In this document: one piece after another, positions 1-64,000 of the stretch
How the letters are laid out: each line of letters opens with the position of its first letter
Numbering within the stretch: the stretch's first letter is position 1
Source: Desulfobotulus pelophilus
GTDB lineage: Bacteria > Desulfobacterota > Desulfobacteria > Desulfobacterales > ASO4-4
NCBI RefSeq assembly: GCF_026155325.1
Contig: NZ_JAPFPW010000008.1
Coordinates: 1 to 64,000 of the forward strand
Length of the DNA stretch: 64,000 nt
Direction: 5' to 3'
Notes under the pieces: generated by a model
Seen by the model: the letters and a program-made list of their open reading frames with translations, nothing else
Databases searched by the model: none
What the model was told of the DNA's origin: nothing
Made by a program: the position numbers and the translations under genes

Positions 1-35
1 AAAAGCAGGATTATTTTTGATGACAGGGTTCTCAT
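1..35 (-). CDS. Start of outer-membrane efflux protein (partial)
   Basis: On the minus strand an ATG at 35-33 follows a purine-rich ribosome site (AAAGGAAAAGGA). It opens a frame beginning MRTLSSKIILL, the basic-then-hydrophobic start of a signal peptide, and runs off the window edge. It lies 26 bases after the RND permease stop, in the slot normally held by the TolC/OprM-type channel of an RND operon. The identity is inferred from position; only 11 codons are visible. Confidence 0.45.
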   Translation of the reverse strand, partial: MRTLSSKIILL

Positions 36-61
36 TCCTTTTCCTTTCAAGGCATTGAATC

Positions 62-3000
62 TCATGCATTTTGACCCTTTTTTTCTTTTTTGAACCAGCC
101 GGCACAATCTTCCACCAGTTTGTATATCAGGGGAACAAATATCAGGGCCAGAGAGCTGGCCAGAATCATGCCACCCACAACAACGGTACCGATTTCCTGA
201 CGGCTGGCGGCACCGGCTCCGCTTGCAAAAACCAGAGGCAGCGTTCCGATGATAAAGGTAAGGGCTGTCATGACGATGGCACGGAAACGCTGCTGGGCCG
301 CTGCTATGGCCGCTTCCATGGAACTCATGCCTGCCTTTCTGTTCTGGGCGGCAAACTCCACGATAAGAATGGCATTTTTAGCGGCAAGGCCGATGAGTAC
401 CAGAAGCCCTACCTGAAAGTAGATGTCATTGGGGAATCCCCTGAGCAGAGAGGCCATGGCTGCACCCAGAACGGCAAAGGGAACGGCGGAAAGAACCCCT
501 ATGGGAAGGCTCCATCGTTCATACTGGGCAGAAAGGATGAGAAAAACCATCAGAATACCCATGGCAAAGGCGATGGCTCCTGATCCTGCGGCCGCATCCA
601 GCTGATAGGCTTCTCCTATCCATCCGATGAGGATATTCCCATCATTGAAAAGTTCGGAGGCCAGTTCTTCCATGGTCTCCTTGGCCTGACCCGATGTGTA
701 GCCGGGGGCCGGATCTGCCAGAAAACGGGCTGCGGTATTGAGGTTGAATCGGTTGATGATGTCTGCACCCGATGTCCGCTCCAGCGTTACCAGTGAGCTC
801 AGGGGTAGCATATCACCATGGCTGGAGCGGACAAACACCTTGTTGAGGTCTTCGGGCTGGCTCCGGAAATCCTTTTCTGATTGCATGTTTACCTGCCAGT
901 TACGACCGGCAAAGATAAAGTCGTTCACGTACAGGGAGCCGAAGGTGCTCTGCATGGTCTCAAAAATCTGGTTGATGGGAACACCCATGGCGCGGGCTTT
1001 TTCCCTGTCTACTTCCGCGTGGAAGCGGGGAATGCTGGTATCCAGAGTGATGCGGGCATTGATCAGTTCTGGCCGGGCATTGGCCGCTGCCATAAGTTTT
1101 TGCCCCAGTGCTTCAATTTCTTTGGCTGTAATGTCTCCCCGTACGGCGAGGTAACCTTCCACGCCTCCTGTGAGGGAAAGCCCCTGTATGGGGGGCGGGG
1201 TAAAGGCAAAGACATTGGCTTCGGGAATACCCATGCCGATCCCCATAATTTTACCGGCCACAGACTGGGCATCCTGTCCCGGTTCTTCCCTTTCCCGCCA
1301 GTCCGTAAGATTGGCAAAGGCAATACCCGCATTGGTGCGAAGGGATCCTGCGAACATGTCATAACCGGCAATGGCCGTAATTTCCTTTACTTCTTCAAGC
1401 CCTGTAACCCTGTGGGACAGATTTTCTCTGACGGTTACGGTTTTTGGCAGTGCGGATGCCGGAGGCAGATAGTAGGCCAGCATGGCAACGCCTTGATCTT
1501 CCTGGGGAACAAGCCCTGAGGCCATACGATCGAGATAGTAGGCTGTGGCGGCAATGATGCCCACAAAGAGAAGAAAACCGATAAGGGAATTGCGCAGCAC
1601 AAGGGTCACCATACGGGTAAAACCCCATGTGATACGGTCAAAAGCTTTATTGAAGAGAACAAAGGGAAGGGACACCTTCCGTGCCGGTCTGTCCAGAAGA
1701 ATGGCGCACATGGCAGGGGTCAGGGTCAGGGCCACCACGCCGGAAACCACTACAGAAACGGCAATGGTAACGGCAAACTGACGGTAGAGCTCCCCGGTCA
1801 TCCCCCCAAGGAAGGCAACGGGTGCAAAAACAGCCACAAGAACCAGCGTGGAGGATATAACGGCACCGGCCACCTGTTTCATGGTTTCTATGGAGGCGTC
1901 CCGCGCACTCATATGTTCCACACGGATGAGACGATCCACGTTTTCAAGAACAATAATGGCGTTGTCCACCACAATTCCGATGGCCAGAACCAGTCCGAAA
2001 AGGGTGAGAAGATTGACGGAAAAGCCCAGCAGCAGCATACCGGTAAAGGTACCGATGAGGGATACGGGTATGGCCACCACGGGAATGAGGGTGGCACGCA
2101 GACGCTGCAGAAAAAGGAAGGTAACAAGAATAACCAGCAGAACGGCAATAATCAGGGTGATGAAAACTTCTTTGATGGAGATTTCAACAAATTCTGTGGT
2201 GTCATAGGGAACCACATAGGCAAGACCTTCGGGAAAGGATCCGGAAAGTCGTTCCAGGGCATTATGAACGGCTGTGGCCGCATCGAGGGCATTGGCACCG
2301 GGCTGAAGGTAAACCCCCATGGCCACGGCCGGATCTCCGTTGAAGGAAGTAGAGGCCGCATAGCTCTGGGCACCCAGCTCCACACGGGCCACATCACCAA
2401 GGCGCAGGGTACCGCCGTCTTCATCGGCCCTGAGAATGATTCTGGAAAATTCTTCCGGTGTTGCCAGCTGGCCACGGGTGCTCACCGTAAAGGTGAAGGC
2501 CTGACCTTTGGGAGAAGGTTCCGCACCAAGGCGGCCTGCGGCAAACTGGGCATTTTGTTCCCGGATGCTGGCTGCCACGTCGGAAGGTGTCAGTTCAAAC
2601 TGGGCCAGCTTGTCCGGCCTCAGCCAGATACGCATGGAGTAATCGTCCCTGCTGAACAGGGATGCGTCCCCCACGCCGGGCAGACGGACCAGTTCATCCA
2701 GTACGTTGAGAAGGGCATAGTTGGCCATGAACAGGGTGTCCAGGCTGCCGTCCGGAGAGTAGAGAACAGGTACCATAAGAATATTGGTGGACTGGGCCTC
2801 TACCCGTACACCCTGATCCCTTACCTGCTGGGGCAGTTTGGCCAGACCGGCCTGTACACGGTTATTCACGTTGATGGTGGCCTGATCCGGATCTGTGCCG
2901 AACTCAAAGGAGACAATGATGCGGAGATATCCATCATCCATGGCCGTTGACTCCATGAATATCATGTTGTCGACGCCGTTGATTTCCTGTTCAAGGGGAG

Positions 3001-3187
3001 CGGCCACGGATTCCGCCATTACTTCCGCACTGGCACCGGGATAGATGGCGGTCACCACAACCTGAGGCGGCACAACATCGGGATACTGTTCCACGGGCAG
3101 CATGCTTAAGGCAACGGCACCAGAAAGTACAATAATAATGGATATCACCGATGCAAAAATCGGTCTGTCGATAAAAAATCGGAACAT
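62..3187 (-). CDS. RND multidrug efflux permease (HAE1/AcrB-MexB type)
   Basis: This is the inner-membrane proton-driven pump of a tripartite efflux system, 1041 aa and full length for HAE1 proteins. The N-terminus ([20 protein letters not shown]) is the classic first membrane helix, followed by the large periplasmic loop ([19 protein letters not shown]), the TM4 segment [15 protein letters not shown], a second loop and the TM10 segment [14 protein letters not shown]. The TM10 lysine of the proton relay is present. The TM4 acidic pair that is Asp-Asp in AcrB reads Asp-Asn here, as in some other family members. Its start codon overlaps the stop of the adaptor gene by one base (TGATG), so the two are translationally coupled. 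The substrate cannot be read from the sequence. Confidence 0.96.
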
Positions 3188-4359
3188 CAGGATGCCTCCT
3201 CAGATATTTTTTCCGTGGCAGATACTTCCATGCCGTCTCTGAGGGAAACGTGCCCCATAATGACAACCCGGTCGCCCCTCTCAAGACCTTTCAGGATAAT
3301 CTGTTCACCATGGACTACGGTTCCCAGGGTTACATTGCGGGAAACAGTCATATCCTTATGATTGACCAGAAAAACCCTCGGTCCTTGAGGACCTTGAGTG
3401 ACAGCGTCTTCGGGTATCATGAAGATATCCGTGAAACTCTGCAGCTGCACACGCACACGGATGAACTGGCCCGGTATCAGGCTGTTGTCCGGATTGGGAA
3501 ACACCGCCCTTGCCGTCACCGTACCCGTTCTGGGATCTATGGTGCTGGCCGTGAAATCCAGTTCCCCTTTCAGGTCATATTCCGTACCGTCGGAAAAGAT
3601 AAGGGTGGCTTCATACCGGTGGTTTCCGTTCTCCGTCTTTCCCATGGCCCGCCGGGCCGCGCTTTGTATGGCAGCATCGTCTTCCGGAAGGGAGAAACGT
3701 ACATGCACCGGATCCTGCTGGGTAATGGTGGTGAGCAGAGCGCCCCATTCCAGAAGATTGCCCTCGGAAAGGGTTTCCATACCGGTAACGCCGCAGAGAG
3801 GTGCCCGTACTTCCGTGTAGCGAAGATTGCGGCGTGCTTCATCCACAGCGGCCCTTGCCAGATCCAGCCGGGCCTTTGACAGGTCCAGTTCCGTCAAGGC
3901 CTGATCCCGTGTGCGTTCGCTCACCGCATCGGCCTCATAAAGGGTGACGGAACGACGCCATTCACGCTGGGCATCGGCATGGCTGGCTTCGGCATTGGCC
4001 AGTTCCGCTTCCGCACGGCGCAGGGCAATTTCATAGCGTTCCGGGTCGATTTGAAAAAGAACATCGTTTTCCCGGACAATCTGACCTTCCACATAAAGAC
4101 GCTTCTGAAGAATTCCTTCGACCCTTGCCCGAACCTGTACCTGACGGGCACCATGGATACGGGCAGGATACTCACTGAAAACCTTTACATCCCTTTCCTG
4201 TACCGTCAGAGTGGTAACGGCGGGAGGGGGGGGATGGTATCCGGTCCGGGGTTCCTCTGAGGGCTCCGAAGACTGGTTGCAGGCCGCAAGGGCAAGCAGA
4301 AGAACGGTAAAAAGAACAACATGAACCCGCATGGTTTGCAGGCGCTTGAAAATAGGCAT
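3187..4359 (-). CDS. RND periplasmic adaptor (membrane fusion protein)
   Basis: This 390 aa adaptor links the RND pump to an outer-membrane channel. After about 10 residues there is a hydrophobic stretch ending LALAAC, a lipobox, so it should be a lipoprotein held in the inner membrane. The barrel-sandwich/lipoyl half ([32 protein letters not shown]) is followed by an alanine-rich coiled-coil hairpin at about residues 105-170. The beta-barrel section follows ([31 protein letters not shown]). It is the first gene of the operon. No regulator gene lies next to it, so control of the pump is unknown. Confidence 0.94.
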
Positions 4360-4504
4360 GTTTCCCTCCAGAAAAACATAGGTGGTACCGGACTTGAAAA
4401 AAGATTTTCATTTCAGATGAAAAGTGGCTCACCATTTTGAAAATCATGATGCTCTTACCAAATAATAAGGGGCAGTATGCAGGTCAGAAAAGGCTTGGCG
4501 GAAA

Positions 4505-4801
4505 TCAACCGCTGTTCTTTTTTTCATGGGGCAGATCCTGCCATAAGGAATGGCTGATCCACCCGAAGCGGGAGAAATAATCAGCTATTTGAAGGCCTTC
4601 CATGGAGTAGGATGTTACGGGGATATCTCCTTTGCGTTTCAGCAGGATCAGCATATCCGTATTCTGATCCGTACTGGTCCATATGGCAATACCTTCGCCT
4701 CCATGGCAGCATGTGTGGCTTATTTCTCTGGCTTTGATGATAGCCTGTTCCCTGGATGCTTCATTAAAGGCGCATATGCGGATAATTTCTATATTCTGCA
4801 T
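4505..4801 (-). CDS. Small conserved-looking protein of unknown function
   Basis: This 98 aa protein has a strong ribosome site (GGAGGAAAC just before the ATG at 4801). It has no signal peptide or membrane segment. The sequence is rich in Ile and charged residues (MQNIEIIRICAFNEASREQA) with a Cys-Cys-His motif near residue 32 (SHTCCHGGEG). No family is recognised. The alpha/beta feel (alternating hydrophobic strands, then FSRFGWISHSLWQDLP) suggests a small compact domain, but that is a guess. It is transcribed away from the sigma-54 activator at 5056. Confidence 0.6.
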   Translation of the reverse strand: MQNIEIIRICAFNEASREQAIIKAREISHTCCHGGEGIAIWTSTDQNTDMLILLKRKGDIPVTSYSMEGLQIADYFSRFGWISHSLWQDLPHEKKNSG

Positions 4802-5055
4802 GTTTCCTCCATATCAGCATCTTCAAAACCCTGATAGAAGCAAAATGGTGCATCGGGTTTTGGAAGCAGGGCTTTGAAGCATTACCAAAAGACCACAGCA
4901 TATAAAGCATATAGTATGCCAAAAATAAATAACCTGAAAAAAGGGCGTTTTTATAAAACAGGTATAGAACTATCCGCCATATATGGTATTTTAACTGTCA
5001 TATTTGGTTTTTTATGGGTTGCTGTTTCATATTTGACAGGCGGTAAAGGGAAAGG
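4802..5055. other. Divergent intergenic region
   Basis: This 254-base AT-rich spacer separates the small minus-strand gene from the plus-strand sigma-54 activator and must hold both promoters. TTGACA at 5033-5038 is too close to the 5056 start to serve it. No clear operator or terminator is seen. Confidence 0.4.
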
Positions 5056-6618
5056 ATGCCCTTGGTTGTGAATAAAAATGTGTTTTTTCGGGAAGCAACC
5101 TTACGAATCTGCGGCAGGCTGGATTTGCAGAGGGCCATGGAGAATACCCTTGCTTATATTCAGAAGATTATTCCTGCGGATGCTCTTCACATCGGGCTTT
5201 TTGACCCGGCCACCTCCATGGGCCGTACCATTGTGCGTATCTGCCCGGATCACTGGCCGAAGGTAGCGGCAAACGTTCCCATACCCGAAGCGGCCGTTCC
5301 CAGAGTTACGGAAGAATGGAGGTCGGATTTTTCCTTTGGCATTCTCAATGATGCCAGAGAAGAAGAACCCTGTATACAGGAACTGATAGGCCTTTTCTGG
5401 CCCGAGGACGTTTCTGTTCTTCGTACCAGTCTGATTATGGAGTCCCGGATGATCGGTATGCTGCTGCTGGCTGCCGCAGGTTGTAACCGTTATGACGAAA
5501 GCCATGCGGAGCTGATGGGTATGCTCAATGAACCCTTTTCCATTGCCCTCACCAATGCCCTGCAGTATGAGGAAATTGTTCGTCTGAAGGAGATGCTGGA
5601 AGAGGATAATCGATATCTCCATAAGGAGTTGAGACATATTTCCGGAGACAGGATCATCGGTTCCGACTTCGGTCTCAGAGAAGTGATGCAGATGGTGCGT
5701 CAGGTGGCTCCTCTGGAAAGTCCGGTCCTTCTTTTGGGAGAAACGGGTACGGGTAAGGAACTTCTGGCCAATGCCCTGCATGCGGCTTCCCCCCGGCACA
5801 GTGGTCCTTTTGTGAAAGTGAACTGCGGAGGACTTCCCGAAGGCTTGATCGACAGTGAGCTTTTCGGCCATGAAAAAGGGGCCTTTACCGGTGCTGTTGC
5901 CTTGAAAAAAGGACGTTTTGAAAGGGCGGATGGCGGTACCCTTTTTCTGGATGAAGTGGCCGAGCTTCCTCTGGGTGCTCAGGTGCGCTTGCTCAGGGTC
6001 TTGCAGAGCAGGGAAATTGAACGGGTGGGCGGTACGGAAACCATTCCTGTCAATGTACGCATCATCAGTGCCACCCACAGAAATCTGGAGCAGATGGTCA
6101 AAGAGGGAGGTTTCCGGGAAGATCTCTGGTTCCGGCTCAACGTTTTTCCCATCATGATTCCGCCTCTGCGGCAGAGAAATCAGGATATTCCCGCCCTTCT
6201 GGAGTATCTGGTGGCAAGAAAATGCAAGGAGATGAAAATAACAAGAAAGGTACATATTCCTGAGGGAACCATGGAATTTCTGCGTCAGCACAGCTGGCCG
6301 GGTAATATCCGTGAGCTGCAGAACCTTGTGGAGAGAGGATTGATTCAGAGTCAGGCCAGAGCTTCCGGTACAGCGGTGCTTGTGCTGGATATGCCCCGGA
6401 TTCCTTCCCTGAGGCCTGTAATGAAAAACCCAGACAGCAGCGATGAGCCCATTCTTTCTTTTGATGATGCCGCAGGCAGGCACATTCGCAGGGCACTGGA
6501 AAAAACCCATGGAAAAATCATGGGCGAAGACGGAGCTGCAGCCCTCCTGGGTCTCCATCCCAGCACCCTGAGGGGGAAGATGCGCAAGCTTGGGATTTCA
6601 AAAAAAGAAAAATCTTAA
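5056..6618 (+). CDS. Sigma-54-dependent activator with GAF sensor domain
   Basis: This 520 aa activator works with RNA polymerase-sigma-54. Residues about 15-170 form a GAF-type sensor (LRICGRLDLQRAMENTLAYI). A helical linker (about 170-195) leads to the AAA+ domain. That domain carries Walker A GETGTGKE, the sigma-54-contact loop GAFTGA, Walker B TLFLDEV and the sensor stretch VRIISATHRNLE. The C-terminus is a Fis-type helix-turn-helix (DGAAALLGLHPSTLRGKMRKLGI). There is no receiver domain, so it probably responds to a ligand bound by the GAF domain, like NorR or FhlA. A purine-rich ribosome site precedes the ATG. Its target genes are not evident. Confidence 0.93.
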   Translation: MPLVVNKNVFFREATLRICGRLDLQRAMENTLAYIQKIIPADALHIGLFDPATSMGRTIVRICPDHWPKVAANVPIPEAAVPRVTEEWRSDFSFGILNDAREEEPCIQELIGLFWPEDVSVLRTSLIMESRMIGMLLLAAAGCNRYDESHAELMGMLNEPFSIALTNALQYEEIVRLKEMLEEDNRYLHKELRHISGDRIIGSDFGLREVMQMVRQVAPLESPVLLLGETGTGKELLANALHAASPRHSGPFVKVNCGGLPEGLIDSELFGHEKGAFTGAVALKKGRFERADGGTLFLDEVAELPLGAQVRLLRVLQSREIERVGGTETIPVNVRIISATHRNLEQMVKEGGFREDLWFRLNVFPIMIPPLRQRNQDIPALLEYLVARKCKEMKITRKVHIPEGTMEFLRQHSWPGNIRELQNLVERGLIQSQARASGTAVLVLDMPRIPSLRPVMKNPDSSDEPILSFDDAAGRHIRRALEKTHGKIMGEDGAAALLGLHPSTLRGKMRKLGISKKEKS

Positions 6619-6870
6619 AAAAATATAATTTCAGAATCATCGCTCCAGTATAAGACAATCGGGTTGTTTGTGAGTGAGGTTGGAATCGTTTCGGATTCCG
6701 GCACTCAAGATCCTTAAAACATTTTTGCTCCCGTAAAGGGGCTTGAGTTTTTCAGCGTAAGTGCCGGACTGCGTCACGAATAAATGGCCTGGTTGTCTAT
6801 GCACCTGATTGAAAGTATTCGATTTGCCAAAGGAAAATTTTTCTAAAGTTATAAAATAAAGGAAATTTCT
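6619..6870. repeat. Hairpin-rich intergenic element, possible dispersed repeat
   Basis: This 252-base spacer contains nested inverted repeats. GGAATC pairs with GATTCC (6682-6699). An outer pair, CCGGCACTCAAG (6698-6709) against CTTGAG plus GTGCCGG (6742-6767), surrounds it. The stretch 6640-6830 does not look like a normal promoter region and may be a remnant of a miniature element. No second copy was seen in this window. Confidence 0.3.
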
Positions 6871-7464
6871 ATGCAGACAGAAGAAAAAAATGGCCCTGTT
6901 CAGCAGGTGCTTGTGGAACTTCCCCCGTGGGTGGAAGCGGTGGTGGATACAAAAAAAAAATATGATTCCGATGAAGAGAAAATGGGCCTTGCCCTTTTTC
7001 TTGCCAAAGAAAATGTGCGTCAGGATACGGGTGGTCCCTTTGGATCGGCTATTTTTGATCAGGAAAGCGGCAGGCTGCTGGGGGTGGGTGTCAACAGGGT
7101 GTTTCCCCTGAACAATGCCACCCTGCATGGAGAGATGGTGGCCATCATGATGGCCCAGAAAGCCCTTGCTTCCTTTACTCTCCATGGGCCGGGAAAAACA
7201 AGGGAGCTTTTCACCTCCTGTGAGCCATGTGCCATGTGTCTCGGTGCCATTCTCTGGAGCGGTGTCAGCCGTGTGGTCTGTGCGGCGGCTGCGGAAGATG
7301 CCCGGGCCATCGGTTTTGATGAAGGCCCGGTTTTTGATGCCTCCTATGCCTATCTGGAGAATGCCGGTATCCGGGTGATCCGCCATTTCATGGCGAAAGA
7401 AGGCCGGGAGGTGCTGGAAAGCTACAGCAGCAAAGGTGGTGTTATCTATAATGCCAGAGACTGA
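6871..7464 (+). CDS. Zinc-dependent nucleoside/nucleobase deaminase (CDA fold)
   Basis: This 197 aa cytosolic deaminase belongs to the cytidine/deoxycytidylate deaminase superfamily. The zinc site is complete: HGE near residue 90 (ATLHGEMVAIM) and the CEPCAMC motif near residue 115. The C-terminal GGVIYN resembles the ending of CDA-type guanine deaminases, so a purine base such as guanine is a likely substrate. tRNA adenosine deaminase (TadA) is a less likely alternative, because the N-terminal extension and tail differ. It reads toward the ABC-F gene and stops 14 bases from it. Confidence 0.82.
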   Translation: MQTEEKNGPVQQVLVELPPWVEAVVDTKKKYDSDEEKMGLALFLAKENVRQDTGGPFGSAIFDQESGRLLGVGVNRVFPLNNATLHGEMVAIMMAQKALASFTLHGPGKTRELFTSCEPCAMCLGAILWSGVSRVVCAAAAEDARAIGFDEGPVFDASYAYLENAGIRVIRHFMAKEGREVLESYSSKGGVIYNARD

Positions 7465-7478
7465 TTTCAGGGTAAGGT

Positions 7479-9110
7479 TCAGCCCGCCTGCAGCGCCATC
7501 TGCTTTTGCAGATAGTAGTCATAGCTGCCTTCGTAGGGAATCATGCGGCCATGGTCGATTTCAAAAACCCGGCCCACAAGGGAGCGGAGAAAGTGACGGT
7601 CATGACTGACAATGAGCACCGTTCCCTCAAAGGCCTGCAGGGCGTCCAGCAGTACCTCCCGTGACTGAATGTCCAGATGGTTGGTGGGCTCATCGAGAAT
7701 GAGGAAATTTAAGGGCCGGGCCAGCAGGGTAGCCAGAACCACCCGGCTTTTTTCTCCACCGGAGAGCTTGTCTATCCTTTTGTAAACATCATCCCCCTGA
7801 AAGAGAAAGGCGGCGCAGAGGTTGCGGATCACCCCCAGTCCTGCGGTGGGAAGGGCGTCCTGAACCGTATCCAGCACGCTTTGTTCCGGATTGAGAATGT
7901 CCATGGCATGCTGGCTGAAATAGCCTGCGTGTACATTGGCTCCTATGGTAACCCTTCCCGTGCTGGGTTCGGTCCTTTGGGCCAGTACCTGTAAAAAGGT
8001 GGATTTACCCGCACCGTTCACCCCAACCACAGCTACTTTATCTCCCCTGTGGATCATGCCGGAGATACCGCCGAAAACGGAGTGCTCTCCCCCTTCGGGT
8101 GTTTGCCAGCTTTTGCCAAGATTTTCCATGGCAATCACATCGTCTCCGGACCGGGGTGGTGGTTCAAAAGTAAAACGCATTTTTTTCTGATCCGGCGGCA
8201 GTACAATACGTTCGATCTTTTCCAGCTTTTTAACCCGGGACTGCACCTGTGCCGCATGGGAGGCTCTGGCCGCAAATTTGGCTATGAATTCCTCCTCCTT
8301 GGCCAGCATGTCCTGCTGACGTTTGAAGCTGGCTTCCAGCTGTTCCCGCCGGATTTCCCTCTCCTTGATAAAAAAATCATAATTGCCGGTGTAGGTGGTG
8401 GCACCTCCATTGCCGACTTCAATGATGCGGGAAACAATGCGGTTCATGAATTCCTGGTCATGACAGGTCATGAGCAGGGCCCCCTTAAAGGAAGATGACA
8501 GCCAGTTTTCAAGCCAGAGAATGGATTCCAGATCCAGATGGTTGGTAGGTTCGTCCAGAAGTAGCACATCCGGGTTGGTGGTGAGTATTTTTGCCAGAGC
8601 TATGCGCATCTTCCATCCGCCACTGAAGGCTTCCACGGGCCGGTGATAGGCATCGGGACCGATACCAAGGCCAGTGAGCACACTCTGGGCGCGGGATTCC
8701 AGCTCGTAGCCGCCCTGATGCTCAAAACTCTCCACGGCCTCGCCGTAACGTTCCAGAAGTTCGGCCAGTGCATTCTCATCCATGGGTTCGGCCATGGATG
8801 TTTCCATTTTTCTGATCTTTTCTCCCAGGGTAACCACATCCCCTACCGCTGCCATTACTTCTTCCAGTGCGCTGCGTCCTGCCATATCCCCCACATCCTG
8901 AGAAAAATAGCCGATGCGGATTTTCGGGCTGCGGGAAATATCTCCGCCATCGGGGATTTCCTCCCCCATGATCAGGCGGAAGATGGTGGTTTTTCCGGCA
9001 CCGTTGGGACCCACAAGGCCGGTACGGGTTCCGGGAAGAATCTGCAGGCTGGCATTGTCAAACAGTACCTGATTACCGTGATGACGTGAAATACGATTCA
9101 GATGAATCAT
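7479..9110 (-). CDS. ABC-F family ribosome-associated ATPase
   Basis: This 543 aa protein is a tandem ATP-binding protein with no membrane segments. ABC1 has Walker A GPNGAGKTT and signature FSGGWKMRIALAKIL. ABC2 has GVNGAGKST and LSGGEKSRVVLATLL. Both Walker B motifs read LLLDEPTNHLD or LILDEPTNHLD. The charged linker between them (about residues 240-310, EIRREQLEASFKRQQDML) is the P-site tRNA interaction motif region that defines ABC-F translation factors (EttA/Uup/YbiT group). There is no long C-terminal coiled coil, unlike Uup. It is probably a translation factor, and resistance activity cannot be judged from the sequence. Confidence 0.92.
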   Translation of the reverse strand: MIHLNRISRHHGNQVLFDNASLQILPGTRTGLVGPNGAGKTTIFRLIMGEEIPDGGDISRSPKIRIGYFSQDVGDMAGRSALEEVMAAVGDVVTLGEKIRKMETSMAEPMDENALAELLERYGEAVESFEHQGGYELESRAQSVLTGLGIGPDAYHRPVEAFSGGWKMRIALAKILTTNPDVLLLDEPTNHLDLESILWLENWLSSSFKGALLMTCHDQEFMNRIVSRIIEVGNGGATTYTGNYDFFIKEREIRREQLEASFKRQQDMLAKEEEFIAKFAARASHAAQVQSRVKKLEKIERIVLPPDQKKMRFTFEPPPRSGDDVIAMENLGKSWQTPEGGEHSVFGGISGMIHRGDKVAVVGVNGAGKSTFLQVLAQRTEPSTGRVTIGANVHAGYFSQHAMDILNPEQSVLDTVQDALPTAGLGVIRNLCAAFLFQGDDVYKRIDKLSGGEKSRVVLATLLARPLNFLILDEPTNHLDIQSREVLLDALQAFEGTVLIVSHDRHFLRSLVGRVFEIDHGRMIPYEGSYDYYLQKQMALQAG

Positions 9111-9422
9111 GAAAAACTCCTTACAAAGCCCCGTAACAGAGGGCCGGGGGAAATCATATCAAAAGACAGGAAACACATGGAAACAGTGGAGAGGGTAAAT
9201 ACGGCTGTTTGCCTTTAAAAAGCCTGCATGGATAACATGGAAAAAGCGGGATTTCAAATACATAAGGGCTTTGTTGAAAATATGGTGCCGTTGGCCGTCT
9301 TCAGCCGGAACAGGCAGATATTTCCTTGCACGCGACTTGTTTTCCGGAACACCTTTGCCTATGGTGCCCCATTCTGGAACAATTCCATGCAGCAGATGAC
9401 GTAATGAAAGGTCCCGAAAAGC
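9111..9422. other. Divergent intergenic region, no gene seen
   Basis: This 312-base spacer lies between the divergently transcribed ABC-F and acyltransferase genes. Short open frames in it lack ribosome sites and have no coding character. No RNA gene or clear promoter was recognised. Confidence 0.5.
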
Positions 9423-10028
9423 ATGAAAATTCAAACAACAACAATTTTTGACACACCGGTTCTCAATTGGTTTTTCTGGATGATGGCCAGTGGTATCTTA
9501 TGGCTTTTCGGGTGGAAAATAGAGGGAGATGTCCCCGAAGAAGAAAAAAAAATGGTGATGATTGCCGCACCCCATACGTCCAACTGGGATTTTTTCTGGA
9601 CCCTTCTTCTGGCCCTGAAACTACGGCTGAAGGTGTATATGATGGGCAAAAAAGAACTTACGGAAAAGCCCCTGGGGTTTCTTCTGAAATGGATGGGGCT
9701 TGTTCCGGTGGACAGAAGCCGGAAGGGAAATACGGTGGAGCTGGCTGTGGAGGTGTTCGGTCATGCGGACAGGATGGTGCTGATCATTCCGCCATCCGGA
9801 ACCCGCAGCAGGGTATCCCAGTGGAAAACGGGTTTTTATCATATCGCACGGGGAGCAAAGGTTCCCATTGGTCTCGGGTATCTGGATTATGCCACAAAAA
9901 AAGGGGGGATGGGTATGCTGCTGTATCCTTCCGGTGACATGGCCGCGGATATGGAACGCATCCGTGCTTTTTACAGCGGTATTAGCGGCAAATATCCGGA
10001 TAAGGCCTTTCAGGATGAAAAGGAATAG
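9423..10028 (+). CDS. PlsC-type 1-acyl-glycerophosphate acyltransferase-like protein
   Basis: This 201 aa protein is in the lysophospholipid acyltransferase superfamily. Motif I is HTSNWD (residues about 43-48), the HX4D catalytic motif. Motif II (VPVDRSRKGN) and motif III (IPPSGTRSR, where EGTRS is more usual) follow in order. A hydrophobic N-terminal segment (WFFWMMASGILWLFG) anchors it to the inner membrane. The short length and the Ser in place of motif-III Glu match the small subgroup of this superfamily rather than canonical PlsC. It probably acylates a lysolipid, but the acceptor is unknown. Confidence 0.83.
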   Translation: MKIQTTTIFDTPVLNWFFWMMASGILWLFGWKIEGDVPEEEKKMVMIAAPHTSNWDFFWTLLLALKLRLKVYMMGKKELTEKPLGFLLKWMGLVPVDRSRKGNTVELAVEVFGHADRMVLIIPPSGTRSRVSQWKTGFYHIARGAKVPIGLGYLDYATKKGGMGMLLYPSGDMAADMERIRAFYSGISGKYPDKAFQDEKE

Positions 10029-10056
10029 CCGGACAGACTTTCGTCAGACGGTTTAA

Positions 10057-10082
10057 AAGGCGGAGTCTTTGCCCCGCCTTTA
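10057..10082. terminator. Bidirectional terminator
   Basis: Arms AAAGGCGG and CCGCCTTT form a hairpin with A-rich and T-rich flanks between two convergent genes. It can serve the acyltransferase gene on the plus strand and the CoA-disulfide-reductase gene on the minus strand. Confidence 0.75.
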
Positions 10083-10091
10083 TCCAGAGGG

Positions 10092-11432
10092 TCATATTTT
10101 TTTAAGAAGCTGATTGGCCGCCACCAGCAGAGGGTCCCAGACAGGACTGAAGGGGGGAGCATAGGCCATGTCTGTGGTGCTGAAATCCACCACCCGCATT
10201 CTGGCGTGCAGGGCTACGGCAGCGGCATTGATGCGGCGGGCCTCATTATCCCTGCCTACCATGGAAACCCCCAGCAGGCGGCCGCTTTGCCTGTCCCCCA
10301 CCATCTGCACCCATACGGGCCTGGATCCGGGAACGGTTTTGGCTCTGGAATAGGTTTTTACAACGACCTCCACAGGGTCAAAACCGGCTTTTTCTGCCTC
10401 ATGGAGAGTGAGGCCGGTGCGGGCCACTTCCACATCAAAAATTTTGAAAACACCGGTTCCCGCTACTCCTTCCATGCGTACGGGCCTGCCTGTGATATGG
10501 TCGGCCACAGCCCATCCGGCCCTGTTGGCGGTGAGGGCCATGGGGATCCAGGTTTTTTCTCCGGTTACCACATGATAGGCATCGGCGCAGTCACCGGCCG
10601 CATAGATGTCCGGATGGCTGGTCTGCATGCTGCGGTTCACCGCAATGGCTCCGGCGGCCCCCAGCTCCAGTCCGGCTTCCTTTGCAAGGAAGCTTGAGGG
10701 GCGTACACCGATGGCCATGAGGACCATTTCTGCATCAAAGCAGGCTTCCCTGCAGCAGATATCCAGCCTGCTGTCATGGGTCTCAATGCGTTCCGTGGTG
10801 CAGCCGTGGTTGATGAGAACTCCCTTTTCCCGTAACGCCGTGTCCACCGCGGCAGAAAGCTCCGGTGCCAGCCATGGCAGGAGTTCCGGGCGGTTACGGA
10901 TAAGTTGCACGGTAATGCCCCTTTCCGTAAGGGCTTCACACATTTCAAGGCCGATGTAGCCTGCTCCGATAATGGCTGCTTTTTCAATTCTTTTTTCTTC
11001 TATAAAGGCTTTCACTCTGCGGCCGTCATCCAGGCTTTTCAAGACAAAAACATGGGGCAGCTCATGACCGGGAATGAGGGGCATATTGGCAACGGATCCA
11101 GTGGCAATGAGCAGCTTGTCAAAGGAAATCTCAAAGGGTTTTCCTCCGGCATCCTTTCCGGAAACCCTTCGGTTTTTCGGGTCAATGGCTTCCACCCTGT
11201 GTCCGAGACGAAGATCTATGTTCTGCTTTTCCCGGAAAACGGCAGGAGCCCGCATGATCAGTGTCTCCATGTCGCCCTCTTCATCGGCAATGACATAGGG
11301 CATGGAGCAGGCACTGTAGGAAACATCTTCCGTCATTTCAAGAACGGTGATGGCCATGGCCGGATCATTGCGACGGGCGCGGCTGGCAGCACTCATACCT
11401 GCCGCATCACCTCCGATGATGACAAAGTGCAT
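10092..11432 (-). CDS. FAD-dependent CoA-disulfide reductase / NADH oxidase-like protein
   Basis: This 446 aa flavoprotein is in the single-cysteine pyridine nucleotide-disulfide reductase group (CoADR, NADH oxidase, Npx). It has an N-terminal FAD-binding GGDAAGMSAASRA motif, the redox-active Cys42 in YSACSMPY, a central NAD(P)H site (IGAGYIGLEMCEAL), the second FAD motif (DIYAAGDCAD) and a C-terminal dimerisation domain. The single Cys forms a mixed disulfide with CoA or a sulfenic acid. The substrate is probably CoA-disulfide, a persulfide or O2/peroxide. It is a paralogue of the gene at 11651-13348 and lies downstream of it on the same strand. Confidence 0.88.
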   Translation of the reverse strand: MHFVIIGGDAAGMSAASRARRNDPAMAITVLEMTEDVSYSACSMPYVIADEEGDMETLIMRAPAVFREKQNIDLRLGHRVEAIDPKNRRVSGKDAGGKPFEISFDKLLIATGSVANMPLIPGHELPHVFVLKSLDDGRRVKAFIEEKRIEKAAIIGAGYIGLEMCEALTERGITVQLIRNRPELLPWLAPELSAAVDTALREKGVLINHGCTTERIETHDSRLDICCREACFDAEMVLMAIGVRPSSFLAKEAGLELGAAGAIAVNRSMQTSHPDIYAAGDCADAYHVVTGEKTWIPMALTANRAGWAVADHITGRPVRMEGVAGTGVFKIFDVEVARTGLTLHEAEKAGFDPVEVVVKTYSRAKTVPGSRPVWVQMVGDRQSGRLLGVSMVGRDNEARRINAAAVALHARMRVVDFSTTDMAYAPPFSPVWDPLLVAANQLLKKI

Positions 11433-11650
11433 AGGGACTCCTTTCGGATAGGAAGTATCCGTATCGTGTAAACTGGCTGGTGATGCCTGGCGGCATCTGG
11501 GCTGAGCCGCCTGTTCGCCGGACCCGGTATGCAGGTACGGTATGGCTCAGGATCAGGCAGGCGGCCGTGGAGTTTTGGGAGGGGTCGGGCTACGGCCGGG
11601 TAACCGGTATTTCCCGGCCCCTCTTTCGTATGGAAACAGTATCGTTTTTT
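11433..11650. other. Intergenic spacer between the two reductase genes
   Basis: This 218-base spacer holds a hairpin (GGCCGGG at 11594-11600 with CCCGGCC at 11613-11619) just after the upstream gene on the minus strand. There is no T-tract, so it is at best a weak terminator. The spacer suggests that the two reductases are not one tight operon. Confidence 0.4.
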
Positions 11651-13348
11651 TCAGGATGCGACAAATTTTTTATAGGGCCATGCCACAACCCCGCCATCCA
11701 TATAGCGCACCTTTGCATAACCTGCCCCGTCAAGAATTCGCTGGGCCTCGTAACCCCGCAGGGAAATTTTGCAAAACGTTATAATTTCTTTGTCTTTTGG
11801 TATGGTTTCTATCTGTTCCCTCAGTTTGCCAAGGGGTACAAGGCGTACCCGTTCATCTTCTATGCGTATCTGCTCAAATTCTTCAGGAGACCGCACATCA
11901 AGAAAAATAAAGTCATCGCCTTCTTCCATGCGGGTTCTGACTTCCGAAGGAGTGATGCCGTGGCCGATGTCGTTGATTTTGTTTTCCGCAATATTAGCCG
12001 CCACAATGATGTTGTCCATGGCCGGACTGAAGGGAGGAGCGTAAGCCAGATCATAATTGCCGAGGTCCATCACCGTACCCCCGTGGCTCATGGATGTTAC
12101 GGCCACCTCAATGCGCTTGGCCACATCACCGTATCCCACCACCTGGCAGCCCACAATTCTTCCCGAAGGGTTTTCTGCGATGAGTTTGATAATAATGACT
12201 TTGGCTGAGGGCAGGAAATGGGCTCTGTCCGGTGCGGGGGAAAGGGCGGTTACCACGGAAAGTTCTTCCTGGCCGGTCTCTTTTTCCGTGAGGCCCGTAC
12301 GGGCAAGGGAGAGATCGAAAATCCTGACTATGGCCGTACCGAGAACACCGGGAAAACGGGTGGGCCTGCCGCAGATATTGTCGGCAATGACCCGGCCGTG
12401 TTTGTTCGCTGTGGAACCCATGGGCGCATAAACCGGCTTGCCCGTAACGCGGCTGGTATTTTCCACACAGTCTCCGCCCGCATAAATGGACGGATCGCTG
12501 GTGCGCATGTGGCTGTCAACACGGATACCTCCCAGAGGGCCGATTTCAAGACCCGCTTCTTCAGCCAAACGGATTTCAGGCCGTACACCCACGGCAATGA
12601 GTACCATATCGGCAGGATAGCTTCCCTGTTCGGTCACCACGGTCCGTACCCGGCCCTGATCATCCCCCAGAATTTCCTTTGCCCTGTCCTTCAGATTCAG
12701 GGCGACTCCTTTTTGCAGCATTTCGTTTTTCAGGTGAAAGGCAATTTCCGGATCTACCAGATTTTCAAGAAGGTGTTCGGTCTGTTCCACAATCCGGACC
12801 TTCATTCCCTGCCTGACAAAGGCTTCGGTGACTTCTACACCAATGAGTCCTGCACCAATGATCACGGCATGCTTACCTTCCAGACTGCCCTCCTGATCCC
12901 TGATTTTCCGGGCATCCTCCACCGTGGAAAGAAAATTGACCCCTTTGAGTTCTACGCCCGGAATGGGCGGCTGGATGGTGCGGCTGCCAACGGCCAGAAC
13001 CAGTTCATCGTAGGGGAATACCCGCCGTTCACCCGTAAGGGTGGAAACCGCATGGACCTCTTTGGTTTTTCTGTCAATTCGTTCCGCTACTGTGCGGTTT
13101 ACAACGGTGATGTCCTTGACAGCTCTGAAAAAATGGGTGTCCCTCACCACCCCGGCAGGAGTGCTCATGAGTTCGGAATGATCCCGGACTTCACCGGCAA
13201 TGTAGTAGGGAAGACCACATCCGGCATAGGAGAGGATTTCATTCTTTTCAATGATGGTGACTTCCGCATGGGGCATGAGTCGCTTGATACGGCTGGCAGC
13301 CTTGGGGCCACAGGCCACACCGCCGATAACAACAACGCGTTTTTTCAT
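11651..13348 (-). CDS. CoA-disulfide reductase with C-terminal rhodanese domain (CoADR-Rhd)
   Basis: This 565 aa protein combines a CoA-disulfide reductase (residues 1 to about 450) with a rhodanese domain (about 465-565). The FAD motif is GGVACGPKAASRI, the redox-active Cys44 lies in YAGCGLPYYIAG, and the NAD(P)H motif is IGAGLIGVEVTEAF. The rhodanese module has its active Cys in TFCKISLRGYEA (CX4R loop). CoADR-Rhd enzymes are known NAD(P)H-dependent polysulfide, persulfide and CoA-disulfide reductases, so handling of sulfane sulfur fits a sulfur-cycling anaerobe. The ribosome site AAAGGAG lies seven bases before the ATG. Confidence 0.92.
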   Translation of the reverse strand: MKKRVVVIGGVACGPKAASRIKRLMPHAEVTIIEKNEILSYAGCGLPYYIAGEVRDHSELMSTPAGVVRDTHFFRAVKDITVVNRTVAERIDRKTKEVHAVSTLTGERRVFPYDELVLAVGSRTIQPPIPGVELKGVNFLSTVEDARKIRDQEGSLEGKHAVIIGAGLIGVEVTEAFVRQGMKVRIVEQTEHLLENLVDPEIAFHLKNEMLQKGVALNLKDRAKEILGDDQGRVRTVVTEQGSYPADMVLIAVGVRPEIRLAEEAGLEIGPLGGIRVDSHMRTSDPSIYAGGDCVENTSRVTGKPVYAPMGSTANKHGRVIADNICGRPTRFPGVLGTAIVRIFDLSLARTGLTEKETGQEELSVVTALSPAPDRAHFLPSAKVIIIKLIAENPSGRIVGCQVVGYGDVAKRIEVAVTSMSHGGTVMDLGNYDLAYAPPFSPAMDNIIVAANIAENKINDIGHGITPSEVRTRMEEGDDFIFLDVRSPEEFEQIRIEDERVRLVPLGKLREQIETIPKDKEIITFCKISLRGYEAQRILDGAGYAKVRYMDGGVVAWPYKKFVAS

Positions 13349-13508
13349 CCGGGCTCCTTTGATCGCAAGGGTTTATATCATTTCCCTTTTCAGGGATTCG
13401 GGCGGATTTTTACCGGAGTATAATGAGCGTATGTTCAAAAAAAGGTTACATATTTTTTGTTGTTGGCCGGAGGCATGCCGATGGGATACGGATATGGCGC
13501 AAAGGGGC

Positions 13509-14234
13509 TCAGGGAAGAAGCCGGACCGGTTTTTCCAGAAGAAAGGACAGGTTTTCCTGAAGAAGGAGCCCTGTGACGGGGGTTTTTCGGGTGAAAAGGA
13601 GCACTTCTTTTTGACCCACGGCCAAAAGAGTTGTCTTTTGTAAAAGAAGACCGCTGCCTTCCCTGAGGCCAAGAACGCGGCCCCGTGGATGGAGGGTGAG
13701 ATATTCCTGAATGCGTTCTGACCGGGTTTCTCCCCTGTGCCCCGGAGGATGGGCATCCGTGTAATGGGGGTTGATCTGAAAAGGGACAAGATCAAGGGCT
13801 TCCAGTCCGCCGTGATCTACAATGGGCATGTCATTGGTCGTGGCAATGGTGGGACAGGCGAGGTTGGCACCGGCACTCCAGCCCAGATAGGGAGTGCCTT
13901 GTTTTACATACATGGATAGAGGTTCCAGCAGCTTTGCATCATGGAGTCTGCGCCGGAGCAGGTGGGTGTTTCCCCCTCCCACCACAATGGCCTCTGCCCT
14001 TTCCATGGCAGACAGAGGCTGCTGGCAGCGGTGAAGTCCCTGAACCAGGATACCCATGGGAGCAAAGGCCATGGCCAGCTTTTTTTCATAAGCGTCATAG
14101 TCCGGGGACGGGGCAGCAAAGGGGATGAACAGAACTTCCCTTACGGCCCCCAGAAACCCGGCCATGGTTTTTTCCCAGAATCCCAGCCATGAAAAGCCCT
14201 CCTGACCGGAGTTGCTCAGGAGCAGCAGGCGCAT
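13509..14234 (-). CDS. pepE: Peptidase E (alpha-aspartyl dipeptidase, family S51)
   Basis: This 241 aa cytosolic enzyme hydrolyses dipeptides with N-terminal aspartate. The nucleophile lies in the elbow GWSAGAN. The motif NPHYTDAHPPGHRGETR is diagnostic for PepE. The ATG at 14234 was chosen because the protein then begins MRLLLLSNSG, as in the family. The same frame stays open further upstream, but only inside the helicase gene. The start is 13 bases past the helicase stop and has a CGGAG ribosome site, so the two genes are probably co-transcribed. Confidence 0.9.
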   Translation of the reverse strand: MRLLLLSNSGQEGFSWLGFWEKTMAGFLGAVREVLFIPFAAPSPDYDAYEKKLAMAFAPMGILVQGLHRCQQPLSAMERAEAIVVGGGNTHLLRRRLHDAKLLEPLSMYVKQGTPYLGWSAGANLACPTIATTNDMPIVDHGGLEALDLVPFQINPHYTDAHPPGHRGETRSERIQEYLTLHPRGRVLGLREGSGLLLQKTTLLAVGQKEVLLFTRKTPVTGLLLQENLSFLLEKPVRLLP

Positions 14235-14247
14235 GGACGGCTCCGTT

Positions 14248-15945
14248 TCAGGCATCATCCTTTTTTTCCTGAACGACATTTTCTCCGGAAGGGGAGGCCG
14301 ATGGCTTACGCCGTCTTCGGCGTTTTTTGGGGGTAGGTGCACCCGGATCTCCGGAAGGTTTTTCCTGTTTTTCCTGTTTTTCCGGGGAGGAGGGAGTCCC
14401 ATGCTGGGTACGTCGGGCAGGCCGTCTTCTGCGTCCGGGGCGGTTCGAGGGAGCCTGTTCTCCGGATGCCTTTTCCGTCTCCTGAATCCGGGGCGGCGGG
14501 GGTGGAATCTCCAGAAGCTCATCCTCCGGGTATTCGCAGGTGAAAGGTTCTCCGATATAGTCTTCAATGGCTGGAATATAGAAAGAATCCTCTTCATCGG
14601 CAAAACTGATGGATATACCGGAGGCTCCGGCCCTTCCCGTTCGGCCGATGCGGTGGACAAACTGTTCCGGATCCTGAGAAAGGTTGTAATTGACCACATG
14701 GCTGATGCCGTCAATATGAATACCCCGTGCAGCCACATCCGTTGCCACCAGTACGCGGAAGGATCCGTTTTTAAAGTTGTCCAGTGCCCGGATGCGTTTA
14801 TGCTGGGGCACATCGCCTGTGATCATGGAAGAAGAGATGTTATATCGCTTCAGCCGTTCGCTGAGATGGCGGGCTTCGCTTTTGCGGTTGGTGAATACCA
14901 TCACCCTTTCCAGCTTCTGTCGGGTGAGAATATTCCAGAGCAGGGCGAATTTCTGATCTGCCGTAACAATGTAGTTTTTCCGGGCCACACTTTCCGTTGC
15001 AATGACATCGGGCTCTATTTCCACGTTCACCGGATCTATGGTCCACTGACGGGAAAGGCGCATGACATCATCGGAAAGGGTGGCGCTGAAAAAGAGGGTC
15101 TGGCGCTGTTCCTTGCGCGGGGTTTCGTACACGATCTGCTTTACATCGGGAATGAAACCCATATCCAGCATGCGGTCCGCCTCATCAATGACAAGGATTT
15201 CTACCTTGTACAGACGGATCAGTCCCTGTTTTTTGAAATCCAGCAGACGGCCCGGTGTGGCTACCACAATATCCACAACCTTTTCCGCAAGAATTCGTTT
15301 CTGATGCTCATATCCCATTCCACCGAAAATGGCAGCAATCCGGATGGATGTGTATTTACCCAGATCCCTGGCATCCTGCTCGATCTGCAGGGCCAGTTCG
15401 CGGGTGGGAGCCAGTATAAGGGCTCTGGGAACACCGGGCCTGCGGTTGTCTCTGGGGTTTTTCATGAGTCGGGTGTAGATGGCCAGAAGAAAGGCGGCAC
15501 TTTTGCCGGTTCCCGTCTGGGCCTTGCCTGTGGCATCCCTTCCTTCCAGGGTTCCGGGAAGAATATCCGCCTGAATGGGTGTGCAGTACTGAAAGCCCAG
15601 TTCATGGATACCCCGCATCAGTTTGGCCGGCAGGCCAAGATCATGAAAGCGGGTTTTGCCTTCCATTTCCGGAATGGTAAATATGTTCGGATTCCACTCA
15701 TGGCTTTCGACGGGAAGATCGGAAGAGGTTCTTCCGGAGGTCTTCTTTTTTGGGCGGGTATCGGAATTCAGACTTTCTCTGGGTTTTTTGTTTTTTTCCT
15801 TTCCTGCCTCAGAAGAAAGACGGTCCCTTGCAATTTTATCAGGAGATGGAGGAGTGAGCGGTTCTGCGGTGGTCTCCGGGCGGCCTTTGGCCTTGCCCTT
15901 TCCAAAAATACGATCTTTGAGTTTAACAAAAATGGCTCGAATCAA
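14248..15945 (-). CDS. DEAD-box ATP-dependent RNA helicase (RhlB/RhlE-like)
   Basis: This 565 aa helicase has all core motifs in order: AQTGTGKSAAF (I), PTRELALQI (Ia), IDEADRMLDMGF (II), FFSATLSDDV (III) and HRIGRTGRAG (VI). A basic, proline- and lysine-rich N-terminal extension of about 110 residues precedes the core. A basic, low-complexity C-terminal tail (about 475-565, RRRRKPSASP) follows, probably for RNA binding or degradosome contacts. It probably acts in RNA decay or ribosome assembly. Confidence 0.94.
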   Translation of the reverse strand: MIRAIFVKLKDRIFGKGKAKGRPETTAEPLTPPSPDKIARDRLSSEAGKEKNKKPRESLNSDTRPKKKTSGRTSSDLPVESHEWNPNIFTIPEMEGKTRFHDLGLPAKLMRGIHELGFQYCTPIQADILPGTLEGRDATGKAQTGTGKSAAFLLAIYTRLMKNPRDNRRPGVPRALILAPTRELALQIEQDARDLGKYTSIRIAAIFGGMGYEHQKRILAEKVVDIVVATPGRLLDFKKQGLIRLYKVEILVIDEADRMLDMGFIPDVKQIVYETPRKEQRQTLFFSATLSDDVMRLSRQWTIDPVNVEIEPDVIATESVARKNYIVTADQKFALLWNILTRQKLERVMVFTNRKSEARHLSERLKRYNISSSMITGDVPQHKRIRALDNFKNGSFRVLVATDVAARGIHIDGISHVVNYNLSQDPEQFVHRIGRTGRAGASGISISFADEEDSFYIPAIEDYIGEPFTCEYPEDELLEIPPPPPRIQETEKASGEQAPSNRPGRRRRPARRTQHGTPSSPEKQEKQEKPSGDPGAPTPKKRRRRRKPSASPSGENVVQEKKDDA

Positions 15946-16062
15946 AAGAATACCTTTTTACAATTTGGATACAACAATTATGCGCCCCAACGCCTGCCAC
16001 CGGGCAGGGGTTGCCGGAACGCCCCTTTTCATGCAGACGCAAAAAGAAAGATAATATAAACT

Positions 16063-16605
16063 TCACTTCACAATCTCAAGGAAATCTTTAAATTCCGGCA
16101 CATCGGACCGGGCCATGGCTTCAAAAAGAAGTCCTTCCGTACAGCCCGGCAGTACACCGAAAGCCTGCATCCGCAGCAGTCCGGCTTCCTTGTCTGCCGG
16201 GTTACGGGAAGAGACCGCATCCATGGCCACATGAACCCGGAATCCTTCTGTACCAAGCCCCATGGCAGTCTGGGCTACGCATACATGGGCCTCTATGCCG
16301 CAGATCAAAATGTCTTTGGCTGCATGTTCGGAAAGCCAGTTCCGGAATGCGGGTTCTCTGTGTCCGGAAAAATGGTGCTTGGTGAAAAGCGGTGCCGTTT
16401 CCGCAAGGCATCGCAGTTCCGGAAGAACAGGTCCCAGACCCTGGGGATTCTGATCCAGAAAACAAAGGGGCAGCTGTAAAAGTCTGGCTCCCCGGATCAG
16501 GATGGAGCAGCGCTCGATGAATTCTCTTGCTTTGTGCATAGCCGGAAGCAGCCGTTGCTGCACATCTACAACCACAAGGCAGGGCGGATTGTCAAAGGGG
16601 ATCAT
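16063..16605 (-). CDS. Isochorismatase-like cysteine hydrolase (YcaC-type)
   Basis: This 180 aa hydrolase of the isochorismatase superfamily shows the catalytic triad. The Asp is in VVVDVQQRLL (about residue 14), the Lys in LFTKHHFSG, and the Cys in ICGIEAHVCVAQTA. The family cleaves amides or vinyl ethers in the cytosol. The substrate is not evident, and the length and CGIEAHVC motif match the YcaC/nicotinamidase-like branch. It lies 57 bases after the M20 peptidase gene on the same strand. Confidence 0.85.
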   Translation of the reverse strand: MIPFDNPPCLVVVDVQQRLLPAMHKAREFIERCSILIRGARLLQLPLCFLDQNPQGLGPVLPELRCLAETAPLFTKHHFSGHREPAFRNWLSEHAAKDILICGIEAHVCVAQTAMGLGTEGFRVHVAMDAVSSRNPADKEAGLLRMQAFGVLPGCTEGLLFEAMARSDVPEFKDFLEIVK

Positions 16606-16662
16606 TTTTCCTCCATTAAAAAAGAGATGTTGGAAACCAGACAGAACCGCAGCGGAGGGTGT

Positions 16663-17766
16663 TCAGGCCATGCCCTTGAGAACGTCTGCCTTTATAAGGA
16701 TCCGGATAAGGAAGCGCCAGCCCGTTTCAAGGCTTTTCCTCAGAAGAAATTCATCGGGTCTGTGGATGTGGCCGCATCGGCAGATACCAAAGGTGGCCGA
16801 AGGCCATCCAGCTTCAAGGCTTGCATTGGCATTGCTGCTGATGGGTTTTTCCCTTATGGAAAAGCCTGTCTCTGCAGCGGCCTCTGTCAGGATGTTGCTC
16901 AGAAAATCCGGCTTGACAGCTATGGCTGCGGGTCGGTGTCCGGCAGGGTCAATCTGGATTTCAAGGGCGGCCTTTTTGGCAAGGGTGCGGAGTTTTCTGT
17001 CCGCCGTTTTCAGCAGCAGGGGGTCCGTGCTGCGAAACTCGAAAAGGGCACGGGCTTTTCTGGCAATGGCGTTGATGCCTTCCCCACCCCCTATGGTTCC
17101 AATGTTTGAGGTAAGACGCCGATGGACGGCTCCGGGAGGTGTATCGGCTATATCCACAGCTTTCTGCAGGAAAGCAATGAGTTCCGATATGGCGTTTTTT
17201 TGTCCCCAGTCTTCCCATGAGTGGCCTCCCGGTCCTCGAACGGATACCCTGTACCTTCTGCATCCCACAGCGGAAAGGGAAAAACTCTCCATGCCCAGAT
17301 CCAGACAAAAGAAAGCATGGGGCAGAAAATCAGAACGGGAAAGGTAGTGCCGGATTCCCTTCAGGTTTCCCTCCCCCTCTTCTCCTGTGGAAAAAAGCAG
17401 ACGCAGCGGCCGGTTCAGCAGCAGCCTTTTGCTGTGGACCCCTGCGGCCAGCATGATAAGGAAGGAAACGGCCGCAAGATTATCCGCCACACCAGGGCCA
17501 CAGAGTCGCTCCTCTTCTATCTGAAGCTCCCCACCGCCCGGGCCGACAACATCCATATGGGCATCCATAACCACAGGTGCCGTCTTCTGTTTATGGGAAA
17601 AAATTACTTCCAGATTACCCGCACCATCCACCGTAAAGGGAATGCCCATGGATGCAAGCCGTTGTCCCAGTACAACACGGCGGGGGGCCTCATTTCCCGT
17701 TGGTCCGCAGGCAGCCATCAGGGGCTTCAGCAGCGACAGAAAGTCTTTTTCTTTCCATGTTTCCAT
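16663..17766 (-). CDS. M20-family metallopeptidase
   Basis: This 367 aa zinc amidohydrolase/peptidase has a two-metal site. Its parts are the HXD in VVMDAHMDVVG, the bridging Asp in GVADNLAAVSF, the Glu-Glu in FSTGEEGEGN, the Asp in FCLDLGMES and a final His in CRCGHIHRPDEF. The dimerisation lid domain sits between (about residues 175-290, GGEGINAIARKARALFEFRS). It could be a tri- or aminoacyl-peptidase or an ArgE/DapE-type deacylase, and the substrate is not predictable. AAGGAGGATTCC precedes the ATG. Confidence 0.86.
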   Translation of the reverse strand: METWKEKDFLSLLKPLMAACGPTGNEAPRRVVLGQRLASMGIPFTVDGAGNLEVIFSHKQKTAPVVMDAHMDVVGPGGGELQIEEERLCGPGVADNLAAVSFLIMLAAGVHSKRLLLNRPLRLLFSTGEEGEGNLKGIRHYLSRSDFLPHAFFCLDLGMESFSLSAVGCRRYRVSVRGPGGHSWEDWGQKNAISELIAFLQKAVDIADTPPGAVHRRLTSNIGTIGGGEGINAIARKARALFEFRSTDPLLLKTADRKLRTLAKKAALEIQIDPAGHRPAAIAVKPDFLSNILTEAAAETGFSIREKPISSNANASLEAGWPSATFGICRCGHIHRPDEFLLRKSLETGWRFLIRILIKADVLKGMA

Positions 17767-18078
17767 AAGGAATCCTCCTTTTTTATTACCATAGGCCTCT
17801 CTGTGTTTTTTTGCAAAAAAAGGACCCTTGACAGCTTTGTGATTGTGTTTACTTTTTTGCCATAAAAGAGCTTGCCATGGCAGTTACGACTCTTTTCTAT
17901 AATATACAGGAAGCAAAGACATGGATAAAAAATGTGCATAAAATTGTATAAAAAATTTATAAATAAAAAACTTTTATAATGAAATTAGGTTGCGGTGCAA
18001 AAAGAATTATATTGTCTCATTTCATATAAAAAAGAGCAAAGATAAAAACAAAAATAATAGATAAAAGGAGGTGCTGTT
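17767..18078. promoter_or_regulatory. AT-rich divergent promoter region upstream of hsp20
   Basis: This 312-base, very AT-rich spacer lies between divergent genes. A TATAAT at 17975-17980 could be a -10 box for hsp20, although no good -35 sits 17 bases upstream. TTGACA at 17828-17833 is another candidate -35. No CIRCE element was seen. A strong ribosome site (AAAGGAGG, 18063-18070) ends the region. Confidence 0.4.
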
Positions 18079-18528
18079 ATGACACTGGTAAGATGGGAAC
18101 CTTTCCGCAACGTTGCCTCTCTGCAGGATCGTATTAACCGGATGTTTGACGACGCTTTTAACAAGGCCAGAGATGTGGAGGAAGACGGTATGGGTGCATG
18201 GCGGCCTTCGGTGGATATTTTTGAGACGGAAAGCGCCATTATTCTGGAAGCCGAGCTTCCCGGTGTAACCCGTGATGATATCAGTGTAGAAGTGGAAAAC
18301 AATGTGCTTTCCCTGAAAGGAGAGCGAAAGGAAGTGCGTGAGGTGGAAGATGACCGCTACTACCGCAGGGAGAGGATTGTGGGCCGGTTTCACCGGGCTT
18401 TTACCCTGCCAGTGGATGTGGATCATGAGCAGATCCGTGCCAACTTCCAGAATGGTATTCTTCGACTGGAAGTTCCCAAGCCAGAGGAGAAAAAACCTAA
18501 GAAAATCGCCATTAAGGTGGATAACTGA
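18079..18528 (+). CDS. Small heat-shock protein Hsp20 (alpha-crystallin family)
   Basis: This 149 aa ATP-independent holdase chaperone has the class A bacterial N-terminus (LVRWEPFRNVASLQDRINRM). The alpha-crystallin domain (about 42-135) includes VDIFETESAIILEAELPGV and the strand FQNGILRLEVPKPE. The IxI-like tail is IAIKV. It is monocistronic, with a strong ribosome site and a strong terminator close downstream. Confidence 0.96.
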   Translation: MTLVRWEPFRNVASLQDRINRMFDDAFNKARDVEEDGMGAWRPSVDIFETESAIILEAELPGVTRDDISVEVENNVLSLKGERKEVREVEDDRYYRRERIVGRFHRAFTLPVDVDHEQIRANFQNGILRLEVPKPEEKKPKKIAIKVDN

Positions 18529-18615
18529 TAGCCGGTTTTCCCTGCCGGAGAAGCCCTCCCTCCGGCAGTTCAAAGTCCTTTCTTATGGAAAGGCAGCATA
18601 AGTACCTTCCCCCGG

Positions 18616-18645
18616 AAAAGGCCCTGATCAGGGCCTTTTCTTTTT
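18616..18645 (+). terminator. Rho-independent terminator of hsp20
   Basis: A perfect palindrome (arms AAAAGGCCCTGA and TCAGGGCCTTTT, 18616-18639) is followed by C and a run of six T. It lies 88 bases after the hsp20 stop. Confidence 0.88.
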
Positions 18646-18739
18646 TCCCGTAAATCGTTACAGTCCTGTCTGCGGTCCGGGATGACCCGTGTACCTTATC
18701 CAGTGGTTTTATGTTACATTCATACCCCAGGCGAGACTT

Positions 18740-19819
18740 GTGAGTTCTTTTCTCCATACAAAATGGCAGCACCTTCTCAGAGACAGTGCCGAAACTCCGG
18801 AATCCATTGCCGCTGCCCTCAACCTTGATGCAGGCAAGCTGCAGAAGGTGACGGACCGCTATCCGGCCCGGATTAACCCCTACTATATGAATCTTGTCAA
18901 AAAATACGGAAAACCTCTTTTCCGGCAGGCTGTCCCCTGTGAAGAGGAGCTGGAGGATCTGCCCTGGCTTTTCCCGGACGGGCTCTGCGAAGAGAAGCAG
19001 TCTCCGGTTCGCGGAGTTTTTCACCGGTATCCGGACCGGGTTATATTGGCTGTATCGTCAGAATGCGCTCTTTTCTGCAGGCACTGCATGCGAAAAAGGG
19101 ATGTGGGAAAGAAAAAGTTTTTTGACAGAGAAGCCGCCCTCGCCTACCTTGAGAATCATGAAGAGATCAAAGACGTGATTTTGTCCGGTGGTGATCCTTT
19201 CATGCTTTCCGACGACTGCCTTCATGAGCTTCTTTCGGCCTTACGACGTATTCCCCATGTGGAAACATTGCGTATTCATACGCGTATGCCCTGTACCCTT
19301 CCCCAGCGGATCACGCCGGAGCTGGTGAGTATGCTCCGTTGCCATGCGCCCCTTTTCATTAATACTCATTTTAATCATCCCTATGAGATTACGGGTGAAA
19401 GTGCCTTTGCTTGCGGGCTTCTGGTGGATGCGGGTATTCCCGTGGGATGTCAGTCCGTGCTTCTCAGGGGGGTTAATGACAACAGCCAGATTCTGAAAGA
19501 TCTTTTTCGTGGTCTTCTTCGTATTCGGGTTAAGCCGTACTATCTTCACCACCCGGATCCTGTGGCGGGTATTTTGCCTTTTCGTATGGATCTTGCGGAG
19601 GGCCTTGGGATTTACAGCAAGATCCTTGGTCATATTTCCGGCATGGCCGTACCGCCTTATATGGTGGATCTGCCCGGAGGCGGTGGTAAAACAGCCCTTT
19701 CCCGGAACTGTTTTCCGGAAGCGGATGCCAACGGCTGGATACGATTGAAAAATTTTGAAGAAAAACAGTATTTTTATCCGGCACTGGCCCGTCCTCTGGG
19801 GCCTGCCATCCTGTCATAG
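18740..19819 (+). CDS. KamA-family radical SAM L-lysine 2,3-aminomutase-like enzyme
   Basis: This enzyme, about 359 aa, contains a radical SAM [4Fe-4S] motif (CALFCRHCMRKR, CX3CX2C) and the PLP-binding loop LPGGGGKTALSRN typical of lysine 2,3-aminomutases. The family makes beta-lysine, used as a compatible-solute precursor or for EF-P modification (EpmB). No ablB, epmA or efp lies nearby, so the role is open. The GTG at 18740 was chosen because the family N-terminus TKWQHLL follows directly and AGGCGAG precedes it. A GTG at 18689 is an alternative. It is followed 16 bases later by dapF, so the two are probably co-transcribed. Confidence 0.85.
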   Translation: MSSFLHTKWQHLLRDSAETPESIAAALNLDAGKLQKVTDRYPARINPYYMNLVKKYGKPLFRQAVPCEEELEDLPWLFPDGLCEEKQSPVRGVFHRYPDRVILAVSSECALFCRHCMRKRDVGKKKFFDREAALAYLENHEEIKDVILSGGDPFMLSDDCLHELLSALRRIPHVETLRIHTRMPCTLPQRITPELVSMLRCHAPLFINTHFNHPYEITGESAFACGLLVDAGIPVGCQSVLLRGVNDNSQILKDLFRGLLRIRVKPYYLHHPDPVAGILPFRMDLAEGLGIYSKILGHISGMAVPPYMVDLPGGGGKTALSRNCFPEADANGWIRLKNFEEKQYFYPALARPLGPAILS

Positions 19820-19835
19820 AAACAAAGGAGAAAGC

Positions 19836-20690
19836 ATGGAGCTTGTGCTGACCAAAATGCATGGTCTGGGAAATGATTTCATTTTGGTGGATGATCGTGA
19901 TGGCCGGGTGGCGGGCAGATATCCGTATCCGGATCTGGCCCGAAAGCTCTGTGACCGTCATTTCAGTATCGGCGGAGACGGACTCATCGTGGTACTGCCT
20001 TCCCAGAGCTGTGACATGGCCTTTGCCATTTTTAATTCCGATGGTTCTGAAGCGGGAATGTGCGGTAACGGCATGCGTTGTTTCGCCAGGTTTCTGTATG
20101 AAAAAGGACTGTTGCGGCAGAAGGTGATTACTGTGGAAACCCTTTCTGGTCCCGTGGTCTGCATCCTGGAAAATGATGAAGAGGACAGGGTTATGGGGGT
20201 GCGTGTGGACATGGGGCCTCCCAGATTACTTCCGGCAGACATCCCCTTTGTATGGGATGGGGGCAAAGAGCCCCTTGAGGTAGCCCTTAAGGTTCTGGAC
20301 CAGACTTTTCAGGTGACACCGGTTTCCATGGGCAACCCCCATGCGGTTATTTTTATGGAAGATATTGATCCGGTACCCCTGGAAATATGGGGGCCGGCCG
20401 TGGAAAATCACCCTTCCTTTCCGGAAAAAACCAATGTGGAGTTTGTGCAGGTTCTTTCTCCGGAAAGCATACGGGTTCGTGTCTGGGAAAGGGGGGCCGG
20501 TGTTACCCTTGCCTGCGGTACCGGTGCCTGTGCCGCTCTGGTTGCCTCTGTTCTAACGGGCAGAACGGGAAAAAAAGTGGAAGTACTTCTTCCCGGTGGC
20601 CGTCTTCTGGTGGAATGGGATGATCGGTCCGGTCATTTGTACAAAAGCGGGCCCGCGGAAACGATTTTTGAAACCAGCATACGAATATGA
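19836..20690 (+). CDS. dapF: Diaminopimelate epimerase
   Basis: This 284 aa PLP-independent racemase converts LL- to meso-diaminopimelate for lysine and peptidoglycan synthesis. Both catalytic cysteines are visible, one in EAGMCGNGMRCFARF and one in LACGTGACAALV. The ATG at 19836 has a good ribosome site (AAAGGAGAAAGC) and gives the canonical start MELVLTKMHGLGNDFI. Its stop overlaps the next start (ATGA), so it is coupled to the phosphorylase gene. Confidence 0.97.
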   Translation: MELVLTKMHGLGNDFILVDDRDGRVAGRYPYPDLARKLCDRHFSIGGDGLIVVLPSQSCDMAFAIFNSDGSEAGMCGNGMRCFARFLYEKGLLRQKVITVETLSGPVVCILENDEEDRVMGVRVDMGPPRLLPADIPFVWDGGKEPLEVALKVLDQTFQVTPVSMGNPHAVIFMEDIDPVPLEIWGPAVENHPSFPEKTNVEFVQVLSPESIRVRVWERGAGVTLACGTGACAALVASVLTGRTGKKVEVLLPGGRLLVEWDDRSGHLYKSGPAETIFETSIRI

Positions 20691-21517
20691 GGAAGAACAT
20701 GGATTGTCAACAGGAAGTGGACAGGGCCGTGAACCATATCCGGAAGCAGACTTCCAGTGTTCCGGAGGTTCTTGTGATGACAGGAACGGGGCTGGGGCAG
20801 AGCACGGGAAGCCTTCATGTTCAGGCCCGTATACCCTATGGTGATATTCCCGGTTTCCCTGTCTCCACGGTGGAAAGCCATGCCGGAGAACTGGTGCTGG
20901 GCTGCCTTGGTGGCAGGCAGGTGGCGGTCATGCGGGGGCGTTTTCATCTGTATGAAGGGTACAGTCCTTCCGCCATTACCTTTCCTGTCCGGGTATTTCA
21001 GGCCATGGATGTGAAGACCATGATCGTTACCAATGCCGCTGGAGGGGTGGGGGCGGATTTTCGGGTGGGTGATCTCATGCTCATCGAAGACCATATCAAT
21101 CTCACAGGAGAGAATCCTCTGGTGGGACCTAATCGTGATGCCTGGGGGCCGAGATTCCCCGATATGTCCTGTGTGTATGATCGGGACCTGGGAAGCCTTG
21201 CAAAGGATACGGCCCTTGAACTGGGATTTTCCCTTCAAAAAGGAGTCTATCTCGGACTGAAAGGTCCCAGCTTTGAAACTCCTGCGGAAATTCGTTTTTT
21301 CAGCCGTATGGGTGCCCATGCCGTGGGCATGTCCACGGTAATCGAGGTGATAGCCGCCCGTCATGCCGGCATGCGGGTACTGGGGCTTTCCACCATTACC
21401 AACATCAATGATCCGGACAACCCCGATACGGCTACCATCGAAGCCATTGTGGAGGAAGCGGGCAAGACCGCAGAGCGTCTTGACAGGCTCCTCACCCGGA
21501 TAGTGGAGAAGATGTGA
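20687..21517 (+). CDS. Purine-nucleoside phosphorylase (trimeric PNP family)
   Basis: This 276 aa cytosolic phosphorolytic enzyme is in the human-type trimeric PNP family. Visible motifs are the phosphate-binding MTGTGLGQ, VMRGRFHLYEGYS, NAAGGVGADFRVGDLMLI and the purine-site GLKGPSFETPAEI. The Asn in STITNIND is the purine-recognising residue of 6-oxopurine PNPs. It is coupled by overlapping start/stop codons to dapF upstream and mtaD downstream. Next to MtaD it may act on methylthioinosine as well as inosine or guanosine, which is inferred from context. Confidence 0.92.
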   Translation: MRKNMDCQQEVDRAVNHIRKQTSSVPEVLVMTGTGLGQSTGSLHVQARIPYGDIPGFPVSTVESHAGELVLGCLGGRQVAVMRGRFHLYEGYSPSAITFPVRVFQAMDVKTMIVTNAAGGVGADFRVGDLMLIEDHINLTGENPLVGPNRDAWGPRFPDMSCVYDRDLGSLAKDTALELGFSLQKGVYLGLKGPSFETPAEIRFFSRMGAHAVGMSTVIEVIAARHAGMRVLGLSTITNINDPDNPDTATIEAIVEEAGKTAERLDRLLTRIVEKM

Positions 21518-22818
21518 TGAACGTGGATCTTTTCGTGGAGAATGGCTGGATACTCACCATGGATGGGGGGGACAGGGCCTGGGAAAAGGGAGGAATGGCA
21601 GTCCGTGGAGAAGAAATTGTTGCCATCGGATCCATGGAAAGCCTTTCCCACATTCGGGCAGAAGAATGTATCAATGCCGCCGAAGCCATTGTGCTCCCGG
21701 GTTTTGTCAATGTGCATACCCACGCATCCATGACCCTTTTTCGCGGGCTGGCCGATGACCTGCCTCTGATGAACTGGCTGGAAAACCATATTTTCCCCGC
21801 AGAGGCAAAGCTGACGGAGAATCTTGTGGGATTAGGTGCGGAGCTGGCCTGCCTTGAGATGATGGCCTCGGGAACGACCACCTTCTGTGACATGTATCTT
21901 TTTGAAAATGCAGTGGCGGAAGCTGCGAACCGGGCCGGAATGCGGGCGGTTGTGGGTGAGGTTCTCTATGATTTTCCTTCTCCCTGTTATGGTCCCATTG
22001 AAAAGGGATTCGCCCATGTGGAAAAAATGATTGAGAGATGGAACAGTCATCCCCGAATTACCGTTGCCCTGAAGCCCCACTCGCCCTATCTATGTGCGCC
22101 GGATCTTTTGCAGAAGGCCTTTCAGATGGCCCGGACCCATCAGCTCCCCTTTGTGATCCATCTTTCTGAAACTTTGGCGGAAAAAGAAAAAATTCTCGCA
22201 GCATACGGCAAAAGTCCCACAGCCCACCTGGCTTCGCTGGGCGTACTGTCACCGCAGACCCTTGCGGCCCACTGCGTGGTAATGGATGGGGAGGATATCG
22301 CCCTTCTGGCAGAAACAGGAACCTGTGTGGCTCACAACCCCCAGAGCAACATGAAGCTGGCCTCAGGTATAGCGCCCGTTCCCGCCTTTCTTCAGGCAGG
22401 CATTCCCGTGGGGCTGGGTACGGATGGTGCTGCTTCCAACAATGATCTCAATATGTTTTCTGAAATGAGAACCGCTGCCCTTCTGCATAAGGTGGCTTCG
22501 GGAGATCCTACGGTGATGGATGCCCGGACCGTGTTGCGCATGGCCACCATAGAGGGAGCCCGGTGTCTGGGTATGGACCATAAAACAGGCTCCCTTGAGG
22601 TGGGAAAACAGGCAGATTTCATTCTGATCCGTCGGAATGCTCCCCATATGACCCCCATGTACAACCCCTTTTCCCATGTGATTTATGCCGCCGGTCGCAA
22701 CGATATTTCCGATGTCTTTGTTGCAGGCCGGGGGGTGTACAGAAACCGTACCTTTATAACGCTGGATGCGGAAAGAATCTGTGCTGGTGTACGGGAGGCA
22801 GCACGGAGTTTTTGCTGA
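21517..22818 (+). CDS. mtaD: 5-methylthioadenosine/S-adenosylhomocysteine deaminase
   Basis: This 433 aa amidohydrolase deaminates MTA and SAH to methylthioinosine and S-inosylhomocysteine. Metal ligands are seen in NVHTHASMTLFRG, VIHLSET, AAHCVVMDGED and LGTDGAASNNDLNMF. NHIFPAE near residue 90 is typical of MtaD. The ATG at 21517 overlaps the PNP stop by one base. A GTG one codon earlier is also possible. With PNP and MtnA it forms a salvage route for methylthioadenosine. Confidence 0.93.
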   Translation: MNVDLFVENGWILTMDGGDRAWEKGGMAVRGEEIVAIGSMESLSHIRAEECINAAEAIVLPGFVNVHTHASMTLFRGLADDLPLMNWLENHIFPAEAKLTENLVGLGAELACLEMMASGTTTFCDMYLFENAVAEAANRAGMRAVVGEVLYDFPSPCYGPIEKGFAHVEKMIERWNSHPRITVALKPHSPYLCAPDLLQKAFQMARTHQLPFVIHLSETLAEKEKILAAYGKSPTAHLASLGVLSPQTLAAHCVVMDGEDIALLAETGTCVAHNPQSNMKLASGIAPVPAFLQAGIPVGLGTDGAASNNDLNMFSEMRTAALLHKVASGDPTVMDARTVLRMATIEGARCLGMDHKTGSLEVGKQADFILIRRNAPHMTPMYNPFSHVIYAAGRNDISDVFVAGRGVYRNRTFITLDAERICAGVREAARSFC

Positions 22819-22839
22819 GAAAGGCAGAAGCAGAAAGGC

Positions 22840-23095
22840 CTGTCTTTTGCTCTGCCAGACCTGCCCGAATTTGCCCATAAGTACTTTGGCGCTTCCCTGA
22901 GGCAGGTCCCTGCCTTGGGGCAAGAACCAGAGCCTTCCTCTCCAGTTGCTTTATGATCCGTCGGAACTCGCTCAGGGAGGTTTTGTTCAGAAGCGCTTAT
23001 CAAAAAGAAGGCTTTCGTCTGCCGATCCTGCATGTATCGGCAGACGAAAGCCCCTGTATCTGTATGGCACATGTACAGGGGCTTGATTTTTCAGT
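22840..23095 (-). ncRNA. HEARO / IscB omega-RNA-like element, copy A (divergent, orphan)
   Basis: Read on the minus strand, this spacer carries the core shared with copies B and C: GGAGAGGAAGGCTCTGG (box at 22929-22943), TTGCCCCAAGGCA, GGGAAGC (22891-22897) and GGTCTGGCAGAGC (22849-22861). The GGGTGAAACC box of the other copies is degraded. On the 5' side lie two strong hairpins, with stems 23012-23026/23036-23050 (15 bp) and 23048-23058/23074-23084 (11 bp). These also flank the 3' end of mtaD and could stop its transcription. No protein gene of the IscB/HNH type is adjacent. The family name is from motif memory. Confidence 0.42.
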
Positions 23096-23215
23096 ACTGT
23101 GAAGTTAAGTTTTTCCAATCGGATATGGAATCATCCTGTGTCCTGTGTGCGGCAACAGCTTCCCTTTCGTCTCTCCGCGCTCCCTACCTTTTCATAATGC
23201 TCCGGAGGTTTATCC

Positions 23216-25504
23216 GTGATTCCTTCCCTGATCATCCTGCAAGCCTTCAGGAGAAACAAAAGTCCCGGGAAGATGAACGAGGATGCCAGGGCGTTTTTGT
23301 CTTTTTCGGCAGAAAAAAATTTTACGCCAAGGCGTATGGCCCTTCTGTTCGGTATTCTTTTTTATGGCATATTTGGCTTTGTGGATAATTCCCTGCTTGG
23401 CCCTTTCGCCCTCTATGTTATTTTTACCGCCCGTTATCTGCTTATCATTCCTCTGGCTCTTCTTGTTCTGGGGCTCAGCTATCGTACAGCCTGGGTACAG
23501 CGGCATTTCGAGGGCTTCATTTCCCTGCTCATATCCCTTGCCGCCATCAGCATGGTGATCATGGTCGTGATGGCAGAGAGTGAAGCCATTCTGTCCCACT
23601 TTATGTTCGGCCTGCTTCTGGTACTGTTTGTGGGCTACAGCCTGTTCCGGTTCTTTTTTTTCTGGGCTGCTGTTACGGGTGGCATTATTATCACGGCCTT
23701 TCTATGCGCCCTTCCGTGGATGCCTCTGGAACCTTCCTTACGGACAGCCTATATCCTGCAGTTTATCTGTGCCTATGTTGCCAGTATGATCGGTGCCTTT
23801 GTCATGGAATCCGCATCTTACAGAGATTACCTTTCCCGCAAGGATGCGGATGATCAGCGAAACAAGCTGAATATCCTCAATGCGGAGCTTGAGACCCGTG
23901 TGGAAGAAAGAACCCGCATTTATAACGAAAAGGCAGAGGAGGCCGAAGAGCTTCTCCGCCAGCAGCATATCGTGGAGAGAACCCTGCGCATGACGGAAAA
24001 ACAGCACAGGGATTTACTTGAAATTGTGGAGGATGCCTGTTTCGAGATGGATCTTGAGGGCCGGGTGAAGTTTTTCAATACGGCTCTCTGCCGTATTACG
24101 GGAAGGCACGCTCCCGAAATCAGGGCAAACCGGTTTTTTTGCTGGCTCAATGTGGACGATGGCACTCTTTTGAGAAAGCGGATGGAAAGTATGGGGCATG
24201 TGGGGGGAACCAGTATTCTTTCCCTTTCCCTGAAAAAGCCCGATGGAGAGATCCTGCGGATCCGGCTCAGCCTGTCTCCCGTAGAGGATGGAGAAAGCCG
24301 GATTTCCGGATTCCGGTGTGTGGGGAGGGATGTGAGCCGGGAGGGTGATAGTGCAGGGCATAAAGACGGAGAAAAACCCTTTCGGCCGGATAGTGAGCAC
24401 CTTGGTTTTCTCCGCCATATGGCCCACAGCATGCGTACTCCACTGAATGCTTTTGTGGGCGGGTTGCATCTTCTGGCCGGAAACGGATGCGGGAGTGCGC
24501 ACAGGGAATCTCTGGGTGAGGCTGCTGAACGGATGCAGCGTGTTCTGGAGGATATGCAGGACTATATTCAGATGACGGAAGGGCAATGGCTTCCCCATGG
24601 AGGGGTTTTTTCTCCGGAGGAGGCTGCCTCGGAAATCTGCACCCGTTACCGAAGGTGGTCTGAGAGCCGGAATCTGGAATTTGTTTTTAAAACCCGGAGT
24701 CTGCCACCCTCTATACAGGGGAATGCGGGTTTTTTCCGGGGGAGCCTTGGCAAACTGCTGGATAATGCCCTGCGCTTTACGGAAAGGGGAAAAATAGAGG
24801 TTTTTCTGGGCTGCCGGAATATAGCGGGAAGTCTCTGGCTGTCCATGGAAATTTCCGACACAGGATGTGGTATGGATGAGGAGACCCTTGCCCTTGCCCT
24901 TGCTTCTCCTTTCCGTATGGAATTTCAGAAAGAGCATCGGGAAGGACTGGGCCTTGGCCTTGCTTTCATCCGTCTGATGATCGAAGAAATGGGCGGTACC
25001 CTGCGTATCCGAAGTAAACCCGGTAACGGTACTCAGGTTATATGTGAAATGCCCGTGAAAGAATCGGTGGAGGTTTTCAGCCTTCCCCTTGCAGAAGAAG
25101 AGGACGGGGAAGAAGAGCTTCGTATTCTGCTGGTGGAAGATAACATAATCAATCAAAAAATCACCATGAAGCTTCTGGATACAAAAGGGCATTTAGCCGA
25201 CCTTGCTGAAAATGGTTTTGAGGCTCTGGAAAAAGTGAAGGCGCAAAGCTATGATCTTGTGCTGATGGATATTCAGATGCCAGGAATGGATGGCATCACA
25301 GCTACAAGGAAAATCCGGGAAGGCTTTTGCGGAGACAAAAAGAAAAAGATTCCCATAGTAGCATTTACGGCCCATGTCTCAGCCGGCGACAGGCAGGCCT
25401 GCCTGGACGCGGGAATGGAAGATGTACTCACCAAGCCGGTGAAACCCGTGGATCTGCATGCCATGCTGCGAAAATGGACAAGACGGCAACCGAAGGATCT
25501 CTGA
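23216..25504 (+). CDS. Membrane-bound hybrid histidine kinase (PAS-HisKA-HATPase-REC)
   Basis: This is a 762 aa hybrid sensor. About six membrane helices (residues 40-205) are followed by a coiled coil (LNAELETRVEERTRI) and a PAS domain (about 265-380). The dimerisation/phosphoacceptor domain has its His in MAHSMRTPLNAF, where the residue after His is Ser rather than the usual Glu. The ATPase domain has N box LLDNALRF, DTGCGM and GLGLGLA. The C-terminal receiver is intact (LLVEDN, LVLMDIQMPG, LTKPV). The GTG start has GGAGG eight bases upstream. No partner regulator is adjacent; it sits between the MTA salvage genes. Confidence 0.92.
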   Translation: MIPSLIILQAFRRNKSPGKMNEDARAFLSFSAEKNFTPRRMALLFGILFYGIFGFVDNSLLGPFALYVIFTARYLLIIPLALLVLGLSYRTAWVQRHFEGFISLLISLAAISMVIMVVMAESEAILSHFMFGLLLVLFVGYSLFRFFFFWAAVTGGIIITAFLCALPWMPLEPSLRTAYILQFICAYVASMIGAFVMESASYRDYLSRKDADDQRNKLNILNAELETRVEERTRIYNEKAEEAEELLRQQHIVERTLRMTEKQHRDLLEIVEDACFEMDLEGRVKFFNTALCRITGRHAPEIRANRFFCWLNVDDGTLLRKRMESMGHVGGTSILSLSLKKPDGEILRIRLSLSPVEDGESRISGFRCVGRDVSREGDSAGHKDGEKPFRPDSEHLGFLRHMAHSMRTPLNAFVGGLHLLAGNGCGSAHRESLGEAAERMQRVLEDMQDYIQMTEGQWLPHGGVFSPEEAASEICTRYRRWSESRNLEFVFKTRSLPPSIQGNAGFFRGSLGKLLDNALRFTERGKIEVFLGCRNIAGSLWLSMEISDTGCGMDEETLALALASPFRMEFQKEHREGLGLGLAFIRLMIEEMGGTLRIRSKPGNGTQVICEMPVKESVEVFSLPLAEEEDGEEELRILLVEDNIINQKITMKLLDTKGHLADLAENGFEALEKVKAQSYDLVLMDIQMPGMDGITATRKIREGFCGDKKKKIPIVAFTAHVSAGDRQACLDAGMEDVLTKPVKPVDLHAMLRKWTRRQPKDL

Positions 25505-25557
25505 GTCTGGAGAATATTCGGTATTTGAGAACGTTATGGAGAAAAGGCTGGATCAGA

Positions 25558-27285
25558 ATGAACAGAAACAAAGAATGGATGGCTGTGGTCAGAGGGGAGG
25601 CACCTGCCGATCTTCTTCTGACAGGGGCAAAAATCGTGAATGTGTATACAGGAGAAATTCTGGAACAGTCCCTTGCCGTTCATCAGGGGCGTTTTGCAGG
25701 ATTCGGGGACTATGAGGCAAAGGATACGATCCATCTGAAGGGCCTGTTTCTGATTCCGGGTTTCATTGACGCCCACGTTCACATAGAAAGCAGTATGGCC
25801 GCACCATCCCAGTTTGTGAAAACCGTTCTTCCCAGAGGTACGACAGCCGTTGTGGCTGATCCCCATGAAATTGCCAATGTACTGGGGAAGGAAGGCATTC
25901 AGTATATGCTGGATGCCAGCGAAAATCAGCCCATGGATCTTTTTTTCACCCTGCCATCCTGCGTGCCAGCTACGCACATGGAAACCGCTGGAGCCAGGCT
26001 GGAGGCAGAGGATCTGGAACCTTTTCTGAGCCATCCAAGGATTCTGGCTCTGGCGGAAATGATGAATTTTCCGGGGGTGATATTCGGTGATCCCGGTGTT
26101 CATGCCAAAATTAAAGCCAGTCATGGTGCCGGGAAACCGGTAGATGGCCACGCTCCCGGTCTTTCCGGCAAAGCCCTGAACGCCTACCTTTCCGCAGGTA
26201 TTGCTTCGGACCATGAATGCACCACTGCGGAGGAAGCATTGGAAAAAATGCGGGGTGGTATGCACATCATGGTGCGGGAAGGCACCTGTGCTCAGAATCT
26301 TTACGGACTTCTGCCTGCCCTGAATGAGCAGACCTGTCGGCGGATGATGTGGTGTACGGATGATCGTCACCCCCATGATCTGATGCAGGAAGGTCATGTG
26401 GATGATATTGTACGCCGGGCCATTGCAGAGGGAGTGGATCCCGTAACGGCCATTCAGATGGCTACCCTGAACCCTGCGGAGTATTTTGGTTTGCGGGACA
26501 GGGGGGCTATAGCGCCGGGCCTGCAGGCGGATTTCCTGGTGGTGAGAGATCTGGATGCCCTGCATATTGATGCTGTGTATGTAAAAGGACGGCTTGTGGC
26601 GGAAAAGGGACAGCTTGCGGCAGATATTGTGCTTCCCGAAACGCATTCTCCTCCGGAATCCATGCGCCTGAGGGAAGACCAGCTGGATTTTTCCATTCCG
26701 GCGGAAGGGAAACGGATCCGGGTTATGGAAGTTATACCGGGGCAGGTGGTAACCGCGAGCCTTGTCATGGATGCCTGTATCCGTGACGGGCTGGCAGTGG
26801 CGGATCCGGAGCAGGATCTGGTAAAGCTTGCTGTGGTGGAGCGTTATACGGGGAGTGCCGGATGCGGCATGGGGTTTGTCCGGGGCCTTGGTATCCGCAA
26901 GGGAGCTCTGGCTTCCAGTGTGGGCCATGACTCCCATAATCTCATTGTTGCCGGAGATACGGATGACGACATGAGAACAGCGGCTGAGGCTGTGATTGCC
27001 ATGAAAGGCGGTATGGTTGTGGTGAAGGAGGGCAGGGTTGTGGCTTCCCTCTCCCTTTCCATAGCCGGACTGATGTCCACCGCGGCCATGGAAGACATTG
27101 ATGCCGCCATGGCGGATCTGATCCGGGAGGCAAAAGCTCTGGGTTGCACACCGGCAGATCCCTTCATGACCGTAGGCTTTCTCTCCCTGCCCGTTATTCC
27201 TTCCTTAAAGCTCACGGATAAAGGCCTTGTGGATGTGGACCGTTTTGAACGGGTGCCTCTTTTTCTGGAAGAGGGCAGAGAGTGA
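25558..27285 (+). CDS. ade: Adenine deaminase
   Basis: This 575 aa amidohydrolase of the Ade family converts adenine to hypoxanthine plus ammonia. Metal ligands lie in GFIDAHVHIESSM, the conserved VADPHEIANV follows, and a second half (SLSIAGLMS, VTGFL-like LPVIPSLKLTDKG) is typical of Ade. The ATG at 25558 gives the family N-terminus MNRNKEWMAVVRGEAPADLL. The frame is open further upstream, but that part overlaps the kinase gene and is unlike the family. It supplies hypoxanthine to the same purine pool as the PNP reaction nearby. Confidence 0.93.
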   Translation: MNRNKEWMAVVRGEAPADLLLTGAKIVNVYTGEILEQSLAVHQGRFAGFGDYEAKDTIHLKGLFLIPGFIDAHVHIESSMAAPSQFVKTVLPRGTTAVVADPHEIANVLGKEGIQYMLDASENQPMDLFFTLPSCVPATHMETAGARLEAEDLEPFLSHPRILALAEMMNFPGVIFGDPGVHAKIKASHGAGKPVDGHAPGLSGKALNAYLSAGIASDHECTTAEEALEKMRGGMHIMVREGTCAQNLYGLLPALNEQTCRRMMWCTDDRHPHDLMQEGHVDDIVRRAIAEGVDPVTAIQMATLNPAEYFGLRDRGAIAPGLQADFLVVRDLDALHIDAVYVKGRLVAEKGQLAADIVLPETHSPPESMRLREDQLDFSIPAEGKRIRVMEVIPGQVVTASLVMDACIRDGLAVADPEQDLVKLAVVERYTGSAGCGMGFVRGLGIRKGALASSVGHDSHNLIVAGDTDDDMRTAAEAVIAMKGGMVVVKEGRVVASLSLSIAGLMSTAAMEDIDAAMADLIREAKALGCTPADPFMTVGFLSLPVIPSLKLTDKGLVDVDRFERVPLFLEEGRE

Positions 27286-27377
27286 CACGGCAAACGGTGG
27301 AGCACTGCTGGCGGACAGTTTGGGAAAGGTCTTTGGATGGGTAGAAGCTGTTCACGTTTTTTTCTGGAGGTATCCCT

Positions 27378-28154
27378 TTGTCCCCTTTTTCTTTGGTGAA
27401 AGATTTTCCTGCCTCCCCTCTGGTCATTGCCCACAGGGGGTACAGAATGCGTTTTCCGGAAAATACCCTGCCCGCCTTTGATGCGGCATGGAACGCCGGT
27501 GCCCGCATGGTTGAGCTGGATGTGCAATGGAGCCGGGATGGCCGGATCATGGTGCATCATGATACAAGTCTGGAACGTTGCAGCAATGGCAAGGGAATGG
27601 TCAGGGAACATAATGCATATTTTCTGCGGCAGCTGGATGCGGGATCATGGTTTTCCCGTGCCTTTGCGGGAACGGTTATTCCCTTTCTGGAAGAGGTGGT
27701 CGCCGGTGTTCCCGAGGGAGGCTGGCTCAATGTGGAGGTTAAGCCGGAGGCTGTTTCAGAAGCCAAAAACATGAGCAGAATGCTGGCCTCTCTGATGGCC
27801 ATATGTGCTCCATTGAAGGGTCGCATTGTGGTATCGAGCTTTCATCATGGTTTTCTGAAACAGCTGGCACGGCTTCCCCATGCACCTTTCATCGGTGTGC
27901 TGAGCAGCCGCTGGCAGAAGGAAGAAGCCCTTCTGGCCTTTGCTACGGAACTCAAGGCCTTTGCCTGGCATCCCGACCACAGGGGCCTGGAAAAAACGGT
28001 GGTTCGCCGTATGAAGGAGGCCGGGCTCCGGGTTTATCCTTATACGGTCAATGATCAGGACCGGGCAGCCGCCCTGCTGGCCATGGGCGTGGATGGCTTT
28101 TTTTCCGATGACGCTGAAATTTTAAAAGGAAGGGATGGGTATGATTCTACCTGA
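27378..28154 (+). CDS. Glycerophosphodiester phosphodiesterase
   Basis: This 258 aa GDPD-family enzyme hydrolyses deacylated phospholipids to glycerol-3-phosphate and an alcohol. Catalytic motifs are [36 protein letters not shown] and NVEVKPE; C-terminal VYPYTVND is also typical. There is no signal peptide, so it is cytosolic. It starts with a rare TTG that has GGAGG seven bases upstream. Its end overlaps the chemoreceptor start by about 14 bases. Confidence 0.9.
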
Positions 28155-30102
28155 TCGAATGAGCATTGGTGCAAAATTGATGACAGGAGTAGTCGTCCTG
28201 CTGATTCTGACCTGTTCCGGCATGGGTTTTTTTTCGTACCGCGCGGCTTATCAGACCCTTCATAATACCATTGAAGAGTCCCTGCCCGTCATTGCGGAAG
28301 AAGGCGCCAAATATATCCGGGGTCAGCTGGACAACTATATTCTGGGCATAGAAAGTGTGGCTCAGCGTCAGGTGATTCGGAGCATGAACTGGCAGGAACA
28401 GCGACTGGCCATGGAAAGCGAGGTCCGTCGGCTGGGATATATGGATATGGGTATTGTCACCCCCGACGGGCTGGCCCGTTATCCGGATGGGACTACGGCT
28501 GAGCTGGGAGACCGTGGTTACGTGAAGGATGCCTTTGGTGGAAAAACCGTGATATCGGATGTGATTATCAGCCGTATTATTGATGCACCGGTTATGATGA
28601 TGGCAAGTCCTGTCCGGGATGAGAACCGACGGATTGTGGCTGTTCTCATCGCCCGGCTGGACGGTAATGTCCTTTCCCGCATTTCTGGGGACATCAAATA
28701 CGGAGAAAATGGATACTCCTATGTGATTAATGAAAAAGGCGCTCTGGTTGCCCACAACAATCGGGATTACGTGATGGAATCCCGCAATTTTCTTGAAGAG
28801 GGAAAAAACAATCCCCAGTACCGGCGCGTATCCGAAATGATGCAGCGCATGGTCAGGGGGGAGCGTGGTTTTGATGAATATCATTTTATGGGAGAAGACC
28901 GTCTTTTCGGTTTTGTTCCCATTGAAGGGACCAACTGGTTCATTACCGTTGGGGCGTTGAAGAATGAGGTCTTTGCGGATATTCATGCCATGCGGCTCCG
29001 CTTTCTGCTGTTTTCCGCAGGTTTTATTGCACTGGGGTGCATAGCCGCTTTTTTCTTCAGCCGGGCCCTTGTCTCTCCCATCCGGGATGTGGTCAGCATG
29101 TTGAAGGATATTGCCGGAGGAGAAGGCGATCTGACCCGGCGGCTCAGTGTGTCTACAAAAGATGAGATTGGTGATCTTGCTGCGTACTTCAATGCCTTTG
29201 TAGAAAAAATTCAGTCTCTTGTAACCATGATCGGTGACAATGTGCAAACCCTTGCCTCTTCCGCATCGGGTCTTTCCGCTGTCAGTACCCAGACCACGCA
29301 GGGTGTACAGTCTATGTCCGCAAAAACCTCTACAGCAGCCAGAGCTGCGGAGGAATCGCGTCTGAACACAACGGCTGTTGCGGCCAGTATGGAAGAAACC
29401 AGCACCAACCTTACCTCTGTGGCCAGCGCCACTGAAGAGATGAGCGCCACCATTGGAGAAATTGCATCGGGTTCGGAAAAGGCAAGGGCCATCAGCCATC
29501 AGGCGGGAGTTCAGGCGGCCTCCGTTTCTGCCCTGATGCATGAATTCGGGCAGGCCGCCCGTGAGATTGATCAGGTAAGCGAGACCATAACCAATATCTC
29601 TTCCCAGACCAATCTTCTGGCCCTCAATGCCACCATAGAGGCGGCCAGGGCCGGGGATGCCGGTAAGGGTTTTGCCGTGGTTGCAGGGGAAATCAAAGAG
29701 CTGGCCCGTCAGACCGCTGCCGCAACGGAAGATATCAAATCAAGGATCAGCGGCGTGCAGGAGTCTTCTGCCACAGCCATTGCGGATATTGAGAAGATTA
29801 CCGGTGTGATTGCAGAGGTCTGTGAACTGGTTGCCGGCATGGCCGCTGCCATTGAGCAGCAGACGGCCGTTACCCGGGAAGTGGCCGCCAACATTGCCCA
29901 AGCCTCCACCGGTGTGCAGGATGCCAATGAAAGGGTTTCTCACATTGCTTCTTCGTCGGAAACCATGGAAGCGGATATCCGGGATGTGGATCAGACGGCA
30001 GCGGAACTTAAGGCCGGTGGTCAGAAGGTGGAAGAAAGTGCGGTGGAGCTTTCCCGGCTGGCCGGACATCTGAGAGAGCTGGTATCCCAGTTCAGAGTTT
30101 GA
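28141..30102 (+). CDS. Methyl-accepting chemotaxis protein with Cache sensor
   Basis: This 653 aa receptor has a first membrane helix ([19 protein letters not shown]) and a periplasmic double-Cache domain (about 40-280, [18 protein letters not shown]). A second helix ([19 protein letters not shown]), a HAMP domain and the cytoplasmic signalling coiled coil follow. The hairpin tip reads [22 protein letters not shown]-like ([20 protein letters not shown]), and the protein ends at the coiled coil without a pentapeptide tether. The ATG at 28141 is preferred over 28135 for ribosome-site spacing (AAAAGGAAGG). The ligand is unknown, possibly a small organic acid or amino acid as for many Cache receptors. 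Confidence 0.94.
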
Positions 30103-30116
30103 CAATAGGAGAATGC

Positions 30117-31217
30117 ATGTCTTTTTTACCCTCTACCCGTCCCATCTGGCCCCATCCCGAAGAGGAAGGGGTTGTTCAGGTTATTGATCAGCGGCTTCTG
30201 CCCCACAAGGTGCAGATTCTGGATTTGCGCACAGTGGAGGATGCCATAGAAGCCATTCGGACCCTTACGGTGCGGGGTGCCCCTCTTATCGGGGCCTCTG
30301 CCGCCTGGGCCATGTATCTTGCCGCCTTCACTTCTCCCGGAGGCAGGGCGGAGTACCCTTGGATGGAAGACTGCTGCCGGAGAATCAAAGAGGCCCGTCC
30401 CACGGCCGTCAACCTTGCATGGGCTGCGGACCGGCTGATGGAAAAGCTGGTAGGGGTTCCGGAAGGCCCGGAACGAATTGTGGCCATGTATGAGGAAGCG
30501 GCAGCGGTTACGGATGAAGAAGCCCGTCGCTGCAGAGCCATTGGCGAGCATGGTCTTCCCCTTATTCAGGAGATAGCCAGAGTTAAAAACGGTGCTCCCG
30601 TCAACATTCTCACCCACTGTAATGCGGGATGGCTGGCCTGTGTGGCATACGGAACGGCTACAGCTCCTATTTATGCGGCCCATGGTGCGGGAATTCCCGT
30701 TCATGTGTGGGTGGATGAAACCCGTCCTTTGAATCAGGGTTCCCGGCTTACGGCCTGGGAGCTGGGAGAGGCTGGGGTACCCCATACGGTGATTGCGGAC
30801 AATACGGGAGGCCATCTCATGCAGCAGGGGATGGTGGATATGGTGATTGTGGGAACGGACCGGACCACCGGTACAGGAGATGTGGCCAACAAAATCGGGA
30901 CCTATCTCAAGGCTCTGGCCGCAAAGGACAATGGCGTGCCATTTTACGTAGCTCTGCCCTCTTCCACCATTGACTGGGAGCTGGAAAAGGGATCGGATAT
31001 TCCCATAGAAGCCAGAAGTCCGGATGAAGTGCGGTATGTCCATGGCATGGACGATGAGGGCAGGCTGACAAGGGTGCTGGTGCCTCCGGCTGCCAGTCCT
31101 GCCATGGATTATGCCTTTGATGTGACACCGGCCAGGCTGGTGACGGGTCTCATTACGGAAAAGGGTTTCTGTGCGGCCAGCAGAGAGGGACTTCTTTCTC
31201 TTTTTCATGAACCATAG
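30117..31217 (+). CDS. mtnA: S-methyl-5-thioribose-1-phosphate isomerase
   Basis: This 366 aa enzyme isomerises methylthioribose-1-phosphate to methylthioribulose-1-phosphate in MTA salvage. Diagnostic motifs are RGAPLIGASAAW, the catalytic Cys in LTHCNAGWLA, DETRPLNQGSRLTAWEL and the catalytic Asp in VGTDRTTGTGDVANKIGTY. The ATG at 30117 has TAGGAGA upstream, and the gene begins 14 bases after the chemoreceptor stop. Later pathway enzymes (MtnB and others) are absent from the window. Confidence 0.96.
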   Translation: MSFLPSTRPIWPHPEEEGVVQVIDQRLLPHKVQILDLRTVEDAIEAIRTLTVRGAPLIGASAAWAMYLAAFTSPGGRAEYPWMEDCCRRIKEARPTAVNLAWAADRLMEKLVGVPEGPERIVAMYEEAAAVTDEEARRCRAIGEHGLPLIQEIARVKNGAPVNILTHCNAGWLACVAYGTATAPIYAAHGAGIPVHVWVDETRPLNQGSRLTAWELGEAGVPHTVIADNTGGHLMQQGMVDMVIVGTDRTTGTGDVANKIGTYLKALAAKDNGVPFYVALPSSTIDWELEKGSDIPIEARSPDEVRYVHGMDDEGRLTRVLVPPAASPAMDYAFDVTPARLVTGLITEKGFCAASREGLLSLFHEP

Positions 31218-31312
31218 GGTCTGGTGGAACAGGAAGGAAGAGTTTGGCTGTGCATGGGCCATGCTTGGTATGATTTTTTTGACCGGCCGTCTTAGACGTA
31301 CCGGTGCTTGTT

Positions 31313-31342
31313 AAAAAAGGGTGGCCATGGCCACCCTTTTTT
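31313..31342. terminator. Bidirectional terminator between mtnA and phaC
   Basis: A perfect 30-base palindrome has arms AAAAAAGGGTGGCCA and TGGCCACCCTTTTTT. It lies between convergent genes and has a T-run on each strand. Confidence 0.92.
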
Positions 31343-31396
31343 CATACCGGATGATTTTGTATCGGTTTTCTGATGGTTTCGCAGCAGAACAACATT

Positions 31397-33169
31397 TTAT
31401 TTTTCAGTTACATAGGTGCCGGGTGCCGGGCCAAGGTCTCTGGCTTTTTCCGGAGGCCATGGCAGTTTGTCCGTTTCCGGCTGACTGCGTTCCTTCAGCC
31501 AGGCAGTCCAGTCCGGCCACCAGCTGCCTTCGTGCATGTGGGCCGTGGCCAGCCAGTGCTCCGGTCCTTGGCCGAGGGTACCGTCCGTATGGTAATGCCC
31601 TTTGCTTCCCGGAGGGTTGATGACGCCCGCAATGTGACCGCTGGAGGAAAGAACGAACTTGATGGGCGATGTTACAAAGTGGGGAATTCTGTATACGGAT
31701 TTCCACGGGGCAATGTGATCTTTCAGTGTACCTACGGAATAAAGATCCATATCGATGTTCCGGAGATCAATGCTGCGGCCGTCGTCCATGCGGAATTTAC
31801 CTTCGGTGAGTTCATCTTCCAGATAGAGACGCTCAAGGATATCAATGTGCAGCCGCATGGGCATGCGGGTGCCGTCGTCGTTCCAGAACAGGAAATCCAG
31901 ATTGAAGGGGTCTTTTCCGAGGAAGAACTCATCAATGAGGAAGTTCCAGTACAGATCTCTGGGTCTCAGAAGGCTGTAGGTCTGCATCATGTTGGACTTG
32001 GGCAGGTAGCCCTGTTCTTCCATGAGATCCTGTAAAAAGGTAATCTGGCTTTCGTCAATAAAGCATCTCAGATCGCCGGCATCGCTGAAATCCAGCTGTG
32101 CGGCGAAAAAGGATATGCTCTGGATGGAGGTATCTTCCTGGCTCCTGAGATAGGCTGTGGCAATGGCACAGAGAATGGCTCCCATGCAGTATCCCGTAAG
32201 GTGTACCCCCTTACTTCCCGTGATGTTGCGGATTTCCGCTACGGCCTCCACAAGACCGGTTTTGACATAGCTGTCAATGCCATCGTTGCGGAAGCTGCCG
32301 TCCACATTTTTCCAGCTGATGATAAACACGGTGAAACCCTGTTCCGTCAGGTAGCGAGCCAGGCTGTTGTGGGGGCTAAGGTCCAGAATGTAGTATTTGT
32401 TGATCCAGGCTGGAACCAGGAGGATGGGGGTGCCGACGGCTTTATCCGTAACGGGTTCGTACTGGATCAGCTCGATGAGACGATTGCGGTACACTACTTT
32501 ACCGGGAGTGCAGGCAAGGGTTTTGCCCACCTCGTAATAGTCATCCCGGCTGTGACGGACCACCAGCTCCCCCCCATGGGTGGAGAGGGTATCAATAAGG
32601 TTTTGTATACCTTTGACGATATTCTGCCCGCCTTGTTCCATGGTGGTGCGGATTACCTCCGGGTTGGTTACGGGAAAGTTGAGAGGGTTCATCATGGCGG
32701 TAATCTGGTGGGTAAAAAACTGTACCAGAAGATTGGAATGATTGGAAACACCGCGGATATCCTGAAGCCGGGTTTCCAGGTGGCTTTCCAGCCGAAGAAA
32801 AGTATCTCTGTAAAGGGAGAAGGGCCATGTTTCCCATTGGGGATCCCGGAAGCGGCGGTCAACGGAAGGAGGAGCCGTACCGGTCTGGATGGCTGCCATA
32901 TCCGATAAAAAATGCATTTGCTCCAGAAAGAGGCGAAAGCGGGTTCCGGGGCTCCATGCCAGATGGATCATGGCGTCGAAATAGGCCCTGCTGAAGGCGG
33001 GAATATCAATGGGCCCGGTCAGGGGAACCATGGCTTTCCGGAAGTTACGGTCAATAATATGGGCTGCTTCCAGAACGCTGTCTTGAGTTGGCTTTTCCAT
33101 GTTCTCTACAGCAGGATTCTCTTTGGCTGGTTTGGGATTGCGGATAATGGGCTTTTTCTGGGCTTTCAT
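31397..33169 (-). CDS. phaC: Class I poly(3-hydroxyalkanoate) synthase
   Basis: This 590 aa enzyme polymerises 3-hydroxyacyl-CoA on the PHA granule surface. The lipase-like box with nucleophile Cys is LTGYCMGAILCA, the catalytic Asp lies in LFWNDDGTRMP and the His in SSSGHIAGVINPPG. The length and the lack of a PhaE/PhaR partner indicate class I. The C-terminal WWPDWTAWL is typical. No phaA, phaB or phasin gene lies in the window. The ATG follows AAGGAGGATTC. Confidence 0.96.
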   Translation of the reverse strand: MKAQKKPIIRNPKPAKENPAVENMEKPTQDSVLEAAHIIDRNFRKAMVPLTGPIDIPAFSRAYFDAMIHLAWSPGTRFRLFLEQMHFLSDMAAIQTGTAPPSVDRRFRDPQWETWPFSLYRDTFLRLESHLETRLQDIRGVSNHSNLLVQFFTHQITAMMNPLNFPVTNPEVIRTTMEQGGQNIVKGIQNLIDTLSTHGGELVVRHSRDDYYEVGKTLACTPGKVVYRNRLIELIQYEPVTDKAVGTPILLVPAWINKYYILDLSPHNSLARYLTEQGFTVFIISWKNVDGSFRNDGIDSYVKTGLVEAVAEIRNITGSKGVHLTGYCMGAILCAIATAYLRSQEDTSIQSISFFAAQLDFSDAGDLRCFIDESQITFLQDLMEEQGYLPKSNMMQTYSLLRPRDLYWNFLIDEFFLGKDPFNLDFLFWNDDGTRMPMRLHIDILERLYLEDELTEGKFRMDDGRSIDLRNIDMDLYSVGTLKDHIAPWKSVYRIPHFVTSPIKFVLSSSGHIAGVINPPGSKGHYHTDGTLGQGPEHWLATAHMHEGSWWPDWTAWLKERSQPETDKLPWPPEKARDLGPAPGTYVTEK

Positions 33170-33552
33170 GAATCCTCCTTGCTGATATAACGAAGGTGGG
33201 AAGGGCTAACAGGGGGCAGGTCGCATTTCGGGAAACTCCGTCTTCTATATCATGCTTTATGAACAAGGAGCAATCCCTGTTGTTTTTTGCGGTGGAATCC
33301 TTCATCCTTTGATAAAAAAGACCCCGTGAATTTTTTGTGGTATACAAGTATGATCTTTATGGAAAAAGAGGGTGTTTTTTGCCCTGAATAATCCTTTGCA
33401 GGGCTTGCCGTCATATTGTTTTTTGTGTGTGAACCTTGTTTATTAGGGCAAAATCGTTATGCCAGCAGGATGACACTCTGTACTCATAGGGAGACGGAAT
33501 CCTCAGGATTCACTAACTTTCCCCCCTTTCCCCTCTGCATGCAGGAGGCGCC
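33170..33552. other. Divergent intergenic region upstream of phaC and a methyltransferase gene
   Basis: This 383-base AT-rich spacer holds a small hairpin (GCCCTG 33379-33384 with CAGGGC 33397-33402). No gene, RNA or confident promoter is recognised. The ribosome site GCAGGAGGCGCC sits at its right end. Confidence 0.4.
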
Positions 33553-34368
33553 ATGTTTTCCTCCCTTTCTTCTCTGAAAGCCGTTTCACGGACACTGATG
33601 CTTCCTCTTTTTTTCAGGGCGGAAGAATGTCATGCAGCAGACCCCATTGTCCATGACCCCATGGCACGGGAACTTGTTGATCAGATCCCTTATAACTTTC
33701 ATGCATTCAGGGGCCATACCCTGATGAAAACCGCAACACTGATGCGTGTGGCTGCCGTGGACCGCATGGTGCGGGACTTTCTTGCTTCCCATCCGGATGC
33801 GGTGGTGGTGAACGTGGGCGCCGGGCTGGACACCCGTTTTTTCCGCATGGACACGGGGAAGCTGGACTGGTATGAACTGGATCTGCCGGAAGTGATGGCC
33901 ATCCGCCGTTTCTTTTTTGAGGAAACCCGGAGGTATCATATGATTGACGCGTCACTGCAAGATACCGGATGGTATGGTTCCATAGCGTCGGAGGGCCGCC
34001 CTCTGCTGATTATTGCGGAGGGTGTTCTGATGTATCTGTCAGAAAAGTGTGTGCGGAGTTTTGTGCAACAGATTCAGAAACATTTTGCCTGCTCTTCTCT
34101 GGTATTTGATGCCGTCAGTCCCTATCAGGTGGCGATGAGTGCTTTCAACCCTACCCTCTGGCTGATGGGAGCCCGTTTCAGCTGGGGTATCAGCAGTCCC
34201 CGTGAACTGGAAGGCTGGCAGGGAGATATCCGGCTTTATGAAAGCTGCTATTACCTGAATGAGCCCCTGCCCCGGATGGGGTGGCTGAACTTTTTTTCCT
34301 GTTCACCGGCCGTACGTTTTGGCTTTTCCGTGCAGGCCTATGTTCTTGGAAAAACACCTTCTCCCTGA
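33553..34368 (+). CDS. SAM-dependent O-methyltransferase, leucine carboxyl methyltransferase (PPM) family
   Basis: This 271 aa methyltransferase has the SAM-binding motif VVNVGAGLDTRFFRMD (about residues 85-100). The acidic ribose contact (WYELDLPEVMAIRRFF) and LLIIAEGVLMYLSE follow, all hallmarks of the LCMT/PPM1 family. Bacterial members methylate carboxyl or hydroxyl groups of small molecules, often in secondary metabolism. The substrate here is unknown, and its neighbours give no pathway clue. Confidence 0.83.
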   Translation: MFSSLSSLKAVSRTLMLPLFFRAEECHAADPIVHDPMARELVDQIPYNFHAFRGHTLMKTATLMRVAAVDRMVRDFLASHPDAVVVNVGAGLDTRFFRMDTGKLDWYELDLPEVMAIRRFFFEETRRYHMIDASLQDTGWYGSIASEGRPLLIIAEGVLMYLSEKCVRSFVQQIQKHFACSSLVFDAVSPYQVAMSAFNPTLWLMGARFSWGISSPRELEGWQGDIRLYESCYYLNEPLPRMGWLNFFSCSPAVRFGFSVQAYVLGKTPSP

Positions 34369-34433
34369 GCCACCGGACCTTCAAGGTCCTTATCCCCATG
34401 GTATTGATTTAAAAACGTTTTTGTGGAGTCCCT

Positions 34434-34931
34434 ATGCTGACAGAAGATGAAAAAAAGATTATCAGTGCCATTCAGGGAGATCTTCCTCTGGATCCAAGGC
34501 CCTACAGAATTCTTGCCGAAAGTGTTGGAATGGATGAGGATCGCTTTCTTATCCTTCTTAAAGGACTGGATGAAAGAAAGCTGATCCGTCGTTATGGAGC
34601 CACCCTGCGCCATCAGAAATCCGGTTTCTCGGCCAATGCCATGGTGGCATGGAAGGCTCCGGAAGACAGGGTTCTTGAGATTGGCAGAATCATGGCTGGT
34701 TTTGAAGCCGTTTCCCATTGCTATCGCAGGGATCCCAAGCCGGGCTGGCCCTATAATCTTTATACCATGGTCCATGCGAGAACCCATGAATCCTGTCGCA
34801 GTCTCGTGGCGGAAATGTCGCAGCAGGCAGGCCTTGCAGAGTACTCCATGCTGTTCAGCATCCGGGAGCTGAAAAAAACATCCATGCGCTATTTCGAGTC
34901 GGAAGACTGGATGGAAGATGGCGAAGGGTGA
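34434..34931 (+). CDS. Siroheme decarboxylase subunit (AhbB-like, Lrp/AsnC fold)
   Basis: This 165 aa protein has an Lrp-type winged helix start (LTEDEKKIISAIQGDLPLDP) followed by a ligand-binding half. The motif RRYGATLRHQKSGF is typical of AhbA/AhbB and NirDLGH. These catalyse decarboxylation of siroheme to didecarboxysiroheme in the alternative heme route of sulfate reducers and archaea. The order and RRYGA motif favour AhbB. No ahbA, ahbC or ahbD is adjacent. A plain Lrp regulator is unlikely given this motif. Confidence 0.82.
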   Translation: MLTEDEKKIISAIQGDLPLDPRPYRILAESVGMDEDRFLILLKGLDERKLIRRYGATLRHQKSGFSANAMVAWKAPEDRVLEIGRIMAGFEAVSHCYRRDPKPGWPYNLYTMVHARTHESCRSLVAEMSQQAGLAEYSMLFSIRELKKTSMRYFESEDWMEDGEG

Positions 34932-34963
34932 GAAAGGTTTACAGATGGGGTATTCCGGCGTGC

Positions 34964-34991
34964 AGGCCCCATGACCGCTGTCACGGGGCCT
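34964..34991. terminator. Hairpin between convergent ahbB-like and transketolase genes
   Basis: Arms AGGCCCC (34964-34970) and GGGGCCT (34985-34991) form a GC-rich hairpin in the 67-base space between convergent genes. The T-tract is poor on both strands, so termination would be weak. Confidence 0.5.
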
Positions 34992-34998
34992 CTGCCTG

Positions 34999-37002
34999 TT
35001 ACTTTTTCCGTGCCAGTACAACAGCCCGGTTGACAATATTTTCCACAAAATAGCCAAAATGACGCAGTACATCTTTGTCCGGGCCTGAAGCGCCGAAGGT
35101 TTCTATGGAAATAATGTCGCCTTCGTCACCTGCATACTTATGCCAGCCCATGGCAATGCCGGCTTCAATCACCAGCCTTTTTGTAAGGGCCGGGGGCAGA
35201 ATGCGTTTTTTGTATTCGTCCGTATCCTTTTCAAAGAGTTCCCAAGAGGGCATGCTGATCACCCGTGCCTGAATTCCTTTTTCCAGAAGAATCCTGCGTG
35301 CCTCCACAGCCAGATGCACCTCAGAACCGGAAGCAATGAGAGCCATATCCGGTGTTCCTTCGGCATCCTCCAGAATATAGGCACCCCTTTCCGGCCGTCC
35401 TCTTTTATTGTCGGTATGGAGAACGGGAAGCCCCTGACGGCTGAGAATCAGGGCTGTGGGGCTGGAGTTGCTGCGCATGGCTACTTTCCATCCCACGGCC
35501 GTTTCATTGGCATCCGCCGGCCGGAAAACCGTAAGATTGGGGATGGCCCGTAAGGAGGCCAGATGCTCCACGGGCTGGTGGGTGGGACCATCTTCGCCCA
35601 CGGCAATGGAATCGTGGGTAAACACATAGATGAGAGGCAGGTGCATGAGGCTGGCCACCCGGATGGCAGGGCGCATATAGTCGGCAAAGACAAGGAAGGT
35701 GGCGCCGTAGGGCCGGATTCCGTTGTGCAGGAACATGCCTGCCATAATGGCACCCATGGCGTGTTCCCTGACACCGAAACGGATATTGCGGCCTTCGGGG
35801 CTTTCGGCCTGAAACTCTGTTTCGCTGTTTAAAAAGGTTTTATTGGAGGGTGCCAGATCGGCGGATCCACCCATCAGGGAAGGAACTTTTGCGGCAATGG
35901 CATTGAGCACCTTGCCGGAAGCTGCCCGTGTGGCAACTTTCTCACCGGGGGTAAAGTAGGGAATGTCCTTATCCCATCCATCTGTGAGAAAACCGCTCAT
36001 GGAATCCAGCCAGAGGTTGGCCATAGCCTTATGTTCTGCTGCGTAGCGACGGAAAAGTTCCAGCCAGGCATCTTCCTTTTCCTGCATCGTTGCCTGAACA
36101 CCGGCAAAGTGGGCGTATACTTCGTCCGGAACGTGGAAGGCGGCATCCTCTGGCCATCCATAGGCTTTTTTGGTCAGGCGGACCTCTTCGGCACCCAGAG
36201 GAGCGCCATGGGCATCCGCGGATCCTTCCTTGTTGGGACTGCCAAAGGCAATGCGGGTTTTCAGAACAATCAGGGAAGGTCTGTCCGCAATGGTTTTGGC
36301 CGTTTCCAGAGCCTCTGTTATGGCATCCAGATCATTGCCGTCGGTGAGGGTCTGGGTGTGCCATCCCATGGCTTCCATGCGACCGGCCACATTTTCCGTA
36401 AAGGCAATGTTGGTTGATCCTTCAATGGAAATGTCGTTGGCATCGTAGAGACAGATCAGTCTGCCCAGTTTCTGATGACCCGCAAGGGACATGGCTTCAT
36501 AGGCAATACCTTCCATGAGATCCCCGTCACCGCACATTACATAGGTGAAGTGCTTTACCAGATCAAAGCCGGGCCGGTTGAAGCGGGCGGCCAGATGGCG
36601 TTCTGCCATGGCCATGCCCACGGCATTGGCAATGCCCTGACCTAAGGGACCGGTGGTGGTTTCCACCCCGGGTGTGTGGCCGAATTCAGGATGCCCCGGT
36701 GTTCTGGAACCCATCTGACGGAAGGCTTTCAGGTCTTCCAGGGAGACACCGTATCCGGAAAGATGCAGCAGGCTGTAAAGCAGCATGGAGCCATGACCGC
36801 CGGAAAGTACAAAGCGGTCTCTGTCCAGCCATGCGGGGTTTTTGGGGTTGTGGTTCATCACCCGGGTCCAGAGGGCATAGGCGGCGGGTGCAAGGCCCAT
36901 GGGGGCTCCGGGGTGTCCGGAATTGGCCTTTTCTATGGCATCCATGGCCAGGGTACGGATGGTGGTAACGCAGAGGGCGTCTGTGGACGGGGTGGAACTC
37001 AT
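34999..37002 (-). CDS. tkt: Transketolase
   Basis: This 667 aa thiamine-diphosphate enzyme of the pentose phosphate pathway transfers two-carbon ketol units. Motifs include [17 protein letters not shown], the ThDP/Mg site ([15 protein letters not shown]) and [20 protein letters not shown]; the C-terminal domain is complete. The ATG at 37002 was chosen for its ribosome site (AAGGAGATGCCCC) and the family start [20 protein letters not shown]. Confidence 0.97.
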
Positions 37003-37218
37003 GGGGCATCTCCTTGGAAAAAAAGAAAAAAGCATCCTCCTTCGGTCAATCCGGGCCATTGGTTACACCGGATGTGAGCAGGATGCAAGAATTTTCAGGG
37101 CTTGCAGGTTCTATGGACAAGATGCATTGGCTGAACCTCCTCATGGCTAAAGCCAGATGCTTTACGATGAGGTTTGGTAAAAAAGGCTGGAACGATCTGC
37201 TTCATGCCCGTGCAGAAA

Positions 37219-37246
37219 GATGCCCTCCCTGCACAGGGAGGGCATC
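37219..37246. terminator. Strong hairpin between radical SAM gene and tkt
   Basis: Stem GATGCCCTCCCT / AGGGAGGGCATC (12 bp, loop GCAC) lies 42 bases past the radical SAM stop on the minus strand. The following T-run is short. It may be a terminator or a processing site before the tkt leader (37003-37218, in which nothing else is recognised). Confidence 0.6.
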
Positions 37247-37287
37247 CGGAAATACCGTTCCTTCCCGTCTGAGCGGGAAATGCGGTT

Positions 37288-38157
37288 TTAAAGGGCTCTG
37301 AGATATTCGGGTTTCAGTTTGATCTTTCCTGCCAGTGCATCGGTGATCATTTTGAGGGTTCTGTCCCTGTCCTGAGGCAGACGGGCCCGAATGGGCAGAT
37401 AATTGGATGCATGATTGGCATGGAACAGTCCATCGGAAAGATCTGTGCTGGCAATCATCATACCCAGCTCCTGCAGCATTTCCTCCGCACCGATCAGTTC
37501 AAAACGCCCTTCCTGATGATCTTTGTTCAACGGAGCCCCCGGTGTCAGCATGAGGCTTAAGGCACCCACAAATTCGGGGTCTATGGCCGTCAGCACCCTG
37601 CCCGTTTCCTTTGCATGGATCATGGAGCGCTCCCTTCCGGCAACGCCATTCAAGACAGTAATGGACAGCTTGATGCCAGCGGAGCGAATTTTTTTGCCCA
37701 TTTCTATCATGCGGGCACTGTCCGCTCCTTTATGAATGGCTTTCAGGGTCACGTCATCTCCCGTTTCAAGGCCAAAATAAGCAATGGTCAGCCCCAGATC
37801 CTTGAGCTGTTTCATTTCTTCAACCGTTTTGGAGGCAATGCTCTTGGTGTTGGCGTAGGTCCCCACCCTTTCCAGCCAGGGTAACTGGCTCCTGATGCGC
37901 TCCATGATGGGTACCAGCCGCTTCATGGGCAGGATCAGGGCATCACCGTCACAGAGAAAAAGCCTGTTGATGCGGCGGTATTTTCTGGCGGCATAGTCGA
38001 TATCCTTGAAGATCTGTTCATCGGTTTTAATGGTGAAGCGTTTGGCTTTGTACATCTCGCAGAAGGTGCACTTGTTGTGGGAGCAGCCCACCGTCACCTG
38101 CAGTAAAATAGAATCCGCCTCGCTGGGGGGGCGGAAGATCATGCCCTGATAATCCAT
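37288..38157 (-). CDS. Radical SAM protein of unknown specificity
   Basis: This 289 aa protein starts its iron-sulfur motif at [12 protein letters not shown], a CX4CX2C spacing rather than the common CX3CX2C. A TIM-barrel pattern follows, with a Gly-rich SAM contact ([11 protein letters not shown]) and an ELP3/MiaB-like middle ([20 protein letters not shown]). Proteins like this are widespread in anaerobes and mostly uncharacterised. There is no TRAM, B12 or SPASM domain. The ATG start fits, and a purine-rich ribosome site (AAAGGTGAGAACC) precedes it. Confidence 0.82.
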
Positions 38158-38436
38158 AGGTTCTCACCTTTATTAATATGGTTTTTTTATGGTTTTAACT
38201 TCTTGTGCCATGTAATCTCCGCATGGGTGGAACGGGGAGACCGGTTGAGGAGCGGGTGCGGCCTTACTTTTTTGTGCGTGGCCGGAAGCTCTGTTATCCT
38301 TAAAAACATACAACACTTTCCAGTCCTTGCAAGGCCTGCCCTTGACAAGCGCTTTTTTCACCCCATTTTTTGGCAGAAATGGAACCGTGTGCACTCTGTG
38401 TTGTTTAATGTATCACACCTGAGGAGAAAAAGACCC

Positions 38437-40365
38437 ATGAAGCAGGAAACCCACGCCTTTCAGACGGAAGTGAAGCAGATGCTTCACCTCATTATCCATT
38501 CCTTATATTCCAACAAGGAGATTTTTTTACGGGAACTGATCTCCAACGCCTCCGATGCCATTGACAAGCTGAGGTTTAAATCCCAGACGGAACCGGAAAT
38601 ACTTGGAAAAGATACGGATTTTTATATCCGGATCAGGCCGGATAAGGAAAAGAAAACCCTGGTCATTGAAGATAACGGCATCGGTATGAGCTTTGAAGAA
38701 GCCGTTGAAAACCTGGGTACCATTGCCAAGAGCGGCACGGCCGGTTTCATGGAGGCACTGGAAGCCACCCGCAAAGAAGGCCTGCTCACACCGGAGCTGA
38801 TTGGTCAGTTTGGTGTGGGATTTTATTCCTCTTTTATTGTGGCGGAAAAGGTGGTGGTGGAAAGCCGCGCTGCCGGTGCGGAAAAGGGGGTCCGCTGGGA
38901 ATCCGAAGGCAGCGGAGAATACTCTGTAGCCGAGATCGAAAAGGAAGACAGGGGAACCCGTATCACTCTTTTTCTGAAGGAGGGGGAAGAAGGGGACCTC
39001 AGTTTTACCGAAGAATGGACCATTAAGGATATCATCAAGCGTCACTCCGATTTCATAGCCTATCCCATTCTCATGGAAACGGACTCCTACGAGCCTGTTC
39101 CGGAGGAAGAACAGGAAAAGGATGAGGAAGGCAAGGCAAAGGAAACCATGCGCAAGGTGCGCAAGGATGAAACCTTAAATTCCATGAAAGCCATCTGGGC
39201 CAGAAAAAAAGAAGATGTGAAAGAAGAGGAGTATACGGAGTTCTACCGCCATATCTCCAAAAACTGGGATGAGCCTGCAGATAAACTGCATCTTCATCTG
39301 GAAGGGGCTGTGGAGTATGATGTGCTCCTCTTCATTCCCTCCAAAGCGCCCTTTGACCTTTTCCAGAGGGACAGAAGACACGGCCTGCACCTTTACTGCA
39401 AGCGGGTCTTTGTCATGGACGACTGCAAGGAGCTGCTGCCGGAATATTTAGGCTTTATACACGGGGTTGTGGATGCGCCGGATCTGGACCTCAATGTCAG
39501 CCGTGAAATTCTTCAGCAGAACAGCCTTGTACGCAATATCCGTAAAAACATTGTAAAAAGGGTGTTTGATCTTCTCTCTAAAATGGAAGAGGACGCCTAT
39601 CTTTCCTTCTGGAAAGAGTTCGGGCCCATGCTCAAGGCAGGCATTCCCACGGATTTTGACAATAAGGAAAAAATTGCAGGTCTTCTGCGTTATCCCACCA
39701 CAAAGTCCGGAGAAAAACTCAAAGGTCTCAAAGAGTATGTGGAAAACATGGCCGAAGGCCAGGAAGCCATCTACTATCTTTCCGGTGAAAATCTTTCGGC
39801 CCTGATAAACAGCCCCCACCTGGAAGCCCTGAAGGCTAAGGATTATGAGGTTCTGCTCATGACCGATCCGGTGGATGAATGGGTGGTGGACAGCCTGAGG
39901 GAATTTGAGGGGAAACCCCTGAAAAGTGCTGAAAAAGGTGATCTGGAACTGGAAAAGCCTTCTGAAGAGGTGGCCGAAAGCTTTAAGGGACTCTTTGAAT
40001 TTATTCAAAAAGAACTGGACGAGGATGTAAAAGAGGTGAAGGCTTCCGCCCGGCTCAAGGAGTCTGTGGCCTGCCTTTCCGCCGATGCCTTTGCCATGAG
40101 TGCTTTCATGGAAAAGGTGATGCAGGCTTCCGGTCAGGAAATGCCTAAACAAAAAAGGGTGCTGGAGCTGAATACGGCACATCCCGTACTGGAGCGGCTG
40201 AAGGAGCGCTTTACGGCGGATCCGGCAGCCCCTTCCATGAAAGACTGGGCGCTTATGCTCTTTGACCTTGCCGTGGTCAGTGAGGGCGGCCGTATTGAAA
40301 ATCCTTCCCGTTTTTCCAGGATGGTGGGTGAGCTGATGGCTGAAAACCTGTCTGGAAGTAGGTAG
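38437..40365 (+). CDS. htpG: Molecular chaperone HtpG (Hsp90)
   Basis: This 642 aa cytosolic ATP-dependent chaperone is full length. N-terminal GHKL motifs are [34 protein letters not shown] and [14 protein letters not shown]. The middle-domain motif [18 protein letters not shown] and a C-terminal dimerisation domain follow. The ATG at 38437 has GAGGAGAAAAAG upstream. The 279-base upstream region has no recognisable heat-shock operator. Confidence 0.97.
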
Positions 40366-40378
40366 CCGGTTGTGGAGT

Positions 40379-40403
40379 GGGGGCAGGCTTTCAGTCTGCC
40401 CCC
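40379..40403 (+). terminator. Terminator of htpG
   Basis: Hairpin arms GGGGGCAG and CTGCCCCC, followed by GTTTGTCTG, lie 14 bases after the htpG stop. The T-tract is interrupted. Confidence 0.65.
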
Positions 40404-40557
40404 GTTTGTCTGTATGGTAGAGGGCCTTCTCCCGGCCGAACAGGTGGTTGTCAAACAGGTCAGGCTACCCTCTCATGCGGCCTGTAGCGCCTAAGGGAAA
40501 GGTCGGATTCAGAGCCATGAGGTTTATGAATCGTTTATTGGGCATCCGATTCAATCC

Positions 40558-40991
40558 TGTCTGTTCTTGTCATTGTAAATAGACTTGTCCCCATGGGCAA
40601 AGCCGCAGAGGTTTATCCATACCCACCCTGAGAAAGTGGGAGGCTGCAGGTCGCATAATGGCGGAAATGCGTGGTGCCCTTGTGAGGGTTCGGGATTGCT
40701 GCTTTACCAGCAGCCAAACCTGTTCCGGATGCGTCCACGGGCTTGCAAGGCGGCCCCTTTCAGCCCGGTCATAGATCTGTCCGGAATGATCTCCCATGGC
40801 CGGGATGTGAATGCGGCCCTTCATTTGAAAAATCTTGCTGTTTTCAGTACGGCGAGTTCCGCCGTATCCTCAAGCCTGTGGAGAGGAAGGCTCTTATCTT
40901 TGCCGCACAGGGGTGAAACCTTCCCCCCGGGAAGCAGGAAGTCTGCGTCAGGTTACCTGTGGGTAGATTTGGCCAGGTCTGGCAGAACGGT
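40558..40991 (+). ncRNA. HEARO / IscB omega-RNA-like element, copy B (long form, orphan)
   Basis: The core boxes are GGAGAGGAAGGCTCT at 40880-40894, GGGTGAAACC 40911-40920, GGGAAGC 40929-40935, GTAGATTTGG 40963-40972 and CAGAACGG 40983-40990. The 5' end has a hairpin (GTCTGTT 40559-40565 with AATAGAC 40578-40584) followed by GGGCAAAGCCGC. Copy C has the same 5' hairpin and core, but about 240 bases of this copy (roughly 40620-40865) are missing there. That middle part contains further hairpins, such as GGCTGC/GCAGCC. The 3' end stops one base before the spoIID stop codon. The frames inside are not coding. Confidence 0.5.
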
Positions 40992-42530
40992 TTATTCTTC
41001 CATGGCTGCCCAGTGAAGGTGGGGATAGTAGAACAGCAGAATGTCCCGGTAGTCCCTTCCGGCTTCGGCCATTTTCCGTGCCCCCCACTGGCTCATTCCC
41101 ACGCCGTGACCGAATCCTTTCCCCTGAAAATGAAACACTCCCCTTTCATGGTTTATGGAAAAAGCCGTACTTTTCAGATTCATGGGCCCCACGCGGGTAC
41201 GGAAGCGGCCTGCCGGAATGGTTGTTTCCTGGCGGCTGTCTCTGAAAACAAGGAGGTGGACCCTGCCCGAAGGTGTTGTGCCTTCCGGCCGGATGTCCAG
41301 AATACGGCCCATATCCCTCAGCTCAGGTACCATCTGGCGCAGTTCCCTTTCCGAAAAGGAGCATTTCCAGTATCCATGGGGTGTTTCCCGGGTCCAGAAG
41401 TCCATGATGGGTGTGAGATAGGGATAATCCTTACCCCACAGGGCGTCGGCAGCTTCCGTATGGCCGCCGCTGTCCGCATGAAAAGCCGTAAAGGCCGCCG
41501 TTCCTGCCCACACCATCACCTCTCCCCTCGTGGCTGTGACAGCCGCACTGCTTCTGGGATGTTCCCTTTCCGTGGAAAAAACCTGGGAGCGTGTGTCTGA
41601 TTTTACATCATAGGGTTCATATTTTCTTTTTTCCATATGGTGAAGGGCATAGGTACGGGCGGCAACGGCCTGGGCTTTCAGGGCTTCTTCCGGCCATGAA
41701 GGCGGCATTTCCGCGGGTACCACGCCTTTTAGGTAGCTTTCCAGATCCAGTACGTTGACCAGCAGAAGGTGCCCTGCAGTGCTGTGGACCTGAAGGCGGC
41801 CCCTGTGTCTGCGTCCGTTGAGAAGGAAACTTCCATCGGGGCTCCGGATGGACAGGGGCTGACCTGTCGGGCGACCGTTGATGCGGATGCGGCCGCTTCT
41901 GTCCGTATCCAGAATCAGGCTGCTCCCCTTGCAGACTTCCGCATCCGTTACCATGTCTGTAACGGTAAGAGCAGAGCCGGAAATCTGGATACGGCTGGTG
42001 TCAAGGGAAAGGGCCACCCGTATCCCTTCCCGTGCGGTGGAAGGCAGGGTCTGTCGGCCTTGCAGAAATCGCAGAAAGGAACCGGCACTCTGCCTTCTGG
42101 GGTGATCGGGAAAGGCGGTAACAAAGTCTGCAAAGCCCTGAATGGCTTTTTCTTTCCGGCCGGACTGCATGGCAAGGACAGCCTTTTCAAACCGGGCATC
42201 TCCCAGAAGGGGACTTTTGGGATAGGCCGTAAGGAGCCGGTCCAGAGAGGCTGCTGCTTCATCCGTGTTTTCCATATGCAGCGCCTGAATTCGGGCTTCC
42301 ATCCACAGGGCTTTTGCCCGGTCGTCCGGGCTGTCCGATACCGCGGCCCAGGAGCGAAGAATATGGATGGCCAGGGTGTAACGCTGCTCCTCCAGAGCCA
42401 TGGAAAGTTCTTCAGGAAGGGCATGCGCCGAAGACGGGCGGAGAATAATCAAGAGGAAAAAAAGTGTCAGGAGAAAGGGGGATCTGCAAAGGGCGTGCTT
42501 TTTTGCAAAACAAGAGGATTTTTTTGCCAT
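40992..42530 (-). CDS. SpoIID/LytB-domain protein with TPR-like N-terminal region
   Basis: This 512 aa exported protein starts with a basic region and a hydrophobic segment (SPFLLTLFFLLIILRPSSAHA). About 130 residues of TPR-like helices follow (ALWMEARIQALHMENTDEAA, GDARFEKAVLAM). The SpoIID domain has LESYLKGVVPAEMPPSWPEEALKAQAVAARTYAL, HADSGGHTEAADALWG and GKGFGHGVGMSQWGA with its catalytic Glu. SpoIID is a lytic transglycosylase on peptidoglycan stripped of stem peptides. In non-sporulating bacteria this role is in envelope remodelling. The ATG at 42530 is preferred for its ribosome site (AGGAGA). The gene is divergent from the Mla-like operon. Confidence 0.9.
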   Translation of the reverse strand: MAKKSSCFAKKHALCRSPFLLTLFFLLIILRPSSAHALPEELSMALEEQRYTLAIHILRSWAAVSDSPDDRAKALWMEARIQALHMENTDEAAASLDRLLTAYPKSPLLGDARFEKAVLAMQSGRKEKAIQGFADFVTAFPDHPRRQSAGSFLRFLQGRQTLPSTAREGIRVALSLDTSRIQISGSALTVTDMVTDAEVCKGSSLILDTDRSGRIRINGRPTGQPLSIRSPDGSFLLNGRRHRGRLQVHSTAGHLLLVNVLDLESYLKGVVPAEMPPSWPEEALKAQAVAARTYALHHMEKRKYEPYDVKSDTRSQVFSTEREHPRSSAAVTATRGEVMVWAGTAAFTAFHADSGGHTEAADALWGKDYPYLTPIMDFWTRETPHGYWKCSFSERELRQMVPELRDMGRILDIRPEGTTPSGRVHLLVFRDSRQETTIPAGRFRTRVGPMNLKSTAFSINHERGVFHFQGKGFGHGVGMSQWGARKMAEAGRDYRDILLFYYPHLHWAAMEE

Positions 42531-42789
42531 AAAAATGAGATCTCCTGAAAAAAGCCCGGAAAGTATCCGTCCGGCTGGAAGGGTTCCGGAACAGTGCGGC
42601 CGGGGCTGGATGGGCACCCCTTTCTTTGAGAAGGCTTTTTATAGTGATTTCAAACGAATGTCGATGAAAAACAAAGGGGACGATTGCCATATCCTTTCCT
42701 TTCATGTAGAAAAGATACAAAGAATCCTAGGGATAATAGTTTGTAATGGCTTTTACAAGAAACTCTCCACTGACAAAAGGAATGGGGCC

Positions 42790-43569
42790 ATGCTCATGTC
42801 CATGGTGGGAAAAGCTGGTCGTCGTACCCTTTCTTTTCTGGATTATGCCACCCGCAACTTTGCGCTTACCTGGCGGCTTCTGTCCCTTGCTTTTTCCCGG
42901 GAAAAGGAGGGGCGGATCATGGTGCGCCGGGGGGTAGTGGAACAGATATATTTCACAGCAGTGCAGGCCCTTCCCATCATTATTCCCATCGCCCTTATCA
43001 TTGGTATTCCCCTTGTTCTGCAGCTGGCTCGGGTATCGGGGCAGTACGATGCCGGCCGTCTTGCCGTTATTCTTGTTGTCCGGGAGGTCGGCCCCATTCT
43101 TACAGCCCTTGTGGTGACCCTTCGCTCGGCAACGGCTGTGACCATAGAGCTTGGCTATATGAGTGTTCTCAGGGAAATTGAAGCTCTGGAAATGGCGGGG
43201 ATTGATCCGCTGCGGCTGATTTGTCTGCCAAGGCTTGTGGGCATTACGGTGGCCATTGTCTGTTTGTTTGTGGTCTTTGATGTGGTGGCCATAGCCGGGA
43301 GCTATGTCCTGATTTTTGCTTTTACCGATGCTCAGGTGGCCCAGTTTCTTTATAGTTTTTCTCAGGCCATTACGGGTCTTGATATTGTGGTGAGTTTAAC
43401 CAAAGCCTTTTGTTTCGGCATCATTATTTCCGTTATATGTATGTTCAGGGGGCTTTCCTGCAAAGGAAATTTCACATGGATTGCCATCAATACATCCAAG
43501 GCATCCATGGAAAGTTTTTTCTTCTGTCTGGTGGCAAATATTTTTATAACAGTGGTGTTTTATGCCTGA
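42790..43569 (+). CDS. MlaE-type ABC transporter permease
   Basis: This 259 aa membrane subunit of an MCE/Mla lipid transport system has five to six hydrophobic segments. Conserved MlaE stretches are IIIPIALIIGIPLVLQL, REVGPILTALVVTLRSATAVTIELGYMSVLREIEALEMAGIDPL and the C-terminal CMFRGLSCKG. The EQIYFTAVQALP amphipathic segment precedes them. The ATG at 42790 was chosen for AAAAGGAATGG upstream. Its end overlaps the next gene by eight bases. Confidence 0.92.
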   Translation: MLMSMVGKAGRRTLSFLDYATRNFALTWRLLSLAFSREKEGRIMVRRGVVEQIYFTAVQALPIIIPIALIIGIPLVLQLARVSGQYDAGRLAVILVVREVGPILTALVVTLRSATAVTIELGYMSVLREIEALEMAGIDPLRLICLPRLVGITVAIVCLFVVFDVVAIAGSYVLIFAFTDAQVAQFLYSFSQAITGLDIVVSLTKAFCFGIIISVICMFRGLSCKGNFTWIAINTSKASMESFFFCLVANIFITVVFYA

Positions 43570-44248
43570 TATACAAGGAGTTTCCATCCGTCTGGAGAGT
43601 ATCTGTCTTGGGGAGCCGTTGCCGGGGCCATTGTCGCTGGATCTGAAAGCCGGAGATATCTGTGAGATTCAGTCTGATGCACCGGAAAAGATCCGCTATT
43701 TTCTTAAATTTCTGGCCACTCTCCTGCGACCAGTAAGCGGACGGTACTGGCTGGATGACAGGGCTCTGGATTTTTCCGCCTATCAGTCCCTTCTGCCCGT
43801 GAAGCGAAGGATTGCCTATATGACTACGGACGCGGCCCTGATTACCAATCGCAGTCTGCAGGAAAATATTCTCATGGGAAAGGCCTGGCACCGAAACACC
43901 ATGCATCCGGAGATGAGCCCTTTGTGCAGGGAGCTTTGTGCGGCCTTTTGTCTGGAAGAAAAGTTGCATCTCCGGCCGGCGGCCCTTGGGATCATGGGGC
44001 AGCGGGCCGTTGTGGCGGTTCGGGGGCTTGCCAAGGAACCGGGCCTGATTATTGTGGAGCGGCCGGAGGATTTTGTGGGAAGGGGCCGGAAACACATTTT
44101 GGTGCAGGCTTTGAAAGCTTGCAGCGAACAGGGGGCTTCCATTATTTTCTGGACCGATGATGCCGCCATAGGAAAGGGATGGACAACCCGGAAATGGCTG
44201 CTGGAGGGGGATTCTTTCCGGGAAGTTGGCCCGGATGGGAGGGAGTGA
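43562..44248 (+). CDS. Degenerate ABC ATPase (pseudo-MlaF) subunit
   Basis: This 228 aa protein occupies the MlaF position between mlaE- and mlaD-like genes and keeps the length and strand order of an ABC ATPase. The motifs are gone. The Walker A position reads IQSDAPEKIRYFL, with no GXXGXGKS/T. The signature region reads LGIMGQRAVVAVRGL instead of LSGGQ. Walker B reads LIIVERPED with Asp-Glu replaced by Glu-Arg, and the switch His region reads IIFWTDDA. The reading frame is intact and codon use matches its neighbours, so it looks maintained rather than decaying. It may be a structural subunit, or dimerise with an intact ATPase encoded elsewhere. Confidence 0.78.
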   Translation: MPDIQGVSIRLESICLGEPLPGPLSLDLKAGDICEIQSDAPEKIRYFLKFLATLLRPVSGRYWLDDRALDFSAYQSLLPVKRRIAYMTTDAALITNRSLQENILMGKAWHRNTMHPEMSPLCRELCAAFCLEEKLHLRPAALGIMGQRAVVAVRGLAKEPGLIIVERPEDFVGRGRKHILVQALKACSEQGASIIFWTDDAAIGKGWTTRKWLLEGDSFREVGPDGRE

Positions 44249-44253
44249 GGACT

Positions 44254-45264
44254 ATGGATCTGGAATTCAGCCGGAGAGAGCGCGTTGTGGGAACCTTTGT
44301 GGTGGCCATCCTTATTCTGCTGTTGTCCACCCTTTTTATTCTGGGAAGGGGTAAAGGATGGTTTGAGCGTCACATTTCCTATTACACCATATTTGCGGAA
44401 AGCTACAATCTGCAGCGCGGCGCAGAAGTGAAGCTTTACAACACCAACGTGGGACGTGTGCGGCGGGTCACCGTAACAGGGGAGCATGTACGGGTGGATC
44501 TCGATATCCTTGAGACCTATGCCTCCCGCATACGGGAAGACACCATTGCCACAGTGGAAAGCCCCACCCTCATCGGTTCTGAATTTGTTTCCATTCGTAC
44601 CCCGGGCCGCAGTGATGCGCCCCTGATTCCCCAGGGCGGAGAAATTTTTTCTCAGGAGCGGAAATCCATTACCGATCTTCTTTCCGAATTCGAAATAGAA
44701 AAAACAGCAAAAATGGTGATCGCTGCGGTTCAGGATCTGTCGGAAATGGCAGGAGAACTGGGCAGATCCGATGGACCTGTTTTTACGGCTCTGCATACCA
44801 TCAACCTGATCCTGACGGATATTCAGGAAGGCAGGGGAACCCTTGGTTCTTTTCTGAAGTCCCGCGAACTGATGGATGAAGTAAACGCCCGCATGGCGGA
44901 AATAAGTGCCATTCTTATCCATGTGGAGGAGGCAGCCGGGAAAGCCCCCAGAAGTGTGGATCTGGTTAATGAGAATCTGGAGCAGGTGGCCGTCATGGGT
45001 GCTGCGGTCGGCAGGGCGGTGGATGAGGTACTGGAGGCCCTGCAGAAGGAGCTGGACAAAGTTTCCCGGATTGTGGATGACATGGAAAGGGCTGGCCGGG
45101 ATGTTCCTTCCATTACCCGCAGTACCCGTTCTGGTATACAGGAAGTGCGGGAAACCCTGCGGGAATTGGATAAAGTGGTAACTTCCGTACAGAAAAATGT
45201 GCTGATCAGGGGCCATATTCCCCCTGAACCCGCAGGAGAAGCGCTGGATGCGGACGCCAGATAA
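44254..45264 (+). CDS. MlaD-type MCE-domain lipid transport protein
   Basis: This 336 aa protein is anchored by an N-terminal helix (VVGTFVVAILILLLSTLFIL) with the rest in the periplasm. The MCE domain (about 40-120) includes YYTIFAESYNLQRGAEVKLYNTNVGRV and IGSEFVSI. A long helical region follows, with repeated hydrophobic heptads to the C-terminus, as in MCE proteins that form a needle. It should bind lipid and work with the MlaE-like permease. The ATG lies five bases after the ATPase-like stop. Confidence 0.9.
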   Translation: MDLEFSRRERVVGTFVVAILILLLSTLFILGRGKGWFERHISYYTIFAESYNLQRGAEVKLYNTNVGRVRRVTVTGEHVRVDLDILETYASRIREDTIATVESPTLIGSEFVSIRTPGRSDAPLIPQGGEIFSQERKSITDLLSEFEIEKTAKMVIAAVQDLSEMAGELGRSDGPVFTALHTINLILTDIQEGRGTLGSFLKSRELMDEVNARMAEISAILIHVEEAAGKAPRSVDLVNENLEQVAVMGAAVGRAVDEVLEALQKELDKVSRIVDDMERAGRDVPSITRSTRSGIQEVRETLRELDKVVTSVQKNVLIRGHIPPEPAGEALDADAR

Positions 45265-45302
45265 GTGATGACCCCCTGTAGTGGGCCTGCCAAGGTCCAT
45301 GG

Positions 45303-45339
45303 CTGCCGAGGCTTCATGACCTGATGGGCCTTCCGGCAG
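45303..45339 (+). terminator. Hairpin between mlaD-like and acyltransferase genes
   Basis: Arms CTGCCGAGGC (45303-45312) and GCCTTCCGGCAG (45328-45339) pair with one bulge. There is no T-tract. It may reduce read-through into the acyltransferase gene or be a processing site. Confidence 0.35.
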
Positions 45340-45358
45340 CAGAAAGAAGAGGACCGAA

Positions 45359-46009
45359 TTGAAAGTGTTCAGAAAACACCTTGGGAATCCCTTTGCAGCT
45401 GTTTTTATCCTGACGGTCATCCGGCTTGTCAGTGCCACCTACCGTTACAGGACAAAGGGTCTGGATCGGGTAATGGCAAAACTTGAGAAAGGGGATAAAA
45501 TTCTTCTCTGCCACTGGCATCAGCAGTTTTTTCCGGCCATTGCCCGTTACGGGAGATGGTTCAATCGCTATAAACCGGCTTTGATGATCAGCCGCAGCGA
45601 AGACGGAAGAATTATCGCCAATGTGGCAAACCGGGTCGGCTGGCATACGACGAGGGGCTCTTCCACCCGTGGAGGAGGTGAAGCCATGGTCGAGATGATA
45701 GATCATGTGCGTGCCCATGGGCTGGGTGGTCATATTCTGGATGGTCCCACAGGACCTGTGGGGGTGGTGAAACCAGGGGCCATCCGCATTGCCCAGAAGA
45801 GCGGGGCCCTTCTGGTTCCGGTGATTCTCACCGCTGAGAAACGCTGGCAGGCAGGGAGCTGGGATCGTTTTGTGATTCCCAGACCGTTTTCAACGGTTGT
45901 TCTTACCTTTGAAGATCCCATGGAGCCTCCGGAAAGGGAGGCGGATCCCGAAGCCTTTGAAAAGGTGCGCAAATCTCTTGAAGAAAGGATGTTGCCCTGT
46001 CTCTACTGA
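45359..46009 (+). CDS. DUF374-family lysophospholipid acyltransferase-like protein
   Basis: This 216 aa protein is of the DUF374 group, related to LpxL/PlsC acyltransferases. It has a hydrophobic N-terminus (FAAVFILTVIRLVSATYRY), a motif CHWHQQFFPAIARY in place of HX4D, ISRSEDGRIIANVANRVGW, TTRGSSTRGG and DGPTGPVGVVKPG. Related proteins acylate lipid A precursors or other envelope lipids. It starts with TTG, supported by AAGAGGA six bases upstream. Its position after the Mla-like genes suggests a role in outer-membrane lipid balance. Confidence 0.82.
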   Translation: MKVFRKHLGNPFAAVFILTVIRLVSATYRYRTKGLDRVMAKLEKGDKILLCHWHQQFFPAIARYGRWFNRYKPALMISRSEDGRIIANVANRVGWHTTRGSSTRGGGEAMVEMIDHVRAHGLGGHILDGPTGPVGVVKPGAIRIAQKSGALLVPVILTAEKRWQAGSWDRFVIPRPFSTVVLTFEDPMEPPEREADPEAFEKVRKSLEERMLPCLY

Positions 46010-46125
46010 TGTTTCAGGAGGGAAATGGCCTGTGGGTATCGCAGGAAAAATGCAAGGAGCCCCATGGGGATTGTTCATAAGAAAAAGGGCTTTTAACTGC
46101 CCGCTTGATATCGGGTTAAATTTCA

Positions 46126-46303
46126 TCTGTTCTTATCATTATGAACAGAATTGTGTCCATCGGCAAAGCCGCCGGAGCGTAAAGTCTGTGGAGAGGAAGG
46201 CTCTGGCCTTTGCCGCAAGGCAAGGGTGAAACCAGCCTCTGGGAAGCAGGAAGTCAGTACCAAAGCAAGCTGTGAGTAGATTTGGGTAGCTCTGACAGAA
46301 CGG
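46126..46303 (+). ncRNA. HEARO / IscB omega-RNA-like element, copy C (compact, orphan)
   Basis: This is the most intact copy, about 180 bases. A 5' hairpin (TCTGTTC 46126-46132 with GAACAGA 46143-46149) is followed by CGGCAAAGCCGCCGG. The core then runs GGAGAGGAAGGCTCT 46190-46204, TTTGCCGCAAGGCAA, GGGTGAAACC 46224-46233, GGGAAGC 46241-46247, GTAGATTTGG 46276-46285 and CAGAACGG 46296-46303. TTGCC...GGCAA and GGTGAAACC are loop/stem parts expected of a folded RNA. The order and spacing match my memory of the HEARO/IscB-associated RNA. The downstream gene is a sigma-54 activator, not a nuclease. Confidence 0.55.
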
Positions 46304-46417
46304 ATGATACCCTTGGCTGCTTATGAAAAAGAAGGCTTGCATAAGCAGGGGACTTTCTATAGGTAGCCCTGAGAATACAATGGATTGTCAACAGCATTCT
46401 TAAGGGCGGAATCTGCC

Positions 46418-47803
46418 ATGCCCATCGCTCATATTACGAAGCTCTTCCAGGTTCCTCTGGGGTTTCAGAAGTTTCTGGATAATATCCCCATGGGGGTTGT
46501 GCTGACGGACCATGAAAAACGCATTGTCTGTGTGAACCATGGATTTGAAGCCCTTACGGGATTTTCTGCGGAATACTCCAGAGGGCTTTTCTGTCAGGAT
46601 ATTCTGAGAAGCCGTCAATGCGTGCTGCTCTGTCCGGCCAGGCAGGCCATGGAGACGGGGGAAACCCAGAGCCTTGAAACGGATATTATTTCAAGGGACC
46701 GCCAGCGCATACCCGTCCGCATTACCATCGCTCCCCTGCACGATGATCAGGGAAAGTTCCGTGGTATCCTTGAATCACTGGAAGACCTCCGGCCCTATCA
46801 GGAGCTGGGAGAAAAACAACGGCATGCCTACAGTTTTTCCAGCCTTGTGGGCCGCAGCCCTCAGATGGAAAAAATTTTTCAGATCCTTCCGGTTCTGGCC
46901 CAGAGCGATGCTTCGGTTCTCATTACCGGAGAAACGGGTACGGGTAAGGATCTGGTTGCCGAAGCCCTGCACCAGAGTTCGGAAAGGGCCAGGGGACCCT
47001 TTATCAAGGTCAATTGCGGAGCTCTGCCGGAAACCCTTCTGGAATCCGAGCTTTTCGGCCACATGAAAGGGGCGTTTACCGGAGCTCTGGAGAACAAGCC
47101 GGGCCGTTTCCGGCTGGCCCACGGAGGCACCCTTTTTCTGACGGAAATCGGCGATCTCCCCTTAAGCCTTCAGGTGAAACTGTTAACGTTTCTTGATGAT
47201 CGCATTATTTATCCTTTGGGCAGCACAAGGGGATTCCCCGCTAATGTCCGCATTGTAGCCGCCACCCACAGAAATCTGGAAGCCATGGTTCGGGACGGAT
47301 GTTTTCGTCAGGACCTTCTTTTTCGTCTGAACGTGGCCAGGGTTCACCTGCCGCCCCTTCGCGAAAGGGAGGATGATATTCGCCTGCTTCTGGATCATTT
47401 TCTGAATATCTTCAATCAGCATCTGAAAAAAAATCTGAAGGGTTATGCTCCGGAATCTCTGAAAATACTCCTTTCCTATCCCTTTGCGGGGAATGTCAGG
47501 GAGCTTCGTAATATCGTGGAGTATGCGGTTAATGTCTGCCCCAGAAACGCCATAGAAGCTTCCCATCTGCCTGCCTATCTGACAACGGAACTGACGGGGC
47601 AGACCGTCGCCCAGGAAGTCAAGGCCCCCCCAATGGTGTTTTCAAACCAGGACAGGGATGCCTCGTGGAATACGGTGGAAAGGCAGATGATTCTCAATGC
47701 CCTCATTCAGTCAGGGGGGAGAAAAACCAGGGCTGCCGCCCTGCTTGGCTGGGGGCGCAGCACGTTGTGGCGTAAAATCAAGCAGTATGGCATAGACCTA
47801 TAA
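46418..47803 (+). CDS. Sigma-54-dependent activator with PAS domain and altered Walker B
   Basis: This 461 aa protein has a PAS domain (about 12-125, IPMGVVLTDHEKRIVCVNHG) and the AAA+ domain with Walker A GETGTGKD and GAFTGA. The C-terminal Fis-type helix-turn-helix is KTRAAALLGWGRSTLWRKIK. The Walker B stretch reads GTLFLTEIGDLP, where Asp is almost always found in place of Thr, so ATP hydrolysis may be weakened. A Cys pair in the PAS region (RSRQCVLLCPARQ) is typical of a redox or iron-sensing subgroup. The ATG at 46418 fits GGCGGA; an in-frame TTG lies 33 bases earlier. It is the first gene of the signalling island. Confidence 0.92.
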   Translation: MPIAHITKLFQVPLGFQKFLDNIPMGVVLTDHEKRIVCVNHGFEALTGFSAEYSRGLFCQDILRSRQCVLLCPARQAMETGETQSLETDIISRDRQRIPVRITIAPLHDDQGKFRGILESLEDLRPYQELGEKQRHAYSFSSLVGRSPQMEKIFQILPVLAQSDASVLITGETGTGKDLVAEALHQSSERARGPFIKVNCGALPETLLESELFGHMKGAFTGALENKPGRFRLAHGGTLFLTEIGDLPLSLQVKLLTFLDDRIIYPLGSTRGFPANVRIVAATHRNLEAMVRDGCFRQDLLFRLNVARVHLPPLREREDDIRLLLDHFLNIFNQHLKKNLKGYAPESLKILLSYPFAGNVRELRNIVEYAVNVCPRNAIEASHLPAYLTTELTGQTVAQEVKAPPMVFSNQDRDASWNTVERQMILNALIQSGGRKTRAAALLGWGRSTLWRKIKQYGIDL

Positions 47804-47813
47804 TGGACAGGCC

Positions 47814-48173
47814 ATGGAAAAAATACTGATCCCCATTCAGGGACAGGATGTGGCACCCCGTTTTGATCTGGCGACGGAGGTTGTGATTCTGATCCGTGAA
47901 ATGGGCAATCCCCAGCCCGAGGAACGGGTGATGGTACTGCCCCAGGCATCGGCAGAGCAGCTCTGTCATCTGATTCTCAGCGATGGTATCGGAGTGCTCA
48001 TCTGCGGTGGTATTGAGGAAGAATACTTCCAGTATCTGACATGGAAAAAGGTCAGAATCCTGGACTCTGTCATCGGCTCATGGCAGATGGCTGCGCGTCT
48101 CTACATGGAGGGAGGGCTTTCTGCCGGAGATGTTCTCCGCAGGCGGCGCATGGAGGGAATGGATGCTTCTTAG
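47814..48173 (+). CDS. NifX/dinitrogenase cofactor-binding family protein
   Basis: This 119 aa single-domain protein is of the NifX/NifB-C/NafY fold. It opens EKILIPIQGQDVAPRFDLA, the family's typical N-terminal strand and loop, and later has LILSDGIGVLICGGIEEEYFQYL. Members bind iron-sulfur or molybdenum-iron clusters. No nif gene is near. It begins 10 bases after the sigma-54 activator and overlaps the sensor kinase start by 11 bases, so it is probably a regulatory or redox accessory of this signalling operon. Confidence 0.82.
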   Translation: MEKILIPIQGQDVAPRFDLATEVVILIREMGNPQPEERVMVLPQASAEQLCHLILSDGIGVLICGGIEEEYFQYLTWKKVRILDSVIGSWQMAARLYMEGGLSAGDVLRRRRMEGMDAS

Positions 48174-49905
48174 AAAGCTCTGGCATAAGGCCGTCAATGC
48201 CATGCTGACCTTTCCCGAGGACAGCACCTCTCCCCACCGCTATGTTGTGCTGAAACGCAATATCATTCTCATCATGTGTCTTGTCTGCATCATTCCCCTG
48301 GCCCTGATGGCGGGCATTAACTACAGTCTGTACCGGGTGAATCTGGAAAGCGAAATCCTCCGGCCCATTCAGGTGATGGCGGAGGATACCCGTCATGCTT
48401 TTGAGATTTTCATAGAAGAACGTCTTTCCACCGTGCGGTTCATTGCCCATGCCTATACTCAGGAGGAACTCAGGGATGACAAAACCCTGCAGCGGGTTCT
48501 GGGAACCATGCGTTCGGAATTTGTGGGCTTCGTGGACCTGGGCCTGATTGACAGGGAGGGTATTCTGGTGGGGTATGCCGGCCCCTATGACCTTCTGGGT
48601 AAAGATTATTCCGGTCAGCCCTCTTTTCAGGAGGTTTCCGTTCGGGGCGTCTATATTTCCGATGTGTTCATGGGTTATAGAAAATTTCCCCATGTGGTGA
48701 TTGTGGTGCAGCGCATCGCAGAGGATGGCAGCTCCTGGTTTGTCCGGGCCACACTGGATACGGGCCGTTATGAGGCTCTCATTGCCAGCATGGGGCTCAG
48801 GGCAGAGTTCGATGCCTTTCTGGTGAACCCCAGCGGTGTTCTTCAGACTAACTCCCGTTTTTATGGTGAAATCCTTCAGGATTCGCCCTTTCCCGTTCCT
48901 CCCGGCATCCACGGTACCTATACCTTTCAAACCCGTGACCCCATGGGCAGGGATGTGCTGGTGGCCTTTGCTCCCATCCGTACGGATTATACCCTGGTGA
49001 TCGTAAAGCCCCTTTCCGTTCTGCTGAGGAGTTTTTACGCCCTGAAGGTGGAAATGCTCATTATTTTCGGAGTGGGGGTTGTGGCTATTATTCTGGCTGT
49101 GGTGGGGGTTGCGGATGTTCTTGTACAGCGTATACGCAATGCCGATGAAAAGAGGGCAACGGCCATACAGGAGCTGCAGCATACCCAGAAACTGTCTTCC
49201 ATCGGTCGTCTTGCCGCCGGTGTGGCCCATGAAATTAACAATCCTCTGGCTATCATCAATGAAAAAGCCGGTCTCATGAAAGATCTGGTAGGGCTTTCCG
49301 AGCCCTTTGAACATCAGGGCCGGTTCGTTGGCCTTACGGAGAATATTCTTCAGTCCGTAGAAAGATGCCGGACTATCACCCACAGGCTTTTAGGCTTTGC
49401 ACGCCGTATTGATGTGCAGTTTGAGCGGCTGGATCTCAATGGGGTTCTTCAGGATACTCTGGGTTTTCTGGAACGGGAAGCCACCTACCGGCAGATTGAC
49501 ATGCAGCTGCATCTGGATTCCACCCTCCCTCCCATTATTTCCGATAAGGGTCAGCTTCAGCAGGTTTTTCTCAATATTCTGACCAATGCCTTTTCGGCCG
49601 TGGAAAATGGGGGCCGTATTCTCATTCATACCCGTTTTGACGTACGGAAAAAGCTGGTGATGATTGATATGGAAGATAACGGGTGCGGTATGAACGAGGA
49701 GGTGCAGAAGCACATCTTTGATCCCTTTTTTTCAACCAAAAAAGGGAGCGGTACGGGCCTGGGTCTTTCCATTACCTACGGGATCATCAAGAAACTGGGC
49801 GGTGATATTCAGGTGCGCAGTGAAGAAGGCAGGGGCAGCACCTTCACCATTCTGTTGCCCCTGAAGGAAGGGGATGATCCTGGTATGGGAGAGGAAAAGG
49901 TATGA
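48163..49905 (+). CDS. Membrane-bound sensor histidine kinase with Cache domain
   Basis: This 580 aa kinase has TM1 (IILIMCLVCIIPLALMAGI), a periplasmic Cache-like domain (about 60-290) and TM2 (VEMLIIFGVGVVAIILAVVGV). The HisKA domain has its His in GVAHEINNPLAII, and the ATPase domain has NILTNAFSAV, DNGCGM and GTGLGLSITYGI. It is orthodox and complete. The ATG at 48163 has GGAGGG six bases upstream. The next gene, a receiver protein, overlaps by four bases and is its likely phosphorylation partner. Confidence 0.94.
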   Translation: MLLRKLWHKAVNAMLTFPEDSTSPHRYVVLKRNIILIMCLVCIIPLALMAGINYSLYRVNLESEILRPIQVMAEDTRHAFEIFIEERLSTVRFIAHAYTQEELRDDKTLQRVLGTMRSEFVGFVDLGLIDREGILVGYAGPYDLLGKDYSGQPSFQEVSVRGVYISDVFMGYRKFPHVVIVVQRIAEDGSSWFVRATLDTGRYEALIASMGLRAEFDAFLVNPSGVLQTNSRFYGEILQDSPFPVPPGIHGTYTFQTRDPMGRDVLVAFAPIRTDYTLVIVKPLSVLLRSFYALKVEMLIIFGVGVVAIILAVVGVADVLVQRIRNADEKRATAIQELQHTQKLSSIGRLAAGVAHEINNPLAIINEKAGLMKDLVGLSEPFEHQGRFVGLTENILQSVERCRTITHRLLGFARRIDVQFERLDLNGVLQDTLGFLEREATYRQIDMQLHLDSTLPPIISDKGQLQQVFLNILTNAFSAVENGGRILIHTRFDVRKKLVMIDMEDNGCGMNEEVQKHIFDPFFSTKKGSGTGLGLSITYGIIKKLGGDIQVRSEEGRGSTFTILLPLKEGDDPGMGEEKV

Positions 49906-50303
49906 AAAGAAAGCTGAAGATTCTTCTGGTGGATGATGAGGAGGAGTTTATTGTGACCCTGGCGGAAAGACTGGAGCTTCGCGGGTATCAGTCGACCATT
50001 GCCGAAGACGGAGAGTCGGCTCTGGCAAAATTTGACCCGGATTTTTTTGATGTCGTTGTGCTGGATCTCATGATGCCGGGTATCGGAGGGCTGGATGTGC
50101 TGGCCCGGCTTAAGGAAATACGGCAGGATACTCCCGTTATTCTCTTAACAGGACACGGATCCACGAGGGAGGGAATGGAGGGCATGCGTCTTGGAGCCTT
50201 TGACTATCTCATGAAGCCCCTGCATATTGAAGAACTGGTCCGTAAAATAGATGAGGCCGTACCGCAGGATTCTTCTCAGGCCGGGAGGGAGGAGTGTGGA
50301 TGA
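49902..50303 (+). CDS. Single-domain response regulator
   Basis: This 133 aa protein is a lone receiver with all key residues: acidic pair in LLVDDEEEF, phospho-Asp in VVVLDLMMPG, Thr in LLTGHGS and Lys in YLMKPL. There is no output domain, so it probably works by protein contact or phosphotransfer. It is coupled to the kinase upstream (ATGA) and overlaps the next gene by eight bases. Confidence 0.93.
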   Translation: MKRKLKILLVDDEEEFIVTLAERLELRGYQSTIAEDGESALAKFDPDFFDVVVLDLMMPGIGGLDVLARLKEIRQDTPVILLTGHGSTREGMEGMRLGAFDYLMKPLHIEELVRKIDEAVPQDSSQAGREECG

Positions 50304-50895
50304 TTTTCAGGGTATCCAGTTTTCAGGAAAAATAACGGCGGCCCTTACCCATGAACTGCGTAATGTGCTGGCTGTCATTCGGGAAACGGGAGGGCTGATG
50401 CAGGATGTTATGGCGCTTACGGCCTCTTCCGGCCATGGAGATGAACGTATTCGGAAAGGGTTTCAGACCATAGGCGAACAGGTTCTGCGGGGCAGTGAGC
50501 TGATGGACCGCCTGAATCGCTTTGCCCATACTCCCGACCGACCGGAAGAGTTCTTTGACATGGCCGAGGCTGCCAAGGAATTTTTTCTTCTTACGGAGCG
50601 ATTTTGCCGGTTAAAACGGATTGAGATTCTGCCGGAGACAGAGGCTCTTTCCATTTATTTCACTGCTTCCCGCTTTTATTTTTTTGTGGCCCTTTTTACA
50701 GCCCTTGAGATGTGTCTTTCCCTTCCCGAAGGAAGCCGGATACCGGTGTCTTTTTCCCGTGACAGGGGAGTTTTGTTTCATGGTGATATGGTTTCCGATG
50801 GAATCTGTATGGAGCTTGCCGGTGGTTTTTTTGTGAAAGGAGATTCTGACGGAGTGCGGGTACTGTCTGGTGCAATGGTTCAGAATGTTTCCTGA
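50296..50895 (+). CDS. Histidine-kinase-like phosphoacceptor protein lacking an ATP-binding domain
   Basis: This 199 aa protein keeps an H-box-like helix (KITAALTHELRNVLAVIRET) and a following helical stretch typical of the HisKA dimerisation domain. The remaining 110 residues show no N, G1, F or G2 box. It could be a phosphotransfer protein or a regulator of the kinase upstream, or a truncated kinase. The GTG at 50296 has GGAGGGAGGA upstream and overlaps the receiver gene by eight bases. There is no membrane segment. Confidence 0.7.
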   Translation: MDDFQGIQFSGKITAALTHELRNVLAVIRETGGLMQDVMALTASSGHGDERIRKGFQTIGEQVLRGSELMDRLNRFAHTPDRPEEFFDMAEAAKEFFLLTERFCRLKRIEILPETEALSIYFTASRFYFFVALFTALEMCLSLPEGSRIPVSFSRDRGVLFHGDMVSDGICMELAGGFFVKGDSDGVRVLSGAMVQNVS

Positions 50896-51041
50896 TGTCT
50901 CAATGGGAGTGTCTTTTTTTGTTTCAAAACGGAGTCGTCTGTTTCGGAAGTCCCTTGCCGATTGTTTCTTCTGAATGGAGGAAAAAAAATAAAACAAAGA
51001 AAATATAAAAGCTTAACTGGATTTATTTTTATTTTTTTCAT

Positions 51042-51067
51042 AAAGCCCGGGCCTTGGCCCGGGCTTT
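51042..51067 (+). terminator. Strong hairpin terminator after the first signalling operon
   Basis: Stem AAAGCCCGGGCC / GGCCCGGGCTTT (12 bp, loop TT) is followed by GCGTTATGG. The upstream 150 bases are AT-rich (ATTTATTTTTATTTTTTT) and noncoding. It separates the kinase operon from the gene at 51134. Confidence 0.7.
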
Positions 51068-51076
51068 GCGTTATGG

Positions 51077-51107
51077 AACGGGTGACCCGTTAAACAGCCC
51101 GAAGGGC
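51077..51107 (+). promoter_or_regulatory. Two small inverted repeats ahead of the kinase-receiver fusion
   Basis: AACGGGTGACCCGTT (51077-51091) is a 7-bp palindrome with a one-base centre, and AGCCCGAAGGGCT (51095-51107) is a second. They lie 27-57 bases upstream of the ATG at 51134 and may be an operator or leader structure. Confidence 0.35.
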
Positions 51108-51133
51108 TATGGCCTACACCAGGAGTACTGTTC

Positions 51134-52348
51134 ATGACCATCCTTTCCCTTTTCAGCGTACGCTACGCCGGAAGCGAATCTCTGATGGATGATCTCTGCC
51201 AGAAAACCCGATCCCGGTTGTTCCGGGATGCGGATATTATTGAGCGTTGCTCGCAGAAGCACCATATCCACCCCGCAGCTTTGGAAAAAGCCCTCTATGC
51301 TAAACCCAGTGTATTCAACAGCTTTACCCATGAAAAAGAATATGCCACCGCCTGCCTCCGGGCAACACTGGCGGATCTGCTGGAAACCGAGGGACAGATT
51401 TTTACAGGTCATACGGCCCTGCTGCTGCCCCTCTGCCTCTCCCACATGGTGAGAATCCTGATTACGGCAGGGCCGGAGTGGCGTCTGGCCCAGGCCAGGG
51501 CCATGGATGCAAGGGAGCGGGAAGCGGAAGAAGAGATGGCACGGCTGGATGCCTGTGCCGCCCTGTGGGCCGCCCATATCTGGGACAGAAGTCCATGGGA
51601 CAGGGAAAAGTACCACATGGTGCTGGCCATGGATCAGGACAGCCATCTTCTGGAGCAGGTACTGCTTACCATGGAAAAGCCGGAGTTTCAGATTACGGAA
51701 ACCGGCCGGTGGGCCATGGAGGATTTTCGTCTGTATGCCCGCGTGGACCTGGCTCTTACCCGTGCCGGGCACAGTGTGCATCTGGATGTTGCCGGAGGAA
51801 AGGTACGGCTCACCATAAGGGAAAAATCCTTTCATCCCTCGGGTCTGGCAGAGGAGCTGCATGCCATTGTTTTTGCCGAGGAAGGGGTCCGGGATGTGGA
51901 AATCTGCATGGGACCGGCATCGGGCCATTCGGATGTATACCGGAAGTATGATCCGGAAATGGGTTGCCGGATTCTTCTGGTGGATGATGAAAGGGAGTTT
52001 GTGCAGACCCTTTCGGAGCGCTTGCGCATGAGAAATCTGGCCAGCCATGCCGTCTGTTCCGGTGAAAAAGCACTGGAACTCATGGCAGAGGATCCGCCGG
52101 ATATCATGGTGCTGGATCTGATGATGCCCGGAATCAGCGGATTCAGGATGCTCGAAAAGGTAAGGTCGGAGTATCCGGATATAGAGGTTATTATTCTTTC
52201 GGGCCATGGAACGGACAGGGACCGGAATCGTTGTATGGATATGGGGGCTTTTGCCTATCTGCAGAAACCGACGGATATTGATGAGCTGACGGCAACCATG
52301 AAGAAAGCCTATGCCCGTGTCCGTAAAAAGCAGGAGACGGGTCCATGA
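51134..52348 (+). CDS. Cytidylate-kinase-like / BON-like / receiver fusion protein
   Basis: This 404 aa protein has three parts. Residues 1 to about 175 resemble the cytidylate-kinase-like family (LSLFSVRYAGSESLMDDLCQ; GPEWRLAQARAMDAREREAE; WDREKYHMVLAMDQD). Its P-loop is not a clean GXXGXGK, so nucleotide binding is uncertain. Residues about 190-260 look like a BON domain (VDLALTRAGHSVHLDVAGGKVRL, ELHAIVFAEEGVRDVEIC). Residues about 275-400 are an intact receiver (LLVDDEREF, IMVLDLMMPG, LSGHG, LQKPT). The ribosome site AGGAG lies nine bases before the ATG. It is coupled (ATGA) to the pseudo-receiver downstream. Confidence 0.72.
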   Translation: MTILSLFSVRYAGSESLMDDLCQKTRSRLFRDADIIERCSQKHHIHPAALEKALYAKPSVFNSFTHEKEYATACLRATLADLLETEGQIFTGHTALLLPLCLSHMVRILITAGPEWRLAQARAMDAREREAEEEMARLDACAALWAAHIWDRSPWDREKYHMVLAMDQDSHLLEQVLLTMEKPEFQITETGRWAMEDFRLYARVDLALTRAGHSVHLDVAGGKVRLTIREKSFHPSGLAEELHAIVFAEEGVRDVEICMGPASGHSDVYRKYDPEMGCRILLVDDEREFVQTLSERLRMRNLASHAVCSGEKALELMAEDPPDIMVLDLMMPGISGFRMLEKVRSEYPDIEVIILSGHGTDRDRNRCMDMGAFAYLQKPTDIDELTATMKKAYARVRKKQETGP

Positions 52349-52818
52349 ATCCAGAGCCCGAAACAAGTCTTCGACAAGACAATCTTTTTTTAGAAAAAGA
52401 GAGGGAGCCCACCCTGTTGATTATTGAAGCCGAGCCCTCTTTTCGCCGTAATCTCTGCGGCATACTGGGTGGCAGACCTTTCCGTATTCTGGAAAGTGAC
52501 GGGTGCGCAAAAACCTTGGAAGTTCTTACCAGCCAGGATGTGGATGTCATTATTCTGGGGCTTGTGCATATGAAAGAGGAAGGGGTCAGAATACTGAAAG
52601 TTCTTCGCGAGAAATGCCCCTTTTGTGATGTCATCGTGATTAATACTCCTCAGCAGATGCCTCTTTCCATAGCCTGCATGAAGCTGGGAGCCGCCGATGA
52701 GTTTCTGGTTCCCTTTGATCTGGCGGATCTGGAAAAAAGTATCCTTGAGGCCGTTGACCGCAAACAGGAAGCGGGCATGAGAACCATAGAAAGACGCCGT
52801 TTCAGAATGAATCCATAA
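52345..52818 (+). CDS. Pseudo-receiver protein
   Basis: This 157 aa protein has the receiver fold but none of the phosphorylation residues. The acidic pair is LLIIEAEPSF (Asp-Asp lost), the phospho-Asp position reads VDVIILGLVHM (Gly), and the Lys position reads EFLVPFD (Val). A 20-residue N-terminal extension precedes the domain. It is fully open, coupled to the fusion gene upstream, and probably acts by binding partners without being phosphorylated. Confidence 0.75.
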   Translation: MNPEPETSLRQDNLFLEKEREPTLLIIEAEPSFRRNLCGILGGRPFRILESDGCAKTLEVLTSQDVDVIILGLVHMKEEGVRILKVLREKCPFCDVIVINTPQQMPLSIACMKLGAADEFLVPFDLADLEKSILEAVDRKQEAGMRTIERRRFRMNP

Positions 52819-52958
52819 AAGAACTTTCTGGAGGCAGAAGAGCATGAAAGCTTGCCCCGTGATCCTGTTGCTGCTGTGCGATCAATGGGCAAGAGAGCAG
52901 AGTGATGGAAGATCCGTCTTACGACAGGGGAAGATATTCCCGATACCAAGGACCACCT

Positions 52959-52980
52959 GTTAACAAGCATGGTTGTTAAC
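52959..52980. promoter_or_regulatory. Palindromic site upstream of response regulator
   Basis: GTTAACAA and TTGTTAAC are perfect inverted 8-base arms with GCATGG between them, 53 bases before the ATG at 53033. It looks like a dimeric regulator site or a small hairpin. The rest of the 214-base spacer shows nothing. Confidence 0.4.
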
Positions 52981-53032
52981 CAGAAAACCCCGAAATTTCT
53001 GAAACAGCTTTTAACAGGTAAAAGGAGAAGCT

Positions 53033-53467
53033 ATGGAAACACAAGTGATGCTCGTAGATGATGAGGCTCCCTTTGTGGATGCCCTCGCCCAGAGGCTTTC
53101 CATGCGGGGCTTTACCGTGGCGAAAGCCTACAGTGGCGATACCTGCCTGCAGGTTCTTTCCGATCGCCATGAAGAGGTGGATGTGGTGGTTCTGGACCTG
53201 CTTATGCCTGGTATTTCAGGCATTGAGGTGCTAAAGGAAATCAGAAAAAAGAATCCCTTGATACAGATCATTCTGCTTTCCGGCCAGGCTACGGTGGAAT
53301 CCGCCATTGAAGGCATGAAGCAGGGCGCTTACGATTTCCTTTTAAAACCAGCGGATACGGAAGTTCTCTCCGCTAAGATCGAAGCGGCCGCAGCCATCAA
53401 AAAGGCCCATGAAGAGCGGATCCGGAAGGCGGAAATGGATACCATCATCACTGAAAGGGGATGGTAA
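53033..53467 (+). CDS. Single-domain response regulator with basic tail
   Basis: This 144 aa receiver is complete: MLVDDEAPF, VVVLDLLMPG, LLSGQAT and LLKPAD. Its C-terminal tail (KKAHEERIRKAEMDTII) is related to the tails of the two receivers at 60606 and 63492 (RIRKAEERSR). All three lie beside DASS transporter genes. It probably signals to a common partner. AAAGGAGAAGCT precedes the ATG. Confidence 0.92.
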   Translation: METQVMLVDDEAPFVDALAQRLSMRGFTVAKAYSGDTCLQVLSDRHEEVDVVVLDLLMPGISGIEVLKEIRKKNPLIQIILLSGQATVESAIEGMKQGAYDFLLKPADTEVLSAKIEAAAAIKKAHEERIRKAEMDTIITERGW

Positions 53468-53622
53468 GGGGAAAAACGCAGGTATCTGAATAAAAGGTGC
53501 TTTTATTCAGTCGTTTAAAATGCTGTCTGGAAGGTTTGGCGGAAAGGCCCCTTGCAACCGGGATCAGGGTCTTTTCATGCAAAAGGACAAGATCTGTTCA
53601 AAACCATCAAGGAGTTGTCAAC

Positions 53623-55101
53623 ATGAATGCCTCGGCTACCGTTTCAAAAGCCCACGTAGACTATAAACGTCTTTTTTTCATGTTTCTGGGTATTTTCCTG
53701 TTTTGTATTGTGTACTGGGCTCCGCCCTTCCCCGATGCCATAGATCCCCTTGGAGCCTCCTTTACCCTTTCCAAGGAGGCCAAGGGAGCCATTGCGATTT
53801 TTCTTCTGGCTGGCACCTGGTGGGTATTTGAAGTGGTACCCATCGGTATCACCAGTATTCTTATCGGGGTGATGCAGGTCATGTTCTACGTGCGTTCCGC
53901 CAATGACGCCTTTAAAGACTTCATGACCCCCTCCGTCATGTTTATCTTTGCCTCTCTCATCATTGGTATTGTTTTTACCAAAACAGGGCTGACCAAGCGC
54001 ATAGCCTACAAAATGCTTTCCATCGTAGGCGAAAAAACCCACCTGATCATGCTGGGCTGTTTTCTCATCACCGTGGCCCTGACCCATTTCATGGCCCATA
54101 CGGCCGTTGCCGCCACCATGTATCCCCTTCTTCTGGCTGTCTATGCCATGTATTCCGATGACCCTTCCAAGCCCACCAATTTCGGTAAAGGTCTTTTCAT
54201 TGGAATGGCCTATGTGGCCGGAGCGGGCAGTATTGTCACCCTGCTGGGTGCGGCCCGTGCACCCGTGGCTCTGGGTTTTTACAATGACATTGTGGGTCGG
54301 GAGATTTCCTTTTTCGAACTGACCTATTACATGGCTCCCGTGGGCTGGCTCATGGCCTTTCTCATCTGGGGAATGATTCTGCTTTTCCTGCCTCCGGAGA
54401 AAAAAGAAATTGAAGGTGTGCGGGAAAGGGCTGCGGAGCTGGCGGCCCAGCAGGGTCCCATATCAGCCAAGGAAATCGTTGCCGCTGGTGTGGTAATTAC
54501 CTGTATCCTCATCATGTCTCTGGGAAGCTTCTTTCCGCTGCTCGCCAAGCTGGATAAGACGGGCCTGATTCTTATCACCACCCTCATTTTCTTTACCACC
54601 CGTATTCTCACCATTGACGACCTGGAAGCCGTGCCCTGGAACATCATTCTGCTTTTCGGTGGTGCCATGAGCATTGGTTTCTGTCTCTGGCAGACCGGAG
54701 CCGCCCAGTGGATGGCCGTACACTGGCTGACCCTTTTTGAAAAGGCCCACTGGTTTATCTTTGTCATGGGAATGGCTGTTTTTGTTCTGGCCATGACCAA
54801 CTTCATCATGAACGTGGCGGCCATTGCCATTTCCATGCCCGTGGCTCTGGTCATTGCGCCCTACCTCAATGTGGCTCCCGAGGTCATTACCTTTGCGGCC
54901 CTTGTTACCGCAGGTATGCCCTTTCTTCTTTTGGTTGGTGCCGCACCCAACGCCATTGCTTATAACTCCGGACAGTTCACCACGGGAGAATTTTTTAAAT
55001 ATGGTCTCGTCGCCAGTATTCTGCTGCTGGCCGTGCTTAGTCTTTTCATATTGGTCATCTGGCCGCTGATGGGTATGCCCGTATCCCTTCTGGGAGGCTG
55101 A
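53623..55101 (+). CDS. SLC13/DASS family anion transporter, divergent paralogue
   Basis: This 492 aa inner-membrane protein has about 11-13 hydrophobic segments of the divalent anion:Na+ symporter family (VPIGITSILIGVMQVMFYV; LVGAAPNAIAYNSGQF). The family carries dicarboxylates or sulfate, and in sulfate reducers SLC13 members have been proposed as sulfate carriers. The canonical SNT hairpin motifs are changed (MAHTAVAATMYP and FIMNVAAIAISMP). The ATG at 53623 has AAGGAG upstream. Its stop is followed five bases later by a strong hairpin. Confidence 0.9.
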   Translation: MNASATVSKAHVDYKRLFFMFLGIFLFCIVYWAPPFPDAIDPLGASFTLSKEAKGAIAIFLLAGTWWVFEVVPIGITSILIGVMQVMFYVRSANDAFKDFMTPSVMFIFASLIIGIVFTKTGLTKRIAYKMLSIVGEKTHLIMLGCFLITVALTHFMAHTAVAATMYPLLLAVYAMYSDDPSKPTNFGKGLFIGMAYVAGAGSIVTLLGAARAPVALGFYNDIVGREISFFELTYYMAPVGWLMAFLIWGMILLFLPPEKKEIEGVRERAAELAAQQGPISAKEIVAAGVVITCILIMSLGSFFPLLAKLDKTGLILITTLIFFTTRILTIDDLEAVPWNIILLFGGAMSIGFCLWQTGAAQWMAVHWLTLFEKAHWFIFVMGMAVFVLAMTNFIMNVAAIAISMPVALVIAPYLNVAPEVITFAALVTAGMPFLLLVGAAPNAIAYNSGQFTTGEFFKYGLVASILLLAVLSLFILVIWPLMGMPVSLLGG

Positions 55102-55106
55102 TGGTT

Positions 55107-55137
55107 CCATGGGGCGGCTCAGCCGCCCCATGGTTTT
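55107..55137 (+). terminator. Terminator-like hairpin between DASS gene and sensor kinase
   Basis: Stem CCATGGGGCGGC / GCCGCCCCATGG (12 bp, loop TCA) is followed by TTTT. It lies in the 47-base gap and probably lowers read-through, giving less kinase than transporter. Confidence 0.7.
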
Positions 55138-55148
55138 CAGGAGTTGCC

Positions 55149-56684
55149 ATGTCTTCTTCCGACGAAGAAATCAGAAATGACCACTATGGCTTTCTCAGCC
55201 TGAGAAGCCGTCTTTATCTTGCCCTGTGGGGCATTTTTTTTCTTGTGACCACCGGATCGGGGATTATGGTCTGGTACATCCAGAAACTGCAGGTTCTGGT
55301 GAATGATGATATTCCCCGCAGTATTACGGCCTTTCAGTCTGCCGAAGCTCTCGAAACCGCCCTGATTAACCAGAAAGGGTTTGTTACCTATTATCTGCAG
55401 GACAGGGACCCGGAATGGCTGCATCGGCTGGGAGAGTACCGCCAGATTTTCCGTGAAAAACTGACAGAAGCAGAAAAGCATGCCAGTACCTTGCCCCAGA
55501 AAGAGCTTATCAGAGAAATCAGGGTAAACTATGAGCGCTATATCCTTGCCAAGGATGAGGTGATTGCCCACTATGTCCATGGGAGAGTGGCGGAAGGGCA
55601 GGCCCGTCATCCGGAGATCCGGGTTCTCTTTTTCCGGATTATGCAGCATTGTGAGGATTTTAAAGCCCTTCATTCCCGGTCCATGACAGCCCTGCAGGAG
55701 GACGTGGGCAGGGAAACCAGTCAGGTTCGCCATGTGACCCTTTTCATTCTCATGGTAACCACAGCCCTTATTTTTACTCTGGGGATGAGAATTTCAAGGC
55801 AGATTCTTGTGCCCCTGCGCCGTCTGGCCCGGGAGGCCGGGGCTGCATCCTGCAAGGCGGGAAATGAGGTGGCGGTTTTGAGCCGTGGTGTGGAGGGCCT
55901 GATCCGCAATGCCGGAGAGGTTTCCCGGGAGCTGGAACGCAGCCGGGAAAATCTGGAGCAGGCGGAGCGCATGGTCATGGTGGCCAGGCTGGCGGCGGGT
56001 ATGGCCCATTCCATCCGAAATCCTCTGACATCCGTTAAAATGCGCCTCTTTTCCCTGTCCCGCTCCCTGAATCTGGATGCGGATCAGAAAGATGACTTTG
56101 CCGTTATCTCCGGGGAGATTGATCATATTGATACCATCGTCCAGAATTTTTTAGAGTTTTCGCGTCCGCCCAAACTGAAAATTCAGTCCGTTTCTCCCTC
56201 TGATGTGGTGGATCGAACACTGGATCTGCTGCGTCACCGCCTGGAATCCTATGGGGTGACCGTACGACTGAAGCGGGAGAAGCCCCTGCCCCCCATTTCC
56301 GGTGATCCTGAACAGCTGAAGGAAGTACTGGTCAACCTGATGGAAAACAGCTGTCAGGCCATGGCCGGTACTCCGGGCCATATAGAGATCTTAGAAATCA
56401 TGGAGAAAGATGGGGCGGGTTGTCCTGTTGCCTGCCTGTGTTTGCATGATTCCGGCCCCGGTATTCCAGCGGATATGGTGGCGCGTATTTTTGAACCCTT
56501 TGTGACCACCAAGGAAGAGGGTACGGGCCTTGGCTTGAGTATTGCAAGCCGTATAGTGGCAAACCACGGAGGTACCCTTGCTGTTGTTTCCCAACCCGGG
56601 AGAGGGGCCTGTTTTACAATGCGTATTCCCCTGATCTCCCAGGGACAGGAAGGAGAAGGTGATGGCCCACATCCTCATCATTGA
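55149..56684 (+). CDS. Sensor histidine kinase (NtrB-like output) with periplasmic four-helix domain
   Basis: This 511 aa kinase has TM1 (LYLALWGIFFLVTTGSGIMVWYI) and a helical periplasmic domain (about 45-195). TM2 (VTLFILMVTTALIFTLGM), a HAMP-like segment and a HisKA with His in GMAHSIRNPLTSV follow. The ATPase motifs are NLMENSCQAM, DSGPGIP and GTGLGLSIASRI. The ATG at 55149 has AGGAG upstream. The NtrC-type regulator gene overlaps its end by 23 bases, making them a cognate pair. Confidence 0.94.
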   Translation: MSSSDEEIRNDHYGFLSLRSRLYLALWGIFFLVTTGSGIMVWYIQKLQVLVNDDIPRSITAFQSAEALETALINQKGFVTYYLQDRDPEWLHRLGEYRQIFREKLTEAEKHASTLPQKELIREIRVNYERYILAKDEVIAHYVHGRVAEGQARHPEIRVLFFRIMQHCEDFKALHSRSMTALQEDVGRETSQVRHVTLFILMVTTALIFTLGMRISRQILVPLRRLAREAGAASCKAGNEVAVLSRGVEGLIRNAGEVSRELERSRENLEQAERMVMVARLAAGMAHSIRNPLTSVKMRLFSLSRSLNLDADQKDDFAVISGEIDHIDTIVQNFLEFSRPPKLKIQSVSPSDVVDRTLDLLRHRLESYGVTVRLKREKPLPPISGDPEQLKEVLVNLMENSCQAMAGTPGHIEILEIMEKDGAGCPVACLCLHDSGPGIPADMVARIFEPFVTTKEEGTGLGLSIASRIVANHGGTLAVVSQPGRGACFTMRIPLISQGQEGEGDGPHPHH

Positions 56685-58122
56685 CGATGATGATCAGCTT
56701 CGAACCAGTTTTCAGCGGCTTCTGATCCGGGAGGGATTTCAGGTGAGTGCCGCCGCTTCCGGTGAGTCCGGCCTGCGTGTCCTTCAGGATCATGTGCCGG
56801 ATCTTGTTATTGTGGATATGCAGATGCCTGGTAAAAATGGTCTGGAAACCTTTGCCATCATCCATGGGGAGCACCCCTATCTGCCCGTTATCATCATGAC
56901 CGCCTTCGGAACAACGGATTCCGCCATCGAAGCGACCAAGGCCGGAGCCTTTGATTATATCCTGAAACCCTTTGATATTCCTGAAATGCTGGATCTGATT
57001 AAAAAGGCTCTGGATGCCGGTCGTTTCATGCAGACCCAGGTTACGCTGGGCTGTGCTTCCGAAGGAGAAATGGTCAATGAGGCCATCATTGGCCGCAGCC
57101 CGGCCATGCAGCAGGTCTACAAGGCCATCGGCCGGGTAACGGCTACAGATGCCACGGTGCTCATACGGGGAGAGTCGGGTACGGGAAAGGAGCTGGTGGC
57201 AACGGCCATTTATCAGCACAGCAGCCGGTCCAAAAAACCCTTTCAGATCATCAATTGTGTGGCCATTCCCGAAACCCTCCTGGAATCCGAGCTTTTCGGC
57301 TATGAAAAAGGAGCCTTTACCGGTGCTGTGCAGCGGCGGATGGGTAAAATTGAACAGGCGGACGGAGGAACGGTTTTTCTGGATGAGGTGGGAGATATGC
57401 CCCTTTCCCTCCAGTCCAAGCTGTTGCGTCTCTTGCAGGAACGGAGCATAGAGCGCATCGGCGGGCGGGAAACCCTGCCCGTTGATGTGCGGATCATTGC
57501 GGCAACCAACAGAAATCTGGAAGAAGCCATAGAAGATGGTCGTTTCCGGGAAGATCTTTACTACCGTCTCAATGTGGTGGTTCTCACCCTCCCGCCGCTG
57601 CGGGATCGTAAAGGAGATATTCCCCTTCTCACGGACTATTTTCTGCAGCGTTTTGCCAGGGAGGCCGGCATCAAGAATCCCGGCATTACGGAAGAAGCCA
57701 GCCGGAAACTGGAAGCCTGGGACTGGCCGGGCAATATCCGGGAGTTTGGTAATACCCTGCATAAAGCCATTATTTTTAACCGGGGTACACCCATTGCACC
57801 GGAAGATCTGGACATGGGGCCGTCTGTGGTGGCCGAAAGGCGGGAGCGGGCAGAGGAACCGGACCTGGAGGTTTCTGTCCGTAACTGGATCCGTTCCGGC
57901 CTGGAAAAGGGAGAAAAAGAGAGTTTTTTTGATGAAACCATGGATACCTGCGCCCGTATTCTTGTCAGTGAAGCGTTAATTTTTACGGGAGGCAACCGTT
58001 CTCAGGCGGCGAGACTGCTGGGCATGTCCCGCCCTACCCTGCATGCCCGAATCGACAAATATCATCTGAAAATGGATACGTCCGTACGTGAGGAGACGGA
58101 TGATGGAGGAACGGCGGCCTGA
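56662..58122 (+). CDS. NtrC-family sigma-54 response regulator
   Basis: This 486 aa activator joins a receiver (LIIDDDDQL, LVIVDMQMPG, YILKPFD) to the AAA+ domain (GESGTGKE, KGAFTGA, VFLDEVGDMPLS). The C-terminal Fis helix-turn-helix is RSQAARLLGMSRPTLHARIDKYHL. All motifs are intact. The ATG at 56662 is preferred over the GTG one codon earlier (GGAGAAGG upstream). A -24/-12 promoter 234 bases downstream fits control of the CBS/DASS genes. Confidence 0.95.
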   Translation: MAHILIIDDDDQLRTSFQRLLIREGFQVSAAASGESGLRVLQDHVPDLVIVDMQMPGKNGLETFAIIHGEHPYLPVIIMTAFGTTDSAIEATKAGAFDYILKPFDIPEMLDLIKKALDAGRFMQTQVTLGCASEGEMVNEAIIGRSPAMQQVYKAIGRVTATDATVLIRGESGTGKELVATAIYQHSSRSKKPFQIINCVAIPETLLESELFGYEKGAFTGAVQRRMGKIEQADGGTVFLDEVGDMPLSLQSKLLRLLQERSIERIGGRETLPVDVRIIAATNRNLEEAIEDGRFREDLYYRLNVVVLTLPPLRDRKGDIPLLTDYFLQRFAREAGIKNPGITEEASRKLEAWDWPGNIREFGNTLHKAIIFNRGTPIAPEDLDMGPSVVAERRERAEEPDLEVSVRNWIRSGLEKGEKESFFDETMDTCARILVSEALIFTGGNRSQAARLLGMSRPTLHARIDKYHLKMDTSVREETDDGGTAA

Positions 58123-58169
58123 TGGCCGGGTTTTGACTGAGTAGAAAAGAATGTGCCACGGAGAAATGG

Positions 58170-58208
58170 AGCTGCCGGTTTTTTGAAAAAGAACCGGCAG
58201 CTTTTTTT
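58170..58208 (+). terminator. Rho-independent terminator after the NtrC-type gene
   Basis: Stem AGCTGCCGGTT / AACCGGCAGCT (11 bp) with an A/T loop is followed by seven T, 47 bases past the stop. Confidence 0.9.
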
Positions 58209-58355
58209 GTGCGAAATGCCCCTTTGATGCTGTTGGCAGAATCTGCGTCCATCCTTCTTACACTTCCCTGTCATCCTGCAAATGCACCGGACAGATTTGA
58301 ATGGCATCATGTTCATAAGATATTGATTTATAAGGGATGTTTTTGTTTTTTTTGT

Positions 58356-58371
58356 TGGCATCTGCCTTGCA
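58356..58371 (+). promoter_or_regulatory. Sigma-54 (-24/-12) promoter
   Basis: TGGCATCTGCCTTGCA has GG and GC separated by exactly ten bases and matches the TGGCAC-N5-TTGCA consensus at 10 of 11 fixed positions. It lies about 75 bases upstream of the CBS gene start in the plus direction. The 236 bases between the terminator and the gene hold nothing else recognised, although activator sites may lie there. Confidence 0.75.
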
Positions 58372-58444
58372 TTGTTTCTCCTGCAGCCACGACACCGGAT
58401 GAAAAACCGGAACCTACAAACCCCATCGGGAGGAGAACAGGCCA

Positions 58445-58999
58445 ATGCAACAATACGTTAAGGATTTTATGGTCCCCATTGAGAAGTTCCCCGTCATCCA
58501 GTCCAGCGCCACATTCACGGAAGCTGTCATAGCCCTTGAAAAAGCTCAGGAGGCCTTTCTTGCGGGCAGGCAGGAACAGCGCATTCTCCTTGTCAGGGAT
58601 GATGCGGGTAAAATTGTGGGTAAGCTCACCCCCATTGACATTGTCCGCGGGCTTGAACCGAACTTTGACAAAGTAGTGGATAAGGAAGCGGGTGCCTTTG
58701 TTTCCAATGTGAATTACGTCATTGAATCCATGAAACAGCATACCCAGCTCTGGTCAAAACCCATTGATGATCTTTGTGGCAGGGCAACGGACATACGGGT
58801 CAGAGATTTCATTAAAGGTACCCCCCGCTCTCAGGTTGTCCCGGCGGATGCCAGTCTCAATGATGCCCTCCATGCCTTTGTTATTTTTGGCCACGATGCC
58901 GTTTTTGCCATGGATGGAGCAAAGGTGGCCGGTGTTCTTCGTTTTTCCGATGTGTACCGGGAAATCCAGAGGCAGATTAAAACGTGTGCCGTCTTATGA
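58445..58999 (+). CDS. CBS-domain protein
   Basis: This 184 aa soluble protein has two CBS-like motifs (residues about 2-75 and 115-180; VKDFMVPIEKFPVIQSSATF and VRDFIKGTPRSQVVPADASL). Such pairs bind adenine nucleotides or sense energy or ionic state. Lying directly after a sigma-54 promoter and 55 bases before a DASS gene, it may gate that transporter. The ribosome site GGGAGGAG precedes the ATG. Confidence 0.88.
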   Translation: MQQYVKDFMVPIEKFPVIQSSATFTEAVIALEKAQEAFLAGRQEQRILLVRDDAGKIVGKLTPIDIVRGLEPNFDKVVDKEAGAFVSNVNYVIESMKQHTQLWSKPIDDLCGRATDIRVRDFIKGTPRSQVVPADASLNDALHAFVIFGHDAVFAMDGAKVAGVLRFSDVYREIQRQIKTCAVL

Positions 59000-59054
59000 T
59001 TTCATTCCTTTGCCGTTTTTTTAATTCACCTATTTTGCATAAGGAGACGGAAGT

Positions 59055-60521
59055 ATGACTGACAACACGCAGGAGCTGAAAAAGCCCGGTCCCAATGAGC
59101 TGATTATTGATGAGCATCCGGAAGCGCCCAAACAGTCCGGCATGAGTATTCTCATCAAATGCGCCATCGCCCTTGCCTTGGGTATTTTTGTTTACATCCT
59201 TCCCACACCGGACAACCTCTCCCCCGAAGGTCACCGTCTGCTGGCCCTTCTGGTAACGGTTCTTGTTCTCTGGATTTCCGAGGCCATTCCCATCGGTATT
59301 ACCGCTCTCTGCGTGGGTGCGGGTATGATTGCCTTAAAAATTGTGGGCCGAAACGATGCCTGGACCCCCTATGCCAACCCTGCGGTTATGTTCGTACTCA
59401 TGATCATCATGTTCGGGGTGGTATTAAACGAAGTGGGGCTTGCCAAACGTATGATGTATCATCTGTTGCGTATTGCCGGTACCAATGTGAAGAAGCTGAG
59501 CTTTGTACTGGCTGTTGGCTGTACCATGCTGGCCACCATCCTCCATGATGCCACCGTCACCGTTGTCATGGTCTTTGCCTTTGTCCCCGTATTCATGGCC
59601 ATGGGTATGAAGCCGGGAGACGGGCACAAACTGCCCAAGTTTTTCCTCATGCTCATTCCCCTTGCCGCTTCTGCAGGCGGGTTCGGCACCATGATCGGCG
59701 GGGGCCGCAACCCTCTGGCCGTAGAAATTTTGTTCCGCTATACCCGAGATACCACGGGTGTTGGAAAGGTTGTGGGTTTTGTTGAGTACTTTATTATTCA
59801 GTTTCCCCTGAGTCTTTTCACGGGCCTTGCCACATGGGCTGTGGTGTACTTTCTTTTCCGGCCGGAAGAAAAGGAGCTGGTGGGTGTGAAGCTGGAAGAT
59901 CCCGGCCCCATGGGTACGGCGGAGCTGGGGGTGGCCATTGTCTTCCTCGGTGCCTTTGTGCTCTGGTTTCTTGGTGATATCACGGGCTGGCATGTGAGCG
60001 TGGTGGCCGCCATAGCCATGGTGGGTTTTTGTGCGCCGGGCTGGGTATCCTTTAAAACCATCTGTGATAAATTCCCATGGGAATCCTGGATTGTATTTGG
60101 TGCCGGTGTTTCTCTGGGTCTCGCACTGTTGAAAACTGGCGCAGGCCAGTACCTTGCGGAAACCTGTCTGCCAATCCTTGAGGGGCAGGGGTCCTTTGTC
60201 ACCTTCTTTGGTCTGGGCCTTTTCGGTTCTTTCCTTTCCAGCCTCATGAGTAACTCCGCTGCCGTAGCCCTGACCCTGCCCATCACCCTGCCCATGGCGG
60301 ATATGCTGGGCATGTCACCAACGGCCGTAGCCCTTCTCGCACCCATTACTACGTCTTTTATCATGCTGGTTATCGGGTGCCCGCCCACCATCATTGCCTA
60401 TAGTTCTGGCTACTTCACCCAGGTAGATTTCATTAAAGTGGCCGTTCCATGGTGCATCTGTCTCCTTGTGATTGCTGTGCTGGGGGTACTGCTTTACTGG
60501 CCGATGATTGGAGTCTACTAG
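59055..60521 (+). CDS. SLC13/DASS family anion transporter, tandem copy 1
   Basis: This 488 aa transporter has about 11-13 membrane segments. A hydrophilic 30-residue N-terminus precedes the first helix (IKCAIALALGIFVYILP). In place of the first SNT motif it has ILHDATVTVVM; the second reads LMSNSAAVALTLP. A conserved loop is IGGGRNPLAVEILF. It is near-identical over most of its length to the transporter at 61694. An AAGGAG ribosome site precedes the ATG. Dicarboxylate or sulfate are the likely anions, and the choice cannot be made from the sequence. Confidence 0.92.
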   Translation: MTDNTQELKKPGPNELIIDEHPEAPKQSGMSILIKCAIALALGIFVYILPTPDNLSPEGHRLLALLVTVLVLWISEAIPIGITALCVGAGMIALKIVGRNDAWTPYANPAVMFVLMIIMFGVVLNEVGLAKRMMYHLLRIAGTNVKKLSFVLAVGCTMLATILHDATVTVVMVFAFVPVFMAMGMKPGDGHKLPKFFLMLIPLAASAGGFGTMIGGGRNPLAVEILFRYTRDTTGVGKVVGFVEYFIIQFPLSLFTGLATWAVVYFLFRPEEKELVGVKLEDPGPMGTAELGVAIVFLGAFVLWFLGDITGWHVSVVAAIAMVGFCAPGWVSFKTICDKFPWESWIVFGAGVSLGLALLKTGAGQYLAETCLPILEGQGSFVTFFGLGLFGSFLSSLMSNSAAVALTLPITLPMADMLGMSPTAVALLAPITTSFIMLVIGCPPTIIAYSSGYFTQVDFIKVAVPWCICLLVIAVLGVLLYWPMIGVY

Positions 60522-60605
60522 CGGATGATGCCAGGCAATGATTGGAAACGATAACAAAAACAACCGGATCTTTGAAAGGTCCGGTTTCAGAAAAGGAGAC
60601 AGTCT

Positions 60606-61049
60606 ATGGAGCCCATTCGCATCCTTGTGGTGGACGATGAGGTGGATTTTACGGAAATGCTCTGCCTGCGTCTGAAAGAAGTGGGGCATCTGGCCGATGC
60701 CGTTCATGATGGTGAGGCCTGTATGTCCATGCTGGATCAGAAGCCCTATGATGTGCTCGTTCTCGATATCCGTATGCCCGGCATGGATGGCCTGCAGGTA
60801 CTGAGGCAGATCAAGTCGGATCATATCTCAACGGAAGTTATTCTTCTTACGGGGCACGGGTCTACGGAAACCGCCGTGGAGGGCATGAAGCGCGGTGCCT
60901 TTGACTATGCGCTGAAACCCTATGAGTTTACGGAGCTTCTGGAAAAAATTCAGGAAGCCAGAGCCGTAAAGAAGGAGCGGGAAGAGCGTATTCGTAAGGC
61001 GGAGGAGCGTTCCCGCATGGACAGGCTGGAAAAAAATATACGGTTCTGA
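60606..61049 (+). CDS. Single-domain response regulator, tandem copy 1
   Basis: This 147 aa receiver keeps all key residues (LVVDDEVDF, VLVLDIRMPG, LLTGHGS, ALKPYE). The charged tail KKEREERIRKAEERSR ends in LEKNIRF. It matches the gene at 63492 in length and nearly all residues, and lies 84 bases after its transporter. A hairpin (ACCGGA/TCCGGT, 60571-60592) precedes its AAAGGAG ribosome site. Confidence 0.93.
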   Translation: MEPIRILVVDDEVDFTEMLCLRLKEVGHLADAVHDGEACMSMLDQKPYDVLVLDIRMPGMDGLQVLRQIKSDHISTEVILLTGHGSTETAVEGMKRGAFDYALKPYEFTELLEKIQEARAVKKEREERIRKAEERSRMDRLEKNIRF

Positions 61050-61693
61050 TGGCCGGGGTCTGTTTCGTGCTGCTTTTCTGAACAGTGGGCACGGCGCACA
61101 GCGATGTTTTGTCCTGAAGTAAGGGGGCATGGCTCGGAAGGTAAACGCTGGCCGCCAAAGAAGCTGGTTTGTGGAAAGATGCCATCAGATTTCTGTACCC
61201 CTGGTCTTTTTTTGTGCAGAAAAGCGGGAATCATTCCGTTTATCCCTGCAGAATCATCCCCGCCCTCCCTCCAGACAGGGGCGGGGTGGTTCACCCCCGG
61301 TCAGGGATCCCTTCAGGATGGGCTTCTCCCCCGGAGCCTTCCCGTTTTTCAGGTGCCGAGTAATCGGCACCTTTTTTTTGGGGCAAAGCCTGCATGGGGC
61401 TGTCTGTTTTTTTTTCATGCTGCAAAAAAAACAAACAGAGCATGCCCCTGTTGTGGGAAAGAGTTGATGTTATGGGAGGATGGTTTTGCATGGGAATAAG
61501 GGGAAAAAAGTGATTTTTTTCATAAAAACAGAAAAAAAGAGGATGGCCGGTATTGTCCTTGCAAAAAAAACAGAAAATGAACGTTTTTCCGGTAAAAACA
61601 GGGGAGGATTCCCTTCCCCCAAATGTATCTTATGGGCAGACCCCGAAAAAGCGGGGCCATAGGTAGGATCCTAAAAAGGAAAGGAGTTTTTCA
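61050..61693. other. Structured intergenic region between the two DASS/regulator modules
   Basis: This 644-base region has no credible gene. It contains a GC-rich hairpin (CCCCGCCC 61258-61265 with GGGCGGGG 61279-61286), a strong terminator (61351-61379) and a long imperfect hairpin (61396-61415 with 61424-61448). A weak -24/-12-like site (TGGGGCAAAGCCTGCA, 61379-61394) overlaps the last hairpin. The promoter of the second module must lie here. Confidence 0.5.
61351..61379 (+). terminator. Rho-independent terminator
   Basis: Stem AGGTGCCGA / TCGGCACCT (9 bp, loop GTAA) is followed by a run of T (61372-61379). It is 300 bases past the nearest upstream stop, so it may end a long untranslated tail or a separate small transcript. 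Confidence 0.85.
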
Positions 61694-63157
61694 ATGGGTA
61701 TTCAGGAGGCTCAGGCACCATCGCCCAACCGTGCCATCAGCCACGAGGAGGAACCCTCTGCATCCGGGCAGTCCGGCCGAAGTATTCTCATTAAATGCGC
61801 CATAGCCCTTGCTCTGGGAATCTTTGTTTATCTGCTTCCCACACCGGAAAATCTTAGCCCGGAAGGCCACCGCCTGCTGGCTCTTCTGGTCACCATTCTC
61901 ATTCTCTGGACCACGGAAGCCCTTCCCATTGGTGTCACAGCCCTTTGTGTGGGGGGCGGCATGATAGCGTTGAATATTGTGGGCCGAAACGATGCATGGA
62001 CTCCCTACGCCAATCCTGCTGTGATGTTTGTTCTTATGATCATTATGTTCGGTGTCATATTGAATGAAGTGGGCCTTGCCAGACGGCTCATGTATCATCT
62101 CCTGAAGTTTGCCGGAACCAATGTGAAAAAACTCAGTTTTATTCTGGCTGTGGGCTGCACCCTCACGGCCACCATTCTCCATGATGCCACCGTAACGGTT
62201 ATTATGGTGTTTGCTTTTGTTCCCGTATTCATGTCCATGGGTATGAGGCCGGGTCAGGGGCATAAACTTCCCAAATTTTTTCTTATGCTTATTCCCATGG
62301 CGGCTTCGGCAGGAGGCTTTGGCACCATGATCGGTGGTGGTCGTAACCCTTTGGCCGTGGAAATTCTCTTTCGTTATACGGAGGAAGCCACAGGCGTGGG
62401 TAAGGTGATTGGTTTTTTGGAGTATCTTGTGATTCAGATGCCCATCAGCATTTTTACGGCCATTGCCACCTGGGCTGTGGTGTTTTTTCTTTTCCGGCCG
62501 GAAGAAAAGGAGCTCAAGGGCATTGAGCTGAACAATCCCGGCCCCATGAGTACGGCGGAACTGGGTGTTACCATTGTTTTTATCCTGACTTTTGTGCTCT
62601 GGTTTCTCGGTGATATCACGGGCTGGCATGTGAGTGTGGCGGCCTGTATTGCCATGGTGGGATTCTGCGGACCGGGCTGGGTATCCTTTAAAACCATCTG
62701 TGATAAATTTCCATGGGAATCCTGGATTGTTTTTGGAGCGGGCGTTTCGCTGGGCATGGCCATGCTGCAGACAGGAGCTGGTCAGTTTCTTGCGGAAAGT
62801 CTTCTGCCCATGCTGGAAGGCAGAAGCAGCTTCACCATATTCTATGGGCTGGGTCTTTTCGGTTCTTTTCTTTCCAGTCTGATGAGCAACTCCGCAGCCG
62901 TGGCCCTGACCCTTCCCATAACTCTTCCCATGGCGGATATGCTGGGAATGTCCCCCACGGCCGTGGCTCTGCTGGCACCGGTGACCACTTCTTTCATCAT
63001 GCTGGTTATCGGATGTCCGCCCACCATCATTGCCTACAGCTCCGGTTATTTCACCCAGGTGGATTTCATCAAGGTGGCCGTACCCTGGTGCCTGATTCTG
63101 CTGCTCATATCCGTGGTTGCCGCACTGCTGTACTGGCCCCTCATCGGTATTCATTAG
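61694..63157 (+). CDS. SLC13/DASS family anion transporter, tandem copy 2
   Basis: This 487 aa protein is a close paralogue of the one at 59055. The differences are mostly conservative and concentrated in the N-terminal tail and a few loops. The altered first motif (ILHDATVTVIM) and second motif (LMSNSAAVALTLP) are kept. GGAAAGGAG precedes the ATG. It is followed 18 bases later by a small membrane protein gene and then a receiver gene. Confidence 0.92.
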   Translation: MGIQEAQAPSPNRAISHEEEPSASGQSGRSILIKCAIALALGIFVYLLPTPENLSPEGHRLLALLVTILILWTTEALPIGVTALCVGGGMIALNIVGRNDAWTPYANPAVMFVLMIIMFGVILNEVGLARRLMYHLLKFAGTNVKKLSFILAVGCTLTATILHDATVTVIMVFAFVPVFMSMGMRPGQGHKLPKFFLMLIPMAASAGGFGTMIGGGRNPLAVEILFRYTEEATGVGKVIGFLEYLVIQMPISIFTAIATWAVVFFLFRPEEKELKGIELNNPGPMSTAELGVTIVFILTFVLWFLGDITGWHVSVAACIAMVGFCGPGWVSFKTICDKFPWESWIVFGAGVSLGMAMLQTGAGQFLAESLLPMLEGRSSFTIFYGLGLFGSFLSSLMSNSAAVALTLPITLPMADMLGMSPTAVALLAPVTTSFIMLVIGCPPTIIAYSSGYFTQVDFIKVAVPWCLILLLISVVAALLYWPLIGIH

Positions 63158-63175
63158 AAAAAAGGGAGATTTCCC

Positions 63176-63433
63176 ATGGGTAAAACAGGTGAAGACGCGA
63201 TTTCCCCTCTTGATGAACAACAGAAAGGTGATGGGCACGCCGAAACGGTAAAAAGTGAGGCGGATCATCTGTATGAACTGCTCAGGCCCCTTCATCATCT
63301 GCCCAGGGGAAAAAACACATGGAACCCTGAACTGATTCACAAATCCTGGTTCTGGCCCCTCAGTGTGGCCATTTTAATGGTACTGTACTATCTCTATCCC
63401 CTTTTCTGGGATGTGATTTCAAAAGGTCCATGA
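63176..63433 (+). CDS. Small single-pass membrane protein
   Basis: This 85 aa protein has a charged N-terminal half (about residues 1-55) and one C-terminal helix (FWPLSVAILMVLYYLYPLFW). The ribosome site AAAAGGGAG and its tight position between the transporter and receiver genes support it. It has no counterpart in the first module. It may be a small subunit of the transporter. No family is recognised. Confidence 0.65.
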   Translation: MGKTGEDAISPLDEQQKGDGHAETVKSEADHLYELLRPLHHLPRGKNTWNPELIHKSWFWPLSVAILMVLYYLYPLFWDVISKGP

Positions 63434-63491
63434 AAAGAATTCCCGTTACTTTACACATGGGCAGTTTTTGGCTGCCAAAAAAGGAGAAGCC

Positions 63492-63935
63492 ATGGAGTCC
63501 GTACGTATACTTGTGGTGGACGATGAAGAGGATTTCACGGAAATGCTTTGCCTGAGGCTGGAGGAAGCCGGTTTTTCTGCAGAAGCCGTTCACGATGGTC
63601 AGGCCTGCCTGAAAAAACTGGATGAGAAACCCTATGATGTTCTGATTCTGGATATACGCATGCCCGGTATGGACGGATTGCAGGTATTACGCCAGATTAA
63701 AGCCGATCATATTTTAACGGAGGTGATTCTTCTTACGGGTCATGGATCCGTGGAAACCGCTGTCGAAGGTATGAAGCGGGGAGCCTTTGATTATGCGCTG
63801 AAGCCCTATGATTTTGAGGATCTTATGGATAAAATCAAGGAGGCCGGATCCCTGAAATATGAAAGGGAGCATCGTATCCGTAAAGCAGAAGAGCGCTCCC
63901 GTTTGGACAGGCTGGAAAAAACAATCCGTTTTTAA
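63492..63935 (+). CDS. Single-domain response regulator, tandem copy 2
   Basis: This 147 aa receiver is a near copy of the gene at 60606 (LVVDDEEDF, VLILDIRMPG, LLTGHGS, ALKPYD), with the tail RIRKAEERSRLDRLEKTIRF. The ATG at 63492 has AAAGGAGAAGCC upstream. An in-frame TTG 24 bases earlier is less likely because copy 1 starts at the equivalent ATG. Confidence 0.93.
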   Translation: MESVRILVVDDEEDFTEMLCLRLEEAGFSAEAVHDGQACLKKLDEKPYDVLILDIRMPGMDGLQVLRQIKADHILTEVILLTGHGSVETAVEGMKRGAFDYALKPYDFEDLMDKIKEAGSLKYEREHRIRKAEERSRLDRLEKTIRF

Positions 63936-63978
63936 GTGTCGCTGTTCCCTGCAGCAAGAAAAGTTTGAAAACAGAACA

Positions 63979-64000
63979 GGCTGTCTCCAGAGAGACGGCC
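63979..64000 (+). terminator. Terminator stem at the window edge
   Basis: GGCTGTCTC and GAGACGGCC pair (one G-T) 43 bases past the receiver stop. The T-tract, if any, lies beyond the window. Confidence 0.45.

Follow-up and report, generated by a model that had tools for sequence, protein, structure and literature searches.

A miniature IS607-family insertion sequence with an internal deletion and a TnpB-type guide RNA, most likely a dormant relic, in Desulfobotulus pelophilus

A compact, structured element in an intergenic region of Desulfobotulus pelophilus, with no nuclease gene beside it, raises the question as to which family of transposon-borne guide RNAs it belongs to, and whether it is a working guide, a mobile unit or a relic. 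It lies within the window analysed here, the first 64,000 nucleotides of contig NZ_JAPFPW010000008.1. The initial annotation described it as an element of about 180 bases (46126-46303), resembling the HEARO RNA that guides IscB nucleases, whose sequence boxes recur in two other places of the window. All the listed boxes are present, and one of them, GGAGAGGAAGGCTCT, occurs exactly at three places in all: 46190 (+), 40880 (+) and 22929 (-). The compact element, hereafter copy C, is thus real, but its true extent is longer (217 bp, 46087-46303, + strand), and it is very probably a miniature IS607-family insertion sequence with an internal deletion, which carries a TnpB omegaRNA and most likely persists as a dormant relic.

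Read from its 5' edge, copy C opens with an IS607 left end (LE; 46087-46140, +) located 5' of tnpA and aligning with copies D, E and B of the same genome. The edge itself, GGGCTTTTAAC, is a motif also found at the ends of copy D (locus L002), of an intact element in another genome of the phylum (G510; left end GGGCTTAACCAG) and of mini-elements in the genome G462 (GG(G)TTTTAAC). The LE is followed by codons 1-11 of tnpA (46141-46173, +), whose translation, MNRIVSIGKAA, corresponds to the MerR-like helix-turn-helix (HTH) with which the IS607 serine transposase begins; the remainder of the gene is deleted. The tnpA/tnpB deletion junction is a CCGCC microhomology (46169-46173), recognised by comparison with copies D and E, where the parental sequences read AAAGCCGC on the tnpA side and TTCCGCCGG on the tnpB side. 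Past the junction lie the last 31 codons of tnpB and the stop codon (VCGEEGSGLCRKARVKPASGKQEVSTKASCE; 46184-46279, +), delineated by tblastn with the G510 TnpB, of which residues 379-404 match copy C with 69% identity (E=3.6e-9). This tnpB tail overlaps both the scaffold of the TnpB guide RNA (omegaRNA/reRNA; 46169-46303, +; 146 bits with covariance model R1, see below), composed of a RAGATH-18-like stem, a second stem-loop and the right end, and the right end itself, CAGAACGG (46296-46303), which is common to most relatives. Copy C carries GG(G) at 46087 on the left and GG at 46302 on the right; its exact ends are placed by comparison only, because the locus is rearranged in both sister species and neither offers an empty site. 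By analogy with published IS607 systems (PMC10711439, PMC11061315), the host flank ATGATACCCTTGGCTGCTTA (46304-46323, +) would occupy the guide position. An alternative coding reading of the conserved box, as VERKAL, was rejected; genomes G287 and G510 show the tnpB frame to be CGEEGSG..VKPASxKQEV.

The IS607 origin of these gene remnants is seen in copy E (L003), in which a broken IS607 tnpA followed by a truncated tnpB lies between the same end sequences as in B, C and D. The 5' piece of copy E that is homologous to copy C encodes MNKLVPADKAAEIFGVSILTLRRWEAEGR.. (PF00376, 5e-12; NF033518, 6e-6); its tnpA pieces match PF00376, PF00239 and NF033518 (MerR-like HTH, resolvase), and its truncated tnpB matches PF01385 above the cut-off and NF040570 at 5e-18. 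The hallmark of TnpA, an HTH joined to a serine recombinase, is thus found as HTH and Resolvase remnants in copy E and as an intact gene in G510, and in both the tnpB sequence lies 3' of tnpA on the same strand. In G510, the intact tnpA stands just 5' of an intact TnpB, an open frame of 418 residues whose C-terminal region contains NAAINLKNMAVSSTVSACGEEGAGLGQKLKVKAASGKQEVNSKPVTG, and this complete element shares its LE motif, its TnpB tail and its RNA with copy C. No intact TnpA or TnpB was found in the D. pelophilus assembly, a draft of 86 contigs and 97.7% completeness from which an intact IS607 copy may be missing, and no intact TnpB was found in the sister species G001 either. In the other sister species, G002, three open frames of 510-550 aa (L075, L077 and L078) match the TnpB family model, L075 with a Cas12f1-like TNB domain (PF07282); no R1 match lies beside any of the three.

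Two covariance models were used to follow the RNA, R1 built from eight sequences and R2, a stricter one, from the copies of this genus only; as custom models, they give rough E-values. R1 finds the same RNA 117-246 nt beyond the point where the conserved tnpB match stops, at 11 loci retrieved solely for the similarity of their TnpB proteins, from Lonepinella, Okeania, Treponema, Campylobacter, Prevotella, Marithrix and Parabeggiatoa, and it also matches the tnpB ends in G510 and G515. The best R2 matches among 35 tnpB-bearing loci (L122, 3e-11; L121, 9e-10; L046, 2.5e-8) are the 3' ends of intact tnpB genes from G515, G510 and a Synergistales genome, the first two genomes having originally been found with R1 and the Synergistales locus by protein. 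With these models, the RNA of copy C is placed at the 3' ends of intact IS607 elements (tnpA-tnpB) from other genera and phyla. In one Okeania locus (L074:2157-2309), an omegaRNA match on the same strand as the TnpB match precedes it by about 1 kb and is perhaps another orphan copy.

The fold of this RNA is conserved and shows strong covariation: on 31 aligned sequences (alignment A3), 95.1% of cells are paired and both-side changes occur in 16 of 17 pairs, values reached by none of 500 shuffles, while slid controls pair only 38-54%; A3 was fitted to the model, so that the figures lean towards structure, but the contrast is large nonetheless. The scaffold pairs are kept to differing degrees among the copies (C, 16/17; D, 17/17; E, 15/17; B, 14/17; A, 9/17), and a homolog of copy C in G001, homolog H, keeps all 17. 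A putative pseudoknot, in which the 3' loop pairs with nucleotides preceding the guide, would comprise five pairs in copy C. One of these differs from the sister copies by a paired double change; as a single event, this is only suggestive.

In terms of known RNA families, no Rfam family reaches its gathering threshold in the window (cmscan). With E-values up to 10, the best match at copy C is RAGATH-18 (RF03064; 46185-46252), for which copy C is the sole match in its genome and homolog H the best in G001; at 19 and 21.6 bits, respectively, both lie below the gathering score of 44.9 bits, which was counted against the IS607 reading. The other Rfam matches (snoR114, PVT1_6, DUF805b, CRISPR-DR36 and RNaseP-T) are at chance level. 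RAGATH-18 is the scaffold of IS607 TnpB reRNAs, with conserved flanks of ~50 nt and 60 nt and the guide on the 3' side (PMC11061315). Copy C resembles these reRNAs in its position at the tnpB 3' end, its CCUGU..GCAGG stem, its GGA/GAA internal loop and its 3' stem-loop with the guide position after it; it differs in its sub-gathering score and in having no adjoining tnpB. By comparison with the ISFba1 reRNA, which starts after tnpB (PMC11061315), the copy C scaffold overlaps the tnpB tail. A further parallel is with ISXfa1, whose reRNA of ~150 nt extends past the right end and for which a pseudoknot between guide-flanking nucleotides and an apical loop has been proposed; IS607 elements recombine at GG dinucleotides (PMC10711439). 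Copy C fits this layout and, with its ends placed by comparison, would fit the GG crossover sites. It has no genes, whereas ISXfa1 has an intact TnpB that works in E. coli, the two being compared by description. By analogy with these systems, a TnpB omegaRNA/reRNA scaffold such as that of copy C would be transcribed, bound by TnpB and used to guide cleavage.

Copy C is one of about seven such IS607 remnants in its genome, with differing internal deletions. A genome-wide blastn search with copy C recovers D on contig C4 (E=3e-47; 90% identity), E on contig C11 (7e-35; 84%), B (2e-22) and A (3e-9), as well as the fragments F (C9) and G (C10); this similarity is far beyond chance. Copy B (40521-40990, +; left boundary approximate) is a longer remnant with an LE, part of tnpA, tnpB remnants and the scaffold, to which copy C is 84% identical over 49 nt, its left piece (40560-40606) lying ~250 nt upstream. 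Copy A (22847-22964, -) is decayed, retains the 3' end only and is 79% complementary to copy C over 56-57 nt. Copies B, C, D and E have the LE/tnpA start and the tnpB tail/right end (RE) in common. Their scaffold regions are 82-90% alike, compared with 75-80% for the LE/tnpA regions (80% over 85 nt between C and D in the LE region); this greater likeness of the scaffold could reflect selection after insertion or, equally, constraint in the active ancestor. Copies B (window 40340-41014) and C (46018-46359) also coincide exactly with breaks in gene order when compared with the sister species: in each of these, 51-53 kb separates the genes that flank copy C, and the segment to the left of copy B is inverted in G002. 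These breaks fit recombination at IS copies.

In IS607 elements generally, TnpA moves the DNA, and TnpB with its RNA cuts the empty site, so that the element is restored or retained. In the intact element, the serine recombinase TnpA would excise and insert the DNA by crossover at GG dinucleotides, and TnpB would bind an RNA derived from the 3' part of the tnpB gene together with the right end; the host sequence that adjoins the right end would then act as the guide, directing cleavage of the empty site and so maintaining the element in the population. The deletion in copy C, from tnpA codon 11 to the tnpB tail at the CCGCC microhomology, removed both proteins but spared the two ends, the complete RNA scaffold and the guide position. 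Copy C could therefore still be moved by TnpA and load TnpB, both supplied in trans, and is best read as a substrate should the partner proteins return; because neither TnpA nor TnpB is intact in its own genome, it is most likely dormant.

How do other explanations compare? That copy C is a HEARO/IscB omegaRNA left without its nuclease is extremely improbable. The two kinds of RNA share a general character, both being structured, intergenic, transposon-borne nuclease guides, and the genome does contain one weak, full-length HEARO-like match, its only one, elsewhere (C10:13335-13551, equivalent to L032:1501-1717, -; 30.2/83 bits), possibly a decayed HEARO without IscB. But copy C itself gives no HEARO match even at E=10, the window none at gathering, RAGATH-18 is the better, if sub-threshold, family match, and the genome-wide search for iscB with NF040563 returns a single partial match of 25.6 bits against a cut-off of 175, such sub-cut-off matches occurring in 10 of 14 control genomes. 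The nuclease and the RNA differ, with no match in sequence or structure, and the gene side is opposite: HEARO RNA lies 5' of iscB, whereas this RNA lies 3' of tnpB, and the copies bear tnpA/tnpB remnants. What holds of the original proposal is an OMEGA-type RNA without a nearby nuclease, TnpB-type rather than IscB-type. Its suggestion of a relic or non-autonomous mobile unit was right in kind; service in trans is unlikely in a genome that encodes no intact TnpB. A functional solo omegaRNA, transcribed today and used by a TnpB in trans, for example to cleave or silence a chosen site, is very unlikely. The near-intact scaffolds of C, D and H in two genomes without intact TnpB, and the paired double change in the putative pseudoknot, speak for such a role, yet the guide has no second site with up to three mismatches in its own genome (and one 3-mismatch site in G002, about the chance expectation), a promoter/terminator scan found nothing on the element's strand and no forward promoter-like site, and the other copies are visibly decaying.

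A third possibility is that copy C belongs to a MITE family amplified as a miniature by an IS607 TnpA acting in trans. Like type I MITEs of bacterial insertion sequences, it keeps both ends and lacks genes, and its architecture equals that of the apparently amplified mini-elements of G462, an unrelated genus. It differs from type I MITEs in lacking terminal inverted repeats and in not being amplified in its own genome; IS607 elements have neither terminal inverted repeats nor target duplications. In D. pelophilus, no set of copies with identical ends and junction was found: the junction of copy C is unique, and the differing deletions of B, D and E fit separate decay of full-length insertions, so that amplification as a miniature is unlikely here. 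In G462 (loci L097, L099, L100, L102, L103, L105, L106 and L086), by comparison, a junction is shared. The RNA occurs there at eight places: seven stand alone, and at the eighth it terminates a real tnpB that a contig end interrupts; the genome also has tnpB at contig ends. The mini-elements, of ~250 bp, consist of the LE and tnpA codons 1-8 fused to the tnpB tail, the omegaRNA and the RE. At least four of the seven stand-alone copies fuse the tnpA start MVSIGEAA to the tnpB tail (five by eye, one of them with point changes), with GG(G)TTTTAAC or a close variant as left end; of the remaining copies, one has a deeper deletion and one lacks the left end. The G462 version, unlike copy C, resembles a miniature element that carries an omegaRNA and has truly been amplified.

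For copy C, the preferred reading remains an internally deleted, dormant IS607 insertion, and its guide RNA is of an already known kind; the HEARO call is corrected to the TnpB/IS607 guide-RNA family. Such remnants escape Rfam thresholds, yet a model built from few copies finds them easily. Copy C also illustrates how a guide RNA becomes orphaned: since the RNA and the right end overlap, one deletion that leaves both ends in place preserves the RNA as well. It is a rather unlikely, though testable, idea that the omegaRNA kept by gene-less mini-IS607 elements lets them use the TnpB of a partner element in trans, cut their own empty sites and so persist; if true, G462, with its mini-elements of one junction and a tnpB elsewhere, would show this at work today, and copy C would be a stranded equivalent. 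Since the same deletion architecture is apparently amplified in G462, the role of the guide RNA in persistence becomes testable, and whether the RNA makes a difference to elements without genes is a question better put to G462 than to copy C. No IS607 mini-elements with an omegaRNA were recognised in the literature searched, which does not prove that none has been described. Elsewhere in the window, 59133-61045 and 61769-63934 form a tandem duplication of 76-81% identity, whose unit resembles a pair of genes for a sensor and a response regulator and is also present in two copies in G002.
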